This document shows positions 1 through 64,000 of a stretch of DNA of 64,000 nucleotides, piece after piece. How positions within the stretch are numbered: position 1 is the stretch's first letter; each line of letters begins with the position of its first letter. Location of the stretch: positions 1 to 64,000 of IMG/VR virus record IMGVR_UViG_3300050821_002963; one strand, written 5' to 3'. Position numbers and translations under genes: made by a program. The notes beneath the pieces were generated by a model. The model did not search any database, had not been told where the DNA came from, and saw only the letters and a program-made list of their open reading frames with translations. This DNA is from a virus.

Positions 1-102
1 CCCCCTCGTATCCCTGCGCTAATTCTTCAAGCATTTCCCTAACGTCATCTTCGCTTCGGTAAGACGTGGCAGTTTCGTCGACTCGTCACCCATACTCGAG
101 TC

Positions 103-2145
103 GTGTTTGAAAAGCTCAAGATTCTGCACGCCAATCTGTACTCGAGAATAGTTCGGTTTCTCCGGGCGCGAGAAATAGTGAAGGTGATGAAGATTCAGCA
201 TGCAGCAGAGCTGAGTCAGATTCCCACGAATATGTGGGCGCAGCAGAAGCAACAGCATGCGCAGGAAATCGCGGCGGTAAAATCCGGACAGTTTCCCATC
301 GTAGACAGACGGTCCTGGCAGTATCCTTACATCCCAGAAGCTCTACACAGACTGAATCAGCCTATCCTCAAGAACACGCCTTACAATCTCCGTCGGTTTT
401 CGGAGACCCCAATCCCTCGTAGAGCTTTGAATCTGGTTAAGAATGCCATTCTGAGTTTGCACTGGCGGGTCACGATAGATGATGACTTCGATGACGACGA
501 CCCGGACCTCCTGAAGAAAGTAAAAATTGCGGAGGATTGTCTACAGCATCCAAACAATCAGGATTCCTACAGAACATTAATGGAAGCAGTGATTGAGGAT
601 TACCTGCTGGGTGGGTACGGCACGATGGAGCCTCAGATTACTCCGGACTACCGGAGGCCCATCAAGTTGTGGGCGGTGGATGGTTCCACGATTAGAATTT
701 ATGCAGACTGGTCTGAATCCACTTTGGACAGACCACATTACGCTCAGCTCACTGGATTAAAAGGTGAGCGCGGCATTGTTTCCTTCCTGGACGACGAGCT
801 TATCTATATCAGGGACAACGTCCGGTCCTCAACTCCATTTGGTTTGGGCAAGATGGAAGTTTGCTTCCTGACCATCAACGCTTTTCTTGGCGCACAAGAC
901 ATGTCCTCGCGCGCAGCCTCTGACCAGATTCACAAGACGTGGTTGTGGTGGACGACAAACCTACCGCCGGGGCAGTTCGAGACGGTACAGCGGCATATTA
1001 CCAATGAGGCGGAAGGCCAGGCAAAGATTTCCCTTTCCACGGGAATGCCAAAGCCAGAAGTAATTGAAGTGCAGGCGGTGACACCGGAAGACCTGCTATT
1101 GGATTGGCAGACATTCTGTATCAGGGTCATAGCAGCTGGGTTCGATCTGTCTCCAATGAGCTTGGGCCTGGAACGGGATGTGAATAGGTCCACGGCTGCG
1201 GTAATGTCGGAGCAAGATTTTAATTCGGCTATAGTCCCAGCTGCAAGGAAGTTTGAAGAAGCAATTACCAGATACATCCTGCATCGGGGTTTGAAGTGGA
1301 AAGAGTTGAAGTTTGAGTTCGTTGGGTTGGAAGACCCTGACGAGCTGATTCAGACTTCGATAATGAAACAGTTATATTCCATCGGCTCGATTACTCCGGA
1401 TGAGATTAGAGAACGGTTGCAAATCGGAGAAGCAATCCCAGGTGGGTGGGGACAATTAACTCAGCCCATGATGCAGTTGCTTACACAAGCAGCGGTTGGT
1501 AAAGGAGCCCCCGGTCAGGCCGGGCCTCCGGGTGGGGCATCTGGTGGTAGTGGTGGTATGGGAGGAATGGGTGGGGGCAGCGGCGGCTTCTCGATGGGCT
1601 CAATGGGTATGTCGGCGGACATGGACTACCTATTCGAGACGGGTAGGAAACGTCCGGCTCTCCCTGAACGTACGAAGAGGACACCACAGATTGTGGCATC
1701 GTTGGATGATTCCCCGTTCAAGGCAGAAGACCTAGCAAACATGGACCCGAATGAGCTGGAGCTCTATCGGCAAGCGGGCGTTATTCCTTATGACCCACAG
1801 GATCTGCAAGATCAGATGGAGCAACAGCAGCCTGGAATTATGCAGGTAATTTCCCAGGAATTGCTGGAGTACTTCGAGTGGCTGGAAGAACAGGAAGAAG
1901 ACGCGGAGCAGAAGCCGGCCAAGGTTACCAATAAGGATCAGAAGGAACAGCAGCAGATTTACAAACAGAAGCAGAAGCAGGTAAGCGACCAGGAAAAGGC
2001 GACACGGACTTCGGAGAAGTACCGGGTTGGATACGATACGAGGAACTATAGCAGTCCGAGACCAAAGAAAAATTCCCGGTTGCCGAAACCAAAGAAAGTT
2101 GGAAAGCAGCAGAGTGATTCCGAGTACAACGGTCGGTCACGATGA
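103..2145 (+). CDS. Phage portal protein
   Basis: Likely the dodecameric portal at the head vertex, through which DNA is packaged and the neck attaches. The 680-residue protein has a portal-like core over about residues 60-450, with a YIPEAL/LNQPI/RRALN region and a YLLGGYG stretch near residue 165. This is followed by a Gly/Met-rich linker near residues 465-505 and a charged, Gln-rich C-terminal tail. It overlaps the protease gene by 4 bases and precedes protease, scaffold and capsid, the normal head-gene order. The GTG start at 103 has only a weak ribosome site; ATG 187, just after AAGGTG, is an alternative. Family recognised from sequence pattern and context. Confidence 0.85.
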   Translation: MFEKLKILHANLYSRIVRFLRAREIVKVMKIQHAAELSQIPTNMWAQQKQQHAQEIAAVKSGQFPIVDRRSWQYPYIPEALHRLNQPILKNTPYNLRRFSETPIPRRALNLVKNAILSLHWRVTIDDDFDDDDPDLLKKVKIAEDCLQHPNNQDSYRTLMEAVIEDYLLGGYGTMEPQITPDYRRPIKLWAVDGSTIRIYADWSESTLDRPHYAQLTGLKGERGIVSFLDDELIYIRDNVRSSTPFGLGKMEVCFLTINAFLGAQDMSSRAASDQIHKTWLWWTTNLPPGQFETVQRHITNEAEGQAKISLSTGMPKPEVIEVQAVTPEDLLLDWQTFCIRVIAAGFDLSPMSLGLERDVNRSTAAVMSEQDFNSAIVPAARKFEEAITRYILHRGLKWKELKFEFVGLEDPDELIQTSIMKQLYSIGSITPDEIRERLQIGEAIPGGWGQLTQPMMQLLTQAAVGKGAPGQAGPPGGASGGSGGMGGMGGGSGGFSMGSMGMSADMDYLFETGRKRPALPERTKRTPQIVASLDDSPFKAEDLANMDPNELELYRQAGVIPYDPQDLQDQMEQQQPGIMQVISQELLEYFEWLEEQEEDAEQKPAKVTNKDQKEQQQIYKQKQKQVSDQEKATRTSEKYRVGYDTRNYSSPRPKKNSRLPKPKKVGKQQSDSEYNGRSR

Positions 2146-3662
2146 GCGAGACTTGTCAGACAGGCAATTGCAATGTAACGCCAGAGATTTGGGGCGGTCG
2201 TAAGGTAGACATAACGGACTTGGATGTAAAAGATGCATCGCACCCCAACGTCAGTCCTTTTACTGGTACATTGCTGCGGGTGGATGAGGCTTCGGACCAA
2301 GCGCCTCATGGTTCGGATGGTCACAGAATTTTTGTTTCGAAAGAAGCGGCTGAGAAACAGTTAGCAACTCTGCCGGGGATGGGCATTAATTATCAAAAGG
2401 ATTTGACTGGTCACAATCCAACGCAGAAGGTGGGAGTTATTACCAAAGCCTGGATTGATGGAGACAAGGTCAAAGTAGAAGGTAATATTTGGAAAAAGGA
2501 TTTTCCAGAGGCAGCCAGGACGTTCAAGGCAAATCGGGGGCGGCTGGGGATGTCTATGGAATTAGGTGATGTTTACGTAAGGGACAAGGATGAAGACGTG
2601 TGGCATCTGGAGGACTTTCGCTTTACCGGCGCGACGGTGCTCCTAAAAAACCATGCGGCATACGAGAGAACAGAACTGGCGGCTCAGAAGTATTTTGTCA
2701 ACGCTATGGCTGCAGCTAAGGCTGCGTCTGGCGTATTCAGTGAAAACGGAGGAACGATGGCCGAGAAGGATAAAAAAGAAAATGCTCAGAGCCAAGGCCA
2801 AGTTCTGGTTACCGCTATTTCTGCAGCTCTCGGAAGTGTCTTGAAGGATGCATTTGACAACTTTTCCAAGAAGCAGGATGAGGCGAATCAGATTACTGCC
2901 AAGGCCCTGAAGTCGGTTAGCGCGTCCCAAGAGGAGCTGGTAAAGGGATTGCACGAACTGGCACTTAACGGTGTGGATGCGTCCGCAGAAGTGGAAGATG
3001 TGGATGCTGAAGCCGAGGAAGTGGAAGAAGTGGAAGCCAATGCGGATGCGACTATGACCTCTGGAAAGAGCCATGACGCTACCGATGCCACGGACGCCAC
3101 GGATGTGGATGCGGAAGTGGACCCAACGTCCTATACGTCTGGTGAACAGGATGACACTGGTTCTGGTGCTACGCCAGGTGACCTGAATCCCAACACCGAC
3201 AGCAATTACAACGAGCAGTCGAAGGGCGCGGCTACTTCTAGATTGGCGCGGCCCGGTGGAAAAGAAATCAGCAGAGGTATTGCGGCAAGGAAAGGAACGG
3301 TGAGACAGTCCATGGCAGCGGCGAAGGCAATTCGGTCCCTCACAGCTCAGTTGCTGGCAGAACGGAAGGACAAGCAACAGCTGAAGAACCGGTTGGCTTC
3401 GGTGGAAGCTTCTCTTGAGCGGTACGTCGAGAGAGTGGAACGGAAGTCTATCTCGCCGGAAATTTCGGCTTTGCTGGAGAAGTCTGGTTACGATGTGAGA
3501 GAGATGTTGGGCTCTCGGCAGCGGTTGTCGGTTCACGAAGTGGATGAAATGCTGGCGAAGTCCGGGGTTACCTTGGACCCAGCCAACAGAATGGCCTTCA
3601 AGAACCAGTTGCTGCAGAACGGATTGATGGAGCAGGGCGAAGTAAAGCGTCTCACACACTAA
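2142..3662 (+). CDS. Capsid maturation protease fused to scaffold
   Basis: 506 residues in two parts. Residues 1-205 resemble a prohead protease/capsid-associated domain (a GHNPTQKVGVI segment, then GRLGMSMEL and a conserved GATVLLKNHAAYE end). Residues 206-506 are acidic and helical, with Glu/Asp/Ala-rich runs near 275-330 and a coiled-coil-like C-terminus near 390-440, as in scaffolding proteins. It lies between portal and major capsid protein and overlaps the portal stop (ATGA). Known families of this type cut scaffold and capsid during maturation. The catalytic residues cannot be assigned from sequence alone, so protease activity is inferred from position and general pattern. Confidence 0.7.
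   Translation: MSETCQTGNCNVTPEIWGGRKVDITDLDVKDASHPNVSPFTGTLLRVDEASDQAPHGSDGHRIFVSKEAAEKQLATLPGMGINYQKDLTGHNPTQKVGVITKAWIDGDKVKVEGNIWKKDFPEAARTFKANRGRLGMSMELGDVYVRDKDEDVWHLEDFRFTGATVLLKNHAAYERTELAAQKYFVNAMAAAKAASGVFSENGGTMAEKDKKENAQSQGQVLVTAISAALGSVLKDAFDNFSKKQDEANQITAKALKSVSASQEELVKGLHELALNGVDASAEVEDVDAEAEEVEEVEANADATMTSGKSHDATDATDATDVDAEVDPTSYTSGEQDDTGSGATPGDLNPNTDSNYNEQSKGAATSRLARPGGKEISRGIAARKGTVRQSMAAAKAIRSLTAQLLAERKDKQQLKNRLASVEASLERYVERVERKSISPEISALLEKSGYDVREMLGSRQRLSVHEVDEMLAKSGVTLDPANRMAFKNQLLQNGLMEQGEVKRLTH
2757..3662 (+). CDS. Possible nested in-frame scaffold protein
   Basis: Inside the protease-scaffold gene, an in-frame ATG at 2757 follows a strong Shine-Dalgarno sequence GGAGG at 2748-2752. 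Its product (MAEKDKKENAQ..., 301 residues) would be only the acidic, coiled-coil scaffold half. The same arrangement is known from lambda C/Nu3, where a scaffold is made separately from an internal start. The domain boundary falls at this codon, which supports the idea. The 4-base spacer is slightly short, and no experiment is available. Confidence 0.45.
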   Translation: MAEKDKKENAQSQGQVLVTAISAALGSVLKDAFDNFSKKQDEANQITAKALKSVSASQEELVKGLHELALNGVDASAEVEDVDAEAEEVEEVEANADATMTSGKSHDATDATDATDVDAEVDPTSYTSGEQDDTGSGATPGDLNPNTDSNYNEQSKGAATSRLARPGGKEISRGIAARKGTVRQSMAAAKAIRSLTAQLLAERKDKQQLKNRLASVEASLERYVERVERKSISPEISALLEKSGYDVREMLGSRQRLSVHEVDEMLAKSGVTLDPANRMAFKNQLLQNGLMEQGEVKRLTH

Positions 3663-3701
3663 AGAACGGTGTCAGAGTAACAAGACGATAAGGAGGAGAA
3701 G

Positions 3702-4688
3702 ATGGCAGGAAGTATCAAGCAGGCGCAATTCGTTGGGGACTTCTCAGCGGCTGCGGACTTTCTGGCACCGGGTGCGATTGAGATTAACAGATATCAAGCT
3801 GAAATCTTCGACCTGGTACGCAGACGGTTCGTGTTCGGACAGAGAATTTCCCAGGTACCAGCGACGGGGCAACCGTCCCGGTACTTTGAACAGCTGGCAA
3901 TTCCGACAGCGGCTTTCACTGATCCAAGAGTGATTTCGCCTTCGGCTACCCAGCCACAGAGAGTCGAGAGAGTGGTTACGCTGAAAGCCCTTGTGGCCCA
4001 GATTAACTACGGTATTTTCGACATCGAAGTGAACCAGCAGCAGGGACAGTTCGCGTATCTGGAAGCGAAGGACTTGACGGATACGGTGGACTCGGTATTG
4101 AAGTTGCATGATACCAATCTGTGGAATGGAAACGATTCGAGTCTTATCATTCCAGCTACGACACAGTATTTCGGTGTGTCTGGTCAGATTGTTTCTGCGG
4201 CGACGGTTGGTTCCTATGCACCAACGTTCCCAATCGGGAGCACAGCTTCACTGGTGGACGGGTACAAGACGGCAGTGGCCCAGATGGTTACCAGACAGGA
4301 CTACGAAGTTCGTCCTTCGGCTATCTATCTGAATCCTTTGCTGGCTGATATGTTTGACCAGGAAGCCAAGACGGTGCAGTTGTACTTTAACGAAGTGGAA
4401 GTTATTCCGGGTGTGACGGTGAAGGCTCTGCCAACACAAGCCGGGGTGCTGCCACTAATTCCAGACGCTGGTTTGGGTGTGGTAGCTTCCGGTGCGCAGA
4501 CCCAGTATGTTGGGTTCGCCATCATGGAAGAGTTCATTGAATACCACTGGCTCACGTCCCCAGTTCCACGCGTTTTCCAGCTTGGTCTGCTGGGGAACTT
4601 GGCAGGACAGTTCGTCGTGCTCAAGTTCGGTTCGGTGGTTGTGAAGGGCCCTGGTTATGCACATCGTGCGGTAATCACGGTAAGATAA
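3702..4688 (+). CDS. Major capsid protein
   Basis: 328 residues with the general organisation of a compact HK97-fold capsid protein: helical N-terminal part, long beta-rich centre, and a hydrophobic C-terminus (FVVLKFGSVVVKGP). It has its own strong ribosome site (AAGGAGGAG at 3690-3698), follows the scaffold gene and is followed by a stable hairpin, all typical for the most abundant virion protein. No separate decoration protein is obvious next to it. HK97-type assignment is inferred from position and fold-like pattern; no specific subfamily is recognised. Confidence 0.8.
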   Translation: MAGSIKQAQFVGDFSAAADFLAPGAIEINRYQAEIFDLVRRRFVFGQRISQVPATGQPSRYFEQLAIPTAAFTDPRVISPSATQPQRVERVVTLKALVAQINYGIFDIEVNQQQGQFAYLEAKDLTDTVDSVLKLHDTNLWNGNDSSLIIPATTQYFGVSGQIVSAATVGSYAPTFPIGSTASLVDGYKTAVAQMVTRQDYEVRPSAIYLNPLLADMFDQEAKTVQLYFNEVEVIPGVTVKALPTQAGVLPLIPDAGLGVVASGAQTQYVGFAIMEEFIEYHWLTSPVPRVFQLGLLGNLAGQFVVLKFGSVVVKGPGYAHRAVITVR

Positions 4689-4700
4689 GGAAAGGTGGAA

Positions 4701-4728
4701 TGGGGACTCTGGATATCGGGAGTCCCCA
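4701..4728 (+). terminator. Stem-loop after the capsid gene
   Basis: TGGGGACTC (4701-4709) is perfectly complementary to GAGTCCCCA (4720-4728), with a 10-base loop. It lies 13 bases after the capsid stop. There is no T-run after it, so it is more likely an attenuator or an mRNA 3'-end stabiliser than a full intrinsic terminator. A similar TGGGG...CCCCA hairpin follows the tail tube gene. Confidence 0.65.
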
Positions 4729-4737
4729 GCTCCGCGA

Positions 4738-5538
4738 ATGAATCCATATCAGCCACAGTTTATCGCGGAAGAAGACTTTATCAAGTTCGGGCTACCTGAC
4801 GTAACTCAGCAGCCGGACATCGTGACGGTTGTGCAGAGAGCTTCTACTTTCATAGATGAGTTCTGTGCAAGGGCGGATGTGGATGGACAAGGTTCACTGG
4901 CTTACACGACTTACACGGAAAGGTTACAGCCTCCGGTTGGAAGGAACATAGCTAGGGTTTCTTTCAGACCAATGGTGGCGGTGGATGCGAATACGGTCAA
5001 TCAGCTGATTGCATCGGGTTCGGTGGATGGGGAAACGAACTATTTCTATACGGGAGTTCAGGCGTCAACGTTTATCAGAGTGGGAGCAAATGTATTGTCT
5101 CCCATTATTTCTTGTTCGGGCCGGTATGGATACGCCAGACGAGGGCAGACGCAGGTGTATCCGGATTTGAATTACGCTGCGAACGTTTTACAGATTGCGA
5201 GTTTCTTCGGTGGGCCGCCACAGTTTACCCCGATTGACGTGACGTCCATTGACTTCGACCCGAGAACGGGTGAGTGCTGGTTTCCGGCTGGATTGTACTT
5301 GAGTCAGTATACGGAGATTGCGATGACGTATACATCGGGCTTCAATCCTTTGGCAATGCCACCGGCTATCAAACACGCAACTGCATCTCTGGTAAGAAAT
5401 CTTTTGAGTCGGGGTGGGGGCGCGACGGGCCTGAAGGGTTTCAGTGCGGGTAGAATCCGGGCAGAGTTTACGGATGACCTGATTGACGTGAATATTCAGA
5501 ACATGCTCCAGGCGTACAGGACAGCGAGGGCATCGTGA
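4738..5538 (+). CDS. Head-tail connector (adaptor) protein
   Basis: 266 residues. The first 60 residues (EEDFIKFGLPDVTQQPDIV... ASTFIDEFC) look like the helical start of gp6/gp15-type connector proteins that bind beneath the portal. The rest is beta-rich, followed by a C-terminal helical part (AIKHATASLVRNLL). It is the first gene after the major capsid protein, the usual position for the adaptor ring. Starts at ATG 4738 soon after the post-capsid hairpin and ends by a GTGA overlap with the next gene. Confidence 0.65.
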   Translation: MNPYQPQFIAEEDFIKFGLPDVTQQPDIVTVVQRASTFIDEFCARADVDGQGSLAYTTYTERLQPPVGRNIARVSFRPMVAVDANTVNQLIASGSVDGETNYFYTGVQASTFIRVGANVLSPIISCSGRYGYARRGQTQVYPDLNYAANVLQIASFFGGPPQFTPIDVTSIDFDPRTGECWFPAGLYLSQYTEIAMTYTSGFNPLAMPPAIKHATASLVRNLLSRGGGATGLKGFSAGRIRAEFTDDLIDVNIQNMLQAYRTARAS

Positions 5539-6068
5539 GATTGGATGGAGCAATCAATCTGTATGCGGAAGGCATGGGTTTCAAGAAACCAAGCTTTGGC
5601 CATCATAGCGGTGGCGGGCATCACGGTCATGGGCTGAAGAAGGGTGGGAAGTGGTCTCACGTTAAGAATCATGCGTTGCGGTCTCCAACACAGGCGGCTT
5701 GGTCCACGGATGCAGAACAGGCTTTACGGGTTCCTACTCAAGCATCTGGTACAAGTGAAGGCGCCACAAAGGGTTGGGATGCAAGAGGTAGAGGCAGAGC
5801 AAATGGAAAAACATTTTTACACAAAGGTTTTCATGAAACATTGACTAAGCTCGGGTACGAGCATCAGCACACAGATTTCGCAACAGGAAAAGGGGCATTA
5901 GCTAATGTTCCAAATTCTCAGTACTACAATCCTAAAAGTGGCAGAGCGGTAAATGTAACAGAGGATGGTACGTGGGATTCACACAGAATGGATAACATTT
6001 GGAAGAAAGAGAGAGGAAGTAATCCAGGAGAGTTCTTTCAGAAGTATCATATGAAGAAGAAGGAGTAG
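5535..6068 (+). CDS. Unknown protein in the neck gene cluster
   Basis: 177 residues from a GTG that overlaps the connector stop. The first 50 residues are rich in His, Gly and Lys (GHHSGGGHHGHGLKKGG). The C-terminal half (about 95-170) has an F-x3-L-x2-LGYEH...YYNPKSGRAVNV...GTWDSH pattern, vaguely like small double-stranded-RNA-binding-type folds as in HicA. Bases 5740-6068 are richer in A/T than the neighbours. Not a recognised virion protein; it may be an inserted gene carried inside the structural operon. Function unknown. Confidence 0.55.
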   Translation: MRLDGAINLYAEGMGFKKPSFGHHSGGGHHGHGLKKGGKWSHVKNHALRSPTQAAWSTDAEQALRVPTQASGTSEGATKGWDARGRGRANGKTFLHKGFHETLTKLGYEHQHTDFATGKGALANVPNSQYYNPKSGRAVNVTEDGTWDSHRMDNIWKKERGSNPGEFFQKYHMKKKE

Positions 6069-6073
6069 TAGGA

Positions 6074-6550
6074 GTGGGCGGAGCTTCAGCATGGGGGATA
6101 AGAAGTCTAGCGGATACATTCCTGCGCTACTGGCAGCCTGGTCTCCCTTGCTACCTGAGGAGACAGAATGTACTGGTAGCGGATGCGGACTATGCGAAGT
6201 TGGGTTTCATGCCATCGGTTACGGGTGGAGACAGTGGAATCAATGATACGTTGATAGCTCCGCCACCGGATGTGTCAGAGATTTCGTTACACAACATTGG
6301 TATCATGGGCGGCAAGCTGGAGTTTGGAGCAAATCAGTTTTTGATTTCTCATTCTTTCGTACAGGACCAGATGAAGGCGTACAAGTTGCAGGACCCGTAC
6401 AAGGTGTGGAGAGACGATTCGGTAATGGGGTTGTTTTATAATCACCGGCTTTTCTCGATAGAGTCGGTTACTCATGAAGAAGTAGGTAGCGGGACGACAT
6501 TGTGGCGGCTTCTGTGTAACAAGCATGAGCCTAGTTCACCGGGAGAGTAA
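6074..6550 (+). CDS. Possible head closure (stopper) protein
   Basis: 158 residues starting at GTG 6074 after AGGAG. Contains Trp- and Tyr-rich N-terminal segments (TFLRYWQPGLPCYL) and a beta-rich remainder ending in LFSIESVTHEEVGSGTTLWRLL, a pattern of small beta-barrel neck proteins. Position between the connector and the tail genes suggests the stopper or an adjacent neck component. The assignment rests mostly on gene order. Confidence 0.45.
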   Translation: MGGASAWGIRSLADTFLRYWQPGLPCYLRRQNVLVADADYAKLGFMPSVTGGDSGINDTLIAPPPDVSEISLHNIGIMGGKLEFGANQFLISHSFVQDQMKAYKLQDPYKVWRDDSVMGLFYNHRLFSIESVTHEEVGSGTTLWRLLCNKHEPSSPGE

Positions 6551-6551
6551 T

Positions 6552-6809
6552 ATGGCGGAAGACATAAAAGTAAATGACCAGGTCATCGTCAGGCAGAAGT
6601 TGCGGAATGGTAACTTGGTAAAAATGGGTTCTGTGGTTAGGTTGGATGGAGACAAAGCTTTGGTTTCCTTTCCGACTCTTTATACACAGTCGGTTGTACC
6701 AGTGTCACAGTTGGAAAAGACCAGTACGTCGTTCAGCGGTTACAGTCGAGTTCAGCCAAGCGCGGTTCGGAGAGGGCTTACTACTCTTCGTTATTGGCTG
6801 GGACGATAA
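6552..6809 (+). CDS. Small SH3/KOW-like structural-cluster protein
   Basis: 85 residues. The first 60 residues (VNDQVIVRQKLRNGNLVKMGSV... ALVSF... QSVVPVSQLE) follow the alternating hydrophobic pattern of a small SH3/KOW-type beta barrel. The C-terminus is basic. ATG 6552 is preferred over an upstream ATG because GGGAGAG lies directly before it. Function unknown; probably a minor neck or tail part. Confidence 0.45.
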   Translation: MAEDIKVNDQVIVRQKLRNGNLVKMGSVVRLDGDKALVSFPTLYTQSVVPVSQLEKTSTSFSGYSRVQPSAVRRGLTTLRYWLGR

Positions 6810-6828
6810 ATAGAAAAGGAGAACAGCA

Positions 6829-7077
6829 GTGTCGAACAGCACAAATATCATTGGAGACCTGAAGACGGTTGCGGCTGCGGCCCCAACGTCCCAGTCTTTG
6901 GCGGATTCGATTGCGGCAGCTGGTCCTATCACTGACTTGATTGGCATGATTAACACGTGCTTGGTCAAGGCTCAGGAGTTGAAGAACCAGTTGACGGCTA
7001 TCAAGGCGGCTTCGGATTCAGGTGACTCGAACTACTTTACGACAGTGAACAACATCATCGGAACTCTAGGGTCCTAA
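6829..7077 (+). CDS. Small helical protein of the neck/tail cluster
   Basis: 82 residues, GTG start after AAAAGGAG. The Ala/Thr-rich sequence has two likely helices (LADSIAAAGPITDLIGMINTC and KAQELKNQLTAIKAASD). It ends one base before the next gene. No recognised family; the length and helical nature would suit a minor virion component. Confidence 0.5.
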   Translation: MSNSTNIIGDLKTVAAAAPTSQSLADSIAAAGPITDLIGMINTCLVKAQELKNQLTAIKAASDSGDSNYFTTVNNIIGTLGS

Positions 7078-7078
7078 G

Positions 7079-7642
7079 ATGTTTTTTCTGGATGTTCCTT
7101 TGCCGGTCATGAATAACGCGGCGGTAAAGGAAATTAAGAAAGTCCTGAAGAGTTACCAAGATGCTGCGTTGGATGGACCGGTAAGGGGCGGTGTCGTTTC
7201 CACGGGAGATGCCGCCTCATACGCTTTAGTCTGGGAGTGGGGAAATGCTAGACAGACCAAGCAAGGTCCAAAGACGGTGAAGGGAATGAATCCGGACGGG
7301 TCCTCGGTCTGGCTTTCTATTCAGGCTCCTTTTGGCTACATCAGAATTCATGAAGCGGAGTACATCAGAATTCTGGAGCAACAGATTTCGGATGCTGACT
7401 TTAAGCAGGTCGAATCTGGCAAAGACATTAGGAAGGTGCTGAAGCAGGTGGCAGCTACGGCTGGAGCAAAGATAGCAGATGTAATCCGGTCGGTAGCTCC
7501 AATAGATTCTGGTGACTTAAGAGAGTCTATCAAAGCAGCTACTCCGGACGACCCGGATTTGGATATCACGGACGACGAGATAGAACTTGGCAGGACAGAA
7601 TTCACGCACGCGATAAATAGAAACTTGAAAAGGCTAAAGTGA
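7079..7642 (+). CDS. HK97 gp10-like neck/tail completion protein
   Basis: 187 residues. Contains the motif APIDSGDLRESI (about residues 140-151), which is characteristic of the HK97 gp10 family of neck/tail completion proteins, with a helical stretch before it (KVLKQVAATAGAKIADVIRS). Position between connector genes and the tail terminator matches that family. Starts at ATG 7079, two bases after the previous stop, so it is probably translated by coupling. Confidence 0.65.
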   Translation: MFFLDVPLPVMNNAAVKEIKKVLKSYQDAALDGPVRGGVVSTGDAASYALVWEWGNARQTKQGPKTVKGMNPDGSSVWLSIQAPFGYIRIHEAEYIRILEQQISDADFKQVESGKDIRKVLKQVAATAGAKIADVIRSVAPIDSGDLRESIKAATPDDPDLDITDDEIELGRTEFTHAINRNLKRLK

Positions 7643-7645
7643 GGA

Positions 7646-8152
7646 ATGATGGGACAGGCTCCAGTACCAATGACGAATCCAATAAGAGGACAGAACAGAG
7701 GTAGAATAGAAGGAAAAGTTTACATGAATCGGAAGTTTTACGATCATGACTTTTCCGGTATGGATCTAACACATGCGGACTTTCGGGGAGCGACTTGCGT
7801 CAACTGCAATTTCGATAACTCGGATTTGAGTTATGCAACCTTCGAAGGGGCGAACTGCTATCGGTCCAGCTTCAGACAATCCAAGTTGTATCATGTGAAC
7901 TTTAAGGATACGGTTTTGGCTGAGGCGGAAGTAGATCCAAGAGATTTTTTCGCGGCGACGATTACGTTGAGCTGCGATACCTTTGATAGAACAAAGTTGG
8001 GGAAGATGTACTCAGTGTACTGGTTATTCCTTTTGACTCTGGCCGACATAGACCCGACCTTGAAACAAAAGGTACTGGGAGTTTTGGGAGAAACGATTGG
8101 AGAGGAACGTGTCAAGCAGTTGGAGAGAAGTTTTGCGGATAGAACGCTGTAA
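7646..8152 (+). CDS. Pentapeptide repeat protein
   Basis: 168 residues. Residues about 33-92 form consecutive A(D/N)LXX-type pentapeptide repeats (MDLTHADFRGATCVNCNF, then NSDLSYATFEGANC and similar), which fold into a right-handed quadrilateral beta helix. The C-terminal 70 residues are helical and not part of the repeat. Pentapeptide proteins are known as DNA mimics that shield gyrase, but also as structural spacers. Its place between two virion genes favours a structural or chaperone role. Function not established. Confidence 0.6.
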   Translation: MMGQAPVPMTNPIRGQNRGRIEGKVYMNRKFYDHDFSGMDLTHADFRGATCVNCNFDNSDLSYATFEGANCYRSSFRQSKLYHVNFKDTVLAEAEVDPRDFFAATITLSCDTFDRTKLGKMYSVYWLFLLTLADIDPTLKQKVLGVLGETIGEERVKQLERSFADRTL

Positions 8153-8164
8153 GGGAGAACGACA

Positions 8165-8698
8165 ATTATTGACGCGGTCGATTCCTATTTCCAGTACGTC
8201 TCCGGTCGGATGGCAGCAGTAAATCCAGACCGGCAGGTGGTTGGAATTTCGGACGCAATGGACTGGCCACAGAAGGGTGTGGTCATGAATGCTTTTTATC
8301 TACTGGTGTTGGGTCAGCGTCCAATTACCGGAAAGAGTTTTTGGTCGGCGGCTATTCCGGTCATAGTACACGAGTTGCAGTGGGTGTGGTTAATTGCCGG
8401 GTCAGACTTGACTCAGGGAAAAGTAGGACGAAGCCGGGGCGACCGGTACCGCACAAACATGACAATGAGGTCAGAGTTGTTGCAAGCCAGCTACGCTTGG
8501 TTTTGCCAGAAACAAGAATGGACAGTGACTGGCAGTACGCCATCGGGCTTGGCTTTGGAACCTACTCCAGTAGACCCAGTTGAATATGTTTGGTGGACAC
8601 CGCTAACGTTTCTGAACAGATTGGATAAAGACTCCGGTGTAGCTTACGGAGCAGCGTCGGTTCAGTTAACGGATATGACAGCGGAGATTACAGTTTGA
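8165..8698 (+). CDS. Tail terminator candidate with apparent ATT start codon
   Basis: The reading frame is open from the TAA at 8150-8152. The strong ribosome site GGGAG (8153-8157) sits 7 bases before ATT 8165, and the segment between ATT and the first ATG (8210) reads as a natural N-terminus (IDAVDSYFQYVSGRMAAVNP). No ATG, GTG or TTG occurs between 8153 and 8210. ATG 8210 has no good ribosome site. From ATT the protein has 177 residues. It precedes the tail tube gene, the usual place of the tail terminator/completion protein. If ATT is not used, the gene starts at 8210 with 162 residues. Confidence 0.6.
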   Translation: MIDAVDSYFQYVSGRMAAVNPDRQVVGISDAMDWPQKGVVMNAFYLLVLGQRPITGKSFWSAAIPVIVHELQWVWLIAGSDLTQGKVGRSRGDRYRTNMTMRSELLQASYAWFCQKQEWTVTGSTPSGLALEPTPVDPVEYVWWTPLTFLNRLDKDSGVAYGAASVQLTDMTAEITV

Positions 8699-8826
8699 TA
8701 GGAAAGAGGCAGAGAGGCCGGTCGACGGCTAGGGCCCTTAGTAGTAGCCTTACTCCCTGCCGAGTAAGAAAAATAAAGACAGGAAGGTAGAAGAGGAATT
8801 GAATCGGCAGTGTGAGGTCAGTACTA
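8699..8826 (+). promoter_or_regulatory. Structured leader of the tail tube gene
   Basis: 128 bases without a gene. CTTACTC (8749-8755) pairs with GAGTAAG (8762-8768); alternatively CTGCCGA (8757-8763) is complementary to TCGGCAG (8804-8810), the two options excluding each other. A purine-rich stretch GAAGGTAGAAGAGGAA lies in the loop of the second option. No clear promoter is seen. Probably a translation-control leader for a highly expressed gene. Confidence 0.35.
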
Positions 8827-9909
8827 ATGGCTCTTTCAAAGTCTCTAGTACAGCCGTTCCGGAAAAATACCTTACTGATTGGTGCTGGATGGAGAGCATT
8901 CTTTGCTCCATATAACCCAGCCCTAGGTTCGGGAGTAGCCTCAACGGCGTTGGGTCCAACGATGTTGGACTTGCAGACCGGTGGTCCTTTTAGTACTTAT
9001 ACCCTTCCAGCTGGTTGGACAGACTTGGGATGGATTAAGGATTTTAAGCTGACGCCGGGTTCTAAGATTGGTCAAGTGCGGTCCGGTTACAGAGGAGCGG
9101 TCCGGGCTGAGTATCGCGGTGAAGTTGGAGAAACGTTCGAGTGCAAATTCAGAGAGTCTTGCAGAATGCAATGGAAGGTCGCGACGGGGACAAACCCATT
9201 TAACTTGTTGAATGGTTCGACTCCGAGCACGGCCGGCCCTCTGTCGGCATCCGGCGCACCAAAGACAGCAATGGTTTCTTATTCGCCTAGCTTGGCTTTG
9301 AATGCGACGACAATTACGGTGTCTTCAGCTTCAGCTATCAACGTTTCGGGCGGAATGTTTATCGTAGCTGACCAGGACTACGTGCCTGGTGGTTCCGGTA
9401 TGACGGGCATCGTTGGTTCCATCGGCGTGCCACTTCAGCCAGGTCAGGTTACAGACGTGGACTATCTGCGCAGAGTCTCAGACTTTGTGTCGAGAGTTGT
9501 ATCGGTACAAGGAAACGTTCTTACTCTGGACCAAGCATTCGTTGGCGGCGGTTCTAGCTTGACGCAGTTGGCTCCTGGATTCGCTACTCCAGCGGCTGGC
9601 TCGAACGTCCAGGTGGTTTCTGGATGGGCAGCGAGAGAAGGCGGAACGTTTATTACTGAGTGGTCTTGCCTGTTGATTGCGGACACGGAAGATGGTGCTC
9701 AGCTGGCGGTTTACTATCCGCACGTGGCCCCGAACCAATTTCGGGATATCGCGGCTTGGACGATTGAGAATCAGGGAACAACCGACCAGACCGGCTACGA
9801 GATTGACGCGGTGTTCGAGGCACTGGCATTCGACGACCCACTCGACGGTGAGACGGTTGTTGGGTACAAGGCTTACTACCCGCGCTTGGGCCAGAACGTA
9901 GCTATCTAA
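8827..9909 (+). CDS. Major tail tube protein
   Basis: About 360 residues, beta-rich. Residues near 55-110 (TDLGWIKDFKLTPGSKIGQVRSGY) and the end (YEIDAVFEALAFDDPLDGE) resemble tail tube proteins, and an inserted Ig-like or loop-rich segment lies near 150-260. It is the gene directly before the tail chaperone frameshift pair, the conserved position of the tube protein in siphoviruses. ATG 8827 is preferred (GTGAGG 9 bases upstream); GTG 8812 would add 5 residues. Followed by a strong hairpin. Confidence 0.75.
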   Translation: MALSKSLVQPFRKNTLLIGAGWRAFFAPYNPALGSGVASTALGPTMLDLQTGGPFSTYTLPAGWTDLGWIKDFKLTPGSKIGQVRSGYRGAVRAEYRGEVGETFECKFRESCRMQWKVATGTNPFNLLNGSTPSTAGPLSASGAPKTAMVSYSPSLALNATTITVSSASAINVSGGMFIVADQDYVPGGSGMTGIVGSIGVPLQPGQVTDVDYLRRVSDFVSRVVSVQGNVLTLDQAFVGGGSSLTQLAPGFATPAAGSNVQVVSGWAAREGGTFITEWSCLLIADTEDGAQLAVYYPHVAPNQFRDIAAWTIENQGTTDQTGYEIDAVFEALAFDDPLDGETVVGYKAYYPRLGQNVAI

Positions 9910-9932
9910 TTCTGTTGCGTAGTGAACTGTGG

Positions 9933-9954
9933 TGGGGCCTCTTCGGGGGCCCCA
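9933..9954 (+). terminator. Stem-loop after the tail tube gene
   Basis: TGGGGCC (9933-9939) pairs perfectly with GGCCCCA (9948-9954) around a TCTTCGGG loop containing a UUCG-type core. No T-run follows, so partial termination or mRNA 3'-end protection is likely. It mirrors the hairpin after the capsid gene. Confidence 0.6.
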
Positions 9955-9979
9955 TTCAGACCTTAGAATGGGGGAAGTT

Positions 9980-10660
9980 ATGGAAGACGAGAAAGTGGCT
10001 GTGGAAGAAACTGCTGTTGCGGAACAAACTCCAGAAGAGCTGGAGCTGGCAAGAGAATTAGAGCTTAGAGAAACCCTCCAAAAAGAGTACGACCTTCGCT
10101 TCGAAACTGAAATCAATAAAATCTCTGCTCAGATTAGACAAGAAAACGAAAAAGTAGTCAAGGATGCTATCGAAAGATACCGCAAGGAACTAGCTCCGCC
10201 TACAGAAGAAGACATGCAGAAACTTCTGACTCAGGAGTATGTTGAGTTCAAGGTGGATGTAAAGACCAAGGATGCTAAGGGCGAGACGGTTATCAAGAAT
10301 TTTGTTATCTCCGAGCTGTCGCAAAAAGTAGAAAAGAAAATCTACAAGAAAATCAAGGACATCTTGATTCCTTTCAGCACGGAATTGACGGCGCTATCCA
10401 TGAACTTGATGGAAGGGGATGCGGCTAAGAAGATTGTTCAGGTTATGAATACGTTTGAGCCTGTGTTGGATGTGATGTCTGGAATTGCGGCGATAGCCTT
10501 GAATCCCTACGGAGAAGATGAGGACGTCACAGAAGACTGGGTAATGGGTCATCTTAGCTCTACGAGAATAGCAAAGATAGTAATGGCCCAGATTGAAGCA
10601 AATAGGATGCGGGATTTTTTCTCGCTTCTCTTCCGCGGTTCGAAAGCCCTGACGAATTAG
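9980..10660 (+). CDS. Tail assembly chaperone, short form (lambda G-like)
   Basis: 226 residues, highly charged and helical (EELELARELELRETLQKEY). It sits between the tail tube and tape measure genes, the position of lambda gpG. ATG 9980 follows GGGGAAG; upstream in-frame starts at 9929 and 9968 are less likely. Near its end it contains the heptamer T TTT TTC in the right phase for -1 frameshifting, 13 codons before its stop. Such proteins coat the tape measure during tail assembly and are absent from the finished virion. Confidence 0.75.
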   Translation: MEDEKVAVEETAVAEQTPEELELARELELRETLQKEYDLRFETEINKISAQIRQENEKVVKDAIERYRKELAPPTEEDMQKLLTQEYVEFKVDVKTKDAKGETVIKNFVISELSQKVEKKIYKKIKDILIPFSTELTALSMNLMEGDAAKKIVQVMNTFEPVLDVMSGIAAIALNPYGEDEDVTEDWVMGHLSSTRIAKIVMAQIEANRMRDFFSLLFRGSKALTN

Positions 10661-11016
10661 GGCACTCTGCTTATCCTGCTGCCGCGGCACTGGCAGCTCA
10701 GATAGAGATGTTCGGATTGTCGAAGAGAGAATTAGAAGAGAAGTTCAAAAAATCTGAGCTAGTGATTCTCGCGTGGCGCTCACAAGAGATGTCACACAAT
10801 CTGTCTGAGAAGACGAAAGATATGGGACAGGGCCAAGGACAGAGAACAAGTAAGGGTAAAAGAAGAGTACAAGACCCATCCATCCCAGAAGGACTGCCGG
10901 ATAAATTCTTTGATGAAAACGGAGAGGTAAATCTTAGCAAGGTTAGTGGAGAAGAGGCGTGGCGATACCTTAGTATGCAAGGCATAAGGTTGCCAGTGAT
11001 TGGTAGAGGTCGCTAG
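9980..11016 (+). CDS. Tail assembly chaperone, -1 frameshift fusion (lambda GT-like)
   Basis: Slippage on TTTTTTC (10615-10621) moves ribosomes into the -1 frame, which is open from 10606 to 11016. The fusion has about 345 residues: 214 from the first frame and 131 from the second. The second part includes an Ala-rich link and ends with a T-like domain (FGLSKRELEEKFKKSE..ILAWRSQEM). Gene T-like domains in other phages carry a similar WRSQ pattern. An independent start at ATG 10708 has no clear ribosome site, and the upstream in-frame coding supports frameshifting. Confidence 0.75.
10615..10621 (+). promoter_or_regulatory. Programmed -1 ribosomal frameshift site
   Basis: T TTT TTC matches the X XXY YYZ rule exactly in the zero frame (TTT at 10616, TTC at 10619). 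Downstream, CCGCGG at 10633-10638 can pair with CCGCGG at 10682-10687, enclosing a second stem GCCCT/AGGGC (10646-10650 with 10659-10663). The structure begins 11 bases after the heptamer, a distance suited to stimulating slippage. Confidence 0.8.
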
Positions 11017-11027
11017 GGAGGCCGGCG

Positions 11028-14000
11028 ATGGCTGGTCCAACAGTAAAAGAGATTCTCTTAAAATTTGGTATTGATAACAGCAATTGGAAGAAGGCAATTC
11101 AAGATTTAGCGAACCTTCTTGATCAGACCAACAAGAACGCTGCCAAGCAAGCAGCAACTGCTCAGAAAAACCTAGACGCTCAAAAAGCGAAAATACAACA
11201 GATTCATGATGCTCAGAAGGCTGCAGCTGCGGTAATTGATAAGCAGGTGGCTCAGCAGGAACTTCTGATTTCCAAGCAGAAGGCTCAGAAAGCTATTGCG
11301 GATGCGAGACTGGCTTCTGAGAAGGCCAATGCAGCACAGGTAAAAAACCAGGTCTTAGCACAGCAAGCCCTACAAGCAGTACAAAGAACAGCGCAAACAC
11401 AGATAGCAACACAGTTGGCTCAGCAGAGACTGATAACGGCCCAGATTAATGCCCAAACGGCTGGATTGAGACAACAAGCAGCGGCGCAAAGAGCGGCTCA
11501 GCCTAGACGAGGTGGTGGGGGCGGTGGTGGTGGAAGAGAGGGAGGCGGTGGTGGATTCCTTGGTAGAATAGCTGGTGGGTTATTTGGTGGTGGTCCTTTC
11601 GGAATGATTGCTGGTGCGGTGGCATCGGCGGAAGGTTTCGAACATGCTTTGGAAATGGCTTTGGAGAAACTAAAGGAGTTCTCCAAGGAAGTAGGGCCAC
11701 TTCAGCAGGTTCGGGAACAGTTTGAGAAGTTAGCGGCTTCCAGAGGTATCTCGGCTCCGGCTAAGTTTATAGAAGAACTGAGAGGAGCCACTCACGGGTT
11801 GGTTAACGATATGCAGTTGTATCGGAACGCCAACACGTTCATGCAGTCTAGTATTCATGCCTCCAACGAAGATATAATTTCGCTGACAAAAGCTACGGTT
11901 GGTTTGGCACGTGCTCAGGGTAGAGACGCGACAGAGGCGGTTCAGCATTTGCAGCGTTTCTTTCTGACTGGTCGGGCTATGACTTTAGCGTATGCCACTG
12001 GTATCCAGATGGCGAACTTGCGCGTAGGGCAGCTTGGTCATGGCACAGATACGACTATAAGAACGCAGATACAGTTTAAGCAGGCTCTGGAAGCGGTCAC
12101 AGAGCAATATAAGATGATTGGTGAGCCTGCGGAGACCTATACTGAGAAACTGGAAAAGGTTGGAGTCGCGGCCTACAGAGTTTTGGAAGAGTTCATGTTG
12201 GGGTTGGAGAACTCTGCCGGGTTCAAGGCCTTTTTGGAGCAGTTGGATGAGATTGCGACACAGCTGGGAATGTTCTCTGAAAAGGCAGCCGGATTTGGGG
12301 AGAAGTTTGGAGACATTTTTGCTGGGGCTGGTATTGCTCTGGAAGGGCTAGCCGGTGCCTTTACTCTTATTAGGCCACTACTGGAAGGTGTTGTTAATCT
12401 AGTAGACGAACTGGCCAGAGAATTTACAGCACTGTCAGTAAGCTCAGATGATACAGCCGGAAGTTTTGACAAGATAAATAATGCTGCCCACCCCTGGCTG
12501 TCTTTCTTCACAAAGCTGACAGCTGGCATAGAGATAGTCATAGCCGGATTTACAGAGATGTCAGATGTTATTCTGACCGTTCTTGCTAGTATTGGTTCCG
12601 GCGTTATCAAATTTTTCCACGACATGTCCTCTTGGAAGACGATAGGTGAGCTGTGGAAGCCGAACAAGGGAGTACAAGAGGAGTGGGATAAGTTCTTTGA
12701 GCGCGAGAAGAAAAGAGCAAAGGACTTAGAGGACTCAGTTGGTAGTCTGTACGATAAGCTGAATGATGTTGGCAGACTAAAGCCGGGTGACTATAAGATT
12801 AAGTTCTCAGCTCCGACAGAGTTGTTCACAGATCAGCAGAGAATAGACGCGGAAAAGAAATACGCCAAGATTAAAGAGCAGTTGGTGATTGAGACATCCA
12901 AGACTGAGTTGGAGTACACCAAGCTCCGCATAGCAGACGAGCAAGAAATAATCAAGCAGCAGTATGAAAAAGGCTTGATAGCTCATGCTGACTACATAGA
13001 TAAAAAGAAGGCACTGGATAAGCAAGAGATACAAGCCAGGATAAAAGATGAGAACGCTGAGTACGCTGCTAGGGCAGAGGCTTTACAGGCAGAGGTACAT
13101 CAGCAAAAGGAACTGGCTTATCAGAAACAGATTGATGCGGCCCTGGATAAGCAACTTCGCTTGGCGGATTTGGATTCAAAGAGGGTGGAAGCGCAGGCAA
13201 GAATTAATTCTGCGAAAGATCTTTCTCCGGGTCAGAAGGCCGTAAAAACAGTAGAGTTGGGGGACCAATATAAGGGTCTGCAACAGCTGGTAAACAATTC
13301 TTACAGTGCGGCTATTCGGGTTTCCAGCGCAGAGATAGCGGAGATTCAGGCCAAGGAGAAGGTCGAGGCTCAGAAGCATCAGTTGGATTTGGCCAAGATT
13401 GCCAACGAAGGGGCTGGGAAAGAACGGGCTAGTAACGAAGAGTTAATAAAAGACATCCTCGACGCCAGAAAGAAACTGACGGATGAGCTCGAGAAGATGG
13501 AGAAGAGTCGGATTGACAGGGAACGAGCTGTCACAGAGAAGCAGTTTGCAGACCAAGCCATCTCTGCTCAGGAGTACCTGCAAAAGAAAGAAAGCTATAT
13601 CGAGCAGGATTACGATGCGGTAGTAAAAGGAGCCAAGGCCCAGTTGGATGTAGAGAAGAACTCTGTAACTGGCCAGGCGGCATACGCACAGAAGTTGGTG
13701 GAAGCGGCTGAGACGAGAGAAAAAGCTCTTACAGCTTTGATGGACAGTGAATGGGATATACGAACGAAAGCGGCCAAGGAGGCGGTAGACAGGATTACTT
13801 CTGTACTGGAAGCCCAACTTTCGATAGAGCAGGAAGTAGCTAAGTCGAGCCCATTCTCTAATCGGACCAATCAGGTACAGATTATCAATTCTCTGGTAGC
13901 TGCTGAGAAAGCTCATCTAGAGATTCTGAAACAGCAAACGGCTCAGTTGGCTTCACAACCAAAACTGCAAGCAGAGAATCAGGCAGAGATAGCGAAGACG

Positions 14001-17000
14001 CAGCAGAAGCTGATAAAGTACGAAGAAGAACTGATAAAGACAAGGGATTACAGTAAGGACTTAGCAGACGAGGCCAGAAACATGGCTACGGCCGCTTCGC
14101 TCTTTCCAAAGGGTGGAAAGACGGCTGCGGGTCTGGAAAAGTATGCTCAGATAACGGAGACTCTGGGCAAGTTGAATCAGGATTTCCTCAATAGCGTTAA
14201 TGCCAATCGCGGTGGCAGACAGGTACCAAAGACACCAGAAGAAATCTATGCAGCTTTGAAGTCGGAATCAGACAAAGCTGCGGGCGGTTTGAGAGAGTTG
14301 ACGGATTCTGCATCAGCCGCAACGCAGGCGGCGGTAGATACTGTCCACGAAAAACTAGCGGTACTTTTCCCAGCGCAAGTGGATGTGGCCATCCGGGCTT
14401 TGAGTGAGTTTGCAGATGCGTTGGGCAAAGCGACACCAAAGGAAGGCGAAGGAACTTTCTTTGATAAGATGACGTCTAGGTCAGGTGTAAATTCCTTAGA
14501 CGTCTTAGGTGGCAGGGCTGGTGGCGGTAGTATTCTCGAGACAGGGCCATATACGATGCATGCTGGCGAGTACGTATTACCTACCAGCATGGCTTCGGTA
14601 TTCAATTCCTTTATCAAAGCTCTGGGTGACTTCACGAAGTTTCTTGAACCGAAGTTAGCTGCGATAAAGCCGGGAGTGTCTTCGACACCAGTTCGGGCAG
14701 TCGAGCCAGTTAGTCACCCTGAACCACCAACGAATGTTTTTAAAGAATTTCTACTGTCTCTGGAAAACTTCGGCCGGGCACTACTCGGCAAGAAGCCTAT
14801 TCAGCCAAAGTCGATAACGGGCACGTCCGGGGTTAAGCCGCTAGGTAAAACGCCTACGAAACCTAAGATTGGGCAGCCAGGTGTTGCCCAGCCTGGAAAA
14901 ACGACTCTGAAATCTTTGGCGCCGGTAAAGCCAAAGCAAGATACGACAGCCTTAGAGCAAAATCTAAAAACGCTGACTGACGCTATTAACAAGCTAACAG
15001 ACCAGATTACTGGGTCTAGCAGTAAGTCAACGACTCCGCCAGCAAGTTCACCAGCTACCAGTGCACAACAGCCTTCGCTAGGTCAGCTACTAAAGCCAGC
15101 TACAAGTGCTGGTAGTGTTGGGGTATCTGGTCTGCCTACGCCAACGTCCCCACAAGGAGTAATGACTGATTCAGATAAGCAGGATTTGGATGCGAATCTG
15201 AATGCAAATACCACCAGCGGTTTGGGGAACTCTCAGGGTACTTCGGATTCTTTGATGGCGTTGGCTCAGTCGGCCCAGGCTGCGGCTCAGGCTTTGACTG
15301 GTGTAGCTGATTCGGGGGCAGCGAAAACATCTCAGGATGCGGCAGGAGGTGGTGACGGTCAAGGAGCAGATGATGGTGGAGGTGGGGGTGGAAGTGCGGC
15401 TAGTCAACTTGGCACTTTAAGTAAGGGCATTACCTCGATGATGGGTATGGTCGGCGGGGTCATGCAGACCTTTAAGACCACGGGAGCCTTTCAGGGGGCG
15501 ATGGCTGGCGCTGCTTCCTTTGGACAAATCGGGTCTATGGTTGGTGGGCCGATTGGCGGGGCAGTTGGTGCTGTAGTTGGCGGAATAGCTGGTGCTATTT
15601 CCGGGGCCATGAGGGCGGCTACCGAAAGAATGGCGGAGCGGTTGGTAGCAGCTTTCAATGCTGTAATTCAAGAAGTACAGTCTGGGAACCAAACTCTCGG
15701 AGCTGGTATTGCTCTATCTATTCAACAGATTCAAACAACAGTAACTTCTCTGTCCGGGAAAAAGGGTGGAAGAGATGACCTGAAGCAGATACTGCCCAAT
15801 ATGGAGCAGCAGCTGGCTCAGTTGCAGGCTCAACAGAAGGCAGTACTGCAAAGCATGGACCAGCAGGTGACTGCGTTGAATGCTCCCTTGGCCTATCAGG
15901 GGCAGTTGGGTTCTATCCAGACAATTATCACAGCGTACCAGCAGTATATTCAGGCTGGTGGTAATGTGGTTACGGCGAATCAGTATCTGCAAGACTCTTT
16001 CCAGAATTTGGTCACGCAGGGAATGCAGCAGCTGAATCAGGACGAACAGGACGCGGTCAATAACGCTCTGAATTACAACAATCTGTTGCTACAGAGGCAG
16101 ACGTTGATTCAGAACACGAACTCGGAAATTCAGCAAATCATGTCTCAGGGTGTGGCGGTGAGGCAGGTTCCTGAAGGAGTCTCCAAGGCTATCCAGATTC
16201 AGCAGTTGATGCTGAATAGCTCACAGCAGATGGACCAGCTGAACCAGCAGATTTCTGTATCTCAGTACCAGCTGACAGTACAACAAAAGATTTTCGGTTT
16301 GGCAACAACCAGAATTGGTCTGGAAAACCAGTTGGTGATTCTGCAGAACGAGCAGACGAATTACAGCATGCAGCAGATAGAAGCTTTGGGTAACGTGGTT
16401 GGGGCTTTTTCTACTAAGCTACCGACTTCGATGCAGGGGGCAGAGCAAGAACTTGGCTTCGGTGGGGCCTTTGTAAACCCGAGTACGGAGCCTGGATTAA
16501 AGCCAGTGCCTCCGGTGAAGACAGGAATTGCTCAGATTGACTTGCAGAACCAGTTGCAGTATCAGCAAGCCTTAGCGGCGTGGCAGTTGTCTCAGAATTT
16601 CCCGATTGGGTATATTCCAACAAGCGGAAATGTTGGCACGACTCCGGTTCCGACTACGATTGGTAATCCTTCCGTATATTCGGGTAGTGGGGGACCAGCC
16701 AATGAAACCTGGCTCACGCCAGGGTCTACCAGCATTCTAGGGACGGCAACAGGCGCTGCCACATCGTTTAATACGGCTCTTTCTGCTGCCAACGCCCTAC
16801 CATCCAGTGTGATGGGTTCGTTGGGTACATCGGGCCTAACGGTAAATGGTGCTCAAGTAGATACGATAGGGACTTCTAGCGGTACGGCTCTATTAGTTGC
16901 GCCGGAGACTTCCACTAGTCCGTTGCAGACGGTGCCTATCATCACCGGTCCGGGCACGATGCAGGGGACAGGCATAGTCGGAACGGCGGCTGGTGTAGCA

Positions 17001-18008
17001 GGGGCAACGAACACTCTGTTTAACTCTCTAAGCGGGGCAAGCACACAGCTGATTAAGGCAACAGCAGGGCCAGCACCACCAGTAGCTCCAGTTTCTGTAC
17101 CAAAATCAGATTTACAATCGACCTCAGAACAACCAGCAGCGGTAAATGTTATGGGAATGCAGATTCCCGGTGGCATGACACAGACACAATTTACGCAATG
17201 GTACCTGAAAAATAATGGCGATCCCTTTGATTTAGGTGGGGCATTTAAAGCTTATTCCACAGCAAGTCCGGCGCCTACGGCGTCTAATGTAAACCAGAAT
17301 ACTAGTTCTACAGCAGCAGTACAGCTAGCTACGACTGCTACTACAGCTCCTGCTTCTACACAGAAAGCAAACGTAGTCTCGACTCCGGCTGGTTTGGCTT
17401 TGCTGGTATCAACAGTTACGGAGGCAATGAATGGAGTAGCGGCTTCGGCAACCGGTACGTCAGTTACGAAGCCACCAGTTTCGGGTGCGGTGGGGACTAC
17501 GGGTCTACCAGCACTTCCGGCTCCTGTTGCCAGTATGGTTGGGACTATGGCCAACCTGTTTAGCACTATGGTTGGGGTGAGAACAGGGAAAACGCAGCTT
17601 TATAGTCCCCCGAGTACGACACCAGTTTACAGTTCGGTTACGCCAACGTCTCCGTTGCAGACTCCGACAGCACAAGTGTCGTCACCAGTAGTTTCACAGG
17701 TGGTGGCACAGCAGTCGGTGGCGACAAATGCTCTGGTGACAACATCTTTGCAGAGAGTGAATGCGGAGACACAGATAAGCCAGTTGTCGAATGTTAGGGT
17801 GGCCTCAGAGACAGCTTTGGTTAATATGAAGATGACAGAGATTCAGGCGGATATGCAGAGAGTACAGATGCATAACGACTTGTTGACAAGAGTACAGACA
17901 TGGGGTAGTACTTCGACTTCGCTGGAAACCATGTTGCAGCAGGTGTACGATAATAGAGGTCGGCAAGGATTTGGGAAATTCTATGGGGAGATTTCGAATC
18001 CAACGTAA
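11028..18008 (+). CDS. Tape measure protein
   Basis: At 2326 residues it is the largest gene, following the chaperone pair as expected. Residues 20-160 are coiled coil rich in Ala, Gln and Lys, followed by a Gly-rich linker (about 163-180) and hydrophobic helices (GLFGGGPFGMIAGAVASAEG). Long coiled coils cover about 600-1050. A glycine-zipper membrane-like segment (GSMVGGPIGGAVGAVVGGIAGAISGAM) lies near 1505-1535. The remainder is Ser/Thr/Pro/Gln-rich. Such proteins set tail length and are ejected on infection. Starts at ATG 11028 after AGGGAGG. Confidence 0.9.
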   Translation: MAGPTVKEILLKFGIDNSNWKKAIQDLANLLDQTNKNAAKQAATAQKNLDAQKAKIQQIHDAQKAAAAVIDKQVAQQELLISKQKAQKAIADARLASEKANAAQVKNQVLAQQALQAVQRTAQTQIATQLAQQRLITAQINAQTAGLRQQAAAQRAAQPRRGGGGGGGGREGGGGGFLGRIAGGLFGGGPFGMIAGAVASAEGFEHALEMALEKLKEFSKEVGPLQQVREQFEKLAASRGISAPAKFIEELRGATHGLVNDMQLYRNANTFMQSSIHASNEDIISLTKATVGLARAQGRDATEAVQHLQRFFLTGRAMTLAYATGIQMANLRVGQLGHGTDTTIRTQIQFKQALEAVTEQYKMIGEPAETYTEKLEKVGVAAYRVLEEFMLGLENSAGFKAFLEQLDEIATQLGMFSEKAAGFGEKFGDIFAGAGIALEGLAGAFTLIRPLLEGVVNLVDELAREFTALSVSSDDTAGSFDKINNAAHPWLSFFTKLTAGIEIVIAGFTEMSDVILTVLASIGSGVIKFFHDMSSWKTIGELWKPNKGVQEEWDKFFEREKKRAKDLEDSVGSLYDKLNDVGRLKPGDYKIKFSAPTELFTDQQRIDAEKKYAKIKEQLVIETSKTELEYTKLRIADEQEIIKQQYEKGLIAHADYIDKKKALDKQEIQARIKDENAEYAARAEALQAEVHQQKELAYQKQIDAALDKQLRLADLDSKRVEAQARINSAKDLSPGQKAVKTVELGDQYKGLQQLVNNSYSAAIRVSSAEIAEIQAKEKVEAQKHQLDLAKIANEGAGKERASNEELIKDILDARKKLTDELEKMEKSRIDRERAVTEKQFADQAISAQEYLQKKESYIEQDYDAVVKGAKAQLDVEKNSVTGQAAYAQKLVEAAETREKALTALMDSEWDIRTKAAKEAVDRITSVLEAQLSIEQEVAKSSPFSNRTNQVQIINSLVAAEKAHLEILKQQTAQLASQPKLQAENQAEIAKTQQKLIKYEEELIKTRDYSKDLADEARNMATAASLFPKGGKTAAGLEKYAQITETLGKLNQDFLNSVNANRGGRQVPKTPEEIYAALKSESDKAAGGLRELTDSASAATQAAVDTVHEKLAVLFPAQVDVAIRALSEFADALGKATPKEGEGTFFDKMTSRSGVNSLDVLGGRAGGGSILETGPYTMHAGEYVLPTSMASVFNSFIKALGDFTKFLEPKLAAIKPGVSSTPVRAVEPVSHPEPPTNVFKEFLLSLENFGRALLGKKPIQPKSITGTSGVKPLGKTPTKPKIGQPGVAQPGKTTLKSLAPVKPKQDTTALEQNLKTLTDAINKLTDQITGSSSKSTTPPASSPATSAQQPSLGQLLKPATSAGSVGVSGLPTPTSPQGVMTDSDKQDLDANLNANTTSGLGNSQGTSDSLMALAQSAQAAAQALTGVADSGAAKTSQDAAGGGDGQGADDGGGGGGSAASQLGTLSKGITSMMGMVGGVMQTFKTTGAFQGAMAGAASFGQIGSMVGGPIGGAVGAVVGGIAGAISGAMRAATERMAERLVAAFNAVIQEVQSGNQTLGAGIALSIQQIQTTVTSLSGKKGGRDDLKQILPNMEQQLAQLQAQQKAVLQSMDQQVTALNAPLAYQGQLGSIQTIITAYQQYIQAGGNVVTANQYLQDSFQNLVTQGMQQLNQDEQDAVNNALNYNNLLLQRQTLIQNTNSEIQQIMSQGVAVRQVPEGVSKAIQIQQLMLNSSQQMDQLNQQISVSQYQLTVQQKIFGLATTRIGLENQLVILQNEQTNYSMQQIEALGNVVGAFSTKLPTSMQGAEQELGFGGAFVNPSTEPGLKPVPPVKTGIAQIDLQNQLQYQQALAAWQLSQNFPIGYIPTSGNVGTTPVPTTIGNPSVYSGSGGPANETWLTPGSTSILGTATGAATSFNTALSAANALPSSVMGSLGTSGLTVNGAQVDTIGTSSGTALLVAPETSTSPLQTVPIITGPGTMQGTGIVGTAAGVAGATNTLFNSLSGASTQLIKATAGPAPPVAPVSVPKSDLQSTSEQPAAVNVMGMQIPGGMTQTQFTQWYLKNNGDPFDLGGAFKAYSTASPAPTASNVNQNTSSTAAVQLATTATTAPASTQKANVVSTPAGLALLVSTVTEAMNGVAASATGTSVTKPPVSGAVGTTGLPALPAPVASMVGTMANLFSTMVGVRTGKTQLYSPPSTTPVYSSVTPTSPLQTPTAQVSSPVVSQVVAQQSVATNALVTTSLQRVNAETQISQLSNVRVASETALVNMKMTEIQADMQRVQMHNDLLTRVQTWGSTSTSLETMLQQVYDNRGRQGFGKFYGEISNPT

Positions 18009-20938
18009 TGTTGAAGCTGCTGATTAATAACGGGCGTGGGCCGGTAGATTACACACGGTATGTAATCGCTTCTTCTATCAACATCGAAGATTCTATAAAT
18101 ACCCCTACGCTTATTTCGTTCACTTTGGTTAATGCGGACGCGGCTTTTCAGGTGCCCCTCCGGTCTGCTTACGTGTCTCTGATTAGCACAACGTCTCCGT
18201 TATCGGTGACAGGCGCATACATATCTACTGGGTACATTACGAATACGATTCAAAGAAAGTTTTTGGGGGGAAGTCAAAGAGCTGGTTTGGTCCAGAGATT
18301 CCAGCATTATGAATATGACGTGAAGGTTACTTCAGATGAGTATCTACTGAATTGCAAAGCGGTGCCTTTCGTGGCAGCCTATATCAATCAGACGATGGGG
18401 CAGATTTTAAGTAGTTTGGCAAATACGTTGGCACCGGGTTTTTTCGACCTGGCTGGTATTCAGGATGGAGACTTGATTCCTTATTTTGCTTACGACCCAG
18501 CTAGTAAATGGTCGGATGTGGCAAAGCAGTTCGCGGATCAGGCTCAGTTTAGATACAACGCAGTTGGTAAGAAGATTACCTTTGCTCCATATGGTGACGC
18601 TCCTTTGGGAGTTATCTACGATGAGGTAAATCAGCTGCCTGGTCAATTCGTTCCTTCGTCCTTGAATACGGGAGTACTGTCGGTCCCTTTGGTGAATGAT
18701 TGTCTGGTAGTGGGAGAAATAGAACCGCAGCAGATGCGGGATGACTATTTCGTGGGAGATGGGTTCACCGGAAGCTTCTCATTGAAGTACAAGATGTTCC
18801 ACGGCTCTGCAGATATTCTCTTACAGGATGATTGGACAGAGAATCAGCTGAATACATCTCAGTGGACGATGAGAGATTTGCAGAATCAGTTTGTGCTGGC
18901 TGGGGCTTTGAATTCGATTTCTCCTATCGTCGGTGGCAATCCGGTAGCACCAGCAATTCTCGGTACTGAATATATTTTGTCAAACAGCGGAGTTGAGCTA
19001 GGTGGGCATACAATTCTCCAGCATGGAGAAGTCCAGTTCAACGATGTGTCGATTGGAATTATCGGCGGGCTGTATGCTACGTCTGCGAACATGTCAATGT
19101 CTGGTTGCTTGGCTGGGTTTGATATAAGGACGGCACCGAATACGGTAGTGACGGTGACCCCATCGGGAGCAAACGGAGTTCAGATGTGTCCGATTCTCTC
19201 TGGAGCTTTGGTGGGGACTCCGGTAGTATCGAAGCAGAATCATCATTACGTATTGGAGACATACGTAACGGCAAGAAGATGGTCGAGGTATAATCAGATT
19301 TATAGGACCTTGGCTGGGACGGTTTTCGGTGATGATATGCTTCCGGCTTTGGCTGAAGTTACGTATGTAATCACGGATATTGATTTGGCGCAGGCTTACA
19401 ACGTGGCTTCTTTGAATAATCCATTTATCCCTTCGTACACTCCGACTCTGACTAGATACACAGCTAGCGGAGTTAATCTGCCTAGTTTTGCTGCGTACGC
19501 GATTTTCAACTCGGTAGCTCTGAACGTTACTTTGGACTACACGTTGATATGGGATGCACCGACGGCTCTGTTGCAAGTGGCTGGGCTCACCGGAGCCAGG
19601 CCTATAAATGCGCTAGCTCTGACTGGTGGACAGCTGCCTCTGTTTGACCCTAATGACAACTTGGCAATGCCAGATACGACTCCGATTGGTCCGTTGGTGA
19701 ACTATCCACTGGGATTTGGCATGGACCAAGATATTACTGCCACGATTGCCCAGAATGGGGATACAGACCAGTTGCAGTTTTATTCCAACACGATTCCAGG
19801 TGTTGGAGCGAGAGTAAGATTCCAAGCTTGGCAGGCAGGTCACGCATTGGCTAGAGTAAGAGACCCTGTCTCTGTATCCGGGGAAGCCGCTATAGTAGGA
19901 GACGACGGCGTTCGTTCGGCAATCATTACAGATATGCAGCCAATGCCAAGAACAAGCGATGAATGTGATTTGGCCGCAGCAGCTTACATCCAAGACAGAG
20001 AAATAACTCAGTTCGATGGAAATTATACGGTACAGAGTTATTTTTGGGATAGGACAAAAGATTACCCAAGAAGCGGAAGATTTCTATATGTAACGGCTCT
20101 ACAGAGAAGTATCAGTGGGGAGAATTTCCTGGTTCGGTCGGTGACCACGACAGTGCTGGAAATGTTCCAGGAAGTATTGCAGTTCGATATTTCCTTCGGG
20201 CAGGACTTGTATTTGGACAAGCTGCTGAGACGGTTCGTGGATAATCCTCAGAATATTCTTGAGCCGGCGGATACGGCTGTGCCAGTAGACTTGCAGAACT
20301 TGCCCCCACCGGAAGAAGAAGGGCAGTTTACGACTTTTCTGGATAACTTGCAAAACTCGAAAGTAAGCTTTGCCAATGGTACGAGAATTATGGTGGACTT
20401 GGGAGCACCACCTGTTACAGGTGTAGAGGTGAGAAGGTCGGATACCTCTTGGACCTTTAAGACACCGAATCTGTTGACGGTGGCCACGACGCAGAAATTC
20501 CCATTGCCTCGATTGAGTTACGATGATATTTGGTACATGCGACTGGTGAATGGTAGTCAGACGTCTAGATTTACCAGAGTATTTAGAGTGAACTATCCAT
20601 TGGTGCCAACTCCCCCTTCTTCGGTAACCGTGCAACTTGGCTCGGGTCCGGGGTCTACACAAGCGACCTCAGCTTTTCCTTTGGTTACAGTGGCTCTACC
20701 GACGAACTTCGATAAGAATATCTACGGCATGCAGATTGACCGTGGGCCATTATTTCTTGGTGGGGCTACGCATGTGACTATAGTGTCTGACCAGCCTGGA
20801 GATACTCGTATGGTATCTCTGTATGGTTACGATTCTTTCGACGACGCTATTACAGAAGTTTTGACTTTGAATGGGACTAGCCCTGTGACCTCTGTGAATC
20901 TTTACACGTCTATGGGTTGGATAAACGTGGAAGATTAA
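18008..20938 (+). CDS. Tail hub / baseplate protein
   Basis: 976 residues, overlapping the tape measure stop by one base (TAATG). The N-terminal 270 residues look like a gp27-type hub (SINIEDSINTPTLISFTL; later DPASKWSDVAKQFADQ). A lectin- or LamG-like insert may occupy about 275-430, after DDWTENQLNTSQW. The hub pattern returns near 620-750, and the end (from about 840) is made of fibronectin-like beta repeats. The position after the tape measure fits the tail tip hub that carries the fibre. The insert could bind a cell surface sugar. Confidence 0.65.
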   Translation: MLKLLINNGRGPVDYTRYVIASSINIEDSINTPTLISFTLVNADAAFQVPLRSAYVSLISTTSPLSVTGAYISTGYITNTIQRKFLGGSQRAGLVQRFQHYEYDVKVTSDEYLLNCKAVPFVAAYINQTMGQILSSLANTLAPGFFDLAGIQDGDLIPYFAYDPASKWSDVAKQFADQAQFRYNAVGKKITFAPYGDAPLGVIYDEVNQLPGQFVPSSLNTGVLSVPLVNDCLVVGEIEPQQMRDDYFVGDGFTGSFSLKYKMFHGSADILLQDDWTENQLNTSQWTMRDLQNQFVLAGALNSISPIVGGNPVAPAILGTEYILSNSGVELGGHTILQHGEVQFNDVSIGIIGGLYATSANMSMSGCLAGFDIRTAPNTVVTVTPSGANGVQMCPILSGALVGTPVVSKQNHHYVLETYVTARRWSRYNQIYRTLAGTVFGDDMLPALAEVTYVITDIDLAQAYNVASLNNPFIPSYTPTLTRYTASGVNLPSFAAYAIFNSVALNVTLDYTLIWDAPTALLQVAGLTGARPINALALTGGQLPLFDPNDNLAMPDTTPIGPLVNYPLGFGMDQDITATIAQNGDTDQLQFYSNTIPGVGARVRFQAWQAGHALARVRDPVSVSGEAAIVGDDGVRSAIITDMQPMPRTSDECDLAAAAYIQDREITQFDGNYTVQSYFWDRTKDYPRSGRFLYVTALQRSISGENFLVRSVTTTVLEMFQEVLQFDISFGQDLYLDKLLRRFVDNPQNILEPADTAVPVDLQNLPPPEEEGQFTTFLDNLQNSKVSFANGTRIMVDLGAPPVTGVEVRRSDTSWTFKTPNLLTVATTQKFPLPRLSYDDIWYMRLVNGSQTSRFTRVFRVNYPLVPTPPSSVTVQLGSGPGSTQATSAFPLVTVALPTNFDKNIYGMQIDRGPLFLGGATHVTIVSDQPGDTRMVSLYGYDSFDDAITEVLTLNGTSPVTSVNLYTSMGWINVED

Positions 20939-23900
20939 ATGGCCAATGGAAACATAGCGATTACAGCTGGCGGAACGATTGGAACCATTGCTGCCAGCGG
21001 TTCAGGCATTTCATTTTTGGACCCTCTTTACAAGTATGCAAATTTGACCTTGCCTTTCAGTCCAAACGATCCTGGTTTGCAGTATACTTACGATAATTCT
21101 TCTCTGGCTCCGACTGTTTTTCTGTATGCGAGATTTTTCAACTTACTGAACGAGCCGTCTAATGGAATTTTGATTAACGTAGGGACATCGGTCTTTCCTT
21201 CCGGTGCTTTTGTTGGGGATTGCATAGATGTCAGAAGCAAGGGGGCGGTGGGTGACGGCGTAAAAGATGATACTGCTGCGATTCAAGCTGCTTTGGATGA
21301 AGCAGCTGTAAATGCTAGTGGTAAAGTGAATCAGGTTTCGAAAGGCCTGAGAATATTGCAGTCCAATACCGGGCAAGTTTCCAGTTCGGATAGTACGCAG
21401 TTTACTGGAAACACCGGAAACATGACCATACCTTTGACCAAGCCGACAACGAAAGGTACGCTCTTGTTTCTGGGTTTTGATGCTTTCCATTGGGATAATC
21501 CTCCAGTTGTCAGTGACTCGGCTGGAAATCCTTACACACAATTTATCTCTCAAGTAGATGGTGAACATATTACCTACGGCTATTACACTGTAAACAGCAC
21601 AGGAGGAGCGGTTACAGCTATTGTGGCTGAGACTGGCGCGCATGGAAATTCTTTTATCATTGGTTCCTTTTTAGAGATACAGAGCTTGGTGAGCCCAATC
21701 GCGTTAGATGGAACTCCGGCTTCGAACGCAGCACCTCCTGGTGGGCCTACGTTTAATACTGGAACATTAAGCCTGACAAATGCGAACGCATTGGATACCG
21801 CGATTTCATTCTTATATACGGAAGGTTCTACGTTTCCGAATACAGTGCCACCAGTCGGCTATAATGTCGTGAATAGGGACTCACTGTTGGCAGCTGGTGG
21901 GGCACAAGAAATTGTGGTGGTATACCAAGATATAGCCATTTCTGGTTCCAGTCAGAACTTAGGAGCTTTGTGGAAGATTGACTCATCGAACGTAGGAGCA
22001 GTTGGTTTTACGGTGGCTTTTAAGGCAGCGCCTTTGACGACGACTGTGGCATTTACGGGACCGACAACGGTTTGTATTCCTTTCGGCGTGAACTGTTTGG
22101 TGAGCTACCAGAGCATAGATATGTGCGATGGTATCTGGTATTCACACGCTAGGCGCTGTTTGACGATGGATAATGGGGTAACTCTGAATATAGACGGTAG
22201 CATCATAAAAGCCAAAGAAGACTTGTTTTTACCGGTGCTTTATGTAGACCCGCCATCTACGATAGGCTTTGGTGCGCGACTGGATGGCCAGAGAACCTAC
22301 GTCCTGAATGGTTTTGACTCTTCTGGAAATCCAGCAACAGAAACTTACGTAGTCGGTACCAGCACAGTCAATGGCACAGTTGTTTGGTCAGCACTTACAG
22401 GTGGGACGGTAACCCCGCCTTTCAACTATCCTCAAGGCCCAAGTGATATTGAGCCACCAGACCTCGGTTTCCAAACTGGAATTAACAACGTCGGAGACAT
22501 ATCTATGCTTGTGGTAGGTGGGCAGATTAAGTTTGGTAATGCTACCTGGCCTATCACAAAGCAATCGAACTTTACGATTCAGCCGCCTTCCCAGGTATAT
22601 TTTTATAATTCATTTGGCGACCCTTTTACAGCTACGATTACTTTGACCGGCCAGGACCAGAATGGTAACGATGTAACCGATGTGATTACGATTACGGCCG
22701 CGACTTCTGGAACTAGCAATGTAACTTTTTCTAAGATATATGCCGGAATGTGTCAGACGACGGCTGGGAATAGCACTGTTCAGATGTTCTACTATCCACC
22801 TTTTGCGCAATCAAACCACAGTTTGAATGAGATTGGTTTCTTTGACATTCAGCAAGGTGTTGGACATGTAGCTACCAGTGGTCTTTTTGCGTTAGGAATG
22901 TTTCCTGGTGGTGGCTTTATTGTTGAGAACGTTAACGCCTTCGCGCCCTTTTCACAATTTAACTTTAATATTACTGCTACAGAAAAAGCCGTTTGGTACA
23001 AGTCCGTAGGTATAACAGGCGACTACACAGTGGATATACCAGCAGCCCATACTTATGAGGGTTCTCGGAATACCGGTATTACACTAACTGGGTCTGGGCA
23101 GGTAATTTTGAATGGAGATTGGGCCTACAGAAATGCCGACCAGAACTTTGGACGTTTCGCTCTTGGTGCTGGTATACCATCGGTTGGCTTTGCTAGACTT
23201 TGTGCGTGTGATAACTCTGTGGTTGAGAATCTGGAAATAATTTCTCCCTGTAGAGCGGCAGTGAGCTTCCTGCATAGCGACAATCCTACTATCAGTAATC
23301 TTTACATCCACGATGGCCACGGAGACGACCAAGGATTTGGAATTCCTTTTGATGGAGAGCAGCCAACTCCAGTTGATGGCGTGATTAATCTGGATTTTTG
23401 TAGAAATGCTAGAGTGGTTTTGAACAGACTTAATAATAACGAGTGGGGAGGGATCGCAGATTGGGATTCCTTCCAATCTTTGATTCAACAGAACGATATG
23501 GATGGCGGAAGATACGGCTATCAATTTGTATCTTTCACTCAAGAGTTTCAATGGGACTTTTTCGAAACTGGAGATGCTGGTTTATCTCCGGTGAACAATG
23601 AAATAAGCGGAAACAGAGCGACGATGATGACACAGCCTTCTCCGCCTCCGAATAATCTAAGTCCAACGGAAACAAATAGCGCAGGATTTGGTTGGGGATT
23701 CGGATTCTTTGATGATGGCGGGCCTGGCGAATATCTCGCGGCTCATGGTGTTGGTGATGGGGCTTCTGGAATTTCGTTCCATGATAACGTAGCTAATAGC
23801 AACGTAGCGGACTTTTTGGCCGCGAAAGATATTATCTTCCGTTCGTTGTATAACAACAGTTTTAGTAGTGGCGGAACGACGATTATCAATGGCTTGCAAC

Positions 23901-24118
23901 AAGTATCGAATGAGATTCCTAGTGGTACGATAGATGGGATTAATGATACTTTTACACTAGCTCACACACCATCGCCAGGTACTTTGACTTTAACAGCCAA
24001 TGGGTTACTACAAGATGGAACAGATTACACCTTGTCTGGGAATACGATTACGTTCCTGGCTGGACATATTCCGCCGGTGAACACACAGCTGTTGGCGTCT
24101 TACTCTTTCAGTGGGTAA
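20939..24118 (+). CDS. Beta-helix tail spike/fibre with inserted domains
   Basis: 1059 residues. Residues 95-122 carry the pectate-lyase-superfamily entry motif (DVRSKGAVGDGVKDDTAAIQAALDEA). Its normal next element (TTVCIPFGVNCLV, like TVYFPPGTYLI) comes only near residue 377, so about 250 residues are inserted. A second Ig-like insert lies near 430-610. The helix core (GNTGITL..., VVENLEIISPCRAAVSF, NNNEWGGIADWDS) covers about 690-980. The last 75 residues form a small beta module (IDGINDTFTLAHTPSPG...). Probably binds or degrades surface polysaccharide; the catalytic residues are not assignable. Confidence 0.7.
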   Translation: MANGNIAITAGGTIGTIAASGSGISFLDPLYKYANLTLPFSPNDPGLQYTYDNSSLAPTVFLYARFFNLLNEPSNGILINVGTSVFPSGAFVGDCIDVRSKGAVGDGVKDDTAAIQAALDEAAVNASGKVNQVSKGLRILQSNTGQVSSSDSTQFTGNTGNMTIPLTKPTTKGTLLFLGFDAFHWDNPPVVSDSAGNPYTQFISQVDGEHITYGYYTVNSTGGAVTAIVAETGAHGNSFIIGSFLEIQSLVSPIALDGTPASNAAPPGGPTFNTGTLSLTNANALDTAISFLYTEGSTFPNTVPPVGYNVVNRDSLLAAGGAQEIVVVYQDIAISGSSQNLGALWKIDSSNVGAVGFTVAFKAAPLTTTVAFTGPTTVCIPFGVNCLVSYQSIDMCDGIWYSHARRCLTMDNGVTLNIDGSIIKAKEDLFLPVLYVDPPSTIGFGARLDGQRTYVLNGFDSSGNPATETYVVGTSTVNGTVVWSALTGGTVTPPFNYPQGPSDIEPPDLGFQTGINNVGDISMLVVGGQIKFGNATWPITKQSNFTIQPPSQVYFYNSFGDPFTATITLTGQDQNGNDVTDVITITAATSGTSNVTFSKIYAGMCQTTAGNSTVQMFYYPPFAQSNHSLNEIGFFDIQQGVGHVATSGLFALGMFPGGGFIVENVNAFAPFSQFNFNITATEKAVWYKSVGITGDYTVDIPAAHTYEGSRNTGITLTGSGQVILNGDWAYRNADQNFGRFALGAGIPSVGFARLCACDNSVVENLEIISPCRAAVSFLHSDNPTISNLYIHDGHGDDQGFGIPFDGEQPTPVDGVINLDFCRNARVVLNRLNNNEWGGIADWDSFQSLIQQNDMDGGRYGYQFVSFTQEFQWDFFETGDAGLSPVNNEISGNRATMMTQPSPPPNNLSPTETNSAGFGWGFGFFDDGGPGEYLAAHGVGDGASGISFHDNVANSNVADFLAAKDIIFRSLYNNSFSSGGTTIINGLQQVSNEIPSGTIDGINDTFTLAHTPSPGTLTLTANGLLQDGTDYTLSGNTITFLAGHIPPVNTQLLASYSFSG

Positions 24119-24122
24119 ATAG

Positions 24123-24695
24123 ATGGGGCAGAGGATAAATCTTTCTTATCAGGTGCAGGGGATTCTTCCGCCAGCGAATGGTGGTGTGAGTTCATCACTC
24201 GCCACTTTGCAGTTTGCTGATAATGAAACCCCTTCCGGTGTGACGGATGGGGTTAACTCGACATTCCTTTTGGCTAACGCTCCGAGTCCTGTGGGTAGTT
24301 TGCTATTCGTTGTGAAGAACCCAGGAGGAAACGGTTTCGTTCTTTTACAGACTATAGACTATACGTTGGCAGGGAATGTTGTGAATACAACAGCACCACC
24401 AGCCAGTGGAGCTGCCATCAGGACTTGGTACCGATACTCTCAGTTCCCAGCCTTGTTTGGCGGCGAGCTGATGGTGATGAGTGATACCATCAACGTTGTG
24501 CTCTCGAATGGTTTTCAGTTCTCAGACAGTTTATCATTTGGGCCGGATGGCCTAGCCCTTGGTTTGCGGCCTGTTGTTCTGAAGCTGTATGACCGGATGA
24601 TTCTGAATGACGCCTTTGTTATGCAGGTAAAGGCAGCGCAGGTTGTTTCGGATACGATGTCGTTGAGCGACGCTTTTGCAAAGACACTGCACTGA
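24123..24695 (+). CDS. Small fibre-associated protein
   Basis: 190 residues. Residues about 35-95 (VTDGVNSTFLLANAPSPVGSL ... QTIDYTLAGNVV) match the C-terminal module of the preceding spike (IDGINDTFTLAHTPSPGTL ... GTDYTLSGNTI), so the two share a duplicated domain. The rest contains two related stretches (SDTINVVLSNGFQFSDSLSF and SDTMSLSDAFAKTL). Likely a tail tip or fibre attachment component. It is the last gene of the structural block, followed by a new promoter. Confidence 0.5.
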   Translation: MGQRINLSYQVQGILPPANGGVSSSLATLQFADNETPSGVTDGVNSTFLLANAPSPVGSLLFVVKNPGGNGFVLLQTIDYTLAGNVVNTTAPPASGAAIRTWYRYSQFPALFGGELMVMSDTINVVLSNGFQFSDSLSFGPDGLALGLRPVVLKLYDRMILNDAFVMQVKAAQVVSDTMSLSDAFAKTLH

Positions 24696-24705
24696 ACATT
24701 TTTCT

Positions 24706-24733
24706 TTGAAAACGACGGCTCTTCCTGTATAAT
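24706..24733 (+). promoter_or_regulatory. Sigma70-type promoter before the HNH/helicase unit
   Basis: TTGAAA (24706-24711), a 16-base spacer, and a perfect TATAAT (24728-24733). It lies between the last tail gene and the HNH gene. Together with the terminator at 26892 it bounds a two-gene unit. The -10 context CTGTATAAT recurs at 42861 and 47653. Confidence 0.75.
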
Positions 24734-24776
24734 AGTTCTGCTAAGGACCCCAATTAAAAAATAGAAAGTTACCTCA

Positions 24777-24842
24777 GTGGCTAGCAAAGTCGTGAATGTA
24801 CAACTCACGCACAGGAAAGCTTGTCTCCTTGGTGGGCCTGAA
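24777..24842 (+). pseudogene. Remnant of the original helicase gene 5' end
   Basis: The first 22 codons of the HNH frame encode V-x-LTHRKA-x-LL, as does the start of the intact helicase at 25343. The six LTHRKA codons differ at four of six synonymous positions (CTC/TTA, ACG/ACA, AGG/AGA, GCT/GCA). This is what remains when a mobile endonuclease enters just after the helicase start and brings a foreign copy of the gene start with it. Confidence 0.6.
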
Positions 24843-25346
24843 GTTTGGAAAGTAATTCCAAGTTTCCCACGTTATAAGGCGTCAAGCTTTGGCCGGGTCA
24901 AAGGCAAGAAAGTAATTTTGAGCCAGGTCATGTGTGGAAAGTATTTGGCAGTTCATGTTTACGATGGCGAGAAGAAGATTAAGCGTGTACATATTTTGGT
25001 CGCGGAAGCTTTCCATGGACCTTGCCCGCCAGGTAAAGAAGTGAATCACAAAGATACTGATAAGCTGAATAATCGCTCGGGAAATCTTGAATACCTAACG
25101 AGAAAGAAGAACATGGAGCATGCAGTAAAGAATGGGCTTACAGCAAAAGGAGAAAGGCACGGGAATTCCAAGTTAACAGAGGCAGATGTGAAAGAGATAA
25201 AGAGAAAGTTTGGACCGTGGTTTATTCCAAGAAAGAAGTTACCAGTTCCTATTCAGCAAGAGCTTAGAAGTATGGCTAGAAATCGTGGAGTAGCAATAGA
25301 TTCAATCCATGCTATTCTACGTGGGCAGCTTTGGAAGCACGTATGA
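24777..25346 (+). CDS. HNH homing endonuclease fused to a helicase gene remnant
   Basis: 189 residues from GTG 24777. Residues 23-45 (EVWKVIPSFPRYKASSFGRV) are a NUMOD4-type DNA-binding start and residues 72-115 carry the HNH core (RVHILVAEAFHG...EVNHKDTDKLNNRSGNLEYLT). The C-terminal part (KLTEADVKEI) is a likely helix-turn-helix. Residues 1-22 do not belong to this family. They match the start of the helicase encoded downstream (both contain LTHRKA-x-LL), so the endonuclease appears to use the original helicase start. Its stop overlaps the intact helicase start (ATGA). Confidence 0.85.
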   Translation: MASKVVNVQLTHRKACLLGGPEVWKVIPSFPRYKASSFGRVKGKKVILSQVMCGKYLAVHVYDGEKKIKRVHILVAEAFHGPCPPGKEVNHKDTDKLNNRSGNLEYLTRKKNMEHAVKNGLTAKGERHGNSKLTEADVKEIKRKFGPWFIPRKKLPVPIQQELRSMARNRGVAIDSIHAILRGQLWKHV

Positions 25347-26884
25347 GAACGATACGAGTTTCGTTAACACACAGAAAAGCAGAATTGCTAAGTTCGTATC
25401 CGTCAGAGTTAAATGACATTTTGAAATATCGCAAAGTTGGCTGGGACTGGACACCATCGGGGAAAGCCTACATCCACAATAAAGCAGCAGGGATTGTGGA
25501 CCCAGTTACGGGTGAGATTCCCGGATGGGACGGGTACATTCACCTGATGCGTGATGGTGAAATGGGTGCCGGAGTCTTTCTAGCAAAGAAAGACGAGATT
25601 GAGAAAACCCTCAGCGTCAAATTCAAAATAAAAGACCAGCGGTTACCCCTTGCTTTCGGACCGGAAGAAGTCACCGACTTGGATAAGGAAGGACGTATCT
25701 ACCAGTTGGAGTGTGTGGAAGCAATGGTCAACGCTTCCATGACGGGTGGGTTGGTCCTCCAAGCGACGGGTTCGGGGAAGACGTACACAACAGGGAAGTT
25801 CTTTCGTCGCTTAAAGGGTAATGCCCTATTCCTAGTCGATGAACTTACCCTGCTCAAGCAGGCACAGGACGAGCTAGGAAGCGTTCTGGGGGAAGATATA
25901 GGGGTCATTGGTAACTCAATATTCGACCCCAAGCGGATAACAGTTGGGACCATCCAAACCGTGCACCTGCACAGAAGAGACAAGTCCTATTCCAGTTGGA
26001 CCAAGAGTTTGAAAGTTATCATTATAGATGAGGTGCATTTAGCGCTGAATCGGAGAAACTTCCAAACGGTTCGCAGTATCAACCCACCAGCAATTTTCGG
26101 ACTAACAGCCACATTGGAGTTGAAGAAGAAGCATATCGCTATGCAGGCGTACGACCTGTGCGGTCCGGTTATCTATCAGTACCCTTTGAGTCAGGGAGTA
26201 GAAGAAGGTTACCTGAGTAGGGGAGTTGCGGTGCAGGTCCTCTGCGATTCGGGGAAACCTGCTCCAGTACGGAGGGGAAATAAAAGGTTCTGGTTCCTGA
26301 ACAGAATGTTGGGGAGGAAGGATTACCAGAAAGAGTATAGGGAGTACATCGTTGAGAGTGAGAAGAGGAATGAATTAATCCTCAGTTTGGTACAAGCGTG
26401 CCACAGTCGGGGGAAGTACATCATTATTCTGGTGGAGAGGGTTAAGCATTTGGAAACCTTGAGTGCGATGTTCGATGGGATTCCACACCTGTTACTCTAT
26501 GGAGACAAGTCGGTAGAGGAAAGAGTAGAGGGGAAAGACCTGTTTGAGAAGGGTAAGGTAAGGGTCATCCTGACCAACAAGATATTCAAAAAGGGAGTCA
26601 ACATTAAACGTGTAGACGTTATCCTGGACGGAGCTGCGATGAAGTCAAAGAATGACGCAGCGCAGAAATACGGACGGGGAGTTAGGTTGTCAGATGAGAA
26701 GTTGGGATTGATTTACCTGGACATTGGGGACGTTGGGAACAGATTTGAGAAAGCTGCAAAGAGTAGAATCAGCGCAATCAAAAAACTGGGAGTTCCGATA
26801 TATAAGGTGGACCCCCAGATTGGAATTCTCAAAATTCTGGATTTAGCTGAGAAGAAACTGAAAGTAGAAGTTGAGAAAAGTTAG
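25343..26884 (+). CDS. SF2 (DEAD/DEAH-like) helicase
   Basis: 513 residues. Motif I ATGSGKTYTTG is at 141-151, motif II DEVH at 229-232, motif III LTATL near 257. Motif VI (KYGRGVRLS) is in the C-terminal RecA-like domain. The N-terminal 110 residues precede the motor and contain LTHRKAELL. Similar phage helicases (UvsW/SSL2-like) remodel forks and recombination intermediates. ATG 25343 overlaps the HNH stop; GGAAG lies 5 bases upstream. The gene start seems to have arrived with the HNH element. Ends just before an intrinsic terminator. Confidence 0.85.
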   Translation: MRTIRVSLTHRKAELLSSYPSELNDILKYRKVGWDWTPSGKAYIHNKAAGIVDPVTGEIPGWDGYIHLMRDGEMGAGVFLAKKDEIEKTLSVKFKIKDQRLPLAFGPEEVTDLDKEGRIYQLECVEAMVNASMTGGLVLQATGSGKTYTTGKFFRRLKGNALFLVDELTLLKQAQDELGSVLGEDIGVIGNSIFDPKRITVGTIQTVHLHRRDKSYSSWTKSLKVIIIDEVHLALNRRNFQTVRSINPPAIFGLTATLELKKKHIAMQAYDLCGPVIYQYPLSQGVEEGYLSRGVAVQVLCDSGKPAPVRRGNKRFWFLNRMLGRKDYQKEYREYIVESEKRNELILSLVQACHSRGKYIIILVERVKHLETLSAMFDGIPHLLLYGDKSVEERVEGKDLFEKGKVRVILTNKIFKKGVNIKRVDVILDGAAMKSKNDAAQKYGRGVRLSDEKLGLIYLDIGDVGNRFEKAAKSRISAIKKLGVPIYKVDPQIGILKILDLAEKKLKVEVEKS

Positions 26885-26891
26885 ACAGGAC

Positions 26892-26920
26892 GGGGCGTTT
26901 CGCCCTTCTTCTTGTTTTTT
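26892..26920 (+). terminator. Intrinsic terminator after the helicase
   Basis: GGGCG (26893-26897), a TTT loop and CGCCC (26901-26905) are followed by a T-rich tract TTCTTCTTGTTTTTT (26906-26920). It is the clearest Rho-independent terminator in the window and closes the unit started at the 24706 promoter. Confidence 0.8.
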
Positions 26921-26933
26921 AAGAAGAAGGAAG

Positions 26934-27476
26934 ATGGTACCTGTACCTGTAATAGGTAATATGACCACTGAAATAAGATTAAGAATGATGGCTTTCAGCC
27001 TAAGGGTAGAACGAGCGGTCAGACGTGACTTTGGGGTGCAGTGGTGGCGCCCAAGCGCAGAGGATGAGTTGAGGCTACTCAGACTGGAACAGTTCGAGCA
27101 GAAGTACAAAGTGACTCTGGAATGGATTCTCAAGTTACTCGTTCCAGTGTGGAAGCAAAAGTTCGGCAAGTTCAAAAAGGGTCAGGGTTTGGGTGTAGCG
27201 ATTTCGACTCTGACCGGAAACGTGTCGGAGAGGATTATCCGGGACCAGATTAAAAGAGACTTCCCAGACGGGGAGAACATCCAGACGTGGAAAGCACAGG
27301 AACAACAGCGGCAGTGGTTGCAGGTGGAAGAGGTTGGTAATGTCAGAGAAGACTGGGAACATCCTGCTCAGACCATCAAGCGCTACAGAAGGAGGATGGG
27401 AGCACAGAGGGAAGAGCTGAGAAGGTTCTCCCAGTCACAGCGGAAAAGGAACTATAGAAATAATCCTTGGATATGA
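26934..27476 (+). CDS. Unknown basic helical protein
   Basis: 180 residues from ATG 26934 (AGAAGGAAG upstream). Very rich in Arg, Gln and Trp with long helices (EQFEQKYKVTLEWILKLLVPVWKQKFGKFKKG) and a basic C-terminus (YRRRMGAQREELRRFSQSQRKRN). No family recognised. The charge suggests nucleic acid binding, but this is inference. First gene of the accessory region after the terminator. Confidence 0.55.
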   Translation: MVPVPVIGNMTTEIRLRMMAFSLRVERAVRRDFGVQWWRPSAEDELRLLRLEQFEQKYKVTLEWILKLLVPVWKQKFGKFKKGQGLGVAISTLTGNVSERIIRDQIKRDFPDGENIQTWKAQEQQRQWLQVEEVGNVREDWEHPAQTIKRYRRRMGAQREELRRFSQSQRKRNYRNNPWI

Positions 27477-27487
27477 GGAGAATAAGA

Positions 27488-27931
27488 ATGGGAAGGTTCA
27501 CAGCTTTGTATCGGGAAGAAGAGAGACCATTAAACGTGGCGGAAATCGTGAGAGTCTTCCACCACGTAGAGGAAGACCACAGACGGTTGAAGATGAGTAT
27601 CTGGGTACAGAAGGAGACCGTGATAGAAAAAGTTTTTAGAAAAGTAGTGAAGTGGAATCCCGGCAATTACCCGGACTGCGGTACGAGGGCTTGCTTTGCC
27701 GGGTGGACTTTGGTATTGAACAAAGTACCGTTGAAGTTCTCTGCTGGTGGATACCTGATGGACGATACGGTTAGCAATCAAGCTGGTCAGATTCTCGGAC
27801 TGAACGTCCGTCAGAGACTTCACCTATTCCACGAACACCGCTCGTACGACGATTCAGCCAAGCAGGTAGAAGATTTGAGAAATAGAATCAACGAAGTATT
27901 CGAGGCGGAAGGATTACTGGTGAGGGTCTAG
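27488..27931 (+). CDS. Unknown phage protein with CGT-x-ACFAGW motif
   Basis: 147 residues, ATG 27488 chosen because GAGGAG lies 7 bases before it. The central NYPDCGTRACFAGW followed by a region with AGQILGL and RLHLF is a recurring layout among small phage proteins of unknown function; the protein at 59026 has a comparable CCLGVAC/WLGV layout. Function unknown. Confidence 0.6.
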   Translation: MGRFTALYREEERPLNVAEIVRVFHHVEEDHRRLKMSIWVQKETVIEKVFRKVVKWNPGNYPDCGTRACFAGWTLVLNKVPLKFSAGGYLMDDTVSNQAGQILGLNVRQRLHLFHEHRSYDDSAKQVEDLRNRINEVFEAEGLLVRV

Positions 27932-27941
27932 GAGAATAGAA

Positions 27942-28181
27942 ATGGACATGATATTCGAGGGAGAGACAAGAATGAAGACGAACGACATAACGGTCATCAG
28001 ACTAACCAAGGACATAATCATCACAGCCTGGTGGGAGCCGGGTGGGAAGTTGGGTGACGAACCTTTCTTCGTGGTGAGGCAGATGCGGTCTGCGGACACG
28101 AATGCCGGTGAGAAAACTTTTCGGTTCCAAAAACAAGAAGCCATCATGCTCAGCAAATTAATCTTGGCGGATGGCCTGTAA
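27942..28181 (+). CDS. Small unknown protein
   Basis: 79 residues with ribosome site GGAGAA before ATG 27942. Beta-rich pattern (NDITVIRLTKDIIITAWW... FFVVRQM). Its stop overlaps the next start (TAATG), so the two are translationally coupled. No family recognised. Confidence 0.55.
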   Translation: MDMIFEGETRMKTNDITVIRLTKDIIITAWWEPGGKLGDEPFFVVRQMRSADTNAGEKTFRFQKQEAIMLSKLILADGL

Positions 28182-28453
28182 TGCCCTGCGGCGGAATAGT
28201 ACCGATGAAGGGCGGAGGCGGCACGGTCCGGACCAAGCTCAGTCCGAACGATGGTGGTTGCTGGATGTGTCATCGCGGAGGTTGTTTGCACATGGTTATA
28301 GAATGGGATGCTTACATCCATGCCCGCTGCGTTGCGGATTTTCTCAAAACAGATGAGGGGGCCTGTATAATAGAACACGGTCACGAAGTCCATTTGAATT
28401 TCGGCTTGGAAAAACCTTTACCAGTCAAGAAGGAGAACAAGAATGATGACTAG
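28181..28453 (+). CDS. Small Cys/His-rich protein (zinc-binding candidate)
   Basis: 90 residues. CWMCHRGGCLHMVIEWDAYIH..C contains a Cys-x2-Cys pair plus further Cys and His, suggesting one zinc site, followed by EHGHEVHLNFGL. Similar small proteins are common in phages and have no known role. Overlaps the genes on both sides. Confidence 0.6.
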   Translation: MPCGGIVPMKGGGGTVRTKLSPNDGGCWMCHRGGCLHMVIEWDAYIHARCVADFLKTDEGACIIEHGHEVHLNFGLEKPLPVKKENKNDD

Positions 28454-28664
28454 ACAGGAACATTTAGATTGGGCTAAGCAACGAGCTTTGGAATACGCAC
28501 AACGAGGCGATATCCAGCAAGCAGTGGCTTCGATGCTCTCCGACCTGAGAAAGCACCCTGAGTTAGAACACCACGCTGGGGGAGACTTAGGAATGATGCT
28601 CTTAATGAGCGGCAATATGAGAACTGGCGTTGAATGTGAGAAATGGATTAAGGGATTTAACTGA
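28443..28664 (+). CDS. Small helical phage protein (RQEHLDW family)
   Basis: 73 residues with a strong ribosome site GAAGGAG. The sequence TRQEHLDWAKQRALEY...ASMLSDLRKHPE...GMMLLMSG belongs to a small, widespread but uncharacterised phage family that I recognise by pattern. Likely all-helical. Role unknown. Confidence 0.65.
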   Translation: MMTRQEHLDWAKQRALEYAQRGDIQQAVASMLSDLRKHPELEHHAGGDLGMMLLMSGNMRTGVECEKWIKGFN

Positions 28665-28700
28665 CGCTGGCGAGCTTAGCGAACAAAAGGAGCAATAGCC

Positions 28701-28961
28701 ATGAGCGGTTCCAAACATCATGCAGGACCAATCAGAAATAACTGGGATGTACCTCATAGTCCTGGAGTGCCGGATGAAATTGTGTACTACCGAATCTGGG
28801 AGAAGGATCATGTAGGTGGAAGCTATACTTCACCAGCTCCAGACTTTCGCGGGAGTAAGGAAGAAGCGGAAGCGACGATAGCTAGGATTGAGAGAGACGT
28901 TCCGTCTTTAAGAGGGCAGTTGGTGGTGGAGATGGAGACGGGCCATGAAAAAGCAGGCTAA
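28701..28961 (+). CDS. Small unknown protein
   Basis: 86 residues with AAAAGGAG before ATG 28701. Short motif YYRIWEKDHVGGSY, then a helical C-terminal half (GSKEEAEATIARIERDV). Ends overlapping the next start by 17 bases. No family recognised. Confidence 0.5.
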   Translation: MSGSKHHAGPIRNNWDVPHSPGVPDEIVYYRIWEKDHVGGSYTSPAPDFRGSKEEAEATIARIERDVPSLRGQLVVEMETGHEKAG

Positions 28962-29181
28962 GGGGCCGAAGTTCCGCGTGGGACAAATTGTCTACCTGAA
29001 ATGCTGGCAGGGTAGCGGTTGGGGAAGTCCTTACGCCCGTGTCGAGCAGTACCGCTTAGGCGCTGACGGCTCGCACTGGTGGAGCATCCTCTACGGCGTC
29101 AACTTGACCGAGTATCCGCAGCGTCAGTTACGCGCCCTAACGGTGCGTGAGGCTGGCCCAGCGCGAGGGAGGAAGGCGTGA
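28945..29181 (+). CDS. Small beta-rich unknown protein
   Basis: 78 residues. KFRVGQIVYLKCWQGSGWGSPYARVEQYR looks like a small SH3-like barrel, followed by LRALTVREAGPARG. GC-rich codon use marks the start of the foreign segment. Coupled to the next gene by a GTGA overlap. Confidence 0.5.
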   Translation: MKKQAKGPKFRVGQIVYLKCWQGSGWGSPYARVEQYRLGADGSHWWSILYGVNLTEYPQRQLRALTVREAGPARGRKA

Positions 29182-29492
29182 GCCACTTAACACGAAATTT
29201 AGTACGTATCGGACTAAAGAACGCCGACAAGATTCTTCGAGAGATGCCCAAAGAAGAACGCGACTTCATGCCGTGCTCTGAATGGGACATCATCGAGCAT
29301 CAAGTTCTCTTGGCTCTAGGTGATAACCGATTACTGGAATTAGCCGCAGAGTATCTGATGGCCAAGCCGGAAGAAGATGCAGGCGATTGGTGCGATGCCT
29401 TCAATGCGTTGCATGAAGAAGTATCTCTACAATTCGGCAGCGATGACCATAAAGTTTGGCGGATGGCTCTTATTGACGCAGCAAAGCCATGA
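29178..29492 (+). CDS. Small helical unknown protein
   Basis: 104 residues, GTG 29178 overlapping the previous stop. Acidic and helical (SEWDIIEHQVLLALGDNRLLELAAEYLMAKPEED). No family recognised. Part of the CGN-codon segment. Confidence 0.5.
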   Translation: MSHLTRNLVRIGLKNADKILREMPKEERDFMPCSEWDIIEHQVLLALGDNRLLELAAEYLMAKPEEDAGDWCDAFNALHEEVSLQFGSDDHKVWRMALIDAAKP

Positions 29493-29522
29493 CTACTACC
29501 CTGCGCCGGGATAGGAGGAACG

Positions 29523-29753
29523 ATGGCTGAGAAATGGTTTCGTATGCAGGACGGTCCGCCGCTGCCGTGGGATGTGGGCATAGCAATTTATCGCGGATTA
29601 TACGAGAAGCTTTGGAGTAGCCAGTCAGCGGAAACCGTCCACAATCGCGGCGGCGGTGGCTACGACGAAATCAAGGAAATGGCCAAAACATATTATGCAC
29701 GCGATTGCCAACGGGAAGCCGAGCGCCAAGGCAAAGGAGACTCACCGCGATGA
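29523..29753 (+). CDS. Small unknown protein
   Basis: 76 residues after GATAGGAGG. MAEKWFRMQDGPPLPWDVGIAIYRGLYEKLW is Trp-rich; the tail is charged. Overlaps the next start (ATGA). No family recognised. Confidence 0.45.
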   Translation: MAEKWFRMQDGPPLPWDVGIAIYRGLYEKLWSSQSAETVHNRGGGGYDEIKEMAKTYYARDCQREAERQGKGDSPR

Positions 29754-30694
29754 GCAAAGCGGATAAGGAACGGGAAGATATGCGAGACGCTATTGCAGCG
29801 CAGCAGCGCGGCGACAGTAAGCAGCAGGAGGCACGCGAGCGGTGGATTTGCACCGAGTGCCACCACGAACATCAGACCATGACGTACTGCGGCGTCATCA
29901 CTATGGCTGGAGGTTGTATGTGCAAACACCGGTTTATTGAACTTGCCGCCCGCCAAGCGAGCCAGCCCAGCACGCGCGAAGTAACGCAGACCAATTATTC
30001 GCGTCTCTCTGCGATGCTATATCGCTCTCTTGAGCGACTTAGTTTAGCAATCGAAGCGTGCGGGAAGATTGGCTTCGAGGAAAGCAAGCCGATAACGAAT
30101 GCAGCGCATGGAGAGATTTGGCTCGACCTGAATAACGCGCAAAAAGACGCCAAACTGAAATTGAAACATTACGCGCAGTTTGTTGCCCAGCCCAGCCACG
30201 CCAGCGGAGAGCTGGGGCAGGACCAATTCGACCCGATAGTGCACGAGGTCTGCTGCCGATGCGGACATTCTTGCGAATCAGAGCGCCAACGAGCAACCCA
30301 GGCAATGGCTGAGAAGGCAGCGCAGCCTCTGGACGCAGACCAGCTCAAAAGCTGCCTGTGGTTCTTCGCAGATGGCCAGCTTAACTTTGCCGTGACGCTT
30401 GACCGTTTGAACAATTTCCTGCATCAGCGCTCCCTCGCAGGAGCCGAGCCTTCACAGACCGTCTACCAACGCACCCTCGCAGCAGCAGCAAAGTTCATAG
30501 ACGCCAGCCAGTACCAAGTTACCGGACAGATGTTACTGGATGCGCTGGGGGGCGGGGAACCGTCGCACGACAAACTGGCTAGTGCTCGGGCTTTCGTGAA
30601 GCTGTACTTAGAAACGTATGCAGATACTCAAAAACATCCTACAGCGGTGCAGGAAGCCCATTGCATTAGCGAGGCCAGGAAGGTTTTTGATTAG
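29750..30694 (+). CDS. Cys-rich accessory protein
   Basis: 314 residues from ATG 29750. Two zinc-type clusters are visible: CTECHHEH...YC...CMCKH near residues 34-61 and CCRCGHSC near 168-175. A long Ala/Gln-rich helical body follows. Arginine codons are mostly CGN, unlike the phage core. The layered, patchwork composition suggests recent assembly from unrelated parts. Function unknown. Confidence 0.5.
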   Translation: MSKADKEREDMRDAIAAQQRGDSKQQEARERWICTECHHEHQTMTYCGVITMAGGCMCKHRFIELAARQASQPSTREVTQTNYSRLSAMLYRSLERLSLAIEACGKIGFEESKPITNAAHGEIWLDLNNAQKDAKLKLKHYAQFVAQPSHASGELGQDQFDPIVHEVCCRCGHSCESERQRATQAMAEKAAQPLDADQLKSCLWFFADGQLNFAVTLDRLNNFLHQRSLAGAEPSQTVYQRTLAAAAKFIDASQYQVTGQMLLDALGGGEPSHDKLASARAFVKLYLETYADTQKHPTAVQEAHCISEARKVFD

Positions 30695-30705
30695 AAGGAA
30701 TTTAT

Positions 30706-30737
30706 TTGCAAGGATGCGACATAAGATTATGTATAAT
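30706..30737 (+). promoter_or_regulatory. Probable promoter of the replication operon
   Basis: A perfect TATAAT (30732-30737) preceded by TG lies 85 bases before the DnaB-like gene, in the only sizeable non-coding gap of this region. The nearest -35-like box TTGCAA (30706-30711) is 20 bases away, longer than ideal, so recognition may rely on the -10 region. Confidence 0.5.
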
Positions 30738-30821
30738 TCTTGCAAGCAAGCACGAAGGGTAGTCTCAGCACGAAGATAGAGTCGGAACAAGAACGACGAC
30801 AGACGGTTCGGGGGAAAGTGA

Positions 30822-32198
30822 ATGTCTGAAGAAACATTCTTGTCTGATGCGCATTTTGTGGATGAGCTGATAAAACGCCTAATTCATGATCGCCAATTCT
30901 TGGAGACGGCTTCTCATTTACTTTCAGCGGAAGATTTCTCGAAACTGGATGCACACGAAGGCAATGAAAGAAAAGTAGTGGCTGGTATGGCTCTGGATTT
31001 CTGGAACAGATACAGAGAACCATTGGGGCCGATGCTAAGGGCGGAATGTCTACAATGGTCTCAGAGGTCTGGGGGTTCGGCAGCGAACAAGGCCAGGTTC
31101 TTGGAATATGCAGATACACTGAAGATGAATGGCCACAAGCCTGCACCAGCCGAGGCGGTGCTGGAGAAAGTAAAGCAGTACAAGATAGACAAGGAAATCA
31201 CCAAAGCTATGCTACAGATGCAATCGGGTCTGGAGAAAGGGCTGATGACGCCGGACTTATTCATGGCGGCGGCGAGAAATGTGGTAGACGCGGTTGGTAA
31301 GGACTTTGGTCGGCCAAAGAATATTTTTTCCGATAAAGAACTGGAATTGAGAATAGCGCGGCGGCAGCTACAGATGCAAAGGGATAGGTTCCCGGTACTT
31401 CTCATTGACCCTATCGACAGGATGATTAGGATTATCTCCAGACGACACTTGGGACTGATACTGGCTCCATATAAGAGGGGGAAGACAACTCTCTTCGTTT
31501 GGTTGGGACTAGCCTATGCTTTGCAGGGACTTAACGTACTACACTTCACATTGGAAGACCCAAGAGAGGATATAGAAGACAGATACGATTCAGCTATCAC
31601 TGCCCTGCCTACGACCAGACTGGCTCAGGTACCTGAAAAGGTGCGGGCACGGTTCAAGCTCTATAAAAGGTTGATTCGGTCCAAGGTAAAGGTGGTCGAT
31701 GGGACGAACGGGGACACGACTATCGGTACGGTAGAGAATACTTGGGAGAGGGAAAGAAACAACGGATTCACAGCAGATGTGGTATTGATAGACTACGACG
31801 ACGAAATCCGGCCCATGAAGAAGAGAGATGAAAGGAGAATGGAGTTTGCGGACATCTATCGGGACTACAGATCGTTTCTTGGAAGGAACCAATTAATCGG
31901 TTGGGTAGCTTCCCAGACGACTAGACGGTCGGAAGATATGAAAATCATCTCCGGTAAGGAAATCGCGGAAGATATCTCAAAGATAAGAAAAGCTTCTTTC
32001 GCGATGAGCATGGGCAAGGGAGAGTGGGGAGATAACTCGGTCTTCCTTTGGGTGGCTGCACACAGATACGATAAGCAGTATGTCGGGGCTCACGTTATCA
32101 CGGACTACGACCGGGGCATATTCTACGACAGAGACGAGACTTTGAAAAGGGAGAAAATAGAACGTGCGAAAGCAACAGCGGCAGCAACGAAACCCTAA
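30822..32198 (+). CDS. DnaB-like replicative helicase
   Basis: 458 residues. Walker A APYKRGKTT is at 215-223, Walker B VVLIDYDD at 320-327, and the LEDPREDIEDRYDS segment follows the first strand as in DnaB-family RecA folds. Residues 1-160 form a helical N-terminal domain that probably contacts primase. As hexameric fork helicase it would work with the primase at 33702. First gene after the 30732 promoter. The C-terminus overlaps the next gene by 35 bases. Confidence 0.85.
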   Translation: MSEETFLSDAHFVDELIKRLIHDRQFLETASHLLSAEDFSKLDAHEGNERKVVAGMALDFWNRYREPLGPMLRAECLQWSQRSGGSAANKARFLEYADTLKMNGHKPAPAEAVLEKVKQYKIDKEITKAMLQMQSGLEKGLMTPDLFMAAARNVVDAVGKDFGRPKNIFSDKELELRIARRQLQMQRDRFPVLLIDPIDRMIRIISRRHLGLILAPYKRGKTTLFVWLGLAYALQGLNVLHFTLEDPREDIEDRYDSAITALPTTRLAQVPEKVRARFKLYKRLIRSKVKVVDGTNGDTTIGTVENTWERERNNGFTADVVLIDYDDEIRPMKKRDERRMEFADIYRDYRSFLGRNQLIGWVASQTTRRSEDMKIISGKEIAEDISKIRKASFAMSMGKGEWGDNSVFLWVAAHRYDKQYVGAHVITDYDRGIFYDRDETLKREKIERAKATAAATKP

Positions 32199-32745
32199 AA
32201 TCGGTTACCATCATACGTCTTGGGAATGTTGGAAGCAGATACAGAAGGCTGGGGCTATCCTTCCTTATCGGCACATGAGACACGAACAGGAATTGGTAGA
32301 CTCTGGATTCAAGCCACCAGTTCTGGGGGTTTGGATTTGGACTGAGCCTATGGATTTGGCTTCGGAATACGCCAACGTGTTTTGGCACGTGTGTACTAAA
32401 AGGACGAAGAGAGTCGTGATACTACAGGTCGAGTGGTACGAGAGTGAGAGGTTGCTGACAGGGGATGGGAGAAACTATGTTTCCCTCTATCACAGAATCA
32501 CGTGGGACAATGTGGTGGAGTTTCACGAGAACTCGATAGCGACCATCCTCGGTAGTCCGATACCACTGGCTGGAATAAAACTACTAAGGGAGTACGACTT
32601 TTCAGATCATGTGAGGATAGTCCATGACTTTAATCGTTCCTACGGCGTACAGGCGCCTTTACTACCGGGAAAGGAAACAGAACATTTGCCTGAGGTGTTT
32701 CAAGCCAGCCACAGTCGGCTTGAGATGCGACAAGTGCAGGGCTGA
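32164..32745 (+). CDS. Possible ADP-ribosyltransferase-fold protein
   Basis: 193 residues from GTG 32164 inside the helicase end. The start (IGYHHTSWECWKQIQKAGAILP) resembles the H-x-T...I...G entrance of ART folds as in DarT and related toxins. It is followed by VLGVWIWTEP and VVILQVEWYESE. The typical H-Y-E triad is not certain. Similar unknown proteins occur in other phages. A NADAR protein, whose family can remove ADP-ribose, is encoded at 52247. ART assignment is a weak inference. Confidence 0.4.
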   Translation: MRKQQRQQRNPKIGYHHTSWECWKQIQKAGAILPYRHMRHEQELVDSGFKPPVLGVWIWTEPMDLASEYANVFWHVCTKRTKRVVILQVEWYESERLLTGDGRNYVSLYHRITWDNVVEFHENSIATILGSPIPLAGIKLLREYDFSDHVRIVHDFNRSYGVQAPLLPGKETEHLPEVFQASHSRLEMRQVQG

Positions 32746-32775
32746 AAGAAAACAACAGAACGTTGGGAGGAAGAG

Positions 32776-32934
32776 ATGAGAGTAAAAGTAGGAACTCATA
32801 CGGTGACTGGTGGAGATATATGGGGTAGAGCAGCAGGCATCTTGGAAATGTTGAGAAACCGCGGTGATAAAATACTAGCTGTGGTATGTTGCGAGATGAC
32901 GCTGGTGATTTATCACGAGTATGAGGAGAAGTAG
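32776..32934 (+). CDS. Small unknown protein
   Basis: 52 residues with TGGGAGGAAGAG before ATG 32776. Sequence begins MRVKVGTHTVTGGDIW, with a helix (AAGILEMLRNRG) and a strand (ILAVVCCEMTLVIYHEY). Stop TAG directly abuts the next ATG. No family recognised. Confidence 0.5.
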   Translation: MRVKVGTHTVTGGDIWGRAAGILEMLRNRGDKILAVVCCEMTLVIYHEYEEK

Positions 32935-33108
32935 ATGAACAACGATTACGCAGAAGATGCGGAAGAGATACTGGACACTGCTATCCAGAAGGTGCCAGAG
33001 GATGCCACGGAAGTGGACATCCATGTTACGTGGAAGACTCTGGAGAGCGATAACCTAGAATCGGAGTACGTGCCGGATGTAACGGTGAAATGGAAGAGGG
33101 GAGTATGA
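32935..33108 (+). CDS. Small acidic unknown protein
   Basis: 57 residues starting right after the previous stop and preceded by GAGGAG. Acidic N-terminal helix and a beta-rich end (VDIHVTWKTLE ... DVTVKWKRGV). The GGGGAG within its last codons serves as ribosome site for the truncated primase start at 33110. Confidence 0.5.
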   Translation: MNNDYAEDAEEILDTAIQKVPEDATEVDIHVTWKTLESDNLESEYVPDVTVKWKRGV

Positions 33109-33109
33109 G

Positions 33110-33226
33110 GTGTTTGACTTCTTCGATATCCTCTCCCAGCACGGGATTGAGGTAAAGGAAAGTTACGGCTCGGAAGACGAGTTCAGAATCAATTGTCTGT
33201 TCTGCACGGACATGGGAGTTAGTTAG
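33110..33226 (+). pseudogene. Truncated 5' end of the original primase gene
   Basis: GTG 33110 (GGGGAG 6 bases upstream) opens a 38-residue frame ending in TAG 33224-33226, directly against the ATG of the HNH gene. By eye 21 of 36 residues match the start of the intact primase at 33702 (shared FF-x2-LSQ-x-GI, DE-x-RI, CLFC-x-DMG). Most shared residues use different codons. It is the left-over start of the gene that the HNH element interrupted. Confidence 0.8.
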
Positions 33227-33709
33227 ATGAAAGAAAAGTGGAGGCCAGTTTGCGGGGGAAAGTATCAGATATCTGACTCGGGAAGATTTCGTAATGCTAG
33301 AACAATGCAGCTACTGAAAATTGGTCATGGAGCTACAGGCGGTTATGCGACAGTTGTGTTTTATGATGAACAGGCTCGTCAAGTTACAAAAAGAGTACAT
33401 CGTTTGGTAGCAGCAGCCTTTCTCGGTCCTTGTCCAGTTGGTATGGAAGTGAATCACAAGGATACGAATAAAAGAAACAATTGTTTGGACAACTTAGAGT
33501 ACGTGACCTCGAAAAGGAATCATGCACACGCTAGGAGTAGAGGATTGTGGTCCTCTTGTAGAAATCGCTATTATCTTACTCCAGAATTGGTTTTGAGAAT
33601 TAGAAAGGAAGCAGCAACAAGGACTTGTGCTGACGTTGGAAAAGAATTTGGCCTAGCCCCTCAGACAGTTTCGAATATTAGAAACTACAGAGTTTGGAAA
33701 AATGTTTAA
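33227..33709 (+). CDS. HNH homing endonuclease inserted in the primase gene
   Basis: 160 residues. NUMOD4-like start (EKWRPVCGGKYQISDSGRF), HNH core at about 57-95 (RVHRLVAAAFLG...EVNHKDTNKRNNCLDNLEYVT) and a C-terminal helix-turn-helix (ADVGKEFGLAPQTVSNI). It resembles the HNH gene at 24777. It lies exactly between the truncated primase start and the intact primase, overlapping the latter by 8 bases. No intron fits in the available space, so this is a free-standing endonuclease. Confidence 0.88.
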   Translation: MKEKWRPVCGGKYQISDSGRFRNARTMQLLKIGHGATGGYATVVFYDEQARQVTKRVHRLVAAAFLGPCPVGMEVNHKDTNKRNNCLDNLEYVTSKRNHAHARSRGLWSSCRNRYYLTPELVLRIRKEAATRTCADVGKEFGLAPQTVSNIRNYRVWKNV

Positions 33710-34652
33710 CTTTTTTGAGCTGCTAAGCCAGAAGGGCATAGACATTAGGGAGAATGCCTCTAGCCAGGATGAGTATCGTATATGCTGTTTATTTTGTGTT
33801 GATATGGGCTACACACCTGATTTTAAGTTCAGACTTGGGTTCAACGTTCAATCTGGATTGGGGCATTGTTTTAACTGCGGTTGGTCTTCTAGAAAAGTAA
33901 TCATAGAGATTCTGAAAAAGCTGGGAGAAGGATACCAGGAAGTAACGACGGAGAACTACACCAAGCAGACTAGGAAAAGACCGGAGCCAGTTAAGTTACC
34001 AGAAGGATTTGAGCTATTAGCAGACACGGATGAAGACGACCCAATGTTCGGGGAAGCAAGGCGGTATGTGGCAAAGAGGGGAATTACCGAGAATCAGCTG
34101 AAAAAACACCTAATAGGAGCGACGGTAGCCGACTATCGTTACAAGAACAGTATCATCTTCCCCGTACCAATGGCGGATGGGAAGCTGGCTGGTATCGTGT
34201 CGAGAGACTACACGGGAAAGCGGGACCCAAAGTATTTGAACTCCATTGGTACGAAAGTAATCTATAACGTGTTTGGGGACTACTCGGAAGTGGCTGTGAT
34301 TCTCTCGGAAGGGATTACGAAGGCACTGGCCATAGAGAGGGCGGTAGGAGAGGGCATATGCTCTGGTGCGACTCTTGGCCACTCCATAACGGACACGCAG
34401 ATAGAAGGGTTGAAGAAATTCCGGGAAGTAATCCTTTTTCCAGACCCAGACTACGCCGGGCTGGTTGGGTTTATTGGCGTGGCGGCGAATCTGAGACCAG
34501 TGGTGAGGAAAGTAACAATGGCGTGGCCATGGCCACAGAGACAGGCAGACGACTTATCGGTAAAAGAAATCAGAGAGCACCTGAGAAATAGAAAAGAGTT
34601 TACCCCAGCGGTGCAGTTGCGGTTGAAGATGGAGTTGAGAGGTAGGGGATGA
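33702..34652 (+). CDS. DNA primase (zinc finger plus Toprim)
   Basis: 316 residues. The zinc-binding domain uses Cys 28/29, 32, 56 and 59 (CLFC ... CFNC). The Toprim domain shows VILSEGITKALAIE near 204-217 and VILFPDPDYAG near 245. These are the parts needed to make RNA primers beside the DnaB-like helicase. The first ~40 codons duplicate the truncated fragment at 33110 with different codons and are A/T-richer, so they probably came in with the HNH element. Start overlaps the HNH stop. Confidence 0.85.
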   Translation: MFNFFELLSQKGIDIRENASSQDEYRICCLFCVDMGYTPDFKFRLGFNVQSGLGHCFNCGWSSRKVIIEILKKLGEGYQEVTTENYTKQTRKRPEPVKLPEGFELLADTDEDDPMFGEARRYVAKRGITENQLKKHLIGATVADYRYKNSIIFPVPMADGKLAGIVSRDYTGKRDPKYLNSIGTKVIYNVFGDYSEVAVILSEGITKALAIERAVGEGICSGATLGHSITDTQIEGLKKFREVILFPDPDYAGLVGFIGVAANLRPVVRKVTMAWPWPQRQADDLSVKEIREHLRNRKEFTPAVQLRLKMELRGRG

Positions 34653-34813
34653 GTCAGAGTAAATGTTGGCAATGTCATCGGGAAGTTTCGACAACGTGCG
34701 ATTGTTGCGACAAGGCACTTTGTGATTACTGCTACGACCAAGGACAGGGCAAGTGCGACTACTGTGTAGAGAACTGTGACCAGAGGCACAACGATTGCAG
34801 GACGAAAGAATAA
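34649..34813 (+). CDS. Eleven-cysteine zinc microprotein
   Basis: 54 residues with 11 Cys, arranged as C-x2-C pairs (CWQC, CDCC, CDYC, CDYC) plus later Cys and His. Such density indicates two or more zinc sites. Starts by an ATGA overlap with the primase stop. No family recognised; it could be an adaptor for nucleic acid or host proteins. Confidence 0.6.
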   Translation: MSQSKCWQCHREVSTTCDCCDKALCDYCYDQGQGKCDYCVENCDQRHNDCRTKE

Positions 34814-34815
34814 AA

Positions 34816-35706
34816 ATGGCGGAAGTAATCCTAGTGGACGGGAAAATGATGGGCTTCCGGGCTCACTATTCTCATCTGGCTCTAAGAACGAGGCAGGGAG
34901 AATCTTCTGGGATGCTGCACGGGTTTCTGGTGGAGTTGATGCAGATAAACAAGACCAAGCCAGAAGCCAAGATTGTGGTCTGCTGGGACGGACCGGGGAA
35001 GAATTGGCGGCATGGGGCGTTTCCAGCGTACAAGGCGAACAGAACCCATAACGCGGAATACAAGAATCTCATCTCCCAGTCGGAAATTCTTTTACACGCT
35101 TTGCAAGATTTGGGATTGAAGGTGGCGGTCGTTGCGGGTGTGGAAGCGGACGATATGTTGGGGGTGCTTTCCACTAGGCTTTCGGAAAAGAATGACGTGC
35201 TGGTGTACTCATCGGATAGGGATATGTACCAGTTAGCTGGGCCACGAGTAAAGGTGTGGCCTGGATACAAAAGTAATCCGATGGGTACTCAGGAGATAGA
35301 AAAGTGGTTGGGGGCTCCGTTCAGCTCGCTCATGGAAATCAGGGCCATGGCTGGTGATGCTGGTGATAACCTGAAGGGTTTACCGCGAGTTGGGTACAAG
35401 ACGGCGGTAAAATTGTGGAAAGGGGGTACGACGCTCAAGTCCTCTTCGCATGGCTTCGCACAAGAGGACTGGAACAGAATGCTAAAGGAACACAAATTGG
35501 CGTTAATAATCAGGGACGAGAATGCTCCATGCTGGACAGACGTGCAACGATTAAAACTCGGACAGTTGGTGCACGCGATTGTGAGACAGCCGGGTCGAGA
35601 TATGGTTTTGGCAGAGGAAAGGAAGCGGAAATTCTACGAGTTTCTGGGACGTTATGAACTCGAAGAAATCTTTCGCTCCCGAGCGAAACTTTATGCCATT
35701 CCATAA
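34816..35706 (+). CDS. 5'-3' exonuclease / flap endonuclease
   Basis: 296 residues. Begins VILVDGKMMGFRAHY, then VVCWDGPGKNWRHGAFPAYKANR, GVEADDMLGVL, YSSDRDMYQL and the helix-hairpin-helix LKGLPRVGYKTA. These are the acidic and DNA-binding motifs of the PolA N-terminal nuclease family. Because the phage polymerase lacks this domain, this protein likely removes RNA primers and flaps. ATG 34816 starts two bases after the previous stop. Confidence 0.9.
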   Translation: MAEVILVDGKMMGFRAHYSHLALRTRQGESSGMLHGFLVELMQINKTKPEAKIVVCWDGPGKNWRHGAFPAYKANRTHNAEYKNLISQSEILLHALQDLGLKVAVVAGVEADDMLGVLSTRLSEKNDVLVYSSDRDMYQLAGPRVKVWPGYKSNPMGTQEIEKWLGAPFSSLMEIRAMAGDAGDNLKGLPRVGYKTAVKLWKGGTTLKSSSHGFAQEDWNRMLKEHKLALIIRDENAPCWTDVQRLKLGQLVHAIVRQPGRDMVLAEERKRKFYEFLGRYELEEIFRSRAKLYAIP

Positions 35707-35735
35707 TTGACATTAGATAAATGACATACTAAAAT
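35707..35735 (+). promoter_or_regulatory. Consensus promoter before the sigma-like gene
   Basis: TTGACA (35707-35712), a 17-base spacer and TAAAAT (35730-35735). The box starts right at the end of the exonuclease gene and lies about 50 bases before ATG 35787. It is among the best sigma70-type promoters in the window. Confidence 0.8.
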
Positions 35736-35786
35736 CGGGCTACGTTGTTTCTCTCAAACAAATCAAATTACGGGAGTCGCGTCTCT

Positions 35787-36341
35787 ATGAGAAAGACAAA
35801 AGAGCAAAGGACGGTTGAATTGGTCGGGCAGTACCGGGGCCTGGCCATGAAGCTTGCGTGGGACTATTGGAAGCGGTTACCAGCAGCCACGAAGATGTGG
35901 GTGGACCCGGATGACCTGATAGCAGAGGCCATCTGTCATATCGTGACGTTCGTGTTGAACGATTACGATAAGAAGCGGGCGAGCCTGAGTACATTTATGT
36001 ATTGCAGTACGAATGGACATCTCATGAACTTCGCGTTGGCCCAGACCGCGGCCAAGAGATATGGATTCCGGGCGGACTTGGAAGACGCGTGGGGAGTGGG
36101 AGTCAAGGAGTCAAAATTCCAGTTGGTGGATGCCCTGAATGCTTTCGAGGCGGTTTACGGTCAGGCTTCGGAAGGATTGCAGGACGAGATTTGTCAATGG
36201 TTTGGCGTGGATAGAAAAGCCCCGAGACGGTCTGCGGAAGGGAAAGAGTTGATTCGGGAGTTCGGTCATCTGGCTTACCAGAACAGACTCTCTGAATCGG
36301 ATTGTCGGCTCTTATTGCGGAGCGGAGTATGGGTTCCATAG
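35787..36341 (+). CDS. Sigma-factor-like protein
   Basis: 184 residues. Residues about 15-90 (LVGQYRGLAMKLAWDYW... DPDDLIAEAICHIVTFVLNDYD...ASLSTFMYCSTNGHLMNFA) follow sigma70 region 2: core-binding helices with DDLIAEA and the -10-recognition STFMY motif. No clear region 4 is seen at the C-terminus, so DNA -35 contact may be missing or altered. Could direct middle or late phage transcription. ATG 35787 is preferred over an upstream TTG because of GGGAG. Confidence 0.65.
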   Translation: MRKTKEQRTVELVGQYRGLAMKLAWDYWKRLPAATKMWVDPDDLIAEAICHIVTFVLNDYDKKRASLSTFMYCSTNGHLMNFALAQTAAKRYGFRADLEDAWGVGVKESKFQLVDALNAFEAVYGQASEGLQDEICQWFGVDRKAPRRSAEGKELIREFGHLAYQNRLSESDCRLLLRSGVWVP

Positions 36342-36601
36342 AAGACAAGCAGCTGCTGTGGTGTCTCCTTTGTAGCAACCGGTTCACGGTCCGGGACGCA
36401 GAGGAGGGAAGATATCGGGGAGGGACCGGTATCTGCATGGAGTGCTATACCAGCATGGCGAAAAGTACAAAGACTTGTTTCGGGAAACAATCAGGCGAAG
36501 GCTTGGCGGGGTATGACGAGTCAGCGGAGGAGTGCCTCCGGTTCTGTCCGGACCGGAAAGTCTGTAAAGAGTTCGTCACCATTCAAAAAAGGCTCGGTTA
36601 G
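36329..36601 (+). CDS. Small zinc-finger-like protein
   Basis: 90 residues from ATG 36329. WCLLCSNRFTVRDAEEGRYRGGTGICMECY has two C-x2-C pairs typical of a zinc ribbon, and later Cys (CLRFCPDRKVC) may form a second site. Overlaps the sigma-like gene by 13 bases. A transcription-related role would suit the neighbour, but this is inference. Confidence 0.6.
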   Translation: MGSIEDKQLLWCLLCSNRFTVRDAEEGRYRGGTGICMECYTSMAKSTKTCFGKQSGEGLAGYDESAEECLRFCPDRKVCKEFVTIQKRLG

Positions 36602-36764
36602 GGAGAAAGCGTTCCACTTTCTACAGAAAGACAGGACGTTACCAGAGCTACGTACGTTCATCCGAAAGCTGGGGGCATCACCCCAGGACCTCCTGAGGTA
36701 CCTGAGGAAGTACGAGTTAATCATGGAGTTTCAAGAGAAAGTAACCTGGAAGTATCATGCCTGA
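36513..36764 (+). CDS. Small basic helix-turn-helix-like protein
   Basis: 83 residues. A Ser/Lys-rich start, then VREKAFHFLQKDRTLPELRTFIRKLGASPQDLLRYLRKYELI, which reads as a winged-helix or HTH fold. It overlaps the previous gene by 89 bases in another frame, which is unusual for this genome; the true start may be further downstream. The C-terminal part is more convincing than the N-terminal part. Confidence 0.5.
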   Translation: MTSQRRSASGSVRTGKSVKSSSPFKKGSVREKAFHFLQKDRTLPELRTFIRKLGASPQDLLRYLRKYELIMEFQEKVTWKYHA

Positions 36765-37770
36765 GAAGAAAAAAGAGAATAAGCTGGTTCTGGCAAACGG
36801 GCCTGTGCCAAAAGTCGTGCCTCAGTCGGACGAGACCCCGATTGTGTATTTGTCCCATTCGATTGTGCATACCAAAGAACTGGAAAGAGAATTTCTGGAT
36901 TGCACGGGTGTGAGATACAGGTGCTGCTCATTTGTGTATCTGCACCCGGAAGCAATCTACTGGACTCCTAGAGCGTGGGAAGGCTACGAAGTAAATGTGG
37001 AACGGGGCAACCATATCATGATGGATTCGGGTGCGTTCTCGTTCCACACCTTTCTATTCAAGAACAAGAACATTCCTAATGTCAACCAACTCAGGGATAA
37101 GACGATAGAGCTGTACGTGGAGTTCTGTAAAAAGAGACAGAAGGAATGGGACTTCTATGTGACGTTCGACTACGTTAGAGAGGTGGAAGTGGTATGGAGG
37201 ATTACGAAAGAGTTGGAGGCCCATGGTATACGCCCAGCTCCGGTATATCACGGGGACAAGTCATTAGATTGGATGCGACGGTATCTGGATGCCGGTTACA
37301 AGAGAATTGGTATATCGTCTTTGCTGGGAGTGCGGTCGAAGCACACCACTTTGAGATTTTACCTGGACAGGTTATTCAAATTGGTGGAACCTTACAAAGT
37401 AAAGCTGCACGGATTTGCCATGACTTCTCTGTCAACGATGTATGCCTATCCTTGGCACAGTGTGGACTCGAGCAGTTGGAGCCGAACGTCTTCCTACGGT
37501 TGCATTTACCTAGTGGACGAAGGCCGAAACTCTTTACGCTCGATACACGTGTCTTTAGAAAATTCTACGAATACGAATTCGGTTTCCAAACTATCAAAGG
37601 AGAGCCAGAAGTCAGTCCGGGATTATGTGGAGGGCAAAGGCTTCGACTTCGACTTGCTAAGACGGTCGGTGACCTACAGACACATCTTTAACGGTTGGTT
37701 GTTCTCGCACTTAGGGAGTTTCAAAAAACAGATACAGGATACGCACGTAAAGTGGGGGACACTTCTATGA
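36757..37770 (+). CDS. dpdA: DpdA-like DNA 7-deazaguanine transglycosylase (TGT family)
   Basis: 337 residues with the TIM-barrel pattern of tRNA-guanine transglycosylases. Visible elements: MMDSGAFSF (D90), YVTFDYV (D138), PVYHGD (165-167), RIGISSLLG (183-191) and LHGFAMTS...YPWHSVDSSSW (217-241). The last motif is typical of the phage DpdA branch, which exchanges guanine in DNA for a 7-deazaguanine. FolE, the first enzyme of preQ0 synthesis, overlaps it directly. A tRNA substrate cannot be excluded. Confidence 0.7.
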   Translation: MPEKKKENKLVLANGPVPKVVPQSDETPIVYLSHSIVHTKELEREFLDCTGVRYRCCSFVYLHPEAIYWTPRAWEGYEVNVERGNHIMMDSGAFSFHTFLFKNKNIPNVNQLRDKTIELYVEFCKKRQKEWDFYVTFDYVREVEVVWRITKELEAHGIRPAPVYHGDKSLDWMRRYLDAGYKRIGISSLLGVRSKHTTLRFYLDRLFKLVEPYKVKLHGFAMTSLSTMYAYPWHSVDSSSWSRTSSYGCIYLVDEGRNSLRSIHVSLENSTNTNSVSKLSKESQKSVRDYVEGKGFDFDLLRRSVTYRHIFNGWLFSHLGSFKKQIQDTHVKWGTLL

Positions 37771-38423
37771 GTAGTCTGATTATGCCGGTAACGACAACGG
37801 TCAAGATACCGGGACTTTCCAAAAAGGCTTTTGAACAGGACGTGGAGTTGGCGATGACGAATATCCTGCTATCACTGGAGAAGAATTCTGGAAAGAAGAT
37901 AGTAGGAGATGGGAACTTTTCTGCTACTCCGTCTAGGGTTGGAAGAGCGTATGTAGAATTGCTGGACGGAATGTTTCATGAAAATGGGGTGAAAGAAATT
38001 CTGGCTACGACGTTTCCAGCGAAAGGCGACGAGATGGTAACCGTTGGACCAGTAGACACGTGGTCAGTATGTGCCCATCATTTCTTACCAGTGCATCTGC
38101 ATGTATGGCTAGCATATATTCCAAGAAAGAAAGTGCTGGGGCTTTCTAAGTTGGCACGGTTGGCAGAGCTATTGGCTAAGCGGCCTGGATTACAGGAGGA
38201 TGTGACATTCGATATTGCTAAAACACTTTATGATGGGTTGAAACCATTGGGGGCAGCTTGTCTTATCAGAGGTAGACATCTCTGTATGGAGATGAGAGGT
38301 GTTAAGAAATCTTCGGTGACTACGACTACATCTTTACAAGGAGCTTTTAAGAAGAATGCTGCGGCCAAGTCTGAGTTCCTAGAAGCAGTCAGAGCAGACA
38401 TGGCAGATAATGGGAGATGGTGA
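37767..38423 (+). CDS. folE: GTP cyclohydrolase I
   Basis: 218 residues from ATG 37767 (ATGA overlap). Zinc/active-site elements are CAHH (102-105) and HLCMEMRGVK (171-180), with TPSRVGRAY near 54-62 and a TTTTSLQGAF end, all typical of FolE. The enzyme converts GTP to dihydroneopterin triphosphate, feeding folate or 7-deazaguanine (preQ0) synthesis. Coupling to DpdA favours DNA base modification. QueD, QueE and QueC are not in this window. Confidence 0.92.
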   Translation: MSSLIMPVTTTVKIPGLSKKAFEQDVELAMTNILLSLEKNSGKKIVGDGNFSATPSRVGRAYVELLDGMFHENGVKEILATTFPAKGDEMVTVGPVDTWSVCAHHFLPVHLHVWLAYIPRKKVLGLSKLARLAELLAKRPGLQEDVTFDIAKTLYDGLKPLGAACLIRGRHLCMEMRGVKKSSVTTTTSLQGAFKKNAAAKSEFLEAVRADMADNGRW

Positions 38424-39517
38424 TGAACTGGGCGGAGGTTGAGAAGCAACAGTTACTGGATGCGGCATCCATCCTAGAATTGGTGCCACAGAGAGCGGGA
38501 GTTCCTTCCTCAGATTTCGTTAGAGTAAGGCATGGGAAGAAGTATATTGAGATGTCTCTGTCCTCAGTAGTGAATGCTGTGGTCAGGGTAGCGGGCAAGA
38601 ACTTGGAAGAAGCGAAAGACTTCTTCGTGGATAGAAGGTTGCTGATACCTTTTATTCAGGTGGGTAAGGGATGGAAGGGAGATTTCAAATTAGGGCTGGA
38701 GGATAGCAAATGGCTATTGAAACAGGGCAGTCGAACAGCGGAATTGACAATGCGGATGGAGCCGCTGGGGGGATATGGCTCATGGAGGGAAAAGGCTGGG
38801 TTGAAGGAAGTGAAGCTATCGGAAGAGTTGAGGAAGCTATTGCTCGTCTCGCAAGGGTGTGCGACGGCAGACCCATCGCTGCCTTTTCTCAACTGCGTGT
38901 ATATCGGGGAGAAGCTGGTGCTAGCCACCAATGGAACCTTAATGTTTGTTGGTTTGAGGCAGAAACAAGACAGCCTACGCTTCCCTTTTCCGATAGGAGT
39001 GATTCCACTAATAAGTGACAGTCTGGTTCAGGCGGTGGGCGTGGAAGGGGACCAGGTAATCCTGGATTGCGGAATAGGTTTCATCGAAGGCTCGGTCTCG
39101 GCCATCACGCGGAAAGACTTTCCAAAGAAAAGTATCGTCGAGAGGGCACAAGCAGCGAAGGCCTATCCAGTACTGACAAAGTTGCCGGCGGAGAGAGTAG
39201 CGAGGATGCTGGAAAGGTTATCTGGGTATCTGGCCAGTGTCAAGCGAGAAGACCTTATCCTCAGATTGGAAGTTGGGGGTGAGAAAGTAAAGGCTATCGT
39301 TAGGGTGCAGCAGGCGAAGTTTGAGGAGTCAATAGAGGTAGAAGACCTGAAAGGAGAAGGGACTTTGGACTTTCCTTTTGATCTTGTAAAACCTGTATTG
39401 GACTACATAGCTGAGCACGATGAAAAGATTACGATCCGGGTGGATGAGAAGAAGAAGTCTCCTTATCTGATTTCTGGGGCGAGTGTGGCACTGTTGGTGG
39501 CTAGAAGGGAAAAGTAA
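38423..39517 (+). CDS. DNA polymerase sliding clamp (beta-clamp-like)
   Basis: 364 residues with the segmental beta-alpha pattern of processivity clamps, best seen in the C-terminal part (VGVEGDQVILDCG, RLEVGGEKVKAIVRVQQAKFEESIEV, FPFDLVKPVLDYIAEHDEKITIRV, near-terminal YLISG). ATG 38423 is 6 bases after GGGAG. It lies directly before the polymerase gene and a clamp loader is encoded at 47685. Confidence 0.7.
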   Translation: MNWAEVEKQQLLDAASILELVPQRAGVPSSDFVRVRHGKKYIEMSLSSVVNAVVRVAGKNLEEAKDFFVDRRLLIPFIQVGKGWKGDFKLGLEDSKWLLKQGSRTAELTMRMEPLGGYGSWREKAGLKEVKLSEELRKLLLVSQGCATADPSLPFLNCVYIGEKLVLATNGTLMFVGLRQKQDSLRFPFPIGVIPLISDSLVQAVGVEGDQVILDCGIGFIEGSVSAITRKDFPKKSIVERAQAAKAYPVLTKLPAERVARMLERLSGYLASVKREDLILRLEVGGEKVKAIVRVQQAKFEESIEVEDLKGEGTLDFPFDLVKPVLDYIAEHDEKITIRVDEKKKSPYLISGASVALLVARREK

Positions 39518-41397
39518 TGGCTTGGCAATCTCTATTGAACTTCGACAAGAAAGAGAAGGCTTTTACTCCTGTCGAAAAGAAGGAAAAGAAGCCTAGGGAG
39601 AAGAAGGCGACTCCTGGTAAGAAAGAACGTGGTTGCGAACACTGTCCGCTGAACGAGGTAAAGGGTCTAAAGAAGGTAAAGAATCTCGACAAGATTAAGG
39701 GCAAAGCCATCATGGTGTGGGCTCAGAATCCTGGCGAGGAAGAGAATAGAGAAGGACGAGAGTTGATTGGAAGAGCTGGTCAGCTCTTGTGGAAGGTAGC
39801 GGCCTCGGTTGGATTGAAAAGAGAAGATTGTGATATTCAGAACGTGGTCAGGTGTTGGACCATCAGTAAGAATGAAATCGGTCAGTGGGAACCGAGAGAA
39901 CCTTCGAAGGAAGAAATACATGCGTGCTCAATCTACAACGAAGAAGCCCTTGAAATTGCAGGCGGAAGAACTAAGGTACATCTTGTCCTTGGCCTCGTTG
40001 CGGCGAAGCATCTTCTTAAGGGAGATTTTAGAAAAGACCAAAAAACGTTCTACTCGGAAAAACTCAAAGCGTGGGTAGTGTGTGCATCGCATCCTTCCTA
40101 TTTCCTCAGAGGGGCCCCAAGGTCGAAGTTGAAAGAGTTTAGGGACTCACTGGCCTCGGTAGTCCAGAAGGCAAATCTAAAAGGTGGTAAGTTTGCTTAC
40201 GTAGAAGGGTTGGATGCAAAAGCGATTGGTGTGAATGAACTGGACGAGGAAGAGAAGAGAATCAGGGCATCTGGTAAGAGGGTCATTTTCGATATAGAAG
40301 ACGGGACGGATGAGATTGGGAACAACGTCATCGTCTACGTTGGGTGGTCCTATGACAGGAACAAGGCCAGGGGGTTGTTCCTTTTTCACGAGAAGCTGAA
40401 GAAGAACAAAGAGATACTGCTAAAGAAACATTCCTTCCTAAAGAGAGTCCTGGAAGACCCAACGATTAAGAAAGGGTTTCAGCACGGAGTCTACGACGTC
40501 TGGAAGTTACTGGAGAATCTGGCGATAGCGGTCAAAGGATTCGACCACGACACTCAATACTCTGAGTACTTTAGGTTCTCCGGGCAGCGTTCCTATGGAC
40601 TGGCTGCGATTGCGGATAGGAGGTTCAAAGAGTTCGCTGGGTATAAGGGGATACTGGACCCATATCGGGATAAAGGTACGCAGTTGGTAAACTTCTTTAC
40701 GCTGCCTCCAAAAATCATCGTTATATATAATGGTGCAGATAACATCCTGACCAAGAGAATAGAAGAAAGCAATGATGGGAAGGTCCCGCAGGGCTTACTG
40801 AAAGTCTACGTACTGTGTGCCCCACAGTTGGCCAGGATGGAAGAGAGGGGACCATTATTCGATTCGGAGTACTCAAAGATACTGGAAGAGTGGATTCCAA
40901 AGAAACTGGAATTCCTACTGAAGAAGCTGCGGGGACTATCCGGTTCGGATAAGTTCAATCCCAATTCGCCGGTTCAGGTGGCAGAGCTCATCTACGACAA
41001 GCTAAAGTTGGGCAGATATCTGGATGACAAATGGAAAAAGGACTTCCCGCGTTCCACGGATAAGGATACGTTGCAGTTGTTGGAGTCTTTCAGTCCGGTA
41101 CCAAGATTGATTACAGACTTCCGTCAGCTCTCAAAGAAGAAGGGCACGTACATGGATGGGTACAAGAAGTCGGCAGAGATGTACGGAGGAAGGTTGCGGA
41201 CAAAGTGGTGGTTGACTGGTACGGTTACAGGTCGGTTGCGGTCTGGTGGGGAGCGCGGAGAGAAGGAAAAATCAAAAGGCATTATCAATCTACAAAATAT
41301 TCATGGAGAATCTGAAATCGAAAACCTTTTGGTATCGGATTTGAGATGGCGAGAGCTGTATGGACTATGGGAGGAGAAAAGACATGGTAAAAAGTAG
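39517..41397 (+). CDS. DNA polymerase A, N-terminal half: family 4 UDG-like plus exonuclease plus thumb
   Basis: 626 residues in three parts. Residues about 40-220 resemble a family 4 uracil-DNA glycosylase with four likely iron-sulfur Cys (CEHC, NVVRC, HAC) and GEEENREGRELIGRAGQLL. Residues 240-420 are a 3'-5' exonuclease (VIFDIEDGT, QHGVYDVWKL, YNGADN). From 440 the polymerase thumb and palm begin (FNPNSPVQ, TGTVTGRLRSG, GIINLQNIHG). It stops just before motif A, which is encoded 600 bases later at 41969. Confidence 0.85.
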   Translation: MAWQSLLNFDKKEKAFTPVEKKEKKPREKKATPGKKERGCEHCPLNEVKGLKKVKNLDKIKGKAIMVWAQNPGEEENREGRELIGRAGQLLWKVAASVGLKREDCDIQNVVRCWTISKNEIGQWEPREPSKEEIHACSIYNEEALEIAGGRTKVHLVLGLVAAKHLLKGDFRKDQKTFYSEKLKAWVVCASHPSYFLRGAPRSKLKEFRDSLASVVQKANLKGGKFAYVEGLDAKAIGVNELDEEEKRIRASGKRVIFDIEDGTDEIGNNVIVYVGWSYDRNKARGLFLFHEKLKKNKEILLKKHSFLKRVLEDPTIKKGFQHGVYDVWKLLENLAIAVKGFDHDTQYSEYFRFSGQRSYGLAAIADRRFKEFAGYKGILDPYRDKGTQLVNFFTLPPKIIVIYNGADNILTKRIEESNDGKVPQGLLKVYVLCAPQLARMEERGPLFDSEYSKILEEWIPKKLEFLLKKLRGLSGSDKFNPNSPVQVAELIYDKLKLGRYLDDKWKKDFPRSTDKDTLQLLESFSPVPRLITDFRQLSKKKGTYMDGYKKSAEMYGGRLRTKWWLTGTVTGRLRSGGERGEKEKSKGIINLQNIHGESEIENLLVSDLRWRELYGLWEEKRHGKK

Positions 41398-41405
41398 GGT
41401 TAGAT

Positions 41406-41972
41406 ATGAAGATAGGAACGAAGAGTGTGCTGTACGGGGCACACTGTTTTTTCTTGCACCCGTGGTTTGTGGCAGCGGCGTGGTGGCAGTTGTTTGGGTT
41501 TCCGTGGGACCTTAGATTGTGGGTGGCCTTCTTCGTACACGATATCGGTTATTGGGGAAAGCCGAATATGGATGGAGACGAAGGAGAGGAACACCCAAGA
41601 ACGGGTGCTATCCTCATGTACAAGTTATTCGGGCATGAGTGGTGGAAATTTTGTATGTACCATTCTCGGTTTTGGGCAAAGAGACACAATGAAAAACCGT
41701 CAGCTTTGTGCATAGCGGACAAGTTGGCTATCTGCTTGACGCCAAGGTGGTTGTATCTGCCGATGGTAAATTGGACAGGAGAGATTGAGGAGTACATGAA
41801 GTTTGCAGGCAAGATGAATAACTTACCGCCTGGATTATCCCAACGAGCTTGGCACGATGGGATGGTGAAGTATGTCAGGGCTTGGGTGGAAGAACACAAA
41901 GACGGGAAGGAAGATACCTGGACCAAGCCAAAGTCGAAGCAGACTAGTGACAAGAATGGAGTTTGGACGTGA
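41406..41972 (+). CDS. HD-domain hydrolase-like protein inside the split polymerase
   Basis: 188 residues. HD superfamily residues are visible: H18, VHDIGYWG (H45-D46), EEHP (H63), YHSRF (H86) and CIADKLA (D105). HD proteins hydrolyse phosphate esters such as nucleotides or signalling molecules. Related proteins of unknown role are common in phages. Here the gene lies within the polymerase reading path: 8 bases after the N-half stop and overlapping the C-half start (GTGA). Confidence 0.6.
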   Translation: MKIGTKSVLYGAHCFFLHPWFVAAAWWQLFGFPWDLRLWVAFFVHDIGYWGKPNMDGDEGEEHPRTGAILMYKLFGHEWWKFCMYHSRFWAKRHNEKPSALCIADKLAICLTPRWLYLPMVNWTGEIEEYMKFAGKMNNLPPGLSQRAWHDGMVKYVRAWVEEHKDGKEDTWTKPKSKQTSDKNGVWT

Positions 41973-42868
41973 GCCTGCTTTCCAGATTCGGGGATTTGGA
42001 TGTATTTCTATCGGCGGACAACAGCCAGCTGGAAATTAGAGTGCTGGCCCAGATGTCTCAGGACCAGAAGCTGATTGGCTTGATTCAATCGGGAGAGGAC
42101 ATCCATAGTTCAGTCGGTCATGTTCTAACTGGGTGGCCAATAGAGAAAATCAAAAAAGACCGTGATATGAGAACGACTGTGAAGGGAATTCACTTCGGAA
42201 TCATTTACGGGTTGTCGGGGGAGTCCCTGTACTGGAAGCTCAAGACGGAAGCAGCTGAGCAAGGTAAGCAGTTCAACATGAGTAAGGAGCAGGTGATGGC
42301 TCTGCACTCAGCTTACTTTAAGAAGTTTGCGGGAGTAGATAGGTGGCTGAAAGCTCAGGTGGAATTTGCACAGGAGCACGGCTACGTTCCTACGCTATTC
42401 GGATTCAAGAGAGAGATTTCTCCATTCGGGGATGAGGACAGGGCCACGTTCTGGGCGAATCAGTCCAAGAACTCACCTATTCAGGGAACGGCACACCAGT
42501 TGCTTCTCATTGCTTTGGCTATTCTGGAGATTAAGAAAAAGACTTACCATCTGTTACAGAGGTTGGCTATGGAAGGCCATGACGCATTGGTCAGCTTTGT
42601 AGCATTGCGAGATCTACTGGAAGCGTACAAACAGATAATGTACCTATTGGAAACAGACGTTCTCATCTATGTGAAAAAGTGGTGGCCGGAGATAGATTGG
42701 CAGGTACCGCTTAAGGCAGAAGCAAAAGTCGGGTTCAGATACGGGGTTAAGATAGACTACGCAGGTGAGTCGGTTGAGGAGTTCGTTGAGAAGTGGTGTA
42801 AAGAGAATTACGAGTTTGAGAAGAAGTTGAAGGAAGATATCGAGAAACCATTTGAGCTTTCTGTATAA
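41969..42868 (+). CDS. DNA polymerase A, C-terminal half (catalytic palm and fingers)
   Basis: 299 residues from GTG 41969 (GGAG 7 bases upstream; TTG 41963 is too close to it). Begins just before motif A (FLSADNSQLEIRVLAQM), then motif B region (RTTVKGIHFGIIYG) and motif C (EGHDAL), so both metal-binding aspartates are present. It lacks thumb and exonuclease, which are in the gene at 39517. The two products would have to associate to work. Its stop overlaps a TATAAT box. Confidence 0.88.
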   Translation: MSLLSRFGDLDVFLSADNSQLEIRVLAQMSQDQKLIGLIQSGEDIHSSVGHVLTGWPIEKIKKDRDMRTTVKGIHFGIIYGLSGESLYWKLKTEAAEQGKQFNMSKEQVMALHSAYFKKFAGVDRWLKAQVEFAQEHGYVPTLFGFKREISPFGDEDRATFWANQSKNSPIQGTAHQLLLIALAILEIKKKTYHLLQRLAMEGHDALVSFVALRDLLEAYKQIMYLLETDVLIYVKKWWPEIDWQVPLKAEAKVGFRYGVKIDYAGESVEEFVEKWCKENYEFEKKLKEDIEKPFELSV

Positions 42869-42870
42869 TA
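42861..42870 (+). promoter_or_regulatory. Promoter -10 box CTGTATAATA
   Basis: A perfect TATAAT at 42864-42869 overlaps the polymerase stop and lies 9 bases before the next start. No good -35 box is seen at 16-18 bases. The same core CTGTATAAT occurs at 24726 and 47653, both between genes. Confidence 0.4.
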
Positions 42871-42877
42871 TAGAGCC

Positions 42878-43372
42878 ATGATAAAGAAACTGCCTATCGG
42901 GGAAGTGAACATCAAAGAGATAGTGGACCATCTTGCCTTTGAGGAAGAGGACTTACAGACGGCGGCACTGGAACAAGCCAAGTTGTATATGGCTGCTGCC
43001 ACCTATCGTGTCAAACAGATGCGACACAGACAAGAAGCGGAAATGCATCTGGATAATCTTCGTGTGGACTACGGGCTGAAGTTAAGAATGAAGTACAAAG
43101 GACAAAAGGGAACGACAGAACGTTTCATCAACGATATGATTGAGCGAGTGCCCGAGATACGCACAGCAGTTTCAGAAGTAGCCAAAGCGAAGCGGTTCGA
43201 AGAGTGGTCAAAACTTCTCTTGGATGCTTTTGAACATAGAAGGTCTTCGTTAAAGATACTGTCTCAGTTCATCTTTATGCAAGACACTTTTACGGGGAAG
43301 TTCGAGACAGGTAAACTGAAAGCTAGACGGGCCGCGCTGAGGGGTCAGCTTGCTGAACAGGAGGAAGTATGA
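42878..43372 (+). CDS. Unknown helical protein of the replication block
   Basis: 164 residues, nearly all helical and charged (EEEDLQTAALEQAKLYMAAATYRVKQMRHRQEAEM; KLLLDAFEHRRSSLKILSQFIF). No family recognised. Its place between polymerase and SSB suggests a replication or recombination mediator, which is only inference. Starts very close to the -10 box, so it may be translated from an upstream transcript. Confidence 0.55.
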   Translation: MIKKLPIGEVNIKEIVDHLAFEEEDLQTAALEQAKLYMAAATYRVKQMRHRQEAEMHLDNLRVDYGLKLRMKYKGQKGTTERFINDMIERVPEIRTAVSEVAKAKRFEEWSKLLLDAFEHRRSSLKILSQFIFMQDTFTGKFETGKLKARRAALRGQLAEQEEV

Positions 43373-43581
43373 GCTGGCAAGGACAGTTTACTCTTTGGAT
43401 GCTTTCCGTAATATCATACGCATTCGTGAGTTTGGTTTGCGTAGCGGTATTAAAGCGAGCGGTAATCGCGGGATTAAAGGAGGTGGTACTTTTCTACTTT
43501 ACCGAGAAGGTGAAGTGGTTGGAGGAAGTGGAAAAGAAGTTTGGAGGTAAAGGTAGTCAGTTCGGTTCGGCACTTCACTAA
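43369..43581 (+). CDS. Small single-pass membrane protein
   Basis: 70 residues, ATG 43369 overlapping the previous stop. Residues 7-30 (FTLWMLSVISYAFVSLVCVAVL) form one transmembrane helix, followed by a charged cytoplasmic-type segment (TEKVKWLEEVEKKFGGKG). No family recognised. Confidence 0.5.
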   Translation: MSWQGQFTLWMLSVISYAFVSLVCVAVLKRAVIAGLKEVVLFYFTEKVKWLEEVEKKFGGKGSQFGSALH

Positions 43582-43608
43582 GAAAGAAGGAGTCTAAAAC
43601 GCTAAACG

Positions 43609-44646
43609 ATGGATAAGCGGGAAGCAATCAAACAGCGGTTGAAGGAACGTACGACCTCAAAGCGGTTCAAGTTGCCGGAAGGCGATACGACATTCCGGGT
43701 TTTACCGAACGCGAAGGGCTTAGATAAATTCGCATTTGTTGAATACGCTATGCATAGCAACGTCGGGGCGAGAAAAGCCTACCTTCGTTGCGGTGACAAG
43801 AAGGCCGGGGAAGGTAACTGCTGGCTTTGCACGAAAGTAGCTGAGTTGGGAGAATCGAAAAAGTCTGCGGCCAGAGAAGCTGCGGATAAGATGAAGAGAA
43901 AGGAAGCATGCGCAGTACAGATTGCCTACGTATCGGATGGAAAGTGGATTGGTCCGGTATTATGGGAAATGCCTGTCTCGATAGCGAACAAGCTGATGGG
44001 CATTATGAGTCGCAAGGAAGTGGAGAATCCTGAGAAGGGTTACAATATCACTATTTCCAGAGTCGGTACGGGAATGACTGACACCAGATACGGAGACATG
44101 GACAGGGACGATGAACCCTCTGCAGCTCCGGCAAAGGTGTTGGCGGCTTTACAGCCATTCGGGGAAGTCGTAAGGAAGTATGACGAGGCTCTCCAGAAGA
44201 AAGAGTTCTTCGGCCATGAGCAGACGGAGGATATTACAGAAGAAGAACCGGCTGAAGAAGAGGAAGTAAAACCGACAAGCAAGAAGAAGCCAGCCGTGGT
44301 GGAAGAAGAGGAAGAAGAAGTACAAGTAGCTAAGAAACCTGCCGCGAAGAAAAAGCCTGTAGTGGAAGAGGAAGAAACGACGGAAGCGGATGAAGACGGC
44401 TCTGCGGAGGACGACCTCTTTGGAGACGGCGACATCCCTAATTTGGATGACGAGACTGAAGGAGAAGAAAGTGGTCAAGAAGAGGAAGAAGAAACCCCTA
44501 AGCCCAGCAAAAAGCCAAGCGGCAAGCCGAGTAAGAAAGTCGAGCCAGAGCCAGAAGAGGAAGAAGAACCAGTCGCAGTCAGTAAAAAGCCGGCTGCGAA
44601 GCCAAAAGCCAAGCCCACCCCACCAACAGACGACGATGGCTTCTGA
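43609..44646 (+). CDS. Single-stranded DNA-binding protein (gp32-like)
   Basis: 345 residues. The N-terminal 200 residues have a gp32-type layout: basic start, FKLPEGDTTFRVLP, and a zinc-like Cys cluster (LRCGDKKAGEGNCWLC). The C-terminal 145 residues are an extremely acidic tail with KKPAAKKKP-type basic islands, ending DDDGF, as in SSBs that recruit partners. Lies before the recombinase gene. AAGGAG precedes the start. Confidence 0.7.
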   Translation: MDKREAIKQRLKERTTSKRFKLPEGDTTFRVLPNAKGLDKFAFVEYAMHSNVGARKAYLRCGDKKAGEGNCWLCTKVAELGESKKSAAREAADKMKRKEACAVQIAYVSDGKWIGPVLWEMPVSIANKLMGIMSRKEVENPEKGYNITISRVGTGMTDTRYGDMDRDDEPSAAPAKVLAALQPFGEVVRKYDEALQKKEFFGHEQTEDITEEEPAEEEEVKPTSKKKPAVVEEEEEEVQVAKKPAAKKKPVVEEEETTEADEDGSAEDDLFGDGDIPNLDDETEGEESGQEEEEETPKPSKKPSGKPSKKVEPEPEEEEEPVAVSKKPAAKPKAKPTPPTDDDGF

Positions 44647-44809
44647 GGAACAGAAGCTTAACTTTGGTTTGGGACACGACCCGGGTCCAACGACGGAAAA
44701 AGAGGTAGAACATCTGTATAAGGAACCGGACGATACACCAGAACCAGAGCTTGAAGAGGATGTAGAAGAGGAAGAAGACGAGGAGTATATGGACCTACCA
44801 AAAGACTAA
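44636..44809 (+). CDS. Small acidic protein
   Basis: 57 residues beginning within the last codons of the SSB gene (another frame) and ending by TAATG overlap with RecA. Very acidic second half (EPELEEDVEEEEDEEYMDLP). Possibly a DNA-mimic or recombinase-loading factor, but no family is recognised. Confidence 0.5.
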   Translation: MASEEQKLNFGLGHDPGPTTEKEVEHLYKEPDDTPEPELEEDVEEEEDEEYMDLPKD

Positions 44810-45732
44810 TGGCCAACAAACCAACGAGCTCGGTCTCCTATTCAGCGGAGGCCGAGCTTGCTTTAATTCGGAAGAAGCTAAAGCATTTTACCACCAAGCA
44901 ACCGACTAAGTACTGGTTAGATACGGGAGACAAACACCTGAACTCTACGTTTGGTTCAGAAAGAGATGGGGTTCCGTACGGTAAGCTGTTCGAGTTGGCT
45001 GGTTGGGAATCGAACGGCAAGACAGCACAGATGCTAAAGCTGATGGGTATGGCTCAGAAAGACGGGGCCAAAGCGGCGGAAGTGGATTTGGAAGGTAGCT
45101 GGGACCCTGAGTGGGCTCGGCAGCTAGGCGTGAACCCGGAAGAGGTGTTGGTCTTCCAGCCTGAGATTGGTCTATTCGGAGATGAGAAGGAAGAGAGGAT
45201 GCAGTACGGTGAGGAAGTTTTCGAGGAAGTAGACCTGTGGTTGAAAAGATGCAAGAAGCAGAACCCCAATGGCAGAATCTTTTTGGGGGTGGATTCGATA
45301 GCAGCCATCATGACAGAGGAAGACGAGGTAGCAGGAATTGAGAATCAGAACATGCGGACAAAGATTTCGCAAGCTACCTTTCTATCTAGATTGCTGAGAC
45401 GGTGGGTGGCTCTGGCACGGGCTACCAATGCCATGATGTTCTTTATCAATCAGCTCAGGGTTTCTCCGGGCGTAATGTTTGGCAATCCCGAGTACACACC
45501 AGGAGGAAATGCCGTTAGACTCTACTCATCGGTTCGGGTGAGGATGAGACGGAAGGGGAAGCCAATCTTGAAGGGCGGAAAGAAAGTTGGGATAAAAGGG
45601 AAACTCCAGAACTACAAGAACAAGGCTGGTAATGGTTCGCGAGAAGGGTTCGAATGCGGCTACAAGCTATACTTTGACGGTAAGCTCAAGTATGTAGACG
45701 TGGACGAGATAAAAATCGAGGGGACCGAGTAA
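44809..45732 (+). CDS. recA: RecA-like recombinase
   Basis: 307 residues. Walker A GWESNGKT (65-72), Walker B-like FLGVDSIAAI near 157-167, and the conserved FFINQLR...PGGNAVRLYSSVRVRM segment are typical of RecA. It is shorter than bacterial RecA (about 350) and lacks most of its C-terminal domain. It would drive strand exchange together with the SSB upstream and Mre11-Rad50 at 49455. Confidence 0.9.
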   Translation: MANKPTSSVSYSAEAELALIRKKLKHFTTKQPTKYWLDTGDKHLNSTFGSERDGVPYGKLFELAGWESNGKTAQMLKLMGMAQKDGAKAAEVDLEGSWDPEWARQLGVNPEEVLVFQPEIGLFGDEKEERMQYGEEVFEEVDLWLKRCKKQNPNGRIFLGVDSIAAIMTEEDEVAGIENQNMRTKISQATFLSRLLRRWVALARATNAMMFFINQLRVSPGVMFGNPEYTPGGNAVRLYSSVRVRMRRKGKPILKGGKKVGIKGKLQNYKNKAGNGSREGFECGYKLYFDGKLKYVDVDEIKIEGTE

Positions 45733-45733
45733 A

Positions 45734-46114
45734 ATGGAATCCAGCCTGAGAGCAAAAGCCATCCATCGTAGGATGGGAAGCATATTCCGAGCCTTAGTCG
45801 GTACAGGTAGGTTGAATCCGACGTCAGCTACGCTATCTTTTCGAGAATGGATGCATTACGAAGTGAGGCCGTGTGACAGGCCAATGGTTTTGAAATATAT
45901 GGAAGAGTCGTTGAAAGAAGTAGAGAGACGGGTAAGATGGATTAGGCAGGAGTTGCAAGATACTCAAGTGGAGGTTAGTGATGGCAAAGGACAACAAGTC
46001 CCTATACAGTTGGGACAAGATAATCTACGGGCTGGTATCAGAAGTGGGTTGCGGCACCATGAGTGCGAAGGAGGCCTCAGACAAGCTCAGAGAGTACGTC
46101 CAAGGCATGGATGA
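45734..46114 (+). CDS. Small helical protein with odd out-of-frame-like end
   Basis: 126 residues as read. The first ~82 residues are a convincing helical protein (FREWMHYEVRPCDRPMVLKYMEESLKEVERRVRWIRQEL). From codon 83 it overlaps the next gene for 134 bases in another frame, and the sequence there looks non-natural (GLRHHECEGGLRQAQRVRPRHG). A one-base change near 45978 would create a stop (TAG TGA in the +2 frame). Its original end was probably near 45977. Confidence 0.45.
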   Translation: MESSLRAKAIHRRMGSIFRALVGTGRLNPTSATLSFREWMHYEVRPCDRPMVLKYMEESLKEVERRVRWIRQELQDTQVEVSDGKGQQVPIQLGQDNLRAGIRSGLRHHECEGGLRQAQRVRPRHG

Positions 46115-46223
46115 GAAGGAGAGGGCAGAGTTCAGAGAAAAGGCCTTGGGTAGAGCCAGCACTATCATGCAAGTAGCGGAATTGTTCAAACAGGAGTTGA
46201 CGTTGATAGGAGCAGGGCAGTGA
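45981..46223 (+). CDS. Small helical unknown protein
   Basis: 80 residues (MAKDNKSLYSWDKIIYGLVSEVG...) from ATG 45981 after GGAGG. Helical with a charged middle (ASDKLREYVQGMDEKERAEFREKAL). Ends in a GTGA overlap with the next small gene. No family recognised. Confidence 0.55.
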   Translation: MAKDNKSLYSWDKIIYGLVSEVGCGTMSAKEASDKLREYVQGMDEKERAEFREKALGRASTIMQVAELFKQELTLIGAGQ

Positions 46224-46381
46224 ATGAAGTGAAGATAGCAGTTTGGTTGTTTTGTTTTGGTGGGCTCGTTTATTCTCTGGTTAGGTTGGCAACGGAGAGT
46301 TGTAGACATTGTCACATGGCCAGAATGGATGGGCATACTCGAGATTGTCCTAGGTACAAAAGCAGTAAACGTTTCTATTAA
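46220..46381 (+). CDS. Membrane-anchored zinc-knuckle microprotein
   Basis: 53 residues from GTG 46220. Residues 5-23 form a short hydrophobic helix (KIAVWLFCFGGLVYSLVRLA). The rest is a compact zinc-knuckle-like CRHCHMARMDGHTRDC (C-x2-C ... GH-x3-C). Coupled to the previous gene by GTGA and followed by AAGGAG for the next gene. An unusual combination; function unknown. Confidence 0.5.
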   Translation: MNEVKIAVWLFCFGGLVYSLVRLATESCRHCHMARMDGHTRDCPRYKSSKRFY

Positions 46382-46392
46382 GGAGAAGAACG

Positions 46393-46806
46393 ATGGAAAA
46401 TCTGGTTCGAGAGGCAGTAAAACCTTTGCAGCTAGTTGAAGTAGACATGGCTGAGAAGGTGTTGGCAGACAGAGCGATAAAGGAGTTGGGGTACAGCCCA
46501 CTTGCTAATGCGGTAGCTGAGAAATTGCGGTTGGCTGCCAAAGAAAACTATGCTGAGATTTTTAAGAAACTTGGCATTGAGCCATTCTCCAAAGAAAGTG
46601 TGGAGAAGTACAAGGCAGAGATGCTGAGAAAGGCCAATTTTTCGGGTGTGGTTAGAGAAGCACTTTCTGAAGACTTGGGCGCGTACCTTTTCTTCGCCTC
46701 TGCCTTTGTTACCTTTGTTACCGTTGTTGCTTTTGTAATTGTTGCCGTAGAGGCTGGTATAGCTCACCACGGTTGCCGAAGCACTATCTTGCTGAACTGG
46801 AAATGA
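46393..46806 (+). CDS. Membrane protein with C-terminal anchor
   Basis: 137 residues with TAAGGAG before ATG 46393. A helical soluble domain (residues 1-95) is followed by one C-terminal transmembrane helix (YLFFASAFVTFVTVVAFVIVAVEAGI). No family recognised. Confidence 0.5.
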   Translation: MENLVREAVKPLQLVEVDMAEKVLADRAIKELGYSPLANAVAEKLRLAAKENYAEIFKKLGIEPFSKESVEKYKAEMLRKANFSGVVREALSEDLGAYLFFASAFVTFVTVVAFVIVAVEAGIAHHGCRSTILLNWK

Positions 46807-47660
46807 TGGAACAGCAGTACAGACAGATTAGCTATTACGTCCCGCGGCTGTCTCCAGAAGAGGAAAGATTGCAGCAGATGCTTGAGGAACATCGGGTTAG
46901 CTTCGAACGTTGGTTTCGTCAATACATGAACCAGCAGCTGTGGTCTAGTTATTCTAATCCACATTTCGACCCATGGAAAGTGATACCAATACCGCCGCTG
47001 AAGATACGTTACCGGTTTTGTTCACTTCCTCAAGTATCTGTTCAGGCAGAAAGCGAACTACCTATGGCAACTATGACTATCGGAAATGTAACCGTGTGGC
47101 AGGAGTGGAATTCTCTTTACTATCAGTACCAGCTGCAAGGTACTGCAACAGCTGCCAATTCGATAAGTAACTACGGTACTGGTACGACAGCTCAGGATGT
47201 ATGGATGCAGTGGAACCAGTACTATCAGCAACAGACAGGCATGATGACTCCGCCAGTAAGTAGGGTAGCGGAAATAACTCCGGAACAGTTGGCTCAGCAG
47301 AGAGAGCTAGCTGCTAGACAACAAGAAGAAGCGAGAGTGGCTGCTTGTAAGAGAGACGAAGAACGGGCGGCGGCTAAACAGAAAGCCAAGGAGCTACTGG
47401 TCAGTGCTTTGGAAGCAGAGCAGAAGGCAAGCTTCGAGAAGAATGGTTACTTTGATGTGGTAGTCAAAGATAAGACCTACAGAATTAAGCCAGGCGAGAT
47501 GATTCTGCTGTTGAACGAAAAGAGGGTTGTGTGCAGGTACTGCATCCACCCTGAGCATGGGTCTCAGTTACCCCATGAAGATGTGGCACTGAGTCAGAAG
47601 CTGCTGTTGGAATCATCGGAAGAAACATTCTTGACGATTGCCAACAGACATTCTGTATAA
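46803..47660 (+). CDS. Unknown protein with coiled coil and conserved C-terminal domain
   Basis: 285 residues from ATG 46803 (ATGA overlap). The middle is Gln/Tyr-rich; a coiled coil (QLAQQRELAARQQEEARVAACK...) covers about 165-215. The last 75 residues (YFDVVVKDKTYRIKPG...CIHPEHG..LPHEDVALSQKLLLE..EETFLTIANR) form a compact module that I recognise as recurring in phage proteins without known function. Its stop overlaps a TATAAT box. Confidence 0.55.
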   Translation: MMEQQYRQISYYVPRLSPEEERLQQMLEEHRVSFERWFRQYMNQQLWSSYSNPHFDPWKVIPIPPLKIRYRFCSLPQVSVQAESELPMATMTIGNVTVWQEWNSLYYQYQLQGTATAANSISNYGTGTTAQDVWMQWNQYYQQQTGMMTPPVSRVAEITPEQLAQQRELAARQQEEARVAACKRDEERAAAKQKAKELLVSALEAEQKASFEKNGYFDVVVKDKTYRIKPGEMILLLNEKRVVCRYCIHPEHGSQLPHEDVALSQKLLLESSEETFLTIANRHSV

Positions 47661-47661
47661 T
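47631..47661 (+). promoter_or_regulatory. Promoter-like element before the clamp loader
   Basis: TTGACG (47631-47636), a long 19-base spacer and TATAAT (47656-47661). It lies 24 bases before ATG 47685. Shares TTCTGTATAAT-type context with 42860. The spacer is longer than ideal. Confidence 0.5.
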
Positions 47662-47684
47662 TAGCTCAAGGGCGAAGGGAAAGC

Positions 47685-48698
47685 ATGAAGAGAACATTGG
47701 CGCATGTGCTACGGCCAAGAAAGCTTTCCCAGTTAATCGGGCAGCCAAAGCTGGTGGCTCAGATTCGGAATCAGTACAAGTCTGAGCGAGAGCCTCCAGC
47801 TTGGCAGTTTCAAGGTGTAACTGGTACTGGGAAGACGACGGTGGCACGGATACTGGCTTTGTCTTTGCAGTGCACTCATGCCGAGTTTGGTGAGCCCTGC
47901 GATGAGTGCTACGCCAACAGATTGAATTTCTCGATAAGAGATGTCAACGCTTCGCATCTTGGTGGTAAGGAAGATATGGCGAAGCTGGTAGATTCGGCGC
48001 AATACATGCCTGCCCCACCTTCCAGAAGAATAGTTATTATCTTGGACGAGGCTCAGAAGATTTCGGACTCTGGCCAGAATCTCCTACTAAAAGCAATGGA
48101 AGATACCCCGGATACGACAGTCTGGATTGTGGCTACGTCTGAGCCTACGTTGTTGAAGCCTGCCTTTGCTAGAAGATGTGAGATTGGGATTCTTAAGTTG
48201 CTCCAGGTGGAAGACATAAAGAAGTTGATACGCAGGGCTTTCAAGTACACGGCATACACGGGAGAATTGGAACCACTTTTGGATGCCTTGTGTGAAGCAA
48301 AGATTCAGTCTTCCGGCATCATCCTCAATGCAGTAGAGAAGTATGTGAATGGGATGGATGCGGCGGATGCGGTTAAGTTGGTTGGTGGTGAGGCAGATGT
48401 GTTAGCCATCTGTCGAGCGCTGGAGAAGGGAGATTGGAATGAAATCAAAAAGCAAACCAAAGAAGCTACGGGAGATGACCTCAGAGGAATTAGAGCTGCG
48501 GTTGCAGCTTATCTGCGTGGGGCACTTGAGTCGGCAATACCAGGACCTAGAGCTATGGATTGGGCAAGAGCGATTGACACTGTGGCGAGAGTCGATTCTT
48601 ATACAGACGCGACTCAAGGACCTGCAACAGTAGCAGCTTTGTATCAGCTTTGTCAGCAATTCACTGGACCTATAAGAGGGCAGGACGATGAAGACTAA
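47685..48698 (+). CDS. Clamp loader ATPase (DnaX/gamma-like)
   Basis: 337 residues of an AAA+ clamp loader. Starts with RPRKLSQLIGQPKLVAQI; Walker A GVTGTGKTT at 44-52, three Cys of a zinc-like module (C63, C72, C75), Walker B IVIILDEAQ near 116-124, and ARRCEI in place of the SRC motif. It would load the clamp encoded at 38423 onto primed DNA. No separate small subunit is recognised nearby. Shares a 3' overlap with the next gene. Confidence 0.85.
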   Translation: MKRTLAHVLRPRKLSQLIGQPKLVAQIRNQYKSEREPPAWQFQGVTGTGKTTVARILALSLQCTHAEFGEPCDECYANRLNFSIRDVNASHLGGKEDMAKLVDSAQYMPAPPSRRIVIILDEAQKISDSGQNLLLKAMEDTPDTTVWIVATSEPTLLKPAFARRCEIGILKLLQVEDIKKLIRRAFKYTAYTGELEPLLDALCEAKIQSSGIILNAVEKYVNGMDAADAVKLVGGEADVLAICRALEKGDWNEIKKQTKEATGDDLRGIRAAVAAYLRGALESAIPGPRAMDWARAIDTVARVDSYTDATQGPATVAALYQLCQQFTGPIRGQDDED

Positions 48699-48888
48699 CA
48701 TGTTGGTCAGATGGATTTTGGAAATTTTTGTATTGGAGGAAGTTTGGAGGCATAGTCATTGGTCAGTGGCATTGACTTTGACTCTCTTTACGGTGCGGGT
48801 TGAGTTGCAGGATTGTGTGAAAGAGATACGTAGAAAGAATGACCAGGATTTGAAAGACAGATTGTTTCGTTTAGCAGGAATGAAATAA
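48688..48888 (+). CDS. Small helical protein
   Basis: 66 residues overlapping the clamp loader end by 11 bases. Hydrophobic N-terminal half (MLVRWILEIFVLEEVWRH... ALTLTLF) may lie at the membrane; the rest is charged. No family recognised. Confidence 0.45.
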   Translation: MKTNMLVRWILEIFVLEEVWRHSHWSVALTLTLFTVRVELQDCVKEIRRKNDQDLKDRLFRLAGMK

Positions 48889-48930
48889 GCCCTACGGGAG
48901 GAGTTAAAGCAACAAACAAGGAAGAACGAA

Positions 48931-49155
48931 ATGGCGAGAGGTTCATTGTTTCAATATGCGGTGCTGTACCATCCTAGAGAGAAGAAGGATGCAGCTGGTA
49001 ATCCAACAGAAACAAAGAAGTCAATTCTGGTGACGCCAGTAACGAATATCCTGGCTACGTCGGACAAGGAAGTTGGTATTCTAGCGGCGCGGTCTTTGCC
49101 GGAAGAGTATCTGGACAAGCTGGACGATGTGGAGATTATCGTCAAGCCTTTTTAG
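48931..49155 (+). CDS. Small conserved phage protein
   Basis: 74 residues with AAGGAAG before ATG 48931. The sequence (LFQYAVLYHPREKKDAAGN...KKSILVTPVTNILATSDKEVGILAARSLPEEYLDKLDDVEIIVKPF) reads as a compact alpha-beta domain that I recognise as a small, uncharacterised phage family. Stop overlaps the next GTG (TAGTG). Confidence 0.6.
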   Translation: MARGSLFQYAVLYHPREKKDAAGNPTETKKSILVTPVTNILATSDKEVGILAARSLPEEYLDKLDDVEIIVKPF

Positions 49156-49454
49156 TGGCCCTTCCGGTCGGGCAAAAGAAAGAGGCTGGTAAAACAAAAG
49201 CAGCGAATGATGATTTGAAACAGCAGTTAGAAGACATGAAAGAAGCGTGGGAGTCAATGCCGAAGTTCTACGAGAAGCGAAAGGTCGAGAGACGGTTGCT
49301 TGGTGGTCTGGAGTTTTGGGGAGGATTGCAGGCGCCTGGCAGCTACTATGTTGGAGACATCTCCAATGCTGGTGGCAGTGGATTATCTTACACGGTGTCC
49401 AGTTCGGACAGTCCGTCTTACAGCGTGATAGCCTCACAAGCTCTGAAAGGATAA
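49155..49454 (+). CDS. Small unknown protein
   Basis: 99 residues from GTG 49155. Helical, charged first half (AANDDLKQQLEDMKEAWESM) and a Gly/Ser/Tyr-rich second half. Ends immediately before the Mre11-Rad50 start. No family recognised. Confidence 0.5.
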   Translation: MALPVGQKKEAGKTKAANDDLKQQLEDMKEAWESMPKFYEKRKVERRLLGGLEFWGGLQAPGSYYVGDISNAGGSGLSYTVSSSDSPSYSVIASQALKG

Positions 49455-52250
49455 ATGAAGGCTCTATTCACGGCTGATACTCAGGCGGACTTCGAGAACC
49501 TGGAACTCTGTCGTAGGACAGTAGAAGAGATTCTACGTCTAAGGGACCGGCACGGGTTTCAGGTTCTCGTTCATTGCGGAGATTTAAAGCACGTTTACAA
49601 TCCAATTGACACGAGAGTCATTACGTTTTGGATGCGGGCAATAGAAAAGTTCAGAGAAGCTGGGTTGCGGGTTGTAATCTGTTTGGGAAATCACGATAGG
49701 GTGGGAATGCATGTCGATAAACAAAACTGGTTTCCAGTTCTTAGACGGGCAGGGGCTGATTGCTTTGATGACCCCCATCTTTTGGAATTGGGAGAGGGGG
49801 GTAGACTTGCAATTCTCCCTTACAGAAGAGATTCAGTCTTGCTTAGAAGGGAGGCATCTGACCTTGCAAAACTTGCCAAAGCTGGTAACACGGTGCTCGT
49901 CTTTCACGGCGACATTAAATCAGGACGCTATAACGTCCTATCAAGAAGTGAATCGGAGTTGGTGGCTAGTGATTTATGTCCAGAAAAGTACGTGTACTGT
50001 ATCGGTGGTCACGTACACTTCCAACAAAAAATTGTGGGAAACGTTTTCTACGTGGGTTCTCCCTTTGCAACGGATTGGGGAGAGGCCAATCAACATAAGG
50101 GATATCTCCTATACGATTTCGAACTGAAGAAGTTGAGTCGGGTTAGATCAGAGATTCCTGGTTGGTACGACCCTAGTTGGCCAGGTTTTATGGAATCGAA
50201 ACCAAAGAGTTGGAAAGGGACGCATGTTAGAATCAAAGTCAAGTGTGATGGGATACAGAACGTCAGAGAGAAACTTGCAGCAGCAGAACGTGAAGCGAGT
50301 GTTAAGTATGCTGGTGCAAAGCTTTTCGTCATTCCAGAGTTCACTAACGGAAGCCACGAAGGCCTTGGAAGAATTAAAGCGAGTTTTCCCGACGAAAAGA
50401 AAATACAAGTCTACCTGCAAGAGACGCTCCCAACTGAACTGAAGAAACACGAACAAAGAATAAAGACCTATTTACTTTCCAAGTTGGCTGCGGTTGGTGG
50501 GTTGCAGAGAGAACAGGGAGAGTTGCATTTTTGTTCTTGGAAGGCCAAGAACTTCCTCAGCTACAAGGAGTTGGAGTTCAGAATAGAAGATGGATTGTAC
50601 GTAGTTTCCGGTAAGAACATGGATTGGAAGAACAAATCCAATGGTTCCGGCAAGACAAGTTTTCTCCAGCCCTTGGCGGTAGCTGCTTTTGGTCAGACAT
50701 TCAAAGACCAGAAACATGATGGTTGGATGAGAAGCGGTACGGGTAAGACGGATGAGTCTTGGGTGAAGTTGTGGTTCTTGGACTCAGAGGGACGCGGGTG
50801 TCAGATATGGCGTGGAAGGCAGCCAAAGATTCTGCGGTTGAAAGTGAACAAGGAAATTATAGAAAGCGGCAACAGACCGGAATCCACACAGAAGCTGATT
50901 GAGCAGAGGATGGGATATACTTGGGAGACACTTTCCAACGCTATCTACGTAGACCAGTCGGCTTCGCATCTCATGTTGACGGGAACGGAAGCACAGAGGA
51001 AAGGATTCTTGGCTAAGCTCCAGAATCTGGAAAGATTCGAGCGGGCGGAGAAGCTCATCAAAGAAGAGAAAAACGATTTAGAGGCTCGATATAATGCGTT
51101 GGACTACGAGCTACAGAGGGTTTTGGGGGAAGAAAAGGAGCTCTACCGTACTATCACCGATGCCAAAGCGGTTCTGGGTGTAAACGCGTCTAAAGCCGAT
51201 TTACTCGCCTCTGCAAAAGAGTCGTATTTGACTAAGAAGGCTGAGCTGGATGATTGGGAAGCAAAAGCGGTAAAGAAGACAGAAGAACAGGATTCGAGGC
51301 TGACAAGACTGAGAGAGATTGAGAAGGATTACGAGGTTAAGTTAGCAAAGGTCCAGCTTAGAAGAAGCGATTTGGCGACACGCTTGGAGAGCTTAAAGAA
51401 CCTTAGTGGGGAGTGTCCGACCTGCCTACAAGACGTACCAGCTTATTTAGTGGCTGAAAGTTTGTTAGAGGTCAAACTAGCAATTAAGAATTTGGACGAG
51501 CAGCTAGCTAGCTGGGCTACTTTTCCTCAGCAGGTGGATAAGAAGTTTGCTGAAATAAACAAAGAGGCTGGCAAGTGGGTCAGGAATCAAAAGCTGGCAG
51601 CGATGGTTTCGGATTTGAGAGATGTCTGGCAGGAGTTGAAAGCGGAAGCAAAGGCTCAAGAACAGCAGGTGGAGTTGATTGAGAGGTTGAAGAAGCGTCG
51701 TGAGAAGATGATTAATCATATCTGTGGGTTGGAAGATAAGAAGAAGAAATTCGACAAATGGTTCACGGTAGTCAAGTATGCACAGACAGTTTTCCAAAGA
51801 GATGGATTGCCAGCTTATCTCAATGCTCATGTCTGCCCAGAGTTGAATCAGTCAGCGGCAGAATACTCAGAACTGTTTGCTCAGGGTGAGATTCAAGTTA
51901 GGTTTGAGGTGGACCAGGAAGGTAGCATGGACGTTGTGGTGGTCAATGCCCATGGCGGAGACAAGATAGAGGACCAGTCGGAAGGAGAGAAGAAGCTGGC
52001 TTCTCTGATTACTTCCTTCGCAGTACGGTCGATAGCACCGAAGACGAACCTATTGATATTGGATGAGCCGGGAGATGGACTGGACGCTATCTCGGCCAAG
52101 GCCTTTGCCAAAGGATTGCGAGAAGTGGCTGGTAGATTCTGTACAATAATAGTGGTATCTCATAACGAGCACATCCTTTCGGTCTTGTCAGGAGAGCAGC
52201 AAGTTTCCATTATTAAGGAAAACAAAGTGAGTAGGGTGGTGTCAACATGA
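49455..52250 (+). CDS. Fused Mre11-like nuclease and Rad50-like ATPase (SbcD-SbcC)
   Basis: 931 residues. Nuclease motifs: ADTQAD (7-12), HCGD (40-43), GNHD (78-81), FHGD (150-153) and GGHVHF (184-189). Rad50 part: Walker A SNGSGKT (395-401), long coiled coils with zinc hook CPTC at 654-657, signature QSEGEKKL (841-848), Walker B LLILDEP (866-872) and SH at 902-903. In most bacteria and T4 the two are separate genes (sbcD/sbcC, 47/46). The fused protein would resect DNA ends for recombination and degrade host DNA. Confidence 0.9.
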   Translation: MKALFTADTQADFENLELCRRTVEEILRLRDRHGFQVLVHCGDLKHVYNPIDTRVITFWMRAIEKFREAGLRVVICLGNHDRVGMHVDKQNWFPVLRRAGADCFDDPHLLELGEGGRLAILPYRRDSVLLRREASDLAKLAKAGNTVLVFHGDIKSGRYNVLSRSESELVASDLCPEKYVYCIGGHVHFQQKIVGNVFYVGSPFATDWGEANQHKGYLLYDFELKKLSRVRSEIPGWYDPSWPGFMESKPKSWKGTHVRIKVKCDGIQNVREKLAAAEREASVKYAGAKLFVIPEFTNGSHEGLGRIKASFPDEKKIQVYLQETLPTELKKHEQRIKTYLLSKLAAVGGLQREQGELHFCSWKAKNFLSYKELEFRIEDGLYVVSGKNMDWKNKSNGSGKTSFLQPLAVAAFGQTFKDQKHDGWMRSGTGKTDESWVKLWFLDSEGRGCQIWRGRQPKILRLKVNKEIIESGNRPESTQKLIEQRMGYTWETLSNAIYVDQSASHLMLTGTEAQRKGFLAKLQNLERFERAEKLIKEEKNDLEARYNALDYELQRVLGEEKELYRTITDAKAVLGVNASKADLLASAKESYLTKKAELDDWEAKAVKKTEEQDSRLTRLREIEKDYEVKLAKVQLRRSDLATRLESLKNLSGECPTCLQDVPAYLVAESLLEVKLAIKNLDEQLASWATFPQQVDKKFAEINKEAGKWVRNQKLAAMVSDLRDVWQELKAEAKAQEQQVELIERLKKRREKMINHICGLEDKKKKFDKWFTVVKYAQTVFQRDGLPAYLNAHVCPELNQSAAEYSELFAQGEIQVRFEVDQEGSMDVVVVNAHGGDKIEDQSEGEKKLASLITSFAVRSIAPKTNLLILDEPGDGLDAISAKAFAKGLREVAGRFCTIIVVSHNEHILSVLSGEQQVSIIKENKVSRVVST

Positions 52251-52678
52251 AAAAGGAAATCAACGACTTCTCTGGAGAGAACAAGTTTCTCTCCAATTTC
52301 TATCTGCATCCGCTGGCCTACGATGGCCTGATCTACCCAGCAGTAGAGAATGCTTTTCAGGCGCAGAAGACAATGGATGCAGATATCAGACTAACTTTTC
52401 GCGGCATGAAACCGGAAAGGGCAAAGCAACGTGGTCGTCAGTTGGACCTAAGACCAGATTGGGAGTTTCTAAAAGACGACTTGATGCTGGAACTCCTGCA
52501 AATCAAATTCAGGGATGGAGAGTTGGCTAGAAAACTCTTGGCTACTGGTAATGCCAATTTGGTAGAAGGAAATTGGTGGGGAGACGAATATTGGGGAAGA
52601 TGTAACGGCAAAGGCTTGAACAAGCTGGGCGTTTTGCTCATGCAAGTTCGGAGTGCACTAAATCAAAAAGGAGAATGA
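52247..52678 (+). CDS. NADAR-domain protein (YbiA-like)
   Basis: 143 residues covering a whole NADAR domain: INDFSGENKFLSNFYLHPLAYDG, YPAVENAFQAQK near 28-40, and GNANLVEGNWWGDEYWGRCNGKGLNKLGVLLM near 100-131. NADAR proteins act as N-glycosidases or remove ADP-ribose from guanine; several are linked to ADP-ribose-based conflict systems. Overlaps the Mre11-Rad50 stop. In a phage it may counter a host ADP-ribosylating defence (inference). Confidence 0.85.
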   Translation: MKKEINDFSGENKFLSNFYLHPLAYDGLIYPAVENAFQAQKTMDADIRLTFRGMKPERAKQRGRQLDLRPDWEFLKDDLMLELLQIKFRDGELARKLLATGNANLVEGNWWGDEYWGRCNGKGLNKLGVLLMQVRSALNQKGE

Positions 52679-52681
52679 ACT

Positions 52682-53605
52682 ATGGGCGGTGGAAGATGGG
52701 ATACAGGAAGTTACACCAGGTCAGCTTCGGCTAGGGCTGCCTGTGGTAAAAAAGACTTCGAGTATACGGAGTCGGAGGAAGCCAAGACAAAGGTCCACAG
52801 TAATTTGGACCCAAGACGAATCAACAAGAAACCATTCCAGAAATTGGAAAGTCGGGACAGCGATGAGCATCCGAATTCAAATGCTATCTTTATGTCCTTC
52901 GATGTGACCGGTTCAAATCTGCAAAATGCTCAGGTGGCTCAGAAGAAGCTGCCAAACCTGATGGAGATGCTGATCAGATACATCGACGACCCGCAAGTGT
53001 TGATTGCAGCTAACGACGACGATGAATATGTTGGAGAGAGGGCTCTCCAGATTTCGGACTTCGAGTCGGATAACAGAGTGGATGAGCATTTGAGAAATAT
53101 CATTCTGTTGGGCCAGGGCGGTGGCAACGATCACGAGTCCTACGACTTGGTTCTGTATGCGGCTGCTTACAGGACGGAGATAGACTGCTTCGAGAAGCGA
53201 GGAAAGAAGGGCTATTTCTTCATGTACGCGGACGAACCAGTCCCAACACATTTGGAAGCCTCCGCTGTGAAGATGGCTTTCGGTGGACAGGCGGATGAAG
53301 GTCGGGTGGCAATTACTAAGGTGATTGCAGACCTGAAGAAGATGTATAACGTGTTCATCATTTGGCCACAGAATGGCTACAAGCATGCTCGGAAGCAATA
53401 CGAGACTCTGTTTGGCAAAGAGTGCGTGGTTACTCTCCAGCATCCGAATCTCATCTGTGAACTGGTTGGTTCATTGGTGGGAATAATGGAAGAGAAAATA
53501 TCTGAGAAGGATGTAGTCCATGAGCTAGTAAAGTTCTGGGCTACTCCAGCGGCGGCTGCAGAAGTAAAGACGGCGGTCCATGGTTACTTGGTAGCGAGAG
53601 GCTAA
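52682..53605 (+). CDS. VWA-like protein
   Basis: 307 residues. After a Gly/Ser/Lys-rich start (residues 1-65) the sequence FMSFDVTGSNLQNAQ (about 69-83) resembles a MIDAS D-x-T/S-x-S metal site. NIILLGQGGGNDHESYDLVLYAA and YFFMYADEPV follow as further beta strands of a von Willebrand A fold. VWA proteins commonly form complexes with ATPases or membranes. Placed between NADAR and PurA; partner unknown. Confidence 0.65.
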   Translation: MGGGRWDTGSYTRSASARAACGKKDFEYTESEEAKTKVHSNLDPRRINKKPFQKLESRDSDEHPNSNAIFMSFDVTGSNLQNAQVAQKKLPNLMEMLIRYIDDPQVLIAANDDDEYVGERALQISDFESDNRVDEHLRNIILLGQGGGNDHESYDLVLYAAAYRTEIDCFEKRGKKGYFFMYADEPVPTHLEASAVKMAFGGQADEGRVAITKVIADLKKMYNVFIIWPQNGYKHARKQYETLFGKECVVTLQHPNLICELVGSLVGIMEEKISEKDVVHELVKFWATPAAAAEVKTAVHGYLVARG

Positions 53606-53606
53606 G

Positions 53607-54845
53607 ATGGACAAGGCATTTGCTGTTGTTGGCTTGTGTTATGGGGATGAGGGGAAGGGTTCCATTGTCGATTACCTGACGTGGAAGCATAACCAACAGC
53701 ACTCTGCCTTGGTAGTGAGATTCAATGGTGGCGCTCAGACAGCGCATAACGTGGTTCTCCCCGATGGGCGCCATCATACTTTTTCCCAATTCGGTAGTGG
53801 TTCACTACAAGGTGCGGCCACATTATTGACAAAGCATGTGATTGTAAATCCACGGGCGATGATTCGGGAGTGGATGGAGTTGAAAGACAAGATTGGACCA
53901 GATGCTTATCCTATGCCGTACGTGGATATGGGCTGTCTTCTTACGACACATTTCCAGATAGCTTTGAACAGGGTGCAGATAAGAGTGGCTGGTGGCCATA
54001 ATAGTTGTGGTATGGGTATTGGACAGACGCGTCAGGACAATTTGGAATATGGAGATAAGGTTTTGTTCGTGAACGATTTGTTTACGGAGGAGCGGACAAA
54101 GAAGAAGCTGAGGTTTCTGCAGGAAGCGTGTAGAGGAGAAGCTCTGGCGAGATTGAACAGTGGGACAGTCCCAGAAGAGTTTTCGGTTTTGGATGTTGAT
54201 GACGATGAGCTGAATGAGATGGTCTGGATGTTGAGGAAATGGTTTCGCCATCAAATTTATCCTGTTAGAGACGGGATGATTAAGAAGCTATTGGACCAGA
54301 CAAGTTTGGTCATCTTCGAGGGAGCTCAGGGGCTGATGCTGGATGAGACTTATGGAGAGACTGGATACAATACCTGGACAAATACTACGCTTGAGAATAT
54401 GTATAATGTCTTTAGAAATTGCGGCTACCCGGATAACGGCGGAATTAGAATAGGTGTGATGCGGTCTTACATGACGAGACATGGAGATGGCCCTTTGTTC
54501 GGTGAGAAAAATTGGACCTTTGAAGAGCCCTACAATCCTGATTGGGGCTTTGCTGGGAAGTTTAGACATGGGGTGCTTGACCTACAAAAGATTTTGGCCT
54601 TCCTAAAGATATGTCCAGTGGATGGTTTGGCAGTGAATCACTTGGACCATACGTACGAAGCTCATCCAGTTCGGTTGGTGGATGGAGAAGTGACTTGCGT
54701 CTCAAAGATGGATTTTATTGACGTTATAGAAAGAGAGCTTGGTTTGCCGGTAGTGATAGTCGGAGTTGGTTCTACGTACAAAGATAAGAGTGACGGGTTT
54801 CACAAGTTGACAAGGAAAAAAGGAGAGATGTTATGCGAAAAGTAA
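53607..54845 (+). CDS. purA: Adenylosuccinate synthetase family (PurA/PurZ-like)
   Basis: 412 residues. GTP-binding/catalytic loop GLCYGDEGKGS (9-19), FNGGAQTAHNVV (38-49), FEGAQGLMLDETYG (about 234-247), and GVGSTYKDKSD (about 388-398). PurA joins IMP and aspartate. Phage relatives (PurZ) make the 2-aminoadenine precursor and usually carry Ser or another residue in place of the catalytic Asp; this protein keeps Asp14, so ordinary PurA or a dual activity is likely. One base after the VWA stop. Confidence 0.85.
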   Translation: MDKAFAVVGLCYGDEGKGSIVDYLTWKHNQQHSALVVRFNGGAQTAHNVVLPDGRHHTFSQFGSGSLQGAATLLTKHVIVNPRAMIREWMELKDKIGPDAYPMPYVDMGCLLTTHFQIALNRVQIRVAGGHNSCGMGIGQTRQDNLEYGDKVLFVNDLFTEERTKKKLRFLQEACRGEALARLNSGTVPEEFSVLDVDDDELNEMVWMLRKWFRHQIYPVRDGMIKKLLDQTSLVIFEGAQGLMLDETYGETGYNTWTNTTLENMYNVFRNCGYPDNGGIRIGVMRSYMTRHGDGPLFGEKNWTFEEPYNPDWGFAGKFRHGVLDLQKILAFLKICPVDGLAVNHLDHTYEAHPVRLVDGEVTCVSKMDFIDVIERELGLPVVIVGVGSTYKDKSDGFHKLTRKKGEMLCEK

Positions 54846-56065
54846 TTTTCGGGCTGATAACGTTGCTGCTCTACTTTGCAGCATCGGCTTTGGGACAGGA
54901 TTGCGACAAGGTGGTGGCGGATTACAATGGGGCTTTGCACGGCAGAGATGCTCAGGTGGAACAAGCTGCTCAGGCTTTGATAAATGAGGGAGCAGACGTT
55001 CGTATTCGGGTAGTTGGCATCACGGCAAATCTGGATATGGACGAGAAACAGTTTCAGAAGAGCTGTCCTTCCTGGCAGTCAACGGATGGTGGGATGAAGA
55101 ACACCATGATTGTCTTGATGGCTTCTCCAGTTAGCCGGAAGATGGGAATGTACTATGGCAGTAATTGGCATAATGCTTTGGACCAACATTGGGTTAGGAT
55201 TAAGCAAGAGAGTATGGCCCCAAGATTCAGAGATGGAGACTTCGCTGACGGATTCATAGCGGCTGAGAATCAGCTTGCAGCTCGGTTGAAAGAATCAAAG
55301 AGCGAGGCCTTGCATCCTAATCAGACGGTGAATCAAGCTACAGACTTGAGTGGGCTGTGGACAGTCATGAAATGGGGACTTGGAGTTGCAGGGTTGTCAG
55401 CTCTAGTTGTTTTCCTATTTTGGTTTTTTGGTCGGAAGAGAAGAGAGGAAGAAGCTATCAGCCAAGCTCAACAATCAGGAGCAATGTATAAGGCGCGTGT
55501 CAGTGCACTGATTAACGATGCAAGGGACAACAAAGAACAATGGGTTGATAACTGGACGGAAAGATTCTCCGAGATGAGTCAATCGGAGAAACTAAACCCA
55601 GATACGCCCGGACTGTCCAAGGCTGAATACGAAACCATTGCTGAGCAGTGGAAGGATTTCTACGAAGCAGTTTACAATCTCCGGCTTGGAAGTAGTATGG
55701 CGTCGGCAGATAGAGAGACTTCCTCATTTCCACCCAAAGTTAAAAAGCAACACAGCAAACACGTGGCTACGGAAAGAGAAGCGGCAGCTTCAATAGGTGC
55801 AGCTTCGTCTGTGGCTTCCGGTAATTCTATATTTGCTCCTGTGATTATCAACGAGTCGACATACGGAGAGAGGCACGAAGAGGAAAGACATTCTCGTAGA
55901 AGGGACGATGATGACGAAGGGAGCTCAAGCAGTTCTTCTAGTAGTAGCTCAAGTAGCAGTGATTCTGGCGGCTCTTCGGACTTTGGCTCCAGCGACTCAG
56001 GTAGCGGTGGTAGCAGCGATTTTGGTAGCAGTGATTCTGGTAGTGGTGGTAGTTCAGATTTCTAA
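54833..56065 (+). CDS. TPM-domain membrane protein with Ser-rich tail
   Basis: 410 residues. Signal peptide (residues 1-21), a TPM-like domain (about 25-150; DYNGALHGRDAQVEQAAQALINEGADVRIRVVG), a transmembrane helix near 183-205, a cytoplasmic charged region and a Ser/Gly/Asp-rich end with two copies of a 13-residue repeat. TPM proteins in bacteria sit in envelope complexes, often beside PspA-like proteins, exactly as here (next gene). Overlaps PurA by 13 bases. Confidence 0.7.
   Translation: MRKVIFGLITLLLYFAASALGQDCDKVVADYNGALHGRDAQVEQAAQALINEGADVRIRVVGITANLDMDEKQFQKSCPSWQSTDGGMKNTMIVLMASPVSRKMGMYYGSNWHNALDQHWVRIKQESMAPRFRDGDFADGFIAAENQLAARLKESKSEALHPNQTVNQATDLSGLWTVMKWGLGVAGLSALVVFLFWFFGRKRREEEAISQAQQSGAMYKARVSALINDARDNKEQWVDNWTERFSEMSQSEKLNPDTPGLSKAEYETIAEQWKDFYEAVYNLRLGSSMASADRETSSFPPKVKKQHSKHVATEREAAASIGAASSVASGNSIFAPVIINESTYGERHEEERHSRRRDDDDEGSSSSSSSSSSSSSDSGGSSDFGSSDSGSGGSSDFGSSDSGSGGSSDF
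55921..56062 (+). repeat. Serine-rich low-complexity coding repeat
   Basis: Encodes a run of 14 serines (about 363-376) followed by two copies of SSDFGSSDSGSGG and a final SSDF. Codons vary (AGC, AGT, TCT, TCA), so it is maintained at the protein level rather than being a fresh DNA repeat. Probably a flexible or phosphorylatable tail. Confidence 0.6.
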
Positions 56066-56082
56066 ATTAAGGGAGAAATAAA

Positions 56083-56769
56083 ATGACTACGTTAATGCAA
56101 AAGCTAAGAGTGGTAACGCTGGGTGCGGCACATGATCTACTGGACAAGGCCATCGACCTGGACTCGCCATCAGCAATTAGGCAATATGTGCGAGACTTGG
56201 AAGAGGCTTTGGATAGGATGCGGAATGAGGCGGCCGTGCAAGCGGGTGGTATCAGGACTCTGGAAAGAGAGATTGGAGACCTACAGTCAAAGATCGAGAC
56301 TGGCAAGCAGACAATCATCAAGCTGAGAGAGGGAGGCCATGATGACTTGGCCAGACCAAAGGCGGCTATGGTGGTCACGCAGCAGAGGACACTAGAGTCG
56401 GACCAGAACAATCTGACAGGGATGAAAAATGGTTTGGCGAGTCTGGATGCTGCTATCACTCAGGTGGACTCAAAGCATCAGGACATGGTGGCTCGGGTTC
56501 GTGAATTGGAGAGAATGGACCGGGACACCAAAGCCAAGGAACAGACGGCTTCTGCACTCCATGCTGCTGGAAGATTAGTTTCCGGTGGGGCTGATATGAG
56601 CGTGGACGACGTCCAAAAGCGGATGCAAGAGCGCAATGACGTCGCTACAGAGAAGTTCAACAGGGCTATGGGCTCTGTACAGACCACGGAAGATCCAGAC
56701 ACTACAGCAGCTGTGGATGACCTGCTAGACAGTTTGGCACCAAAAGCCAAGACAGCTTCCAATGTCTAA
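56083..56769 (+). CDS. PspA/Vipp1-like (ESCRT-III-like) protein
   Basis: 228 residues, nearly all long helices with the PspA/IM30 pattern: N-terminal amphipathic helix (MQKLRVVTLGAAHDLLDKA), then IRQYVRDLEEALDRMRNEAA, a long coiled-coil hairpin, and a short Asp-rich tail. These proteins polymerise on membranes and maintain envelope integrity. Together with the TPM gene it forms an envelope-stress module. AAGGGAG precedes the start. Confidence 0.75.
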   Translation: MTTLMQKLRVVTLGAAHDLLDKAIDLDSPSAIRQYVRDLEEALDRMRNEAAVQAGGIRTLEREIGDLQSKIETGKQTIIKLREGGHDDLARPKAAMVVTQQRTLESDQNNLTGMKNGLASLDAAITQVDSKHQDMVARVRELERMDRDTKAKEQTASALHAAGRLVSGGADMSVDDVQKRMQERNDVATEKFNRAMGSVQTTEDPDTTAAVDDLLDSLAPKAKTASNV

Positions 56770-57088
56770 GTTGGAAGACATTCGTCGGATACCTTTACCG
56801 GAAGGTGCCGAGCGAGTAGAGACTGGGCCAATCAGATTCGGGGACGATTGGCCCGGTACATTCATTCGTGGCGACGACAGTTTCTTCCATCGCTATAATG
56901 TCGCCAGGGCAATCGAGTGGTTGAAAGCCAAAGAACATACGGATTCAAGCATGGACCTGTTTCTAGCCAGGAAAGGCTTGGAAGGTTTGGCAGAGATATT
57001 GGACGCTAGTAATCTCTATGAAAAGGTGCGCGGATATAAATGGACGAACACTTCTCAAAGTACGGCTTCCAAAGAGACGAAGACCTAA
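56762..57088 (+). CDS. Unknown protein after PspA
   Basis: 108 residues overlapping the PspA gene by 8 bases. FGDDWPGTFIRGDDSFFHRYNVARAIEWLKA and a helical C-terminal part are visible. No family recognised. Overlaps the nucleotidyltransferase gene by 49 bases in another frame. Confidence 0.5.
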   Translation: MSKLEDIRRIPLPEGAERVETGPIRFGDDWPGTFIRGDDSFFHRYNVARAIEWLKAKEHTDSSMDLFLARKGLEGLAEILDASNLYEKVRGYKWTNTSQSTASKETKT

Positions 57089-57825
57089 TCATGAAGTTCA
57101 TCGGCGGCTCTCAGTTGCATGGTGCAAAGCTGGAGGGTACGGATGATGAAGATTGGTACGGAGTTTATATTGAGCCGAGAGAACTGGCATTGGGCATAGA
57201 CTCGGAAGAGCATTTCGTCTTTACGACAGGTGGTCAGCGTGGCGGTAACGGTCCGGAAGATGTGGACGTTTGTCTCTACACACTGAGGAAGACAGCCAAG
57301 TTAATTGCCAAGGGTAATCCCTCAGTTCTACATTTCCTCTTTGCCAAGCCAGAGTTTCAGACGGTAGTTTGGGCAAAGTTTAATCAGAACAGAGAAGCCT
57401 TCCTGGCTAAGAATCAGGTGAACCAGTTTTTTGGGTTTGCTGAAGCTCAGCTTAGAAGATTGTACAATCAACAGGGACAAAAGAATGTGCATCGTGGTGA
57501 GCTGGAGGAAGCCCATGGTTACGATACGAAATACGCGATGCATGTGGTGCGCCTTTACGGAGAAGCTTTGGAATTTCTAAGGACGGGCGTAATCACCTTG
57601 CCCAGACCAAACAAGGATGAGTTGATTGCTATAAGACAGGGCAAGTGGAAGTTGCCGGAGTTTCAGAAGTATGCAGAGGAACTGAAAAGACAAGCTGAAG
57701 AAGAGAAAGATAAATCTCCGCTCCCGGATAGAGTGGACAGAAAGGAGATATCGAGGCTGGTTGCCCAAGCGTATGAGATGCATTGGGAGCAGGCCAAGTA
57801 CAGGAAGGTGGCAGCTATGAACTAA
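57040..57825 (+). CDS. Nucleotidyltransferase-like protein
   Basis: 261 residues. MKFIGGSQLHGAKLEGTDDEDWYGVYIEP (about 18-46) is a GS-x-LHG...(S/T)D-x-D motif of DNA polymerase beta-type nucleotidyltransferases, followed by VDVCLYTLRKTAKLIAKGNPSVLHFLF, with a third acidic residue in VDV. A helical C-terminal domain carries a likely RNA- or nucleotide-contact region (YDTKYAMHVVRLYGEAL). Related phage and bacterial proteins are predicted to modify RNA or nucleotides. Substrate unknown. Confidence 0.7.
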   Translation: MDEHFSKYGFQRDEDLIMKFIGGSQLHGAKLEGTDDEDWYGVYIEPRELALGIDSEEHFVFTTGGQRGGNGPEDVDVCLYTLRKTAKLIAKGNPSVLHFLFAKPEFQTVVWAKFNQNREAFLAKNQVNQFFGFAEAQLRRLYNQQGQKNVHRGELEEAHGYDTKYAMHVVRLYGEALEFLRTGVITLPRPNKDELIAIRQGKWKLPEFQKYAEELKRQAEEEKDKSPLPDRVDRKEISRLVAQAYEMHWEQAKYRKVAAMN

Positions 57826-57863
57826 GGGCGAAATTAAAATACGGGAAGCATTGAGGGCAAGCC

Positions 57864-58271
57864 ATGAACGTCGTCGTGGTTGGTTCAAGAGATCGGAAGG
57901 ATTCTGAGAAGGACAAAGAGACAGTGGAAGAGTTAGTCCAGCAGCTAGTCAAGCAGCATGGCACAAGACTTCACATAGTCTCAGTTGGATGCGACAAGGG
58001 AGTTGGAAGATACGTAAGGGATTATTGCATGGCTAAAGATATCATCTTCGTAGAGAGTCGTATGAAGTTGGAAGGAAAGGCTGGGGCTATTCCAAGGTCT
58101 TTTTTCATTCAGGTGTTTCAGGCACGGAATCCTTCCTTGTTGGAGCTGGGTGATGAGTTCTTTATTTTCAAAGGCCCGTACGATAGTGGCATTGTAGAAG
58201 CACTGGCTCCGCAGGCTGTAAAGAAAGTTGGGCTGACGAGAGTCAAGACGTATGAGTGGGAGGACGTGTGA
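57864..58271 (+). CDS. SLOG/Rossmann-like nucleotide-binding protein
   Basis: 135 residues. MNVVVVGSRDRKD at the start is a Rossmann-like nucleotide-binding loop, then HIVSVGCDKGVGRYVRDYCMAKDIIFVES matches the SLOG (DprA/LOG-like) pattern. SLOG proteins bind nucleotides or nucleotide-derived signals and appear in conflict systems. No effector domain is fused. Overlaps the HAD gene start. Confidence 0.55.
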   Translation: MNVVVVGSRDRKDSEKDKETVEELVQQLVKQHGTRLHIVSVGCDKGVGRYVRDYCMAKDIIFVESRMKLEGKAGAIPRSFFIQVFQARNPSLLELGDEFFIFKGPYDSGIVEALAPQAVKKVGLTRVKTYEWEDV

Positions 58272-58711
58272 ACCGTGTTTTCGTGGACATGGACGGTGTC
58301 ATAGTTGATTTTGAGAAGAAGATGAAGGAGCTCAACTTGCCATCGGTCGACTTCAAGAGGATGGTGGGTGCTTACAGGACACTGGAACCAATGCCAGATG
58401 CTCTGGCGGGTGTAAGGAGTCTGATTGGCATGGGCTACGAAGTATGGATAGCGACGAAGCCTCCTACGGGCGTAGCCTTTGCTTATGCTGACAAAGTGGA
58501 ATGGTTGCTGGAGCATCTTCCAGAATTGAAAAGAAGAATTATCATTACCCACGACAAAGGATTGCTGGGAGATGAGGGAGACTATCTCATAGACGACAGA
58601 CCACATAAGGCGAACTGTAAAGAATTCAAAGGTAGGTTGATTGTGTTTGGTAAAGGTGTTGCGTGGCCGGAAGTCTTGACAATGTTCAGGCAGTATGGAA
58701 ACGGAACTTAA
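58268..58711 (+). CDS. HAD-family 5'(3')-deoxyribonucleotidase-like phosphatase
   Basis: 147 residues from GTG 58268 (GGGAGGA upstream). FVDMDGVIVDF (4-14) carries the two catalytic Asp of HAD phosphatases, VWIATKPP provides the motif II Thr, and DYLIDDRPHKANCK supplies motif IV. The small size matches 5'(3')-deoxyribonucleotidases that adjust dNMP pools. Probably involved in nucleotide metabolism during infection. Confidence 0.85.
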   Translation: MNRVFVDMDGVIVDFEKKMKELNLPSVDFKRMVGAYRTLEPMPDALAGVRSLIGMGYEVWIATKPPTGVAFAYADKVEWLLEHLPELKRRIIITHDKGLLGDEGDYLIDDRPHKANCKEFKGRLIVFGKGVAWPEVLTMFRQYGNGT

Positions 58712-58871
58712 ATGCTGGGTGGTGAAGTCGATGTCACCAGAATTGCAGGCTCAGTACTGGATTTCCATTGGCGAGCCATTTGTGGACAAGGGTAAATGGA
58801 TAGCGTGGCCGGAACACAAGATGAGTGAGTTTGGAAATTGTCAGAGATGCGGATGGAGGCCAAAGAAATGA
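58695..58871 (+). CDS. Small Cys-containing protein
   Basis: 58 residues overlapping the HAD gene by 17 bases and ending by ATGA with the next gene. Trp-rich (YWISIGEP... KWIAWPEHKM) with a C-terminal CQRCGW pair. Reads well as protein and fits the overlapping gene chain. No family recognised. Confidence 0.5.
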   Translation: METELKCWVVKSMSPELQAQYWISIGEPFVDKGKWIAWPEHKMSEFGNCQRCGWRPKK

Positions 58872-59029
58872 CGGCAGAACAGATTAGAAGTTGGGACCTT
58901 CCAGCTTATCTAGACAGGGAAGGTAGACAGAGAAGGCAGATAGAAGTGTTGCAAGAGATAGCAGCACAGTTGGCAGAGTTCAATGAAAGATGTGCTCAGA
59001 ACTGTACGAAGATAGAGGAGAAGAAATGA
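58868..59029 (+). CDS. Small helical protein
   Basis: 53 residues from ATG 58868 (ATGA overlap). Amphipathic helix DREGRQRRQIEVLQEIAAQLAEFN. Ends with ATGA overlap to the next gene and supplies its ribosome site GAGGAG. No family recognised. Confidence 0.5.
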   Translation: MTAEQIRSWDLPAYLDREGRQRRQIEVLQEIAAQLAEFNERCAQNCTKIEEKK

Positions 59030-59433
59030 ACGAGAATGCAAAAGCATGGATAGCGGCGTTGAGAAGTGGTGAGTACAAGCAGGGGCGGAAAGTTCTTAGA
59101 AACGAGAAGGACGAATACTGTTGCTTGGGTGTGGCTTGCGAGTTAGCGGCCAGGGCTGGGGTAATACCAAAGGCTGAGTTGGTAGTGGCTGAGTTGGTAG
59201 TGGCTGCAGGCAGCAATCCTATCCAGAGAGTTTATCGCTACGATGGGCAGGATTATTATTTGCCTGCATCAGTTGCGTCTTGGCTTGGAGTGGAAACGAT
59301 AGAAGCCAGCTATCAGCGGGAAGGAAGAGCAGCCAATTTGCCGATACACAATGACAACAAGAGAGACAACTTCGAGACCATAGCGGGTGTCATTGAGAAA
59401 GAACCAGAAGGTTTGTTCGTGAAGAATAAATAA
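59026..59433 (+). CDS. Unknown phage protein (CCLGVAC layout)
   Basis: 135 residues from ATG 59026. AWIAALRSGEYKQGRKVLRNEKDEYCCLGVACELAA and ASWLGV recur in a phage family of unknown function. An exact 15-base tandem duplication at 59173 adds AELVV twice. Last gene before a strong promoter. Confidence 0.6.
   Translation: MNENAKAWIAALRSGEYKQGRKVLRNEKDEYCCLGVACELAARAGVIPKAELVVAELVVAAGSNPIQRVYRYDGQDYYLPASVASWLGVETIEASYQREGRAANLPIHNDNKRDNFETIAGVIEKEPEGLFVKNK
59173..59202 (+). repeat. 15-base exact tandem duplication
   Basis: GCTGAGTTGGTAGTG occurs twice without any difference inside the gene at 59026, duplicating AELVV in frame. The perfect identity points to a recent slippage or duplication event. 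Confidence 0.8.
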
Positions 59434-59434
59434 C

Positions 59435-59463
59435 TTGACAGGTTTCGGTAAGACGGTTATCAT
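59435..59463 (+). promoter_or_regulatory. Strong consensus promoter
   Basis: TTGACA (59435-59440), 17-base spacer, TATCAT (59458-59463). It starts right after the TAA of the gene at 59026. It drives the folded untranslated region and the genes from 59647 on. Confidence 0.8.
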
Positions 59464-59469
59464 GTAGTC

Positions 59470-59646
59470 GACCAATAGAAAAGTAAACAGCTCTCCAGAC
59501 GGGAACACCCCGAACAGCTGGGAATCTAAGCAGGCGCTAGGTTCCCAGCATCTCTTGTCTGAAGGGTTGAGTTTTAGAAAAAGCACGCCGGTCTATAACC
59601 AGTACGCAGACTAGGTGTCCACTGATGTAGCAAGGTGTGCTTTGAT
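59470..59646 (+). ncRNA. Structured leader RNA or small RNA, unrecognised class
   Basis: About 177 bases without an ORF, directly downstream of a consensus promoter. Helices: CAGCT/AGCTG (59488-59492 with 59516-59520) enclosing CGGG/CCCG; a 12-bp hairpin GCTGGGAATCTA/TAGGTTCCCAGC (59517-59528 with 59538-59549); and a long-range 10-bp helix AAAGCACGCC/GGTGTGCTTT (59580-59589 with 59634-59643), with inner hairpins. The first two share bases and are alternatives. The last helix covers AAGG, the ribosome site of the gene at 59647. No T-run closes it, so a cis-acting leader is more likely than a separate small RNA. Confidence 0.5.
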
Positions 59647-59829
59647 ATGTCACAGCCAGCAACGCCAGGTTTTCCTGTTCCAGTTTCTCCAGCACAGTCT
59701 CCTTCCAAAGTAGTTCAACACGGTGTTCAGCAAAGTTGGGATGGAATCAAAGGTCTGTCCCAGCCGGGTAACACCACGCCAGTAGAAGCCCTCCAAAAAG
59801 ATCCTCGTAAAAATCCGGTTAAGCTCTAG
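59647..59829 (+). CDS. Small Pro/Ser-rich protein behind the RNA leader
   Basis: 60 residues from ATG 59647. Low-complexity N-terminal half (QPATPGFPVPVSPAQSPS) and a helical middle (VVQHGVQQSWDGIKGL). The ribosome site AAGG is within the terminal helix of the leader, so translation may be controlled by RNA folding. No family recognised. Confidence 0.5.
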   Translation: MSQPATPGFPVPVSPAQSPSKVVQHGVQQSWDGIKGLSQPGNTTPVEALQKDPRKNPVKL

Positions 59830-59836
59830 AAAGGAA

Positions 59837-60013
59837 ATGATGAGAGACCGGATACTGCAGAACAGACTGAATGGTAGAAAAGGTGGACAGAAAACTGCTC
59901 AGATGTATGGAAAAGAATTCACAGAAGAGAGAGCAAGGATTGCTGGCAACACTTGTCTGATGAGATACGGACGGGAGTTCTACAGGAACATAAGAAAGAA
60001 GAAGGTTGCATGA
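59837..60013 (+). CDS. Small basic protein
   Basis: 58 residues with AAAGGAAATG start (a second ATG follows at 59840). Arg/Lys/Gly-rich (RLNGRKGGQKTAQMYGKEF...REFYRNIRKKK), likely nucleic-acid-binding. Overlaps the next gene (ATGA). No family recognised. Confidence 0.5.
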   Translation: MMRDRILQNRLNGRKGGQKTAQMYGKEFTEERARIAGNTCLMRYGREFYRNIRKKKVA

Positions 60014-60579
60014 GAGCGGCACAGAAGTCCAGGCAAGTTAGGGTAACTTCGGGTAAGAGACCTAGTCCGAACCGTGGAAAAAGCTATATGCCTTTGCCGC
60101 AGCAGGTTCGGGTGATGAAGAAGTATGCAGATGGAAAAAGCATGAGGCAGATTGCAGCAGAAGAGAAGAAGGATGAGGTTACGATTGCCAGGGTGGTGAA
60201 GTCGGAAGAGATGCAGGCATTTGGGAAGTCTTTGTTGGAGAAGATTCTGGGTAGATGCGGGGATAAGTTGGTACTCAGGATTGAGCATGAGATAGAGGAT
60301 TGGGATACGAAGAATGGAGCATGGGTGGCAATGGATTTGGCGGAGAGGATTGGAGCAATCCCACCAAAGATACACAGACAAGCTACAGTGGTTGCGGATG
60401 TTAGTGGTTCAGATGTTGTGGGAGATGTAACGAATCCGGATACTTGGTTGCTGAGGATGGTGCAGTTGGCCAAGGAGAAGGGAAGGGTATTCGGTACGAG
60501 ACTTCCAGATATAGAGGAAGTGCTAACAAAGGAGGAAAGGGAGAAGTACGAGGCGGAGTTGGCGGAGGAACAGGAATAA
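60010..60579 (+). CDS. Terminase small subunit-like protein
   Basis: 189 residues from ATG 60010. Basic N-terminus, then a helix-turn-helix (VMKKYADGKSMRQIAAEEKKDEVTIARVVKSEEM) and a helical body (KSLLEKILGRCGDKLVLRIEHEIEDW), ending in a charged tail. This layout is typical of small terminase subunits or other phage DNA-binding regulators. The large subunit is not in this window, so the role is inferred from pattern and from nearby virion-type genes. Confidence 0.45.
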   Translation: MRAAQKSRQVRVTSGKRPSPNRGKSYMPLPQQVRVMKKYADGKSMRQIAAEEKKDEVTIARVVKSEEMQAFGKSLLEKILGRCGDKLVLRIEHEIEDWDTKNGAWVAMDLAERIGAIPPKIHRQATVVADVSGSDVVGDVTNPDTWLLRMVQLAKEKGRVFGTRLPDIEEVLTKEEREKYEAELAEEQE

Positions 60580-60746
60580 TGGCCACAGATTGGTTGCGGC
60601 AAGAAGAGATGGTTCAGATAGAACTGAGTTGCGGACATCCTAATCAGAATGACGGCGAGAAGTGCGAACACTGTGGGGTGGTCATTCCCACTAAGGCGAA
60701 GGCGCCGGAGGATTCTGAGAATGGACGTGTACAGGAAGTACGATGA
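60579..60746 (+). CDS. Small zinc-ribbon protein
   Basis: 55 residues starting by TAATG overlap. LSCGHPNQNDGEKCEHCGVV forms a C-x-H ... C-x2-C zinc ribbon. Basic/acidic tail. Function unknown. Confidence 0.55.
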   Translation: MATDWLRQEEMVQIELSCGHPNQNDGEKCEHCGVVIPTKAKAPEDSENGRVQEVR

Positions 60747-61221
60747 GCTCCATGGTGTAGAAGACCAGATCGGGCTCAGAGGTTGCTATCAGATTGCTCT
60801 GCTGGATGCAAAGACTGGCAGGGAGTTGCAGAGAGTAAAGATTGACAACGTGGTGGTTACCTCTGGGAGAAGATACGTTCTTTCCAGATTGGTCAGCAAC
60901 GCGCCACAGACGGATACGATGAACGCCATCTCGGTTGGGACCAGCACAACGGCTCCAGCAACGGGAGACACGATTCTGGGTTCGGAAGCATTGAGAATTG
61001 CCATTGCTTCTTTCGACACATCGAACATGACGAGCAATCCGCCAAGCTGGAACGCGCAGTGCACATTTGCGACGAACCAAGCTAACACAACTCTGGGAGA
61101 AGCTGGGTTATTCAACAGCACTGCCAGCAACGTTCAAACGATGCTGTCCCACGTGACATTCGCCATAATCAACAAGACGACATCGAACACGCTGGCGATT
61201 ACCTACACAATCAGCAACTAG
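60721..61221 (+). CDS. Virion-type beta protein (tail fibre-associated family)
   Basis: 166 residues from ATG 60721 (GGAGG upstream). The pattern KIDNVVVTSGRRYV...ISVGTSTTAPATGDTILGSEALR...NTTLGEAGLFNS...LSHVTFAIINKTTSNTLAITYTI recurs in phage structural proteins associated with tail fibres or the neck. Precise position in the virion is unknown. Overlaps the previous gene by 26 bases and is followed by a hairpin. Confidence 0.6.
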   Translation: MDVYRKYDELHGVEDQIGLRGCYQIALLDAKTGRELQRVKIDNVVVTSGRRYVLSRLVSNAPQTDTMNAISVGTSTTAPATGDTILGSEALRIAIASFDTSNMTSNPPSWNAQCTFATNQANTTLGEAGLFNSTASNVQTMLSHVTFAIINKTTSNTLAITYTISN

Positions 61222-61222
61222 G

Positions 61223-61257
61223 CCCCAATGGAAGATGGGGAGAGATTCCATTAGGGG
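61223..61257 (+). promoter_or_regulatory. Two competing hairpins before the membrane-protein pair
   Basis: Option A: CCCCA (61223-61227) with TGGGG (61236-61240). Option B: CCCCAATGGAA (61223-61233) with TTCCATTAGGGG (61246-61257), 11 bp with one bulged A. Option B covers the GGGGAGG ribosome site of the gene at 61269; option A leaves it free. Could control translation. Confidence 0.4.
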
Positions 61258-61268
61258 AGGAACTAAAA

Positions 61269-61592
61269 GTGGGTCCACAAAAAATAGGAGAGTACGTAAA
61301 TGGAAATGGAATCAAGCGCTGGCATCTTGGTCTATCATTCTTGATAGCGCTGCTGGCGCTTGGTAACTCTTTTTTCTATCCCAGTAGCAATGGAGTTAAA
61401 GTAGAAGAACATCTGAGATATATAGACGCCAGATTGGACAAGTACGATTCCGATCTGGCTAGGAAAGATGTTCTCTACTCCAGATTTGAACAATACGACA
61501 AACAGCTAACTCGGCAAGAGGATACTATCAGAGAGCAGACCAAAGCGTTAGAGCAGTTGCAGGCCCAGTTGGCTAGGAGCAGGAGGAATTAG
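61269..61592 (+). CDS. Membrane protein with coiled coil (lysis-type candidate)
   Basis: 107 residues from GTG 61269. One transmembrane helix (LGLSFLIALLALGNSFFY, about 21-38) and a long coiled coil (LARKDVLYSRFEQYDKQLTRQEDTIREQTKALEQLQAQL). This topology occurs in phage holin-like and spanin-like proteins. Paired with a second similar protein downstream. Lysis role is inference. Confidence 0.45.
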   Translation: MGPQKIGEYVNGNGIKRWHLGLSFLIALLALGNSFFYPSSNGVKVEEHLRYIDARLDKYDSDLARKDVLYSRFEQYDKQLTRQEDTIREQTKALEQLQAQLARSRRN

Positions 61593-61595
61593 AGG

Positions 61596-61922
61596 ATGTC
61601 TATGGATAAGATGGGGATCAACTGGAGATACGATACGCTGGTGCTGGTTGTTTCCACCTGGCTACTTGGGTTGTTTAGCTTGGGTGTACTTGTCAGGCAG
61701 TTAAAAGTTAACAACCTAGCGAATCGAGCTACATTGGAAAGGGTGGCGACACAGATCATAGAAGCGAACAGTTCGGAGCGATTATTGATTCAGCAGGCCA
61801 ATGAGATACAGGTTAGACAAAGGGCTATCAACGATAACCTGGACGATAATCTGGTGAAGCTGAAAGAACTGCATGCCGCGTTGCAGAGAGAAGCTGGTAA
61901 GAGAAAGGAGAAGAATGAGTAA
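61596..61922 (+). CDS. Second membrane protein with coiled coil
   Basis: 108 residues, AGGAGG before ATG 61596. Transmembrane helix at about 14-35 (LVLVVSTWLLGLFSLGVLV), then a helical/coiled-coil body. It has the same general plan as its neighbour and may pair with it. Stop overlaps the metalloprotease gene by 8 bases. Confidence 0.45.
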   Translation: MSMDKMGINWRYDTLVLVVSTWLLGLFSLGVLVRQLKVNNLANRATLERVATQIIEANSSERLLIQQANEIQVRQRAINDNLDDNLVKLKELHAALQREAGKRKEKNE

Positions 61923-62649
61923 CTTCCATCTGCACAGTCTGGTGGCAGAACAGGAGTTGGGTTGGAACTGGGATGGGAAAGCCTTTTTCAGAATAAGAAC
62001 GGGAGATTGGGATAGACAGGAGCCGGTAGACCCAGCACCGGCATACGGTCACGATAATTATCTGGCGGGGCAGATGCTGATGCTATCAGCAAAGACGTTT
62101 CCAATAGACAGAGACGTGACGATGTATCTATTGGACAGGGAGACAACGGATAGAACAAACGGATGTACTCACATCGGCAACAAGTATTATTCTGGTCTGC
62201 CTAAGGACAAGAACGATGAGTATCCGTGGGATGCAACGATAGTTCTATATGGCAAGAGAATTCCACCACACCCAGCAATGACAAGATATCTGGTGGCACA
62301 CGAATACGGTCATGTGGTCAAGAAGTACATCAGTTGGATGCGGGGAGAGAAGGAAGCAGACGATAAGTTGTACAAGGAGTATGGAGAAGTCAGGGAGATG
62401 GAGCAGGTCAAGAGCTATGGACCTGGCACGTGGCACAAAGCAGTATCGGAGTTGTTTGCGAATGATTTCCGGATGTTGGTTACAGGGGTAGAGAAAGAGT
62501 ATTGGCCTCATCCTGGATTCAAGAGGCCGGAAGAACTGGACAAGGTGCAGTTGTGGTGGACACACGCGAAAGAGCTGGCACACAAGGAGAATGAGAATGA
62601 GAAGGATGTTGTTGGCAGTGTTCCTGCTGCTGAGTTGCGTAACAGCTAG
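61915..62649 (+). CDS. Zincin metalloprotease-like protein
   Basis: 244 residues from ATG 61915. The HExxH zinc motif appears as AHEYGHVV near 129-136, and a candidate third ligand, Glu in SELFANDFR, follows about 50 residues later as in gluzincin-type folds. No signal peptide is seen. Could act on virion or host proteins. Encoded between membrane proteins and a lipoprotein-like gene, so an envelope-related role is possible. Confidence 0.65.
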   Translation: MSNFHLHSLVAEQELGWNWDGKAFFRIRTGDWDRQEPVDPAPAYGHDNYLAGQMLMLSAKTFPIDRDVTMYLLDRETTDRTNGCTHIGNKYYSGLPKDKNDEYPWDATIVLYGKRIPPHPAMTRYLVAHEYGHVVKKYISWMRGEKEADDKLYKEYGEVREMEQVKSYGPGTWHKAVSELFANDFRMLVTGVEKEYWPHPGFKRPEELDKVQLWWTHAKELAHKENENEKDVVGSVPAAELRNS

Positions 62650-62971
62650 ACCTCAGGCTCAGACCCAATCGAGACAGTTTTCCATCCAAGTGGTAGCGGC
62701 TGGCTCGAAGCGTTTGGTAAATCTCTCTTGGACGCCTGGTCCACCGGTAGCTTGCGGAACGGTAGTCGGCTACAAGATTTACAAAAGCACAGCCGCGACA
62801 ATAGATACTATGGAGTATCTGGCTTCCACGGCGACAACTATTTATGTAGATCAGGCGGTTACCTCTGGACACACTTATTTTTATCTGGTAACAGCTTACG
62901 TGGATAGTACGAGCAGTTGCTTTCCACCAGAGAGTAATCCATCTAATACGGTCTCGGCGGTTATTCCTTAA
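62597..62971 (+). CDS. Secreted fibronectin III-like protein, possible lipoprotein
   Basis: 124 residues; ATG 62597 has the ribosome site AAGGAG at a 7-base distance (ATG 62591 is too close). Signal peptide MRRMLLAVFLLLSCVTA with a Cys that could be lipidated. The rest is one FN3-like domain (VNLSWTPGP...GYKIYKS..IDTMEYLAST...YFYLVTAYVDS). Overlaps the metalloprotease gene by 53 bases. Probably displayed at the cell surface or a virion part. Confidence 0.6.
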   Translation: MRRMLLAVFLLLSCVTARPQAQTQSRQFSIQVVAAGSKRLVNLSWTPGPPVACGTVVGYKIYKSTAATIDTMEYLASTATTIYVDQAVTSGHTYFYLVTAYVDSTSSCFPPESNPSNTVSAVIP

Positions 62972-62983
62972 GAGGGAGTGGAC

Positions 62984-63877
62984 ATGAAAGCATTATTGGC
63001 TATTTTGACGTTGATGGTTTTGTGGGGAGATCCGGTTCCACCGGCAGCTCCGATTCTATCCAGCGTGACACCGAGTAGGATTGCGGTTGCTTCACCGGAT
63101 ACGGGAGTAGCACTAGCTGGTAGCAACTTTCGTTCCAATGCCAGAGCGGTGTTAAACCAGACACAGCCATTGACAACGAATTTCATAAGCTCGACAGCAC
63201 TGAGGGCTATCATACCGGCGGTAAGCTTGAAGACGCCTGGAACGGCTTCCATTTTGGTTTCACAATCGACGGGTTCGAATCAGTCGGCTTCGAAGAGTCT
63301 GTCAATTACGATTGCGGCAGCCCCAACGCCAACGATTACCACAATCAGTCCGGCTCATGTGGTGTTGGGTAGTCCAGCATTTACGCTGACGGTTAACGGT
63401 ACGAACTTTTCCAGTTCGTCGGTGGTCATGTGGGACTCGACGGCACTGGTGACCACATTCGTAAGTGCTGCACAGCTGACAGCAGCAGTTCCGAATACGT
63501 TGTACAATCTGGTCGGCACTTCCAGTATCACGGTCAAAGATACTTCGGGAGTATCGGCACCAGCTACTATGACCAAGGTTGGGGTGCTGACGATTACGGC
63601 GGTAGCACTTCCTGGTGGACAAGTCAATACGGTATACCAGACGACAACGTTGACAGCCACGGGTGGCACGGCGCCATACACTTGGACTCTGGCTACGGGG
63701 AGCAGTTTACCTGCAGGCCTGACACTAAGCTCAGCAGGAGTTATCAGTGGCACACCAACGGGTGTTGGCATAACGACATTTCCTTCGACGGTTACGTTTA
63801 CGGTGGTGGTAACAGACGCTACTGGAACACTGGCAAGACGGAAGTTTACATTTGGTAAAGCGGTTTCGGGGAAGTAA
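62984..63877 (+). CDS. Secreted IPT/TIG and He_PIG-like Ig-domain protein
   Basis: 297 residues from ATG 62984 (GAGGGAG upstream). Short hydrophobic N-terminus (possible signal), then two IPT/TIG-like domains (about 25-110 and 112-200; SVTPSRIAVASPDTGVALAGSNF, TISPAHVVLGSPAFTLTVNGTNF) and a putative-Ig domain (ALPGGQVNTVYQTTTLTATGGTAPYTWTL...LPAGLTLSSAGVISGTPTG). This domain style is frequent in Acidobacteriota. May be an adhesin-like virion decoration. Confidence 0.65.
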   Translation: MKALLAILTLMVLWGDPVPPAAPILSSVTPSRIAVASPDTGVALAGSNFRSNARAVLNQTQPLTTNFISSTALRAIIPAVSLKTPGTASILVSQSTGSNQSASKSLSITIAAAPTPTITTISPAHVVLGSPAFTLTVNGTNFSSSSVVMWDSTALVTTFVSAAQLTAAVPNTLYNLVGTSSITVKDTSGVSAPATMTKVGVLTITAVALPGGQVNTVYQTTTLTATGGTAPYTWTLATGSSLPAGLTLSSAGVISGTPTGVGITTFPSTVTFTVVVTDATGTLARRKFTFGKAVSGK

Positions 63878-63879
63878 AG

Positions 63880-64000
63880 ATGCGAAAAAGAAAAAGCAAT
63901 CCGGTGACTTTGGAGAGGTTGCTGAAGACAGCTCCTGAAAGTCACCGGTTGACGTTGATGGAAGTAAGAGCACTGAATTCAATTCAGAAGCAGTATAAGG
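63880..64000 (+). CDS. Start of an unknown gene cut by the window edge
   Basis: ATG 63880 with GGGGAAG upstream opens a frame that runs to the window end (40 codons). It begins MRKRKSNPVTLERLLKTAPESH and is basic and helical. No family can be named from this part. Confidence 0.5.
   Translation, partial: MRKRKSNPVTLERLLKTAPESHRLTLMEVRALNSIQKQYK

Follow-up and report, generated by a model that had tools for sequence, protein, structure and literature searches.

HNH endonuclease genes between duplicated ends of conserved phage genes

Two HNH genes beside duplicated gene starts in one phage genome

The window analyzed here (the whole stretch of 64,000 nucleotides) comprises the initial 64 kb of a viral record of 131.5 kb. 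One replication cluster in it encodes a DnaB-like helicase, a primase of the DnaG type (phrog_47), and a 5′-3′ exonuclease. Small ORFs lie between the DnaB-like helicase and a 5′ stub of the primase gene. An ORF of 193 aa (32164–32745) overlaps the helicase end and has no family match in Pfam or PHROGs. The primase stub is followed by an HNH gene and then by the intact primase (Table 1), at coordinates that an ORF check found as originally predicted. The ATG of the HNH gene comes directly after the TAG of the stub, and the ATG of the primase overlaps the end of the HNH gene by 8 nt.

Table 1. Features of the helicase and primase loci (positions in the window)
Feature	Positions	Strand	Basis
Second HNH gene, first 18 codons an in-frame helicase 5′ stub	24777..25346	+	HNH_3 6.4e-18
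Helicase 5′ stub MASKVVNVQLTHRKACLL inside the HNH ORF	24777..24830	+	9/15 aligned residues identical to the downstream helicase start
Intact SF2 helicase, ResIII and Helicase_C, UvsW-like	25343..26884	+	Pfam ResIII 2.5e-22; relatives
Helicase codons 1–32, proposed replacement end	25343..25438	+	GC3 0.34 vs 0.57 for the rest
Primase 5′ stub of 38 aa, starting with GTG and stopping at TAG; proposed to be left over from the original gene start	33110..33226	+	22/36 residues identical; native-like codons
HNH endonuclease gene, NUMOD4 and HNH_3, helix-turn-helix-like C-terminal tail	33227..33709	+	Pfam, PHROGs
Intact primase, 316 aa	33702..34652	+	phrog_47 DNA primase 3.7e-42; DNAG_N and Toprim
Intact primase codons 1–36, proposed foreign replacement end	33702..33809	+	Codons unlike the stub, low codon score, low GC, terminase analogy

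The primase stub and the start of the intact primase align without gaps, and the match claimed in the original prediction is real, with 22 identical residues out of 36 instead of the 21 counted by eye. The BLOSUM62 score of this alignment is 132, whereas the highest of 20,000 shuffles reached 49 and no other ORF start in the window scored above 33. As had also been proposed, most of the shared residues use different codons: just 5 of the 22 have the same codon, and identity at third positions is 31%. Among the degenerate codons common to both copies, 3/20 are identical when 8.0 are expected from the codon usage of the genome (p = 0.012), which is a weak excess of differences over saturation. 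The stub is native-like in composition (GC3 0.66, codon score 0.36), and codons 1–35 of the intact primase have a codon score of −2.2, above the 1st but below the 5th percentile of windows in the genome. Codon usage is in this respect suggestive of a native stub and of a less native start of the intact primase. The zinc finger and Toprim columns of the intact primase are conserved with its relatives.

The HNH gene of the primase locus has the characteristics of free-standing endonucleases of the NUMOD4/HNH_3 kind. It is a separate ORF with its own start and stop, lies outside a self-splicing intron or intein, and combines HNH_3 (1e-15 in Pfam) with NUMOD4 (2.9e-6), both above the curated cut-offs; it also matches phrog_59 at 1.4e-44. 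Its GC3 is 0.33, versus about 0.54 for the genome. No intron family matched this region in Rfam at E ≤ 1, and the sole Rfam match (STnc180, E 0.82) was taken as chance.

A second HNH element of the same layout, absent from the original prediction, is found at the SF2 helicase (24777–26884), so that two instances occur in one genome, each with synonymously different codons. The HNH ORF of this element opens with MASKVVNVQLTHRKACLL and the helicase with MRTIRVSLTHRKAELL, and the helicase ATG and the HNH stop codon overlap as ATGA. Because the HNH-less relatives of the helicase (57% and 54% identical) start M(A)RTVLVLLTNRKA or MQTTKVVLTNRHA, the N-terminus of this HNH protein can be identified as a helicase stub. 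The stub is short (18 codons, 15 aligned residues), and scores 44 with the intact start, against a shuffle maximum of 39; it is the top match among the 442 ORF starts in the window. Two of the nine identical residues have the same codon, and in LTHRKA, common to both copies, codons differ at 4/6 positions; compared with saturation, the differences give p = 0.41.

Change points in GC3 were significant only for concatenations of the HNH gene with its downstream gene, and they are imprecise. For the HNH gene plus helicase, the change point falls at codon 32 (permutation p = 0.001), with a wide interval and with the HNH/helicase border excluded only moderately (2.86 lnL). For the HNH gene plus primase, the best position is codon 77, again with a wide interval, and the HNH/primase border is only 0.95 lnL worse. 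Change points within the helicase alone (p = 0.26) or the primase alone (p = 0.34) are not significant. By analogy with the terminase described below, the breakpoint of the primase would lie at codon 36, or possibly further downstream.

A DNA search of the phage collection with the region gave no match. Two IMG/VR contigs hold the helicase-primase cluster at 50–61% identity, without an HNH gene at either place and with single, uninterrupted primase and helicase starts. Their primases (n = 2, only ~50% identical) fit both copies to the same degree, with 15 and 17 identities to the stub versus 14 and 16 to the intact start, and the search for HNH-less relatives of the primase gave none that is closer.

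Native and foreign gene ends in terminase and metallopeptidase genes

In the case of a terminase large subunit (L108/L401), a population of relatives was found that includes HNH-less genes. Most HNH-less terminases begin LSVLQVKTSELFERNYTAPTRIVVNQGGSRSGKTYSI, which is the sequence of the stub, and the HNH-linked intact terminase begins MSVLELKAGPVFQWNYDSKTRITVNQGGSRSSKTYSI, like a different lineage (L415). Ahead of the stub, the DNA has 98% identity to the HNH-less L403, and codons 1–31 of the stub have 82% nucleotide identity to L403 and 89% to L435/L437. Codons 1–32 of the intact terminase have 53% nucleotide identity to L403, and from codon 33 onward identity is 96%, codons 33–49 being identical letter for letter. 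The maximum-likelihood breakpoint is at codon 32 (interval 32–33), and the similarity of the stub to the native sequence stops at about codon 28, near the breakpoint. This pattern of identities implies that the HNH gene and foreign codons 1–32 entered the native gene at a single point. Misassembly does not explain it, because three other contigs (L410, L450, and L467) carry the same arrangement with diverged sequence. In L402 (1420–1540), the terminase lacks an HNH gene and joins a foreign-type 5′ end to a native-type body, perhaps because an earlier HNH gene and stub were lost.

The metallopeptidase elements are the mirror image, at the 3′ end. In seven HNH-bearing loci, the last 15 codons of the stub are 89–100% identical in nucleotides to the best-matching HNH-less Pseudomonas phage, and the ends of the intact genes have only 42–69% identity to HNH-less phages. 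The comparison of L331 with phiAH14a gives 80–93% for the gene body, 50–73% for the last ~90 codons, and 100% for the stub. Identity falls about 90 codons (L331) or 50–60 codons (L364 and L198) before the gene end, so that the foreign stretch is tens of codons longer than the stub, which would follow from co-copying of donor sequence beside the break.

The sequences of these sister elements indicate insertion at one point in conserved coding sequence, leaving a native remnant and a foreign functional end with the HNH gene between them. An element that entered conserved coding sequence with a divergent replacement, as originally proposed for the primase, is thereby found to the base in the terminase and also in the metallopeptidase; for the primase and helicase of the window we infer the same history of native stub and foreign end by analogy. 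The original prediction took the presence of both copies in HNH-less relatives as evidence against itself, and none was seen among the relatives compared.

Recurrence among HNH genes

The survey covered 298 non-redundant HNH places of the same family, from viral and genome contigs. A place was of the 5′ type if the DNA directly upstream of the HNH domain encodes a likeness of the start of the downstream gene, and the 3′ type is the reverse, for gene ends. Mismatched pairs and 866 ordinary ORFs of the same contigs served as controls. Duplications of the 5′ type are present at 7/164 HNH places versus 2/619 control ORFs (p = 4e-4; p = 0.006 when each host-gene family is counted once, 5 families). 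Those of the 3′ type are present at 11/147 places versus 0/528 control ORFs (p = 4e-8; p = 5e-4 with each family counted once, again 5 families).

Clear 5′ cases beyond the window are the terminase large subunit (L108 and L150), a C5 methyltransferase (L122), in which the stub INVLSLFDG is fused to the HNH protein, and L383, where the gene is small and its contig was binned as Patescibacteria. In the latter, 14/17 residues are identical, 2/14 have the same codon, and the stub is fused in frame. L166 and L265 are probable 5′ cases. In L265 (1866–2661), a ParB-like gene has a likely 5′ stub (MTNLKIEYLSKKELKE*) ahead of the HNH gene, and another ParB-like frame lies upstream. Clear 3′ cases are a DNA polymerase A (L192; 23/24 residues identical, 8/23 with the same codon), a PD-(D/E)XK nuclease (L163), an HNHc_6 nuclease gene (L258), and the phage metallopeptidase (seven loci). 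The layout thus recurs across gene families and in numerous phages that are unrelated, with overlapping or adjacent stop and start codons on the restored side. Several stubs end in or near conserved motifs, which we take to be the zinc finger in the primase, Walker A in the terminase, and motif I in the methyltransferase.

Among the remaining survey matches, L110, L098, L134, L091, and L269 were discarded as low complexity or weak, L118 is a weak match, and L327, L374, L185, L387, and L295 were inspected and not accepted. In L303 (2182–3379), an HNH protein fused to a Cys-rich region adjoins a Cysteine-rich KTR gene, and a repeat of the zinc-ribbon domain may explain the apparent 3′ duplication.

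Origin of the arrangement and known systems

The identities in the terminase and metallopeptidase genes indicate that a foreign gene end moves together with the endonuclease and makes the interrupted gene whole again. The arrangement, including the history proposed for the primase of the window, is very probably that of a free-standing HNH homing endonuclease cassette within a conserved gene, carrying a divergent copy of the severed gene end. In an ancestor of the phage, the HNH endonuclease would have cut or nicked the native primase gene at its zinc-finger codons, and the repair donor would have been an HNH gene just upstream of the donor's own diverged primase. Repair would have copied in the HNH gene with the 5′ end of the donor primase, joined to the recipient primase in conserved coding sequence. 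The original 5′ end of the recipient would be left as a dead stub, presumably now supplying expression signals, those for the start, upstream of the HNH gene. The restored primase would begin at the HNH stop codon with the donor 5′ end, so that the target gene remains whole. With its different spelling, the new 5′ end has probably lost the match to the cut site, and to judge from the difference at the junction, the restored allele would resist cutting. For the most part, the codon differences resemble those that a foreign allele would gain by ordinary divergence, not selected recoding.

If the primase gene, or its start, had long ago been duplicated in tandem in this lineage, and the HNH gene had later inserted by chance while the copies diverged in place, both copies would be accounted for, and duplicated starts without HNH genes do occasionally occur, as in the two positive control ORFs. 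Such a history is nevertheless very improbable: a non-coding stub should not retain 22/36 residues with mostly synonymous changes, copies on either side of an HNH gene are found in many gene families, in both orientations, and HNH-less terminase and metallopeptidase relatives hold one copy only, which is stub-like. HNH/NUMOD4 proteins are often intron-encoded, and T4 gene 60/mobA has bypass, so one may ask if the interruption is spliced or bypassed (by a group I intron, intein, or ribosomal bypass), joining the stub to the primase body. With no intron family found in Rfam, this is hardly conceivable; since the stub closes with a stop codon and the primase has a complete start of its own, no splicing is needed.

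The HNH gene could also be a bystander of ordinary phage recombination, whose exchange boundaries are often located at endonuclease genes (PMC10448857), the stub being the accident of one imprecise crossover. Homing endonuclease genes flanking exchanged segments are reported in phages (PMC10448857), and the foreign stretch of the 3′ cases passes the stub as in co-conversion. We regard this explanation as unlikely, because the repeated layout of stub, HNH gene, and restored end with overlapping stop and start codons points to insertion at a cut site, the terminase breakpoint nearly coincides with the stub end, and none of the 3′ controls is positive. The two views overlap, as homing-driven exchange would look alike. 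A function that keeps the stub is compatible with a homing cassette that restores its target: the HNH gene may be expressed from the start and ribosome-binding site of the stub, through translational coupling or fusion, or the peptide that the stub encodes may itself be active. The TAG followed directly by ATG in the primase case and the in-frame fusions in the helicase, methyltransferase, and L383 cases fit such a role, which is possible but doubtful, as the terminase stub of L150 is degrading, with a stop earlier than in L108.

Among phage cassettes that lack an intron and protect themselves, the one of T4 with bypass and mobA comes nearest. The closest precedent overall lies in fungal mitochondria, where mobile ORFs (mORFs) carry foreign C-terminal ends, in atp6 of Allomyces and in atp6, atp9, cox2, and nad3 of Glomus (PMC3630166). 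In these, as here, an endonuclease ORF in a host gene is flanked by a duplicate gene end, a foreign copy of the one severed; the native remnant clusters with insert-free relatives and the inserted end is divergent (PMC3630166). The terminase and metallopeptidase sister elements likewise have a native remnant and a foreign functional end. In mORFs, however, it is the C-terminus that is replaced, with LAGLIDADG or GIY-YIG endonucleases, whereas the elements described here have HNH genes, are found in phages, and concern both 5′ and 3′ ends, those of the window replacing the 5′ end. The window elements thus work like an mORF, yet are not filed as one: they very probably belong to a phage, 5′-capable version of gene-end-replacing homing elements that is real and recurrent.

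Among phages, T4 mobA and Aeh1 mobE are likewise free-standing HNH genes in core genes, with start/stop overlaps with their neighbours, but the gene is split into two reassembling polypeptides, and the part of the source available describes no replacement end (PMC2988022). In intronless homing by T4 seg/mob and Skunavirus HNHE, the recipient is similarly assumed resistant, the cut site being replaced by the donor allele, but in the accessible portion of that account neither a duplicated native stub nor interruption of the target is described (PMC12724721). Phage homing endonuclease reviews and surveys cover splitting, co-conversion, and boundary effects, and replacement ends are not described in their accessible sections (PMC2988022, PMC10448857, PMC12724721). 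The original prediction knew of no phage description of this form, and no phage description of a gene-end-replacing homing element was found in the open-access literature.

Synthetic Cleave-and-Rescue and home-and-rescue drives also link a nuclease to a recoded copy of the gene it breaks; those are engineered, whereas here the system is natural, only the gene end is replaced in situ, and the restored allele, diverged in sequence, may resist the nuclease. On balance, we favour the wider reading that these are widespread phage selfish elements, each pairing an HNH gene with a diverged end, 5′ or 3′, of the essential gene that it targets. They would home into conserved core genes without inactivating them and render the new allele cut-resistant, acting as natural cleave-and-rescue drives that each have a rescue end of their own. 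Essential conserved genes offer the most stable cut sites, and the elements would show how intron-less endonuclease genes persist there without a splicing device, the spare gene end being brought along. They offer a natural counterpart of the engineered drives and would make 5′ and 3′ ends of phage core genes mosaic, which can mislead phylogenies and annotation. The junction of stub and restored gene is an immediate target-site prediction for each enzyme, and the targets of many orphan HNH genes become directly testable.

The genome has a third HNH gene (record positions 90890–91393, L063:1891–2394), between methyltransferase-like and GDP-mannose dehydratase-like genes (named by eye); a duplicated gene end was looked for at this gene and none was seen. 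The SF2 helicase has relatives in two near-identical contigs (L057–L062) that align in separate pieces, with an internal stop. Residues 390–409 of the query are matched twice in these relatives, and another insertion is possible there.
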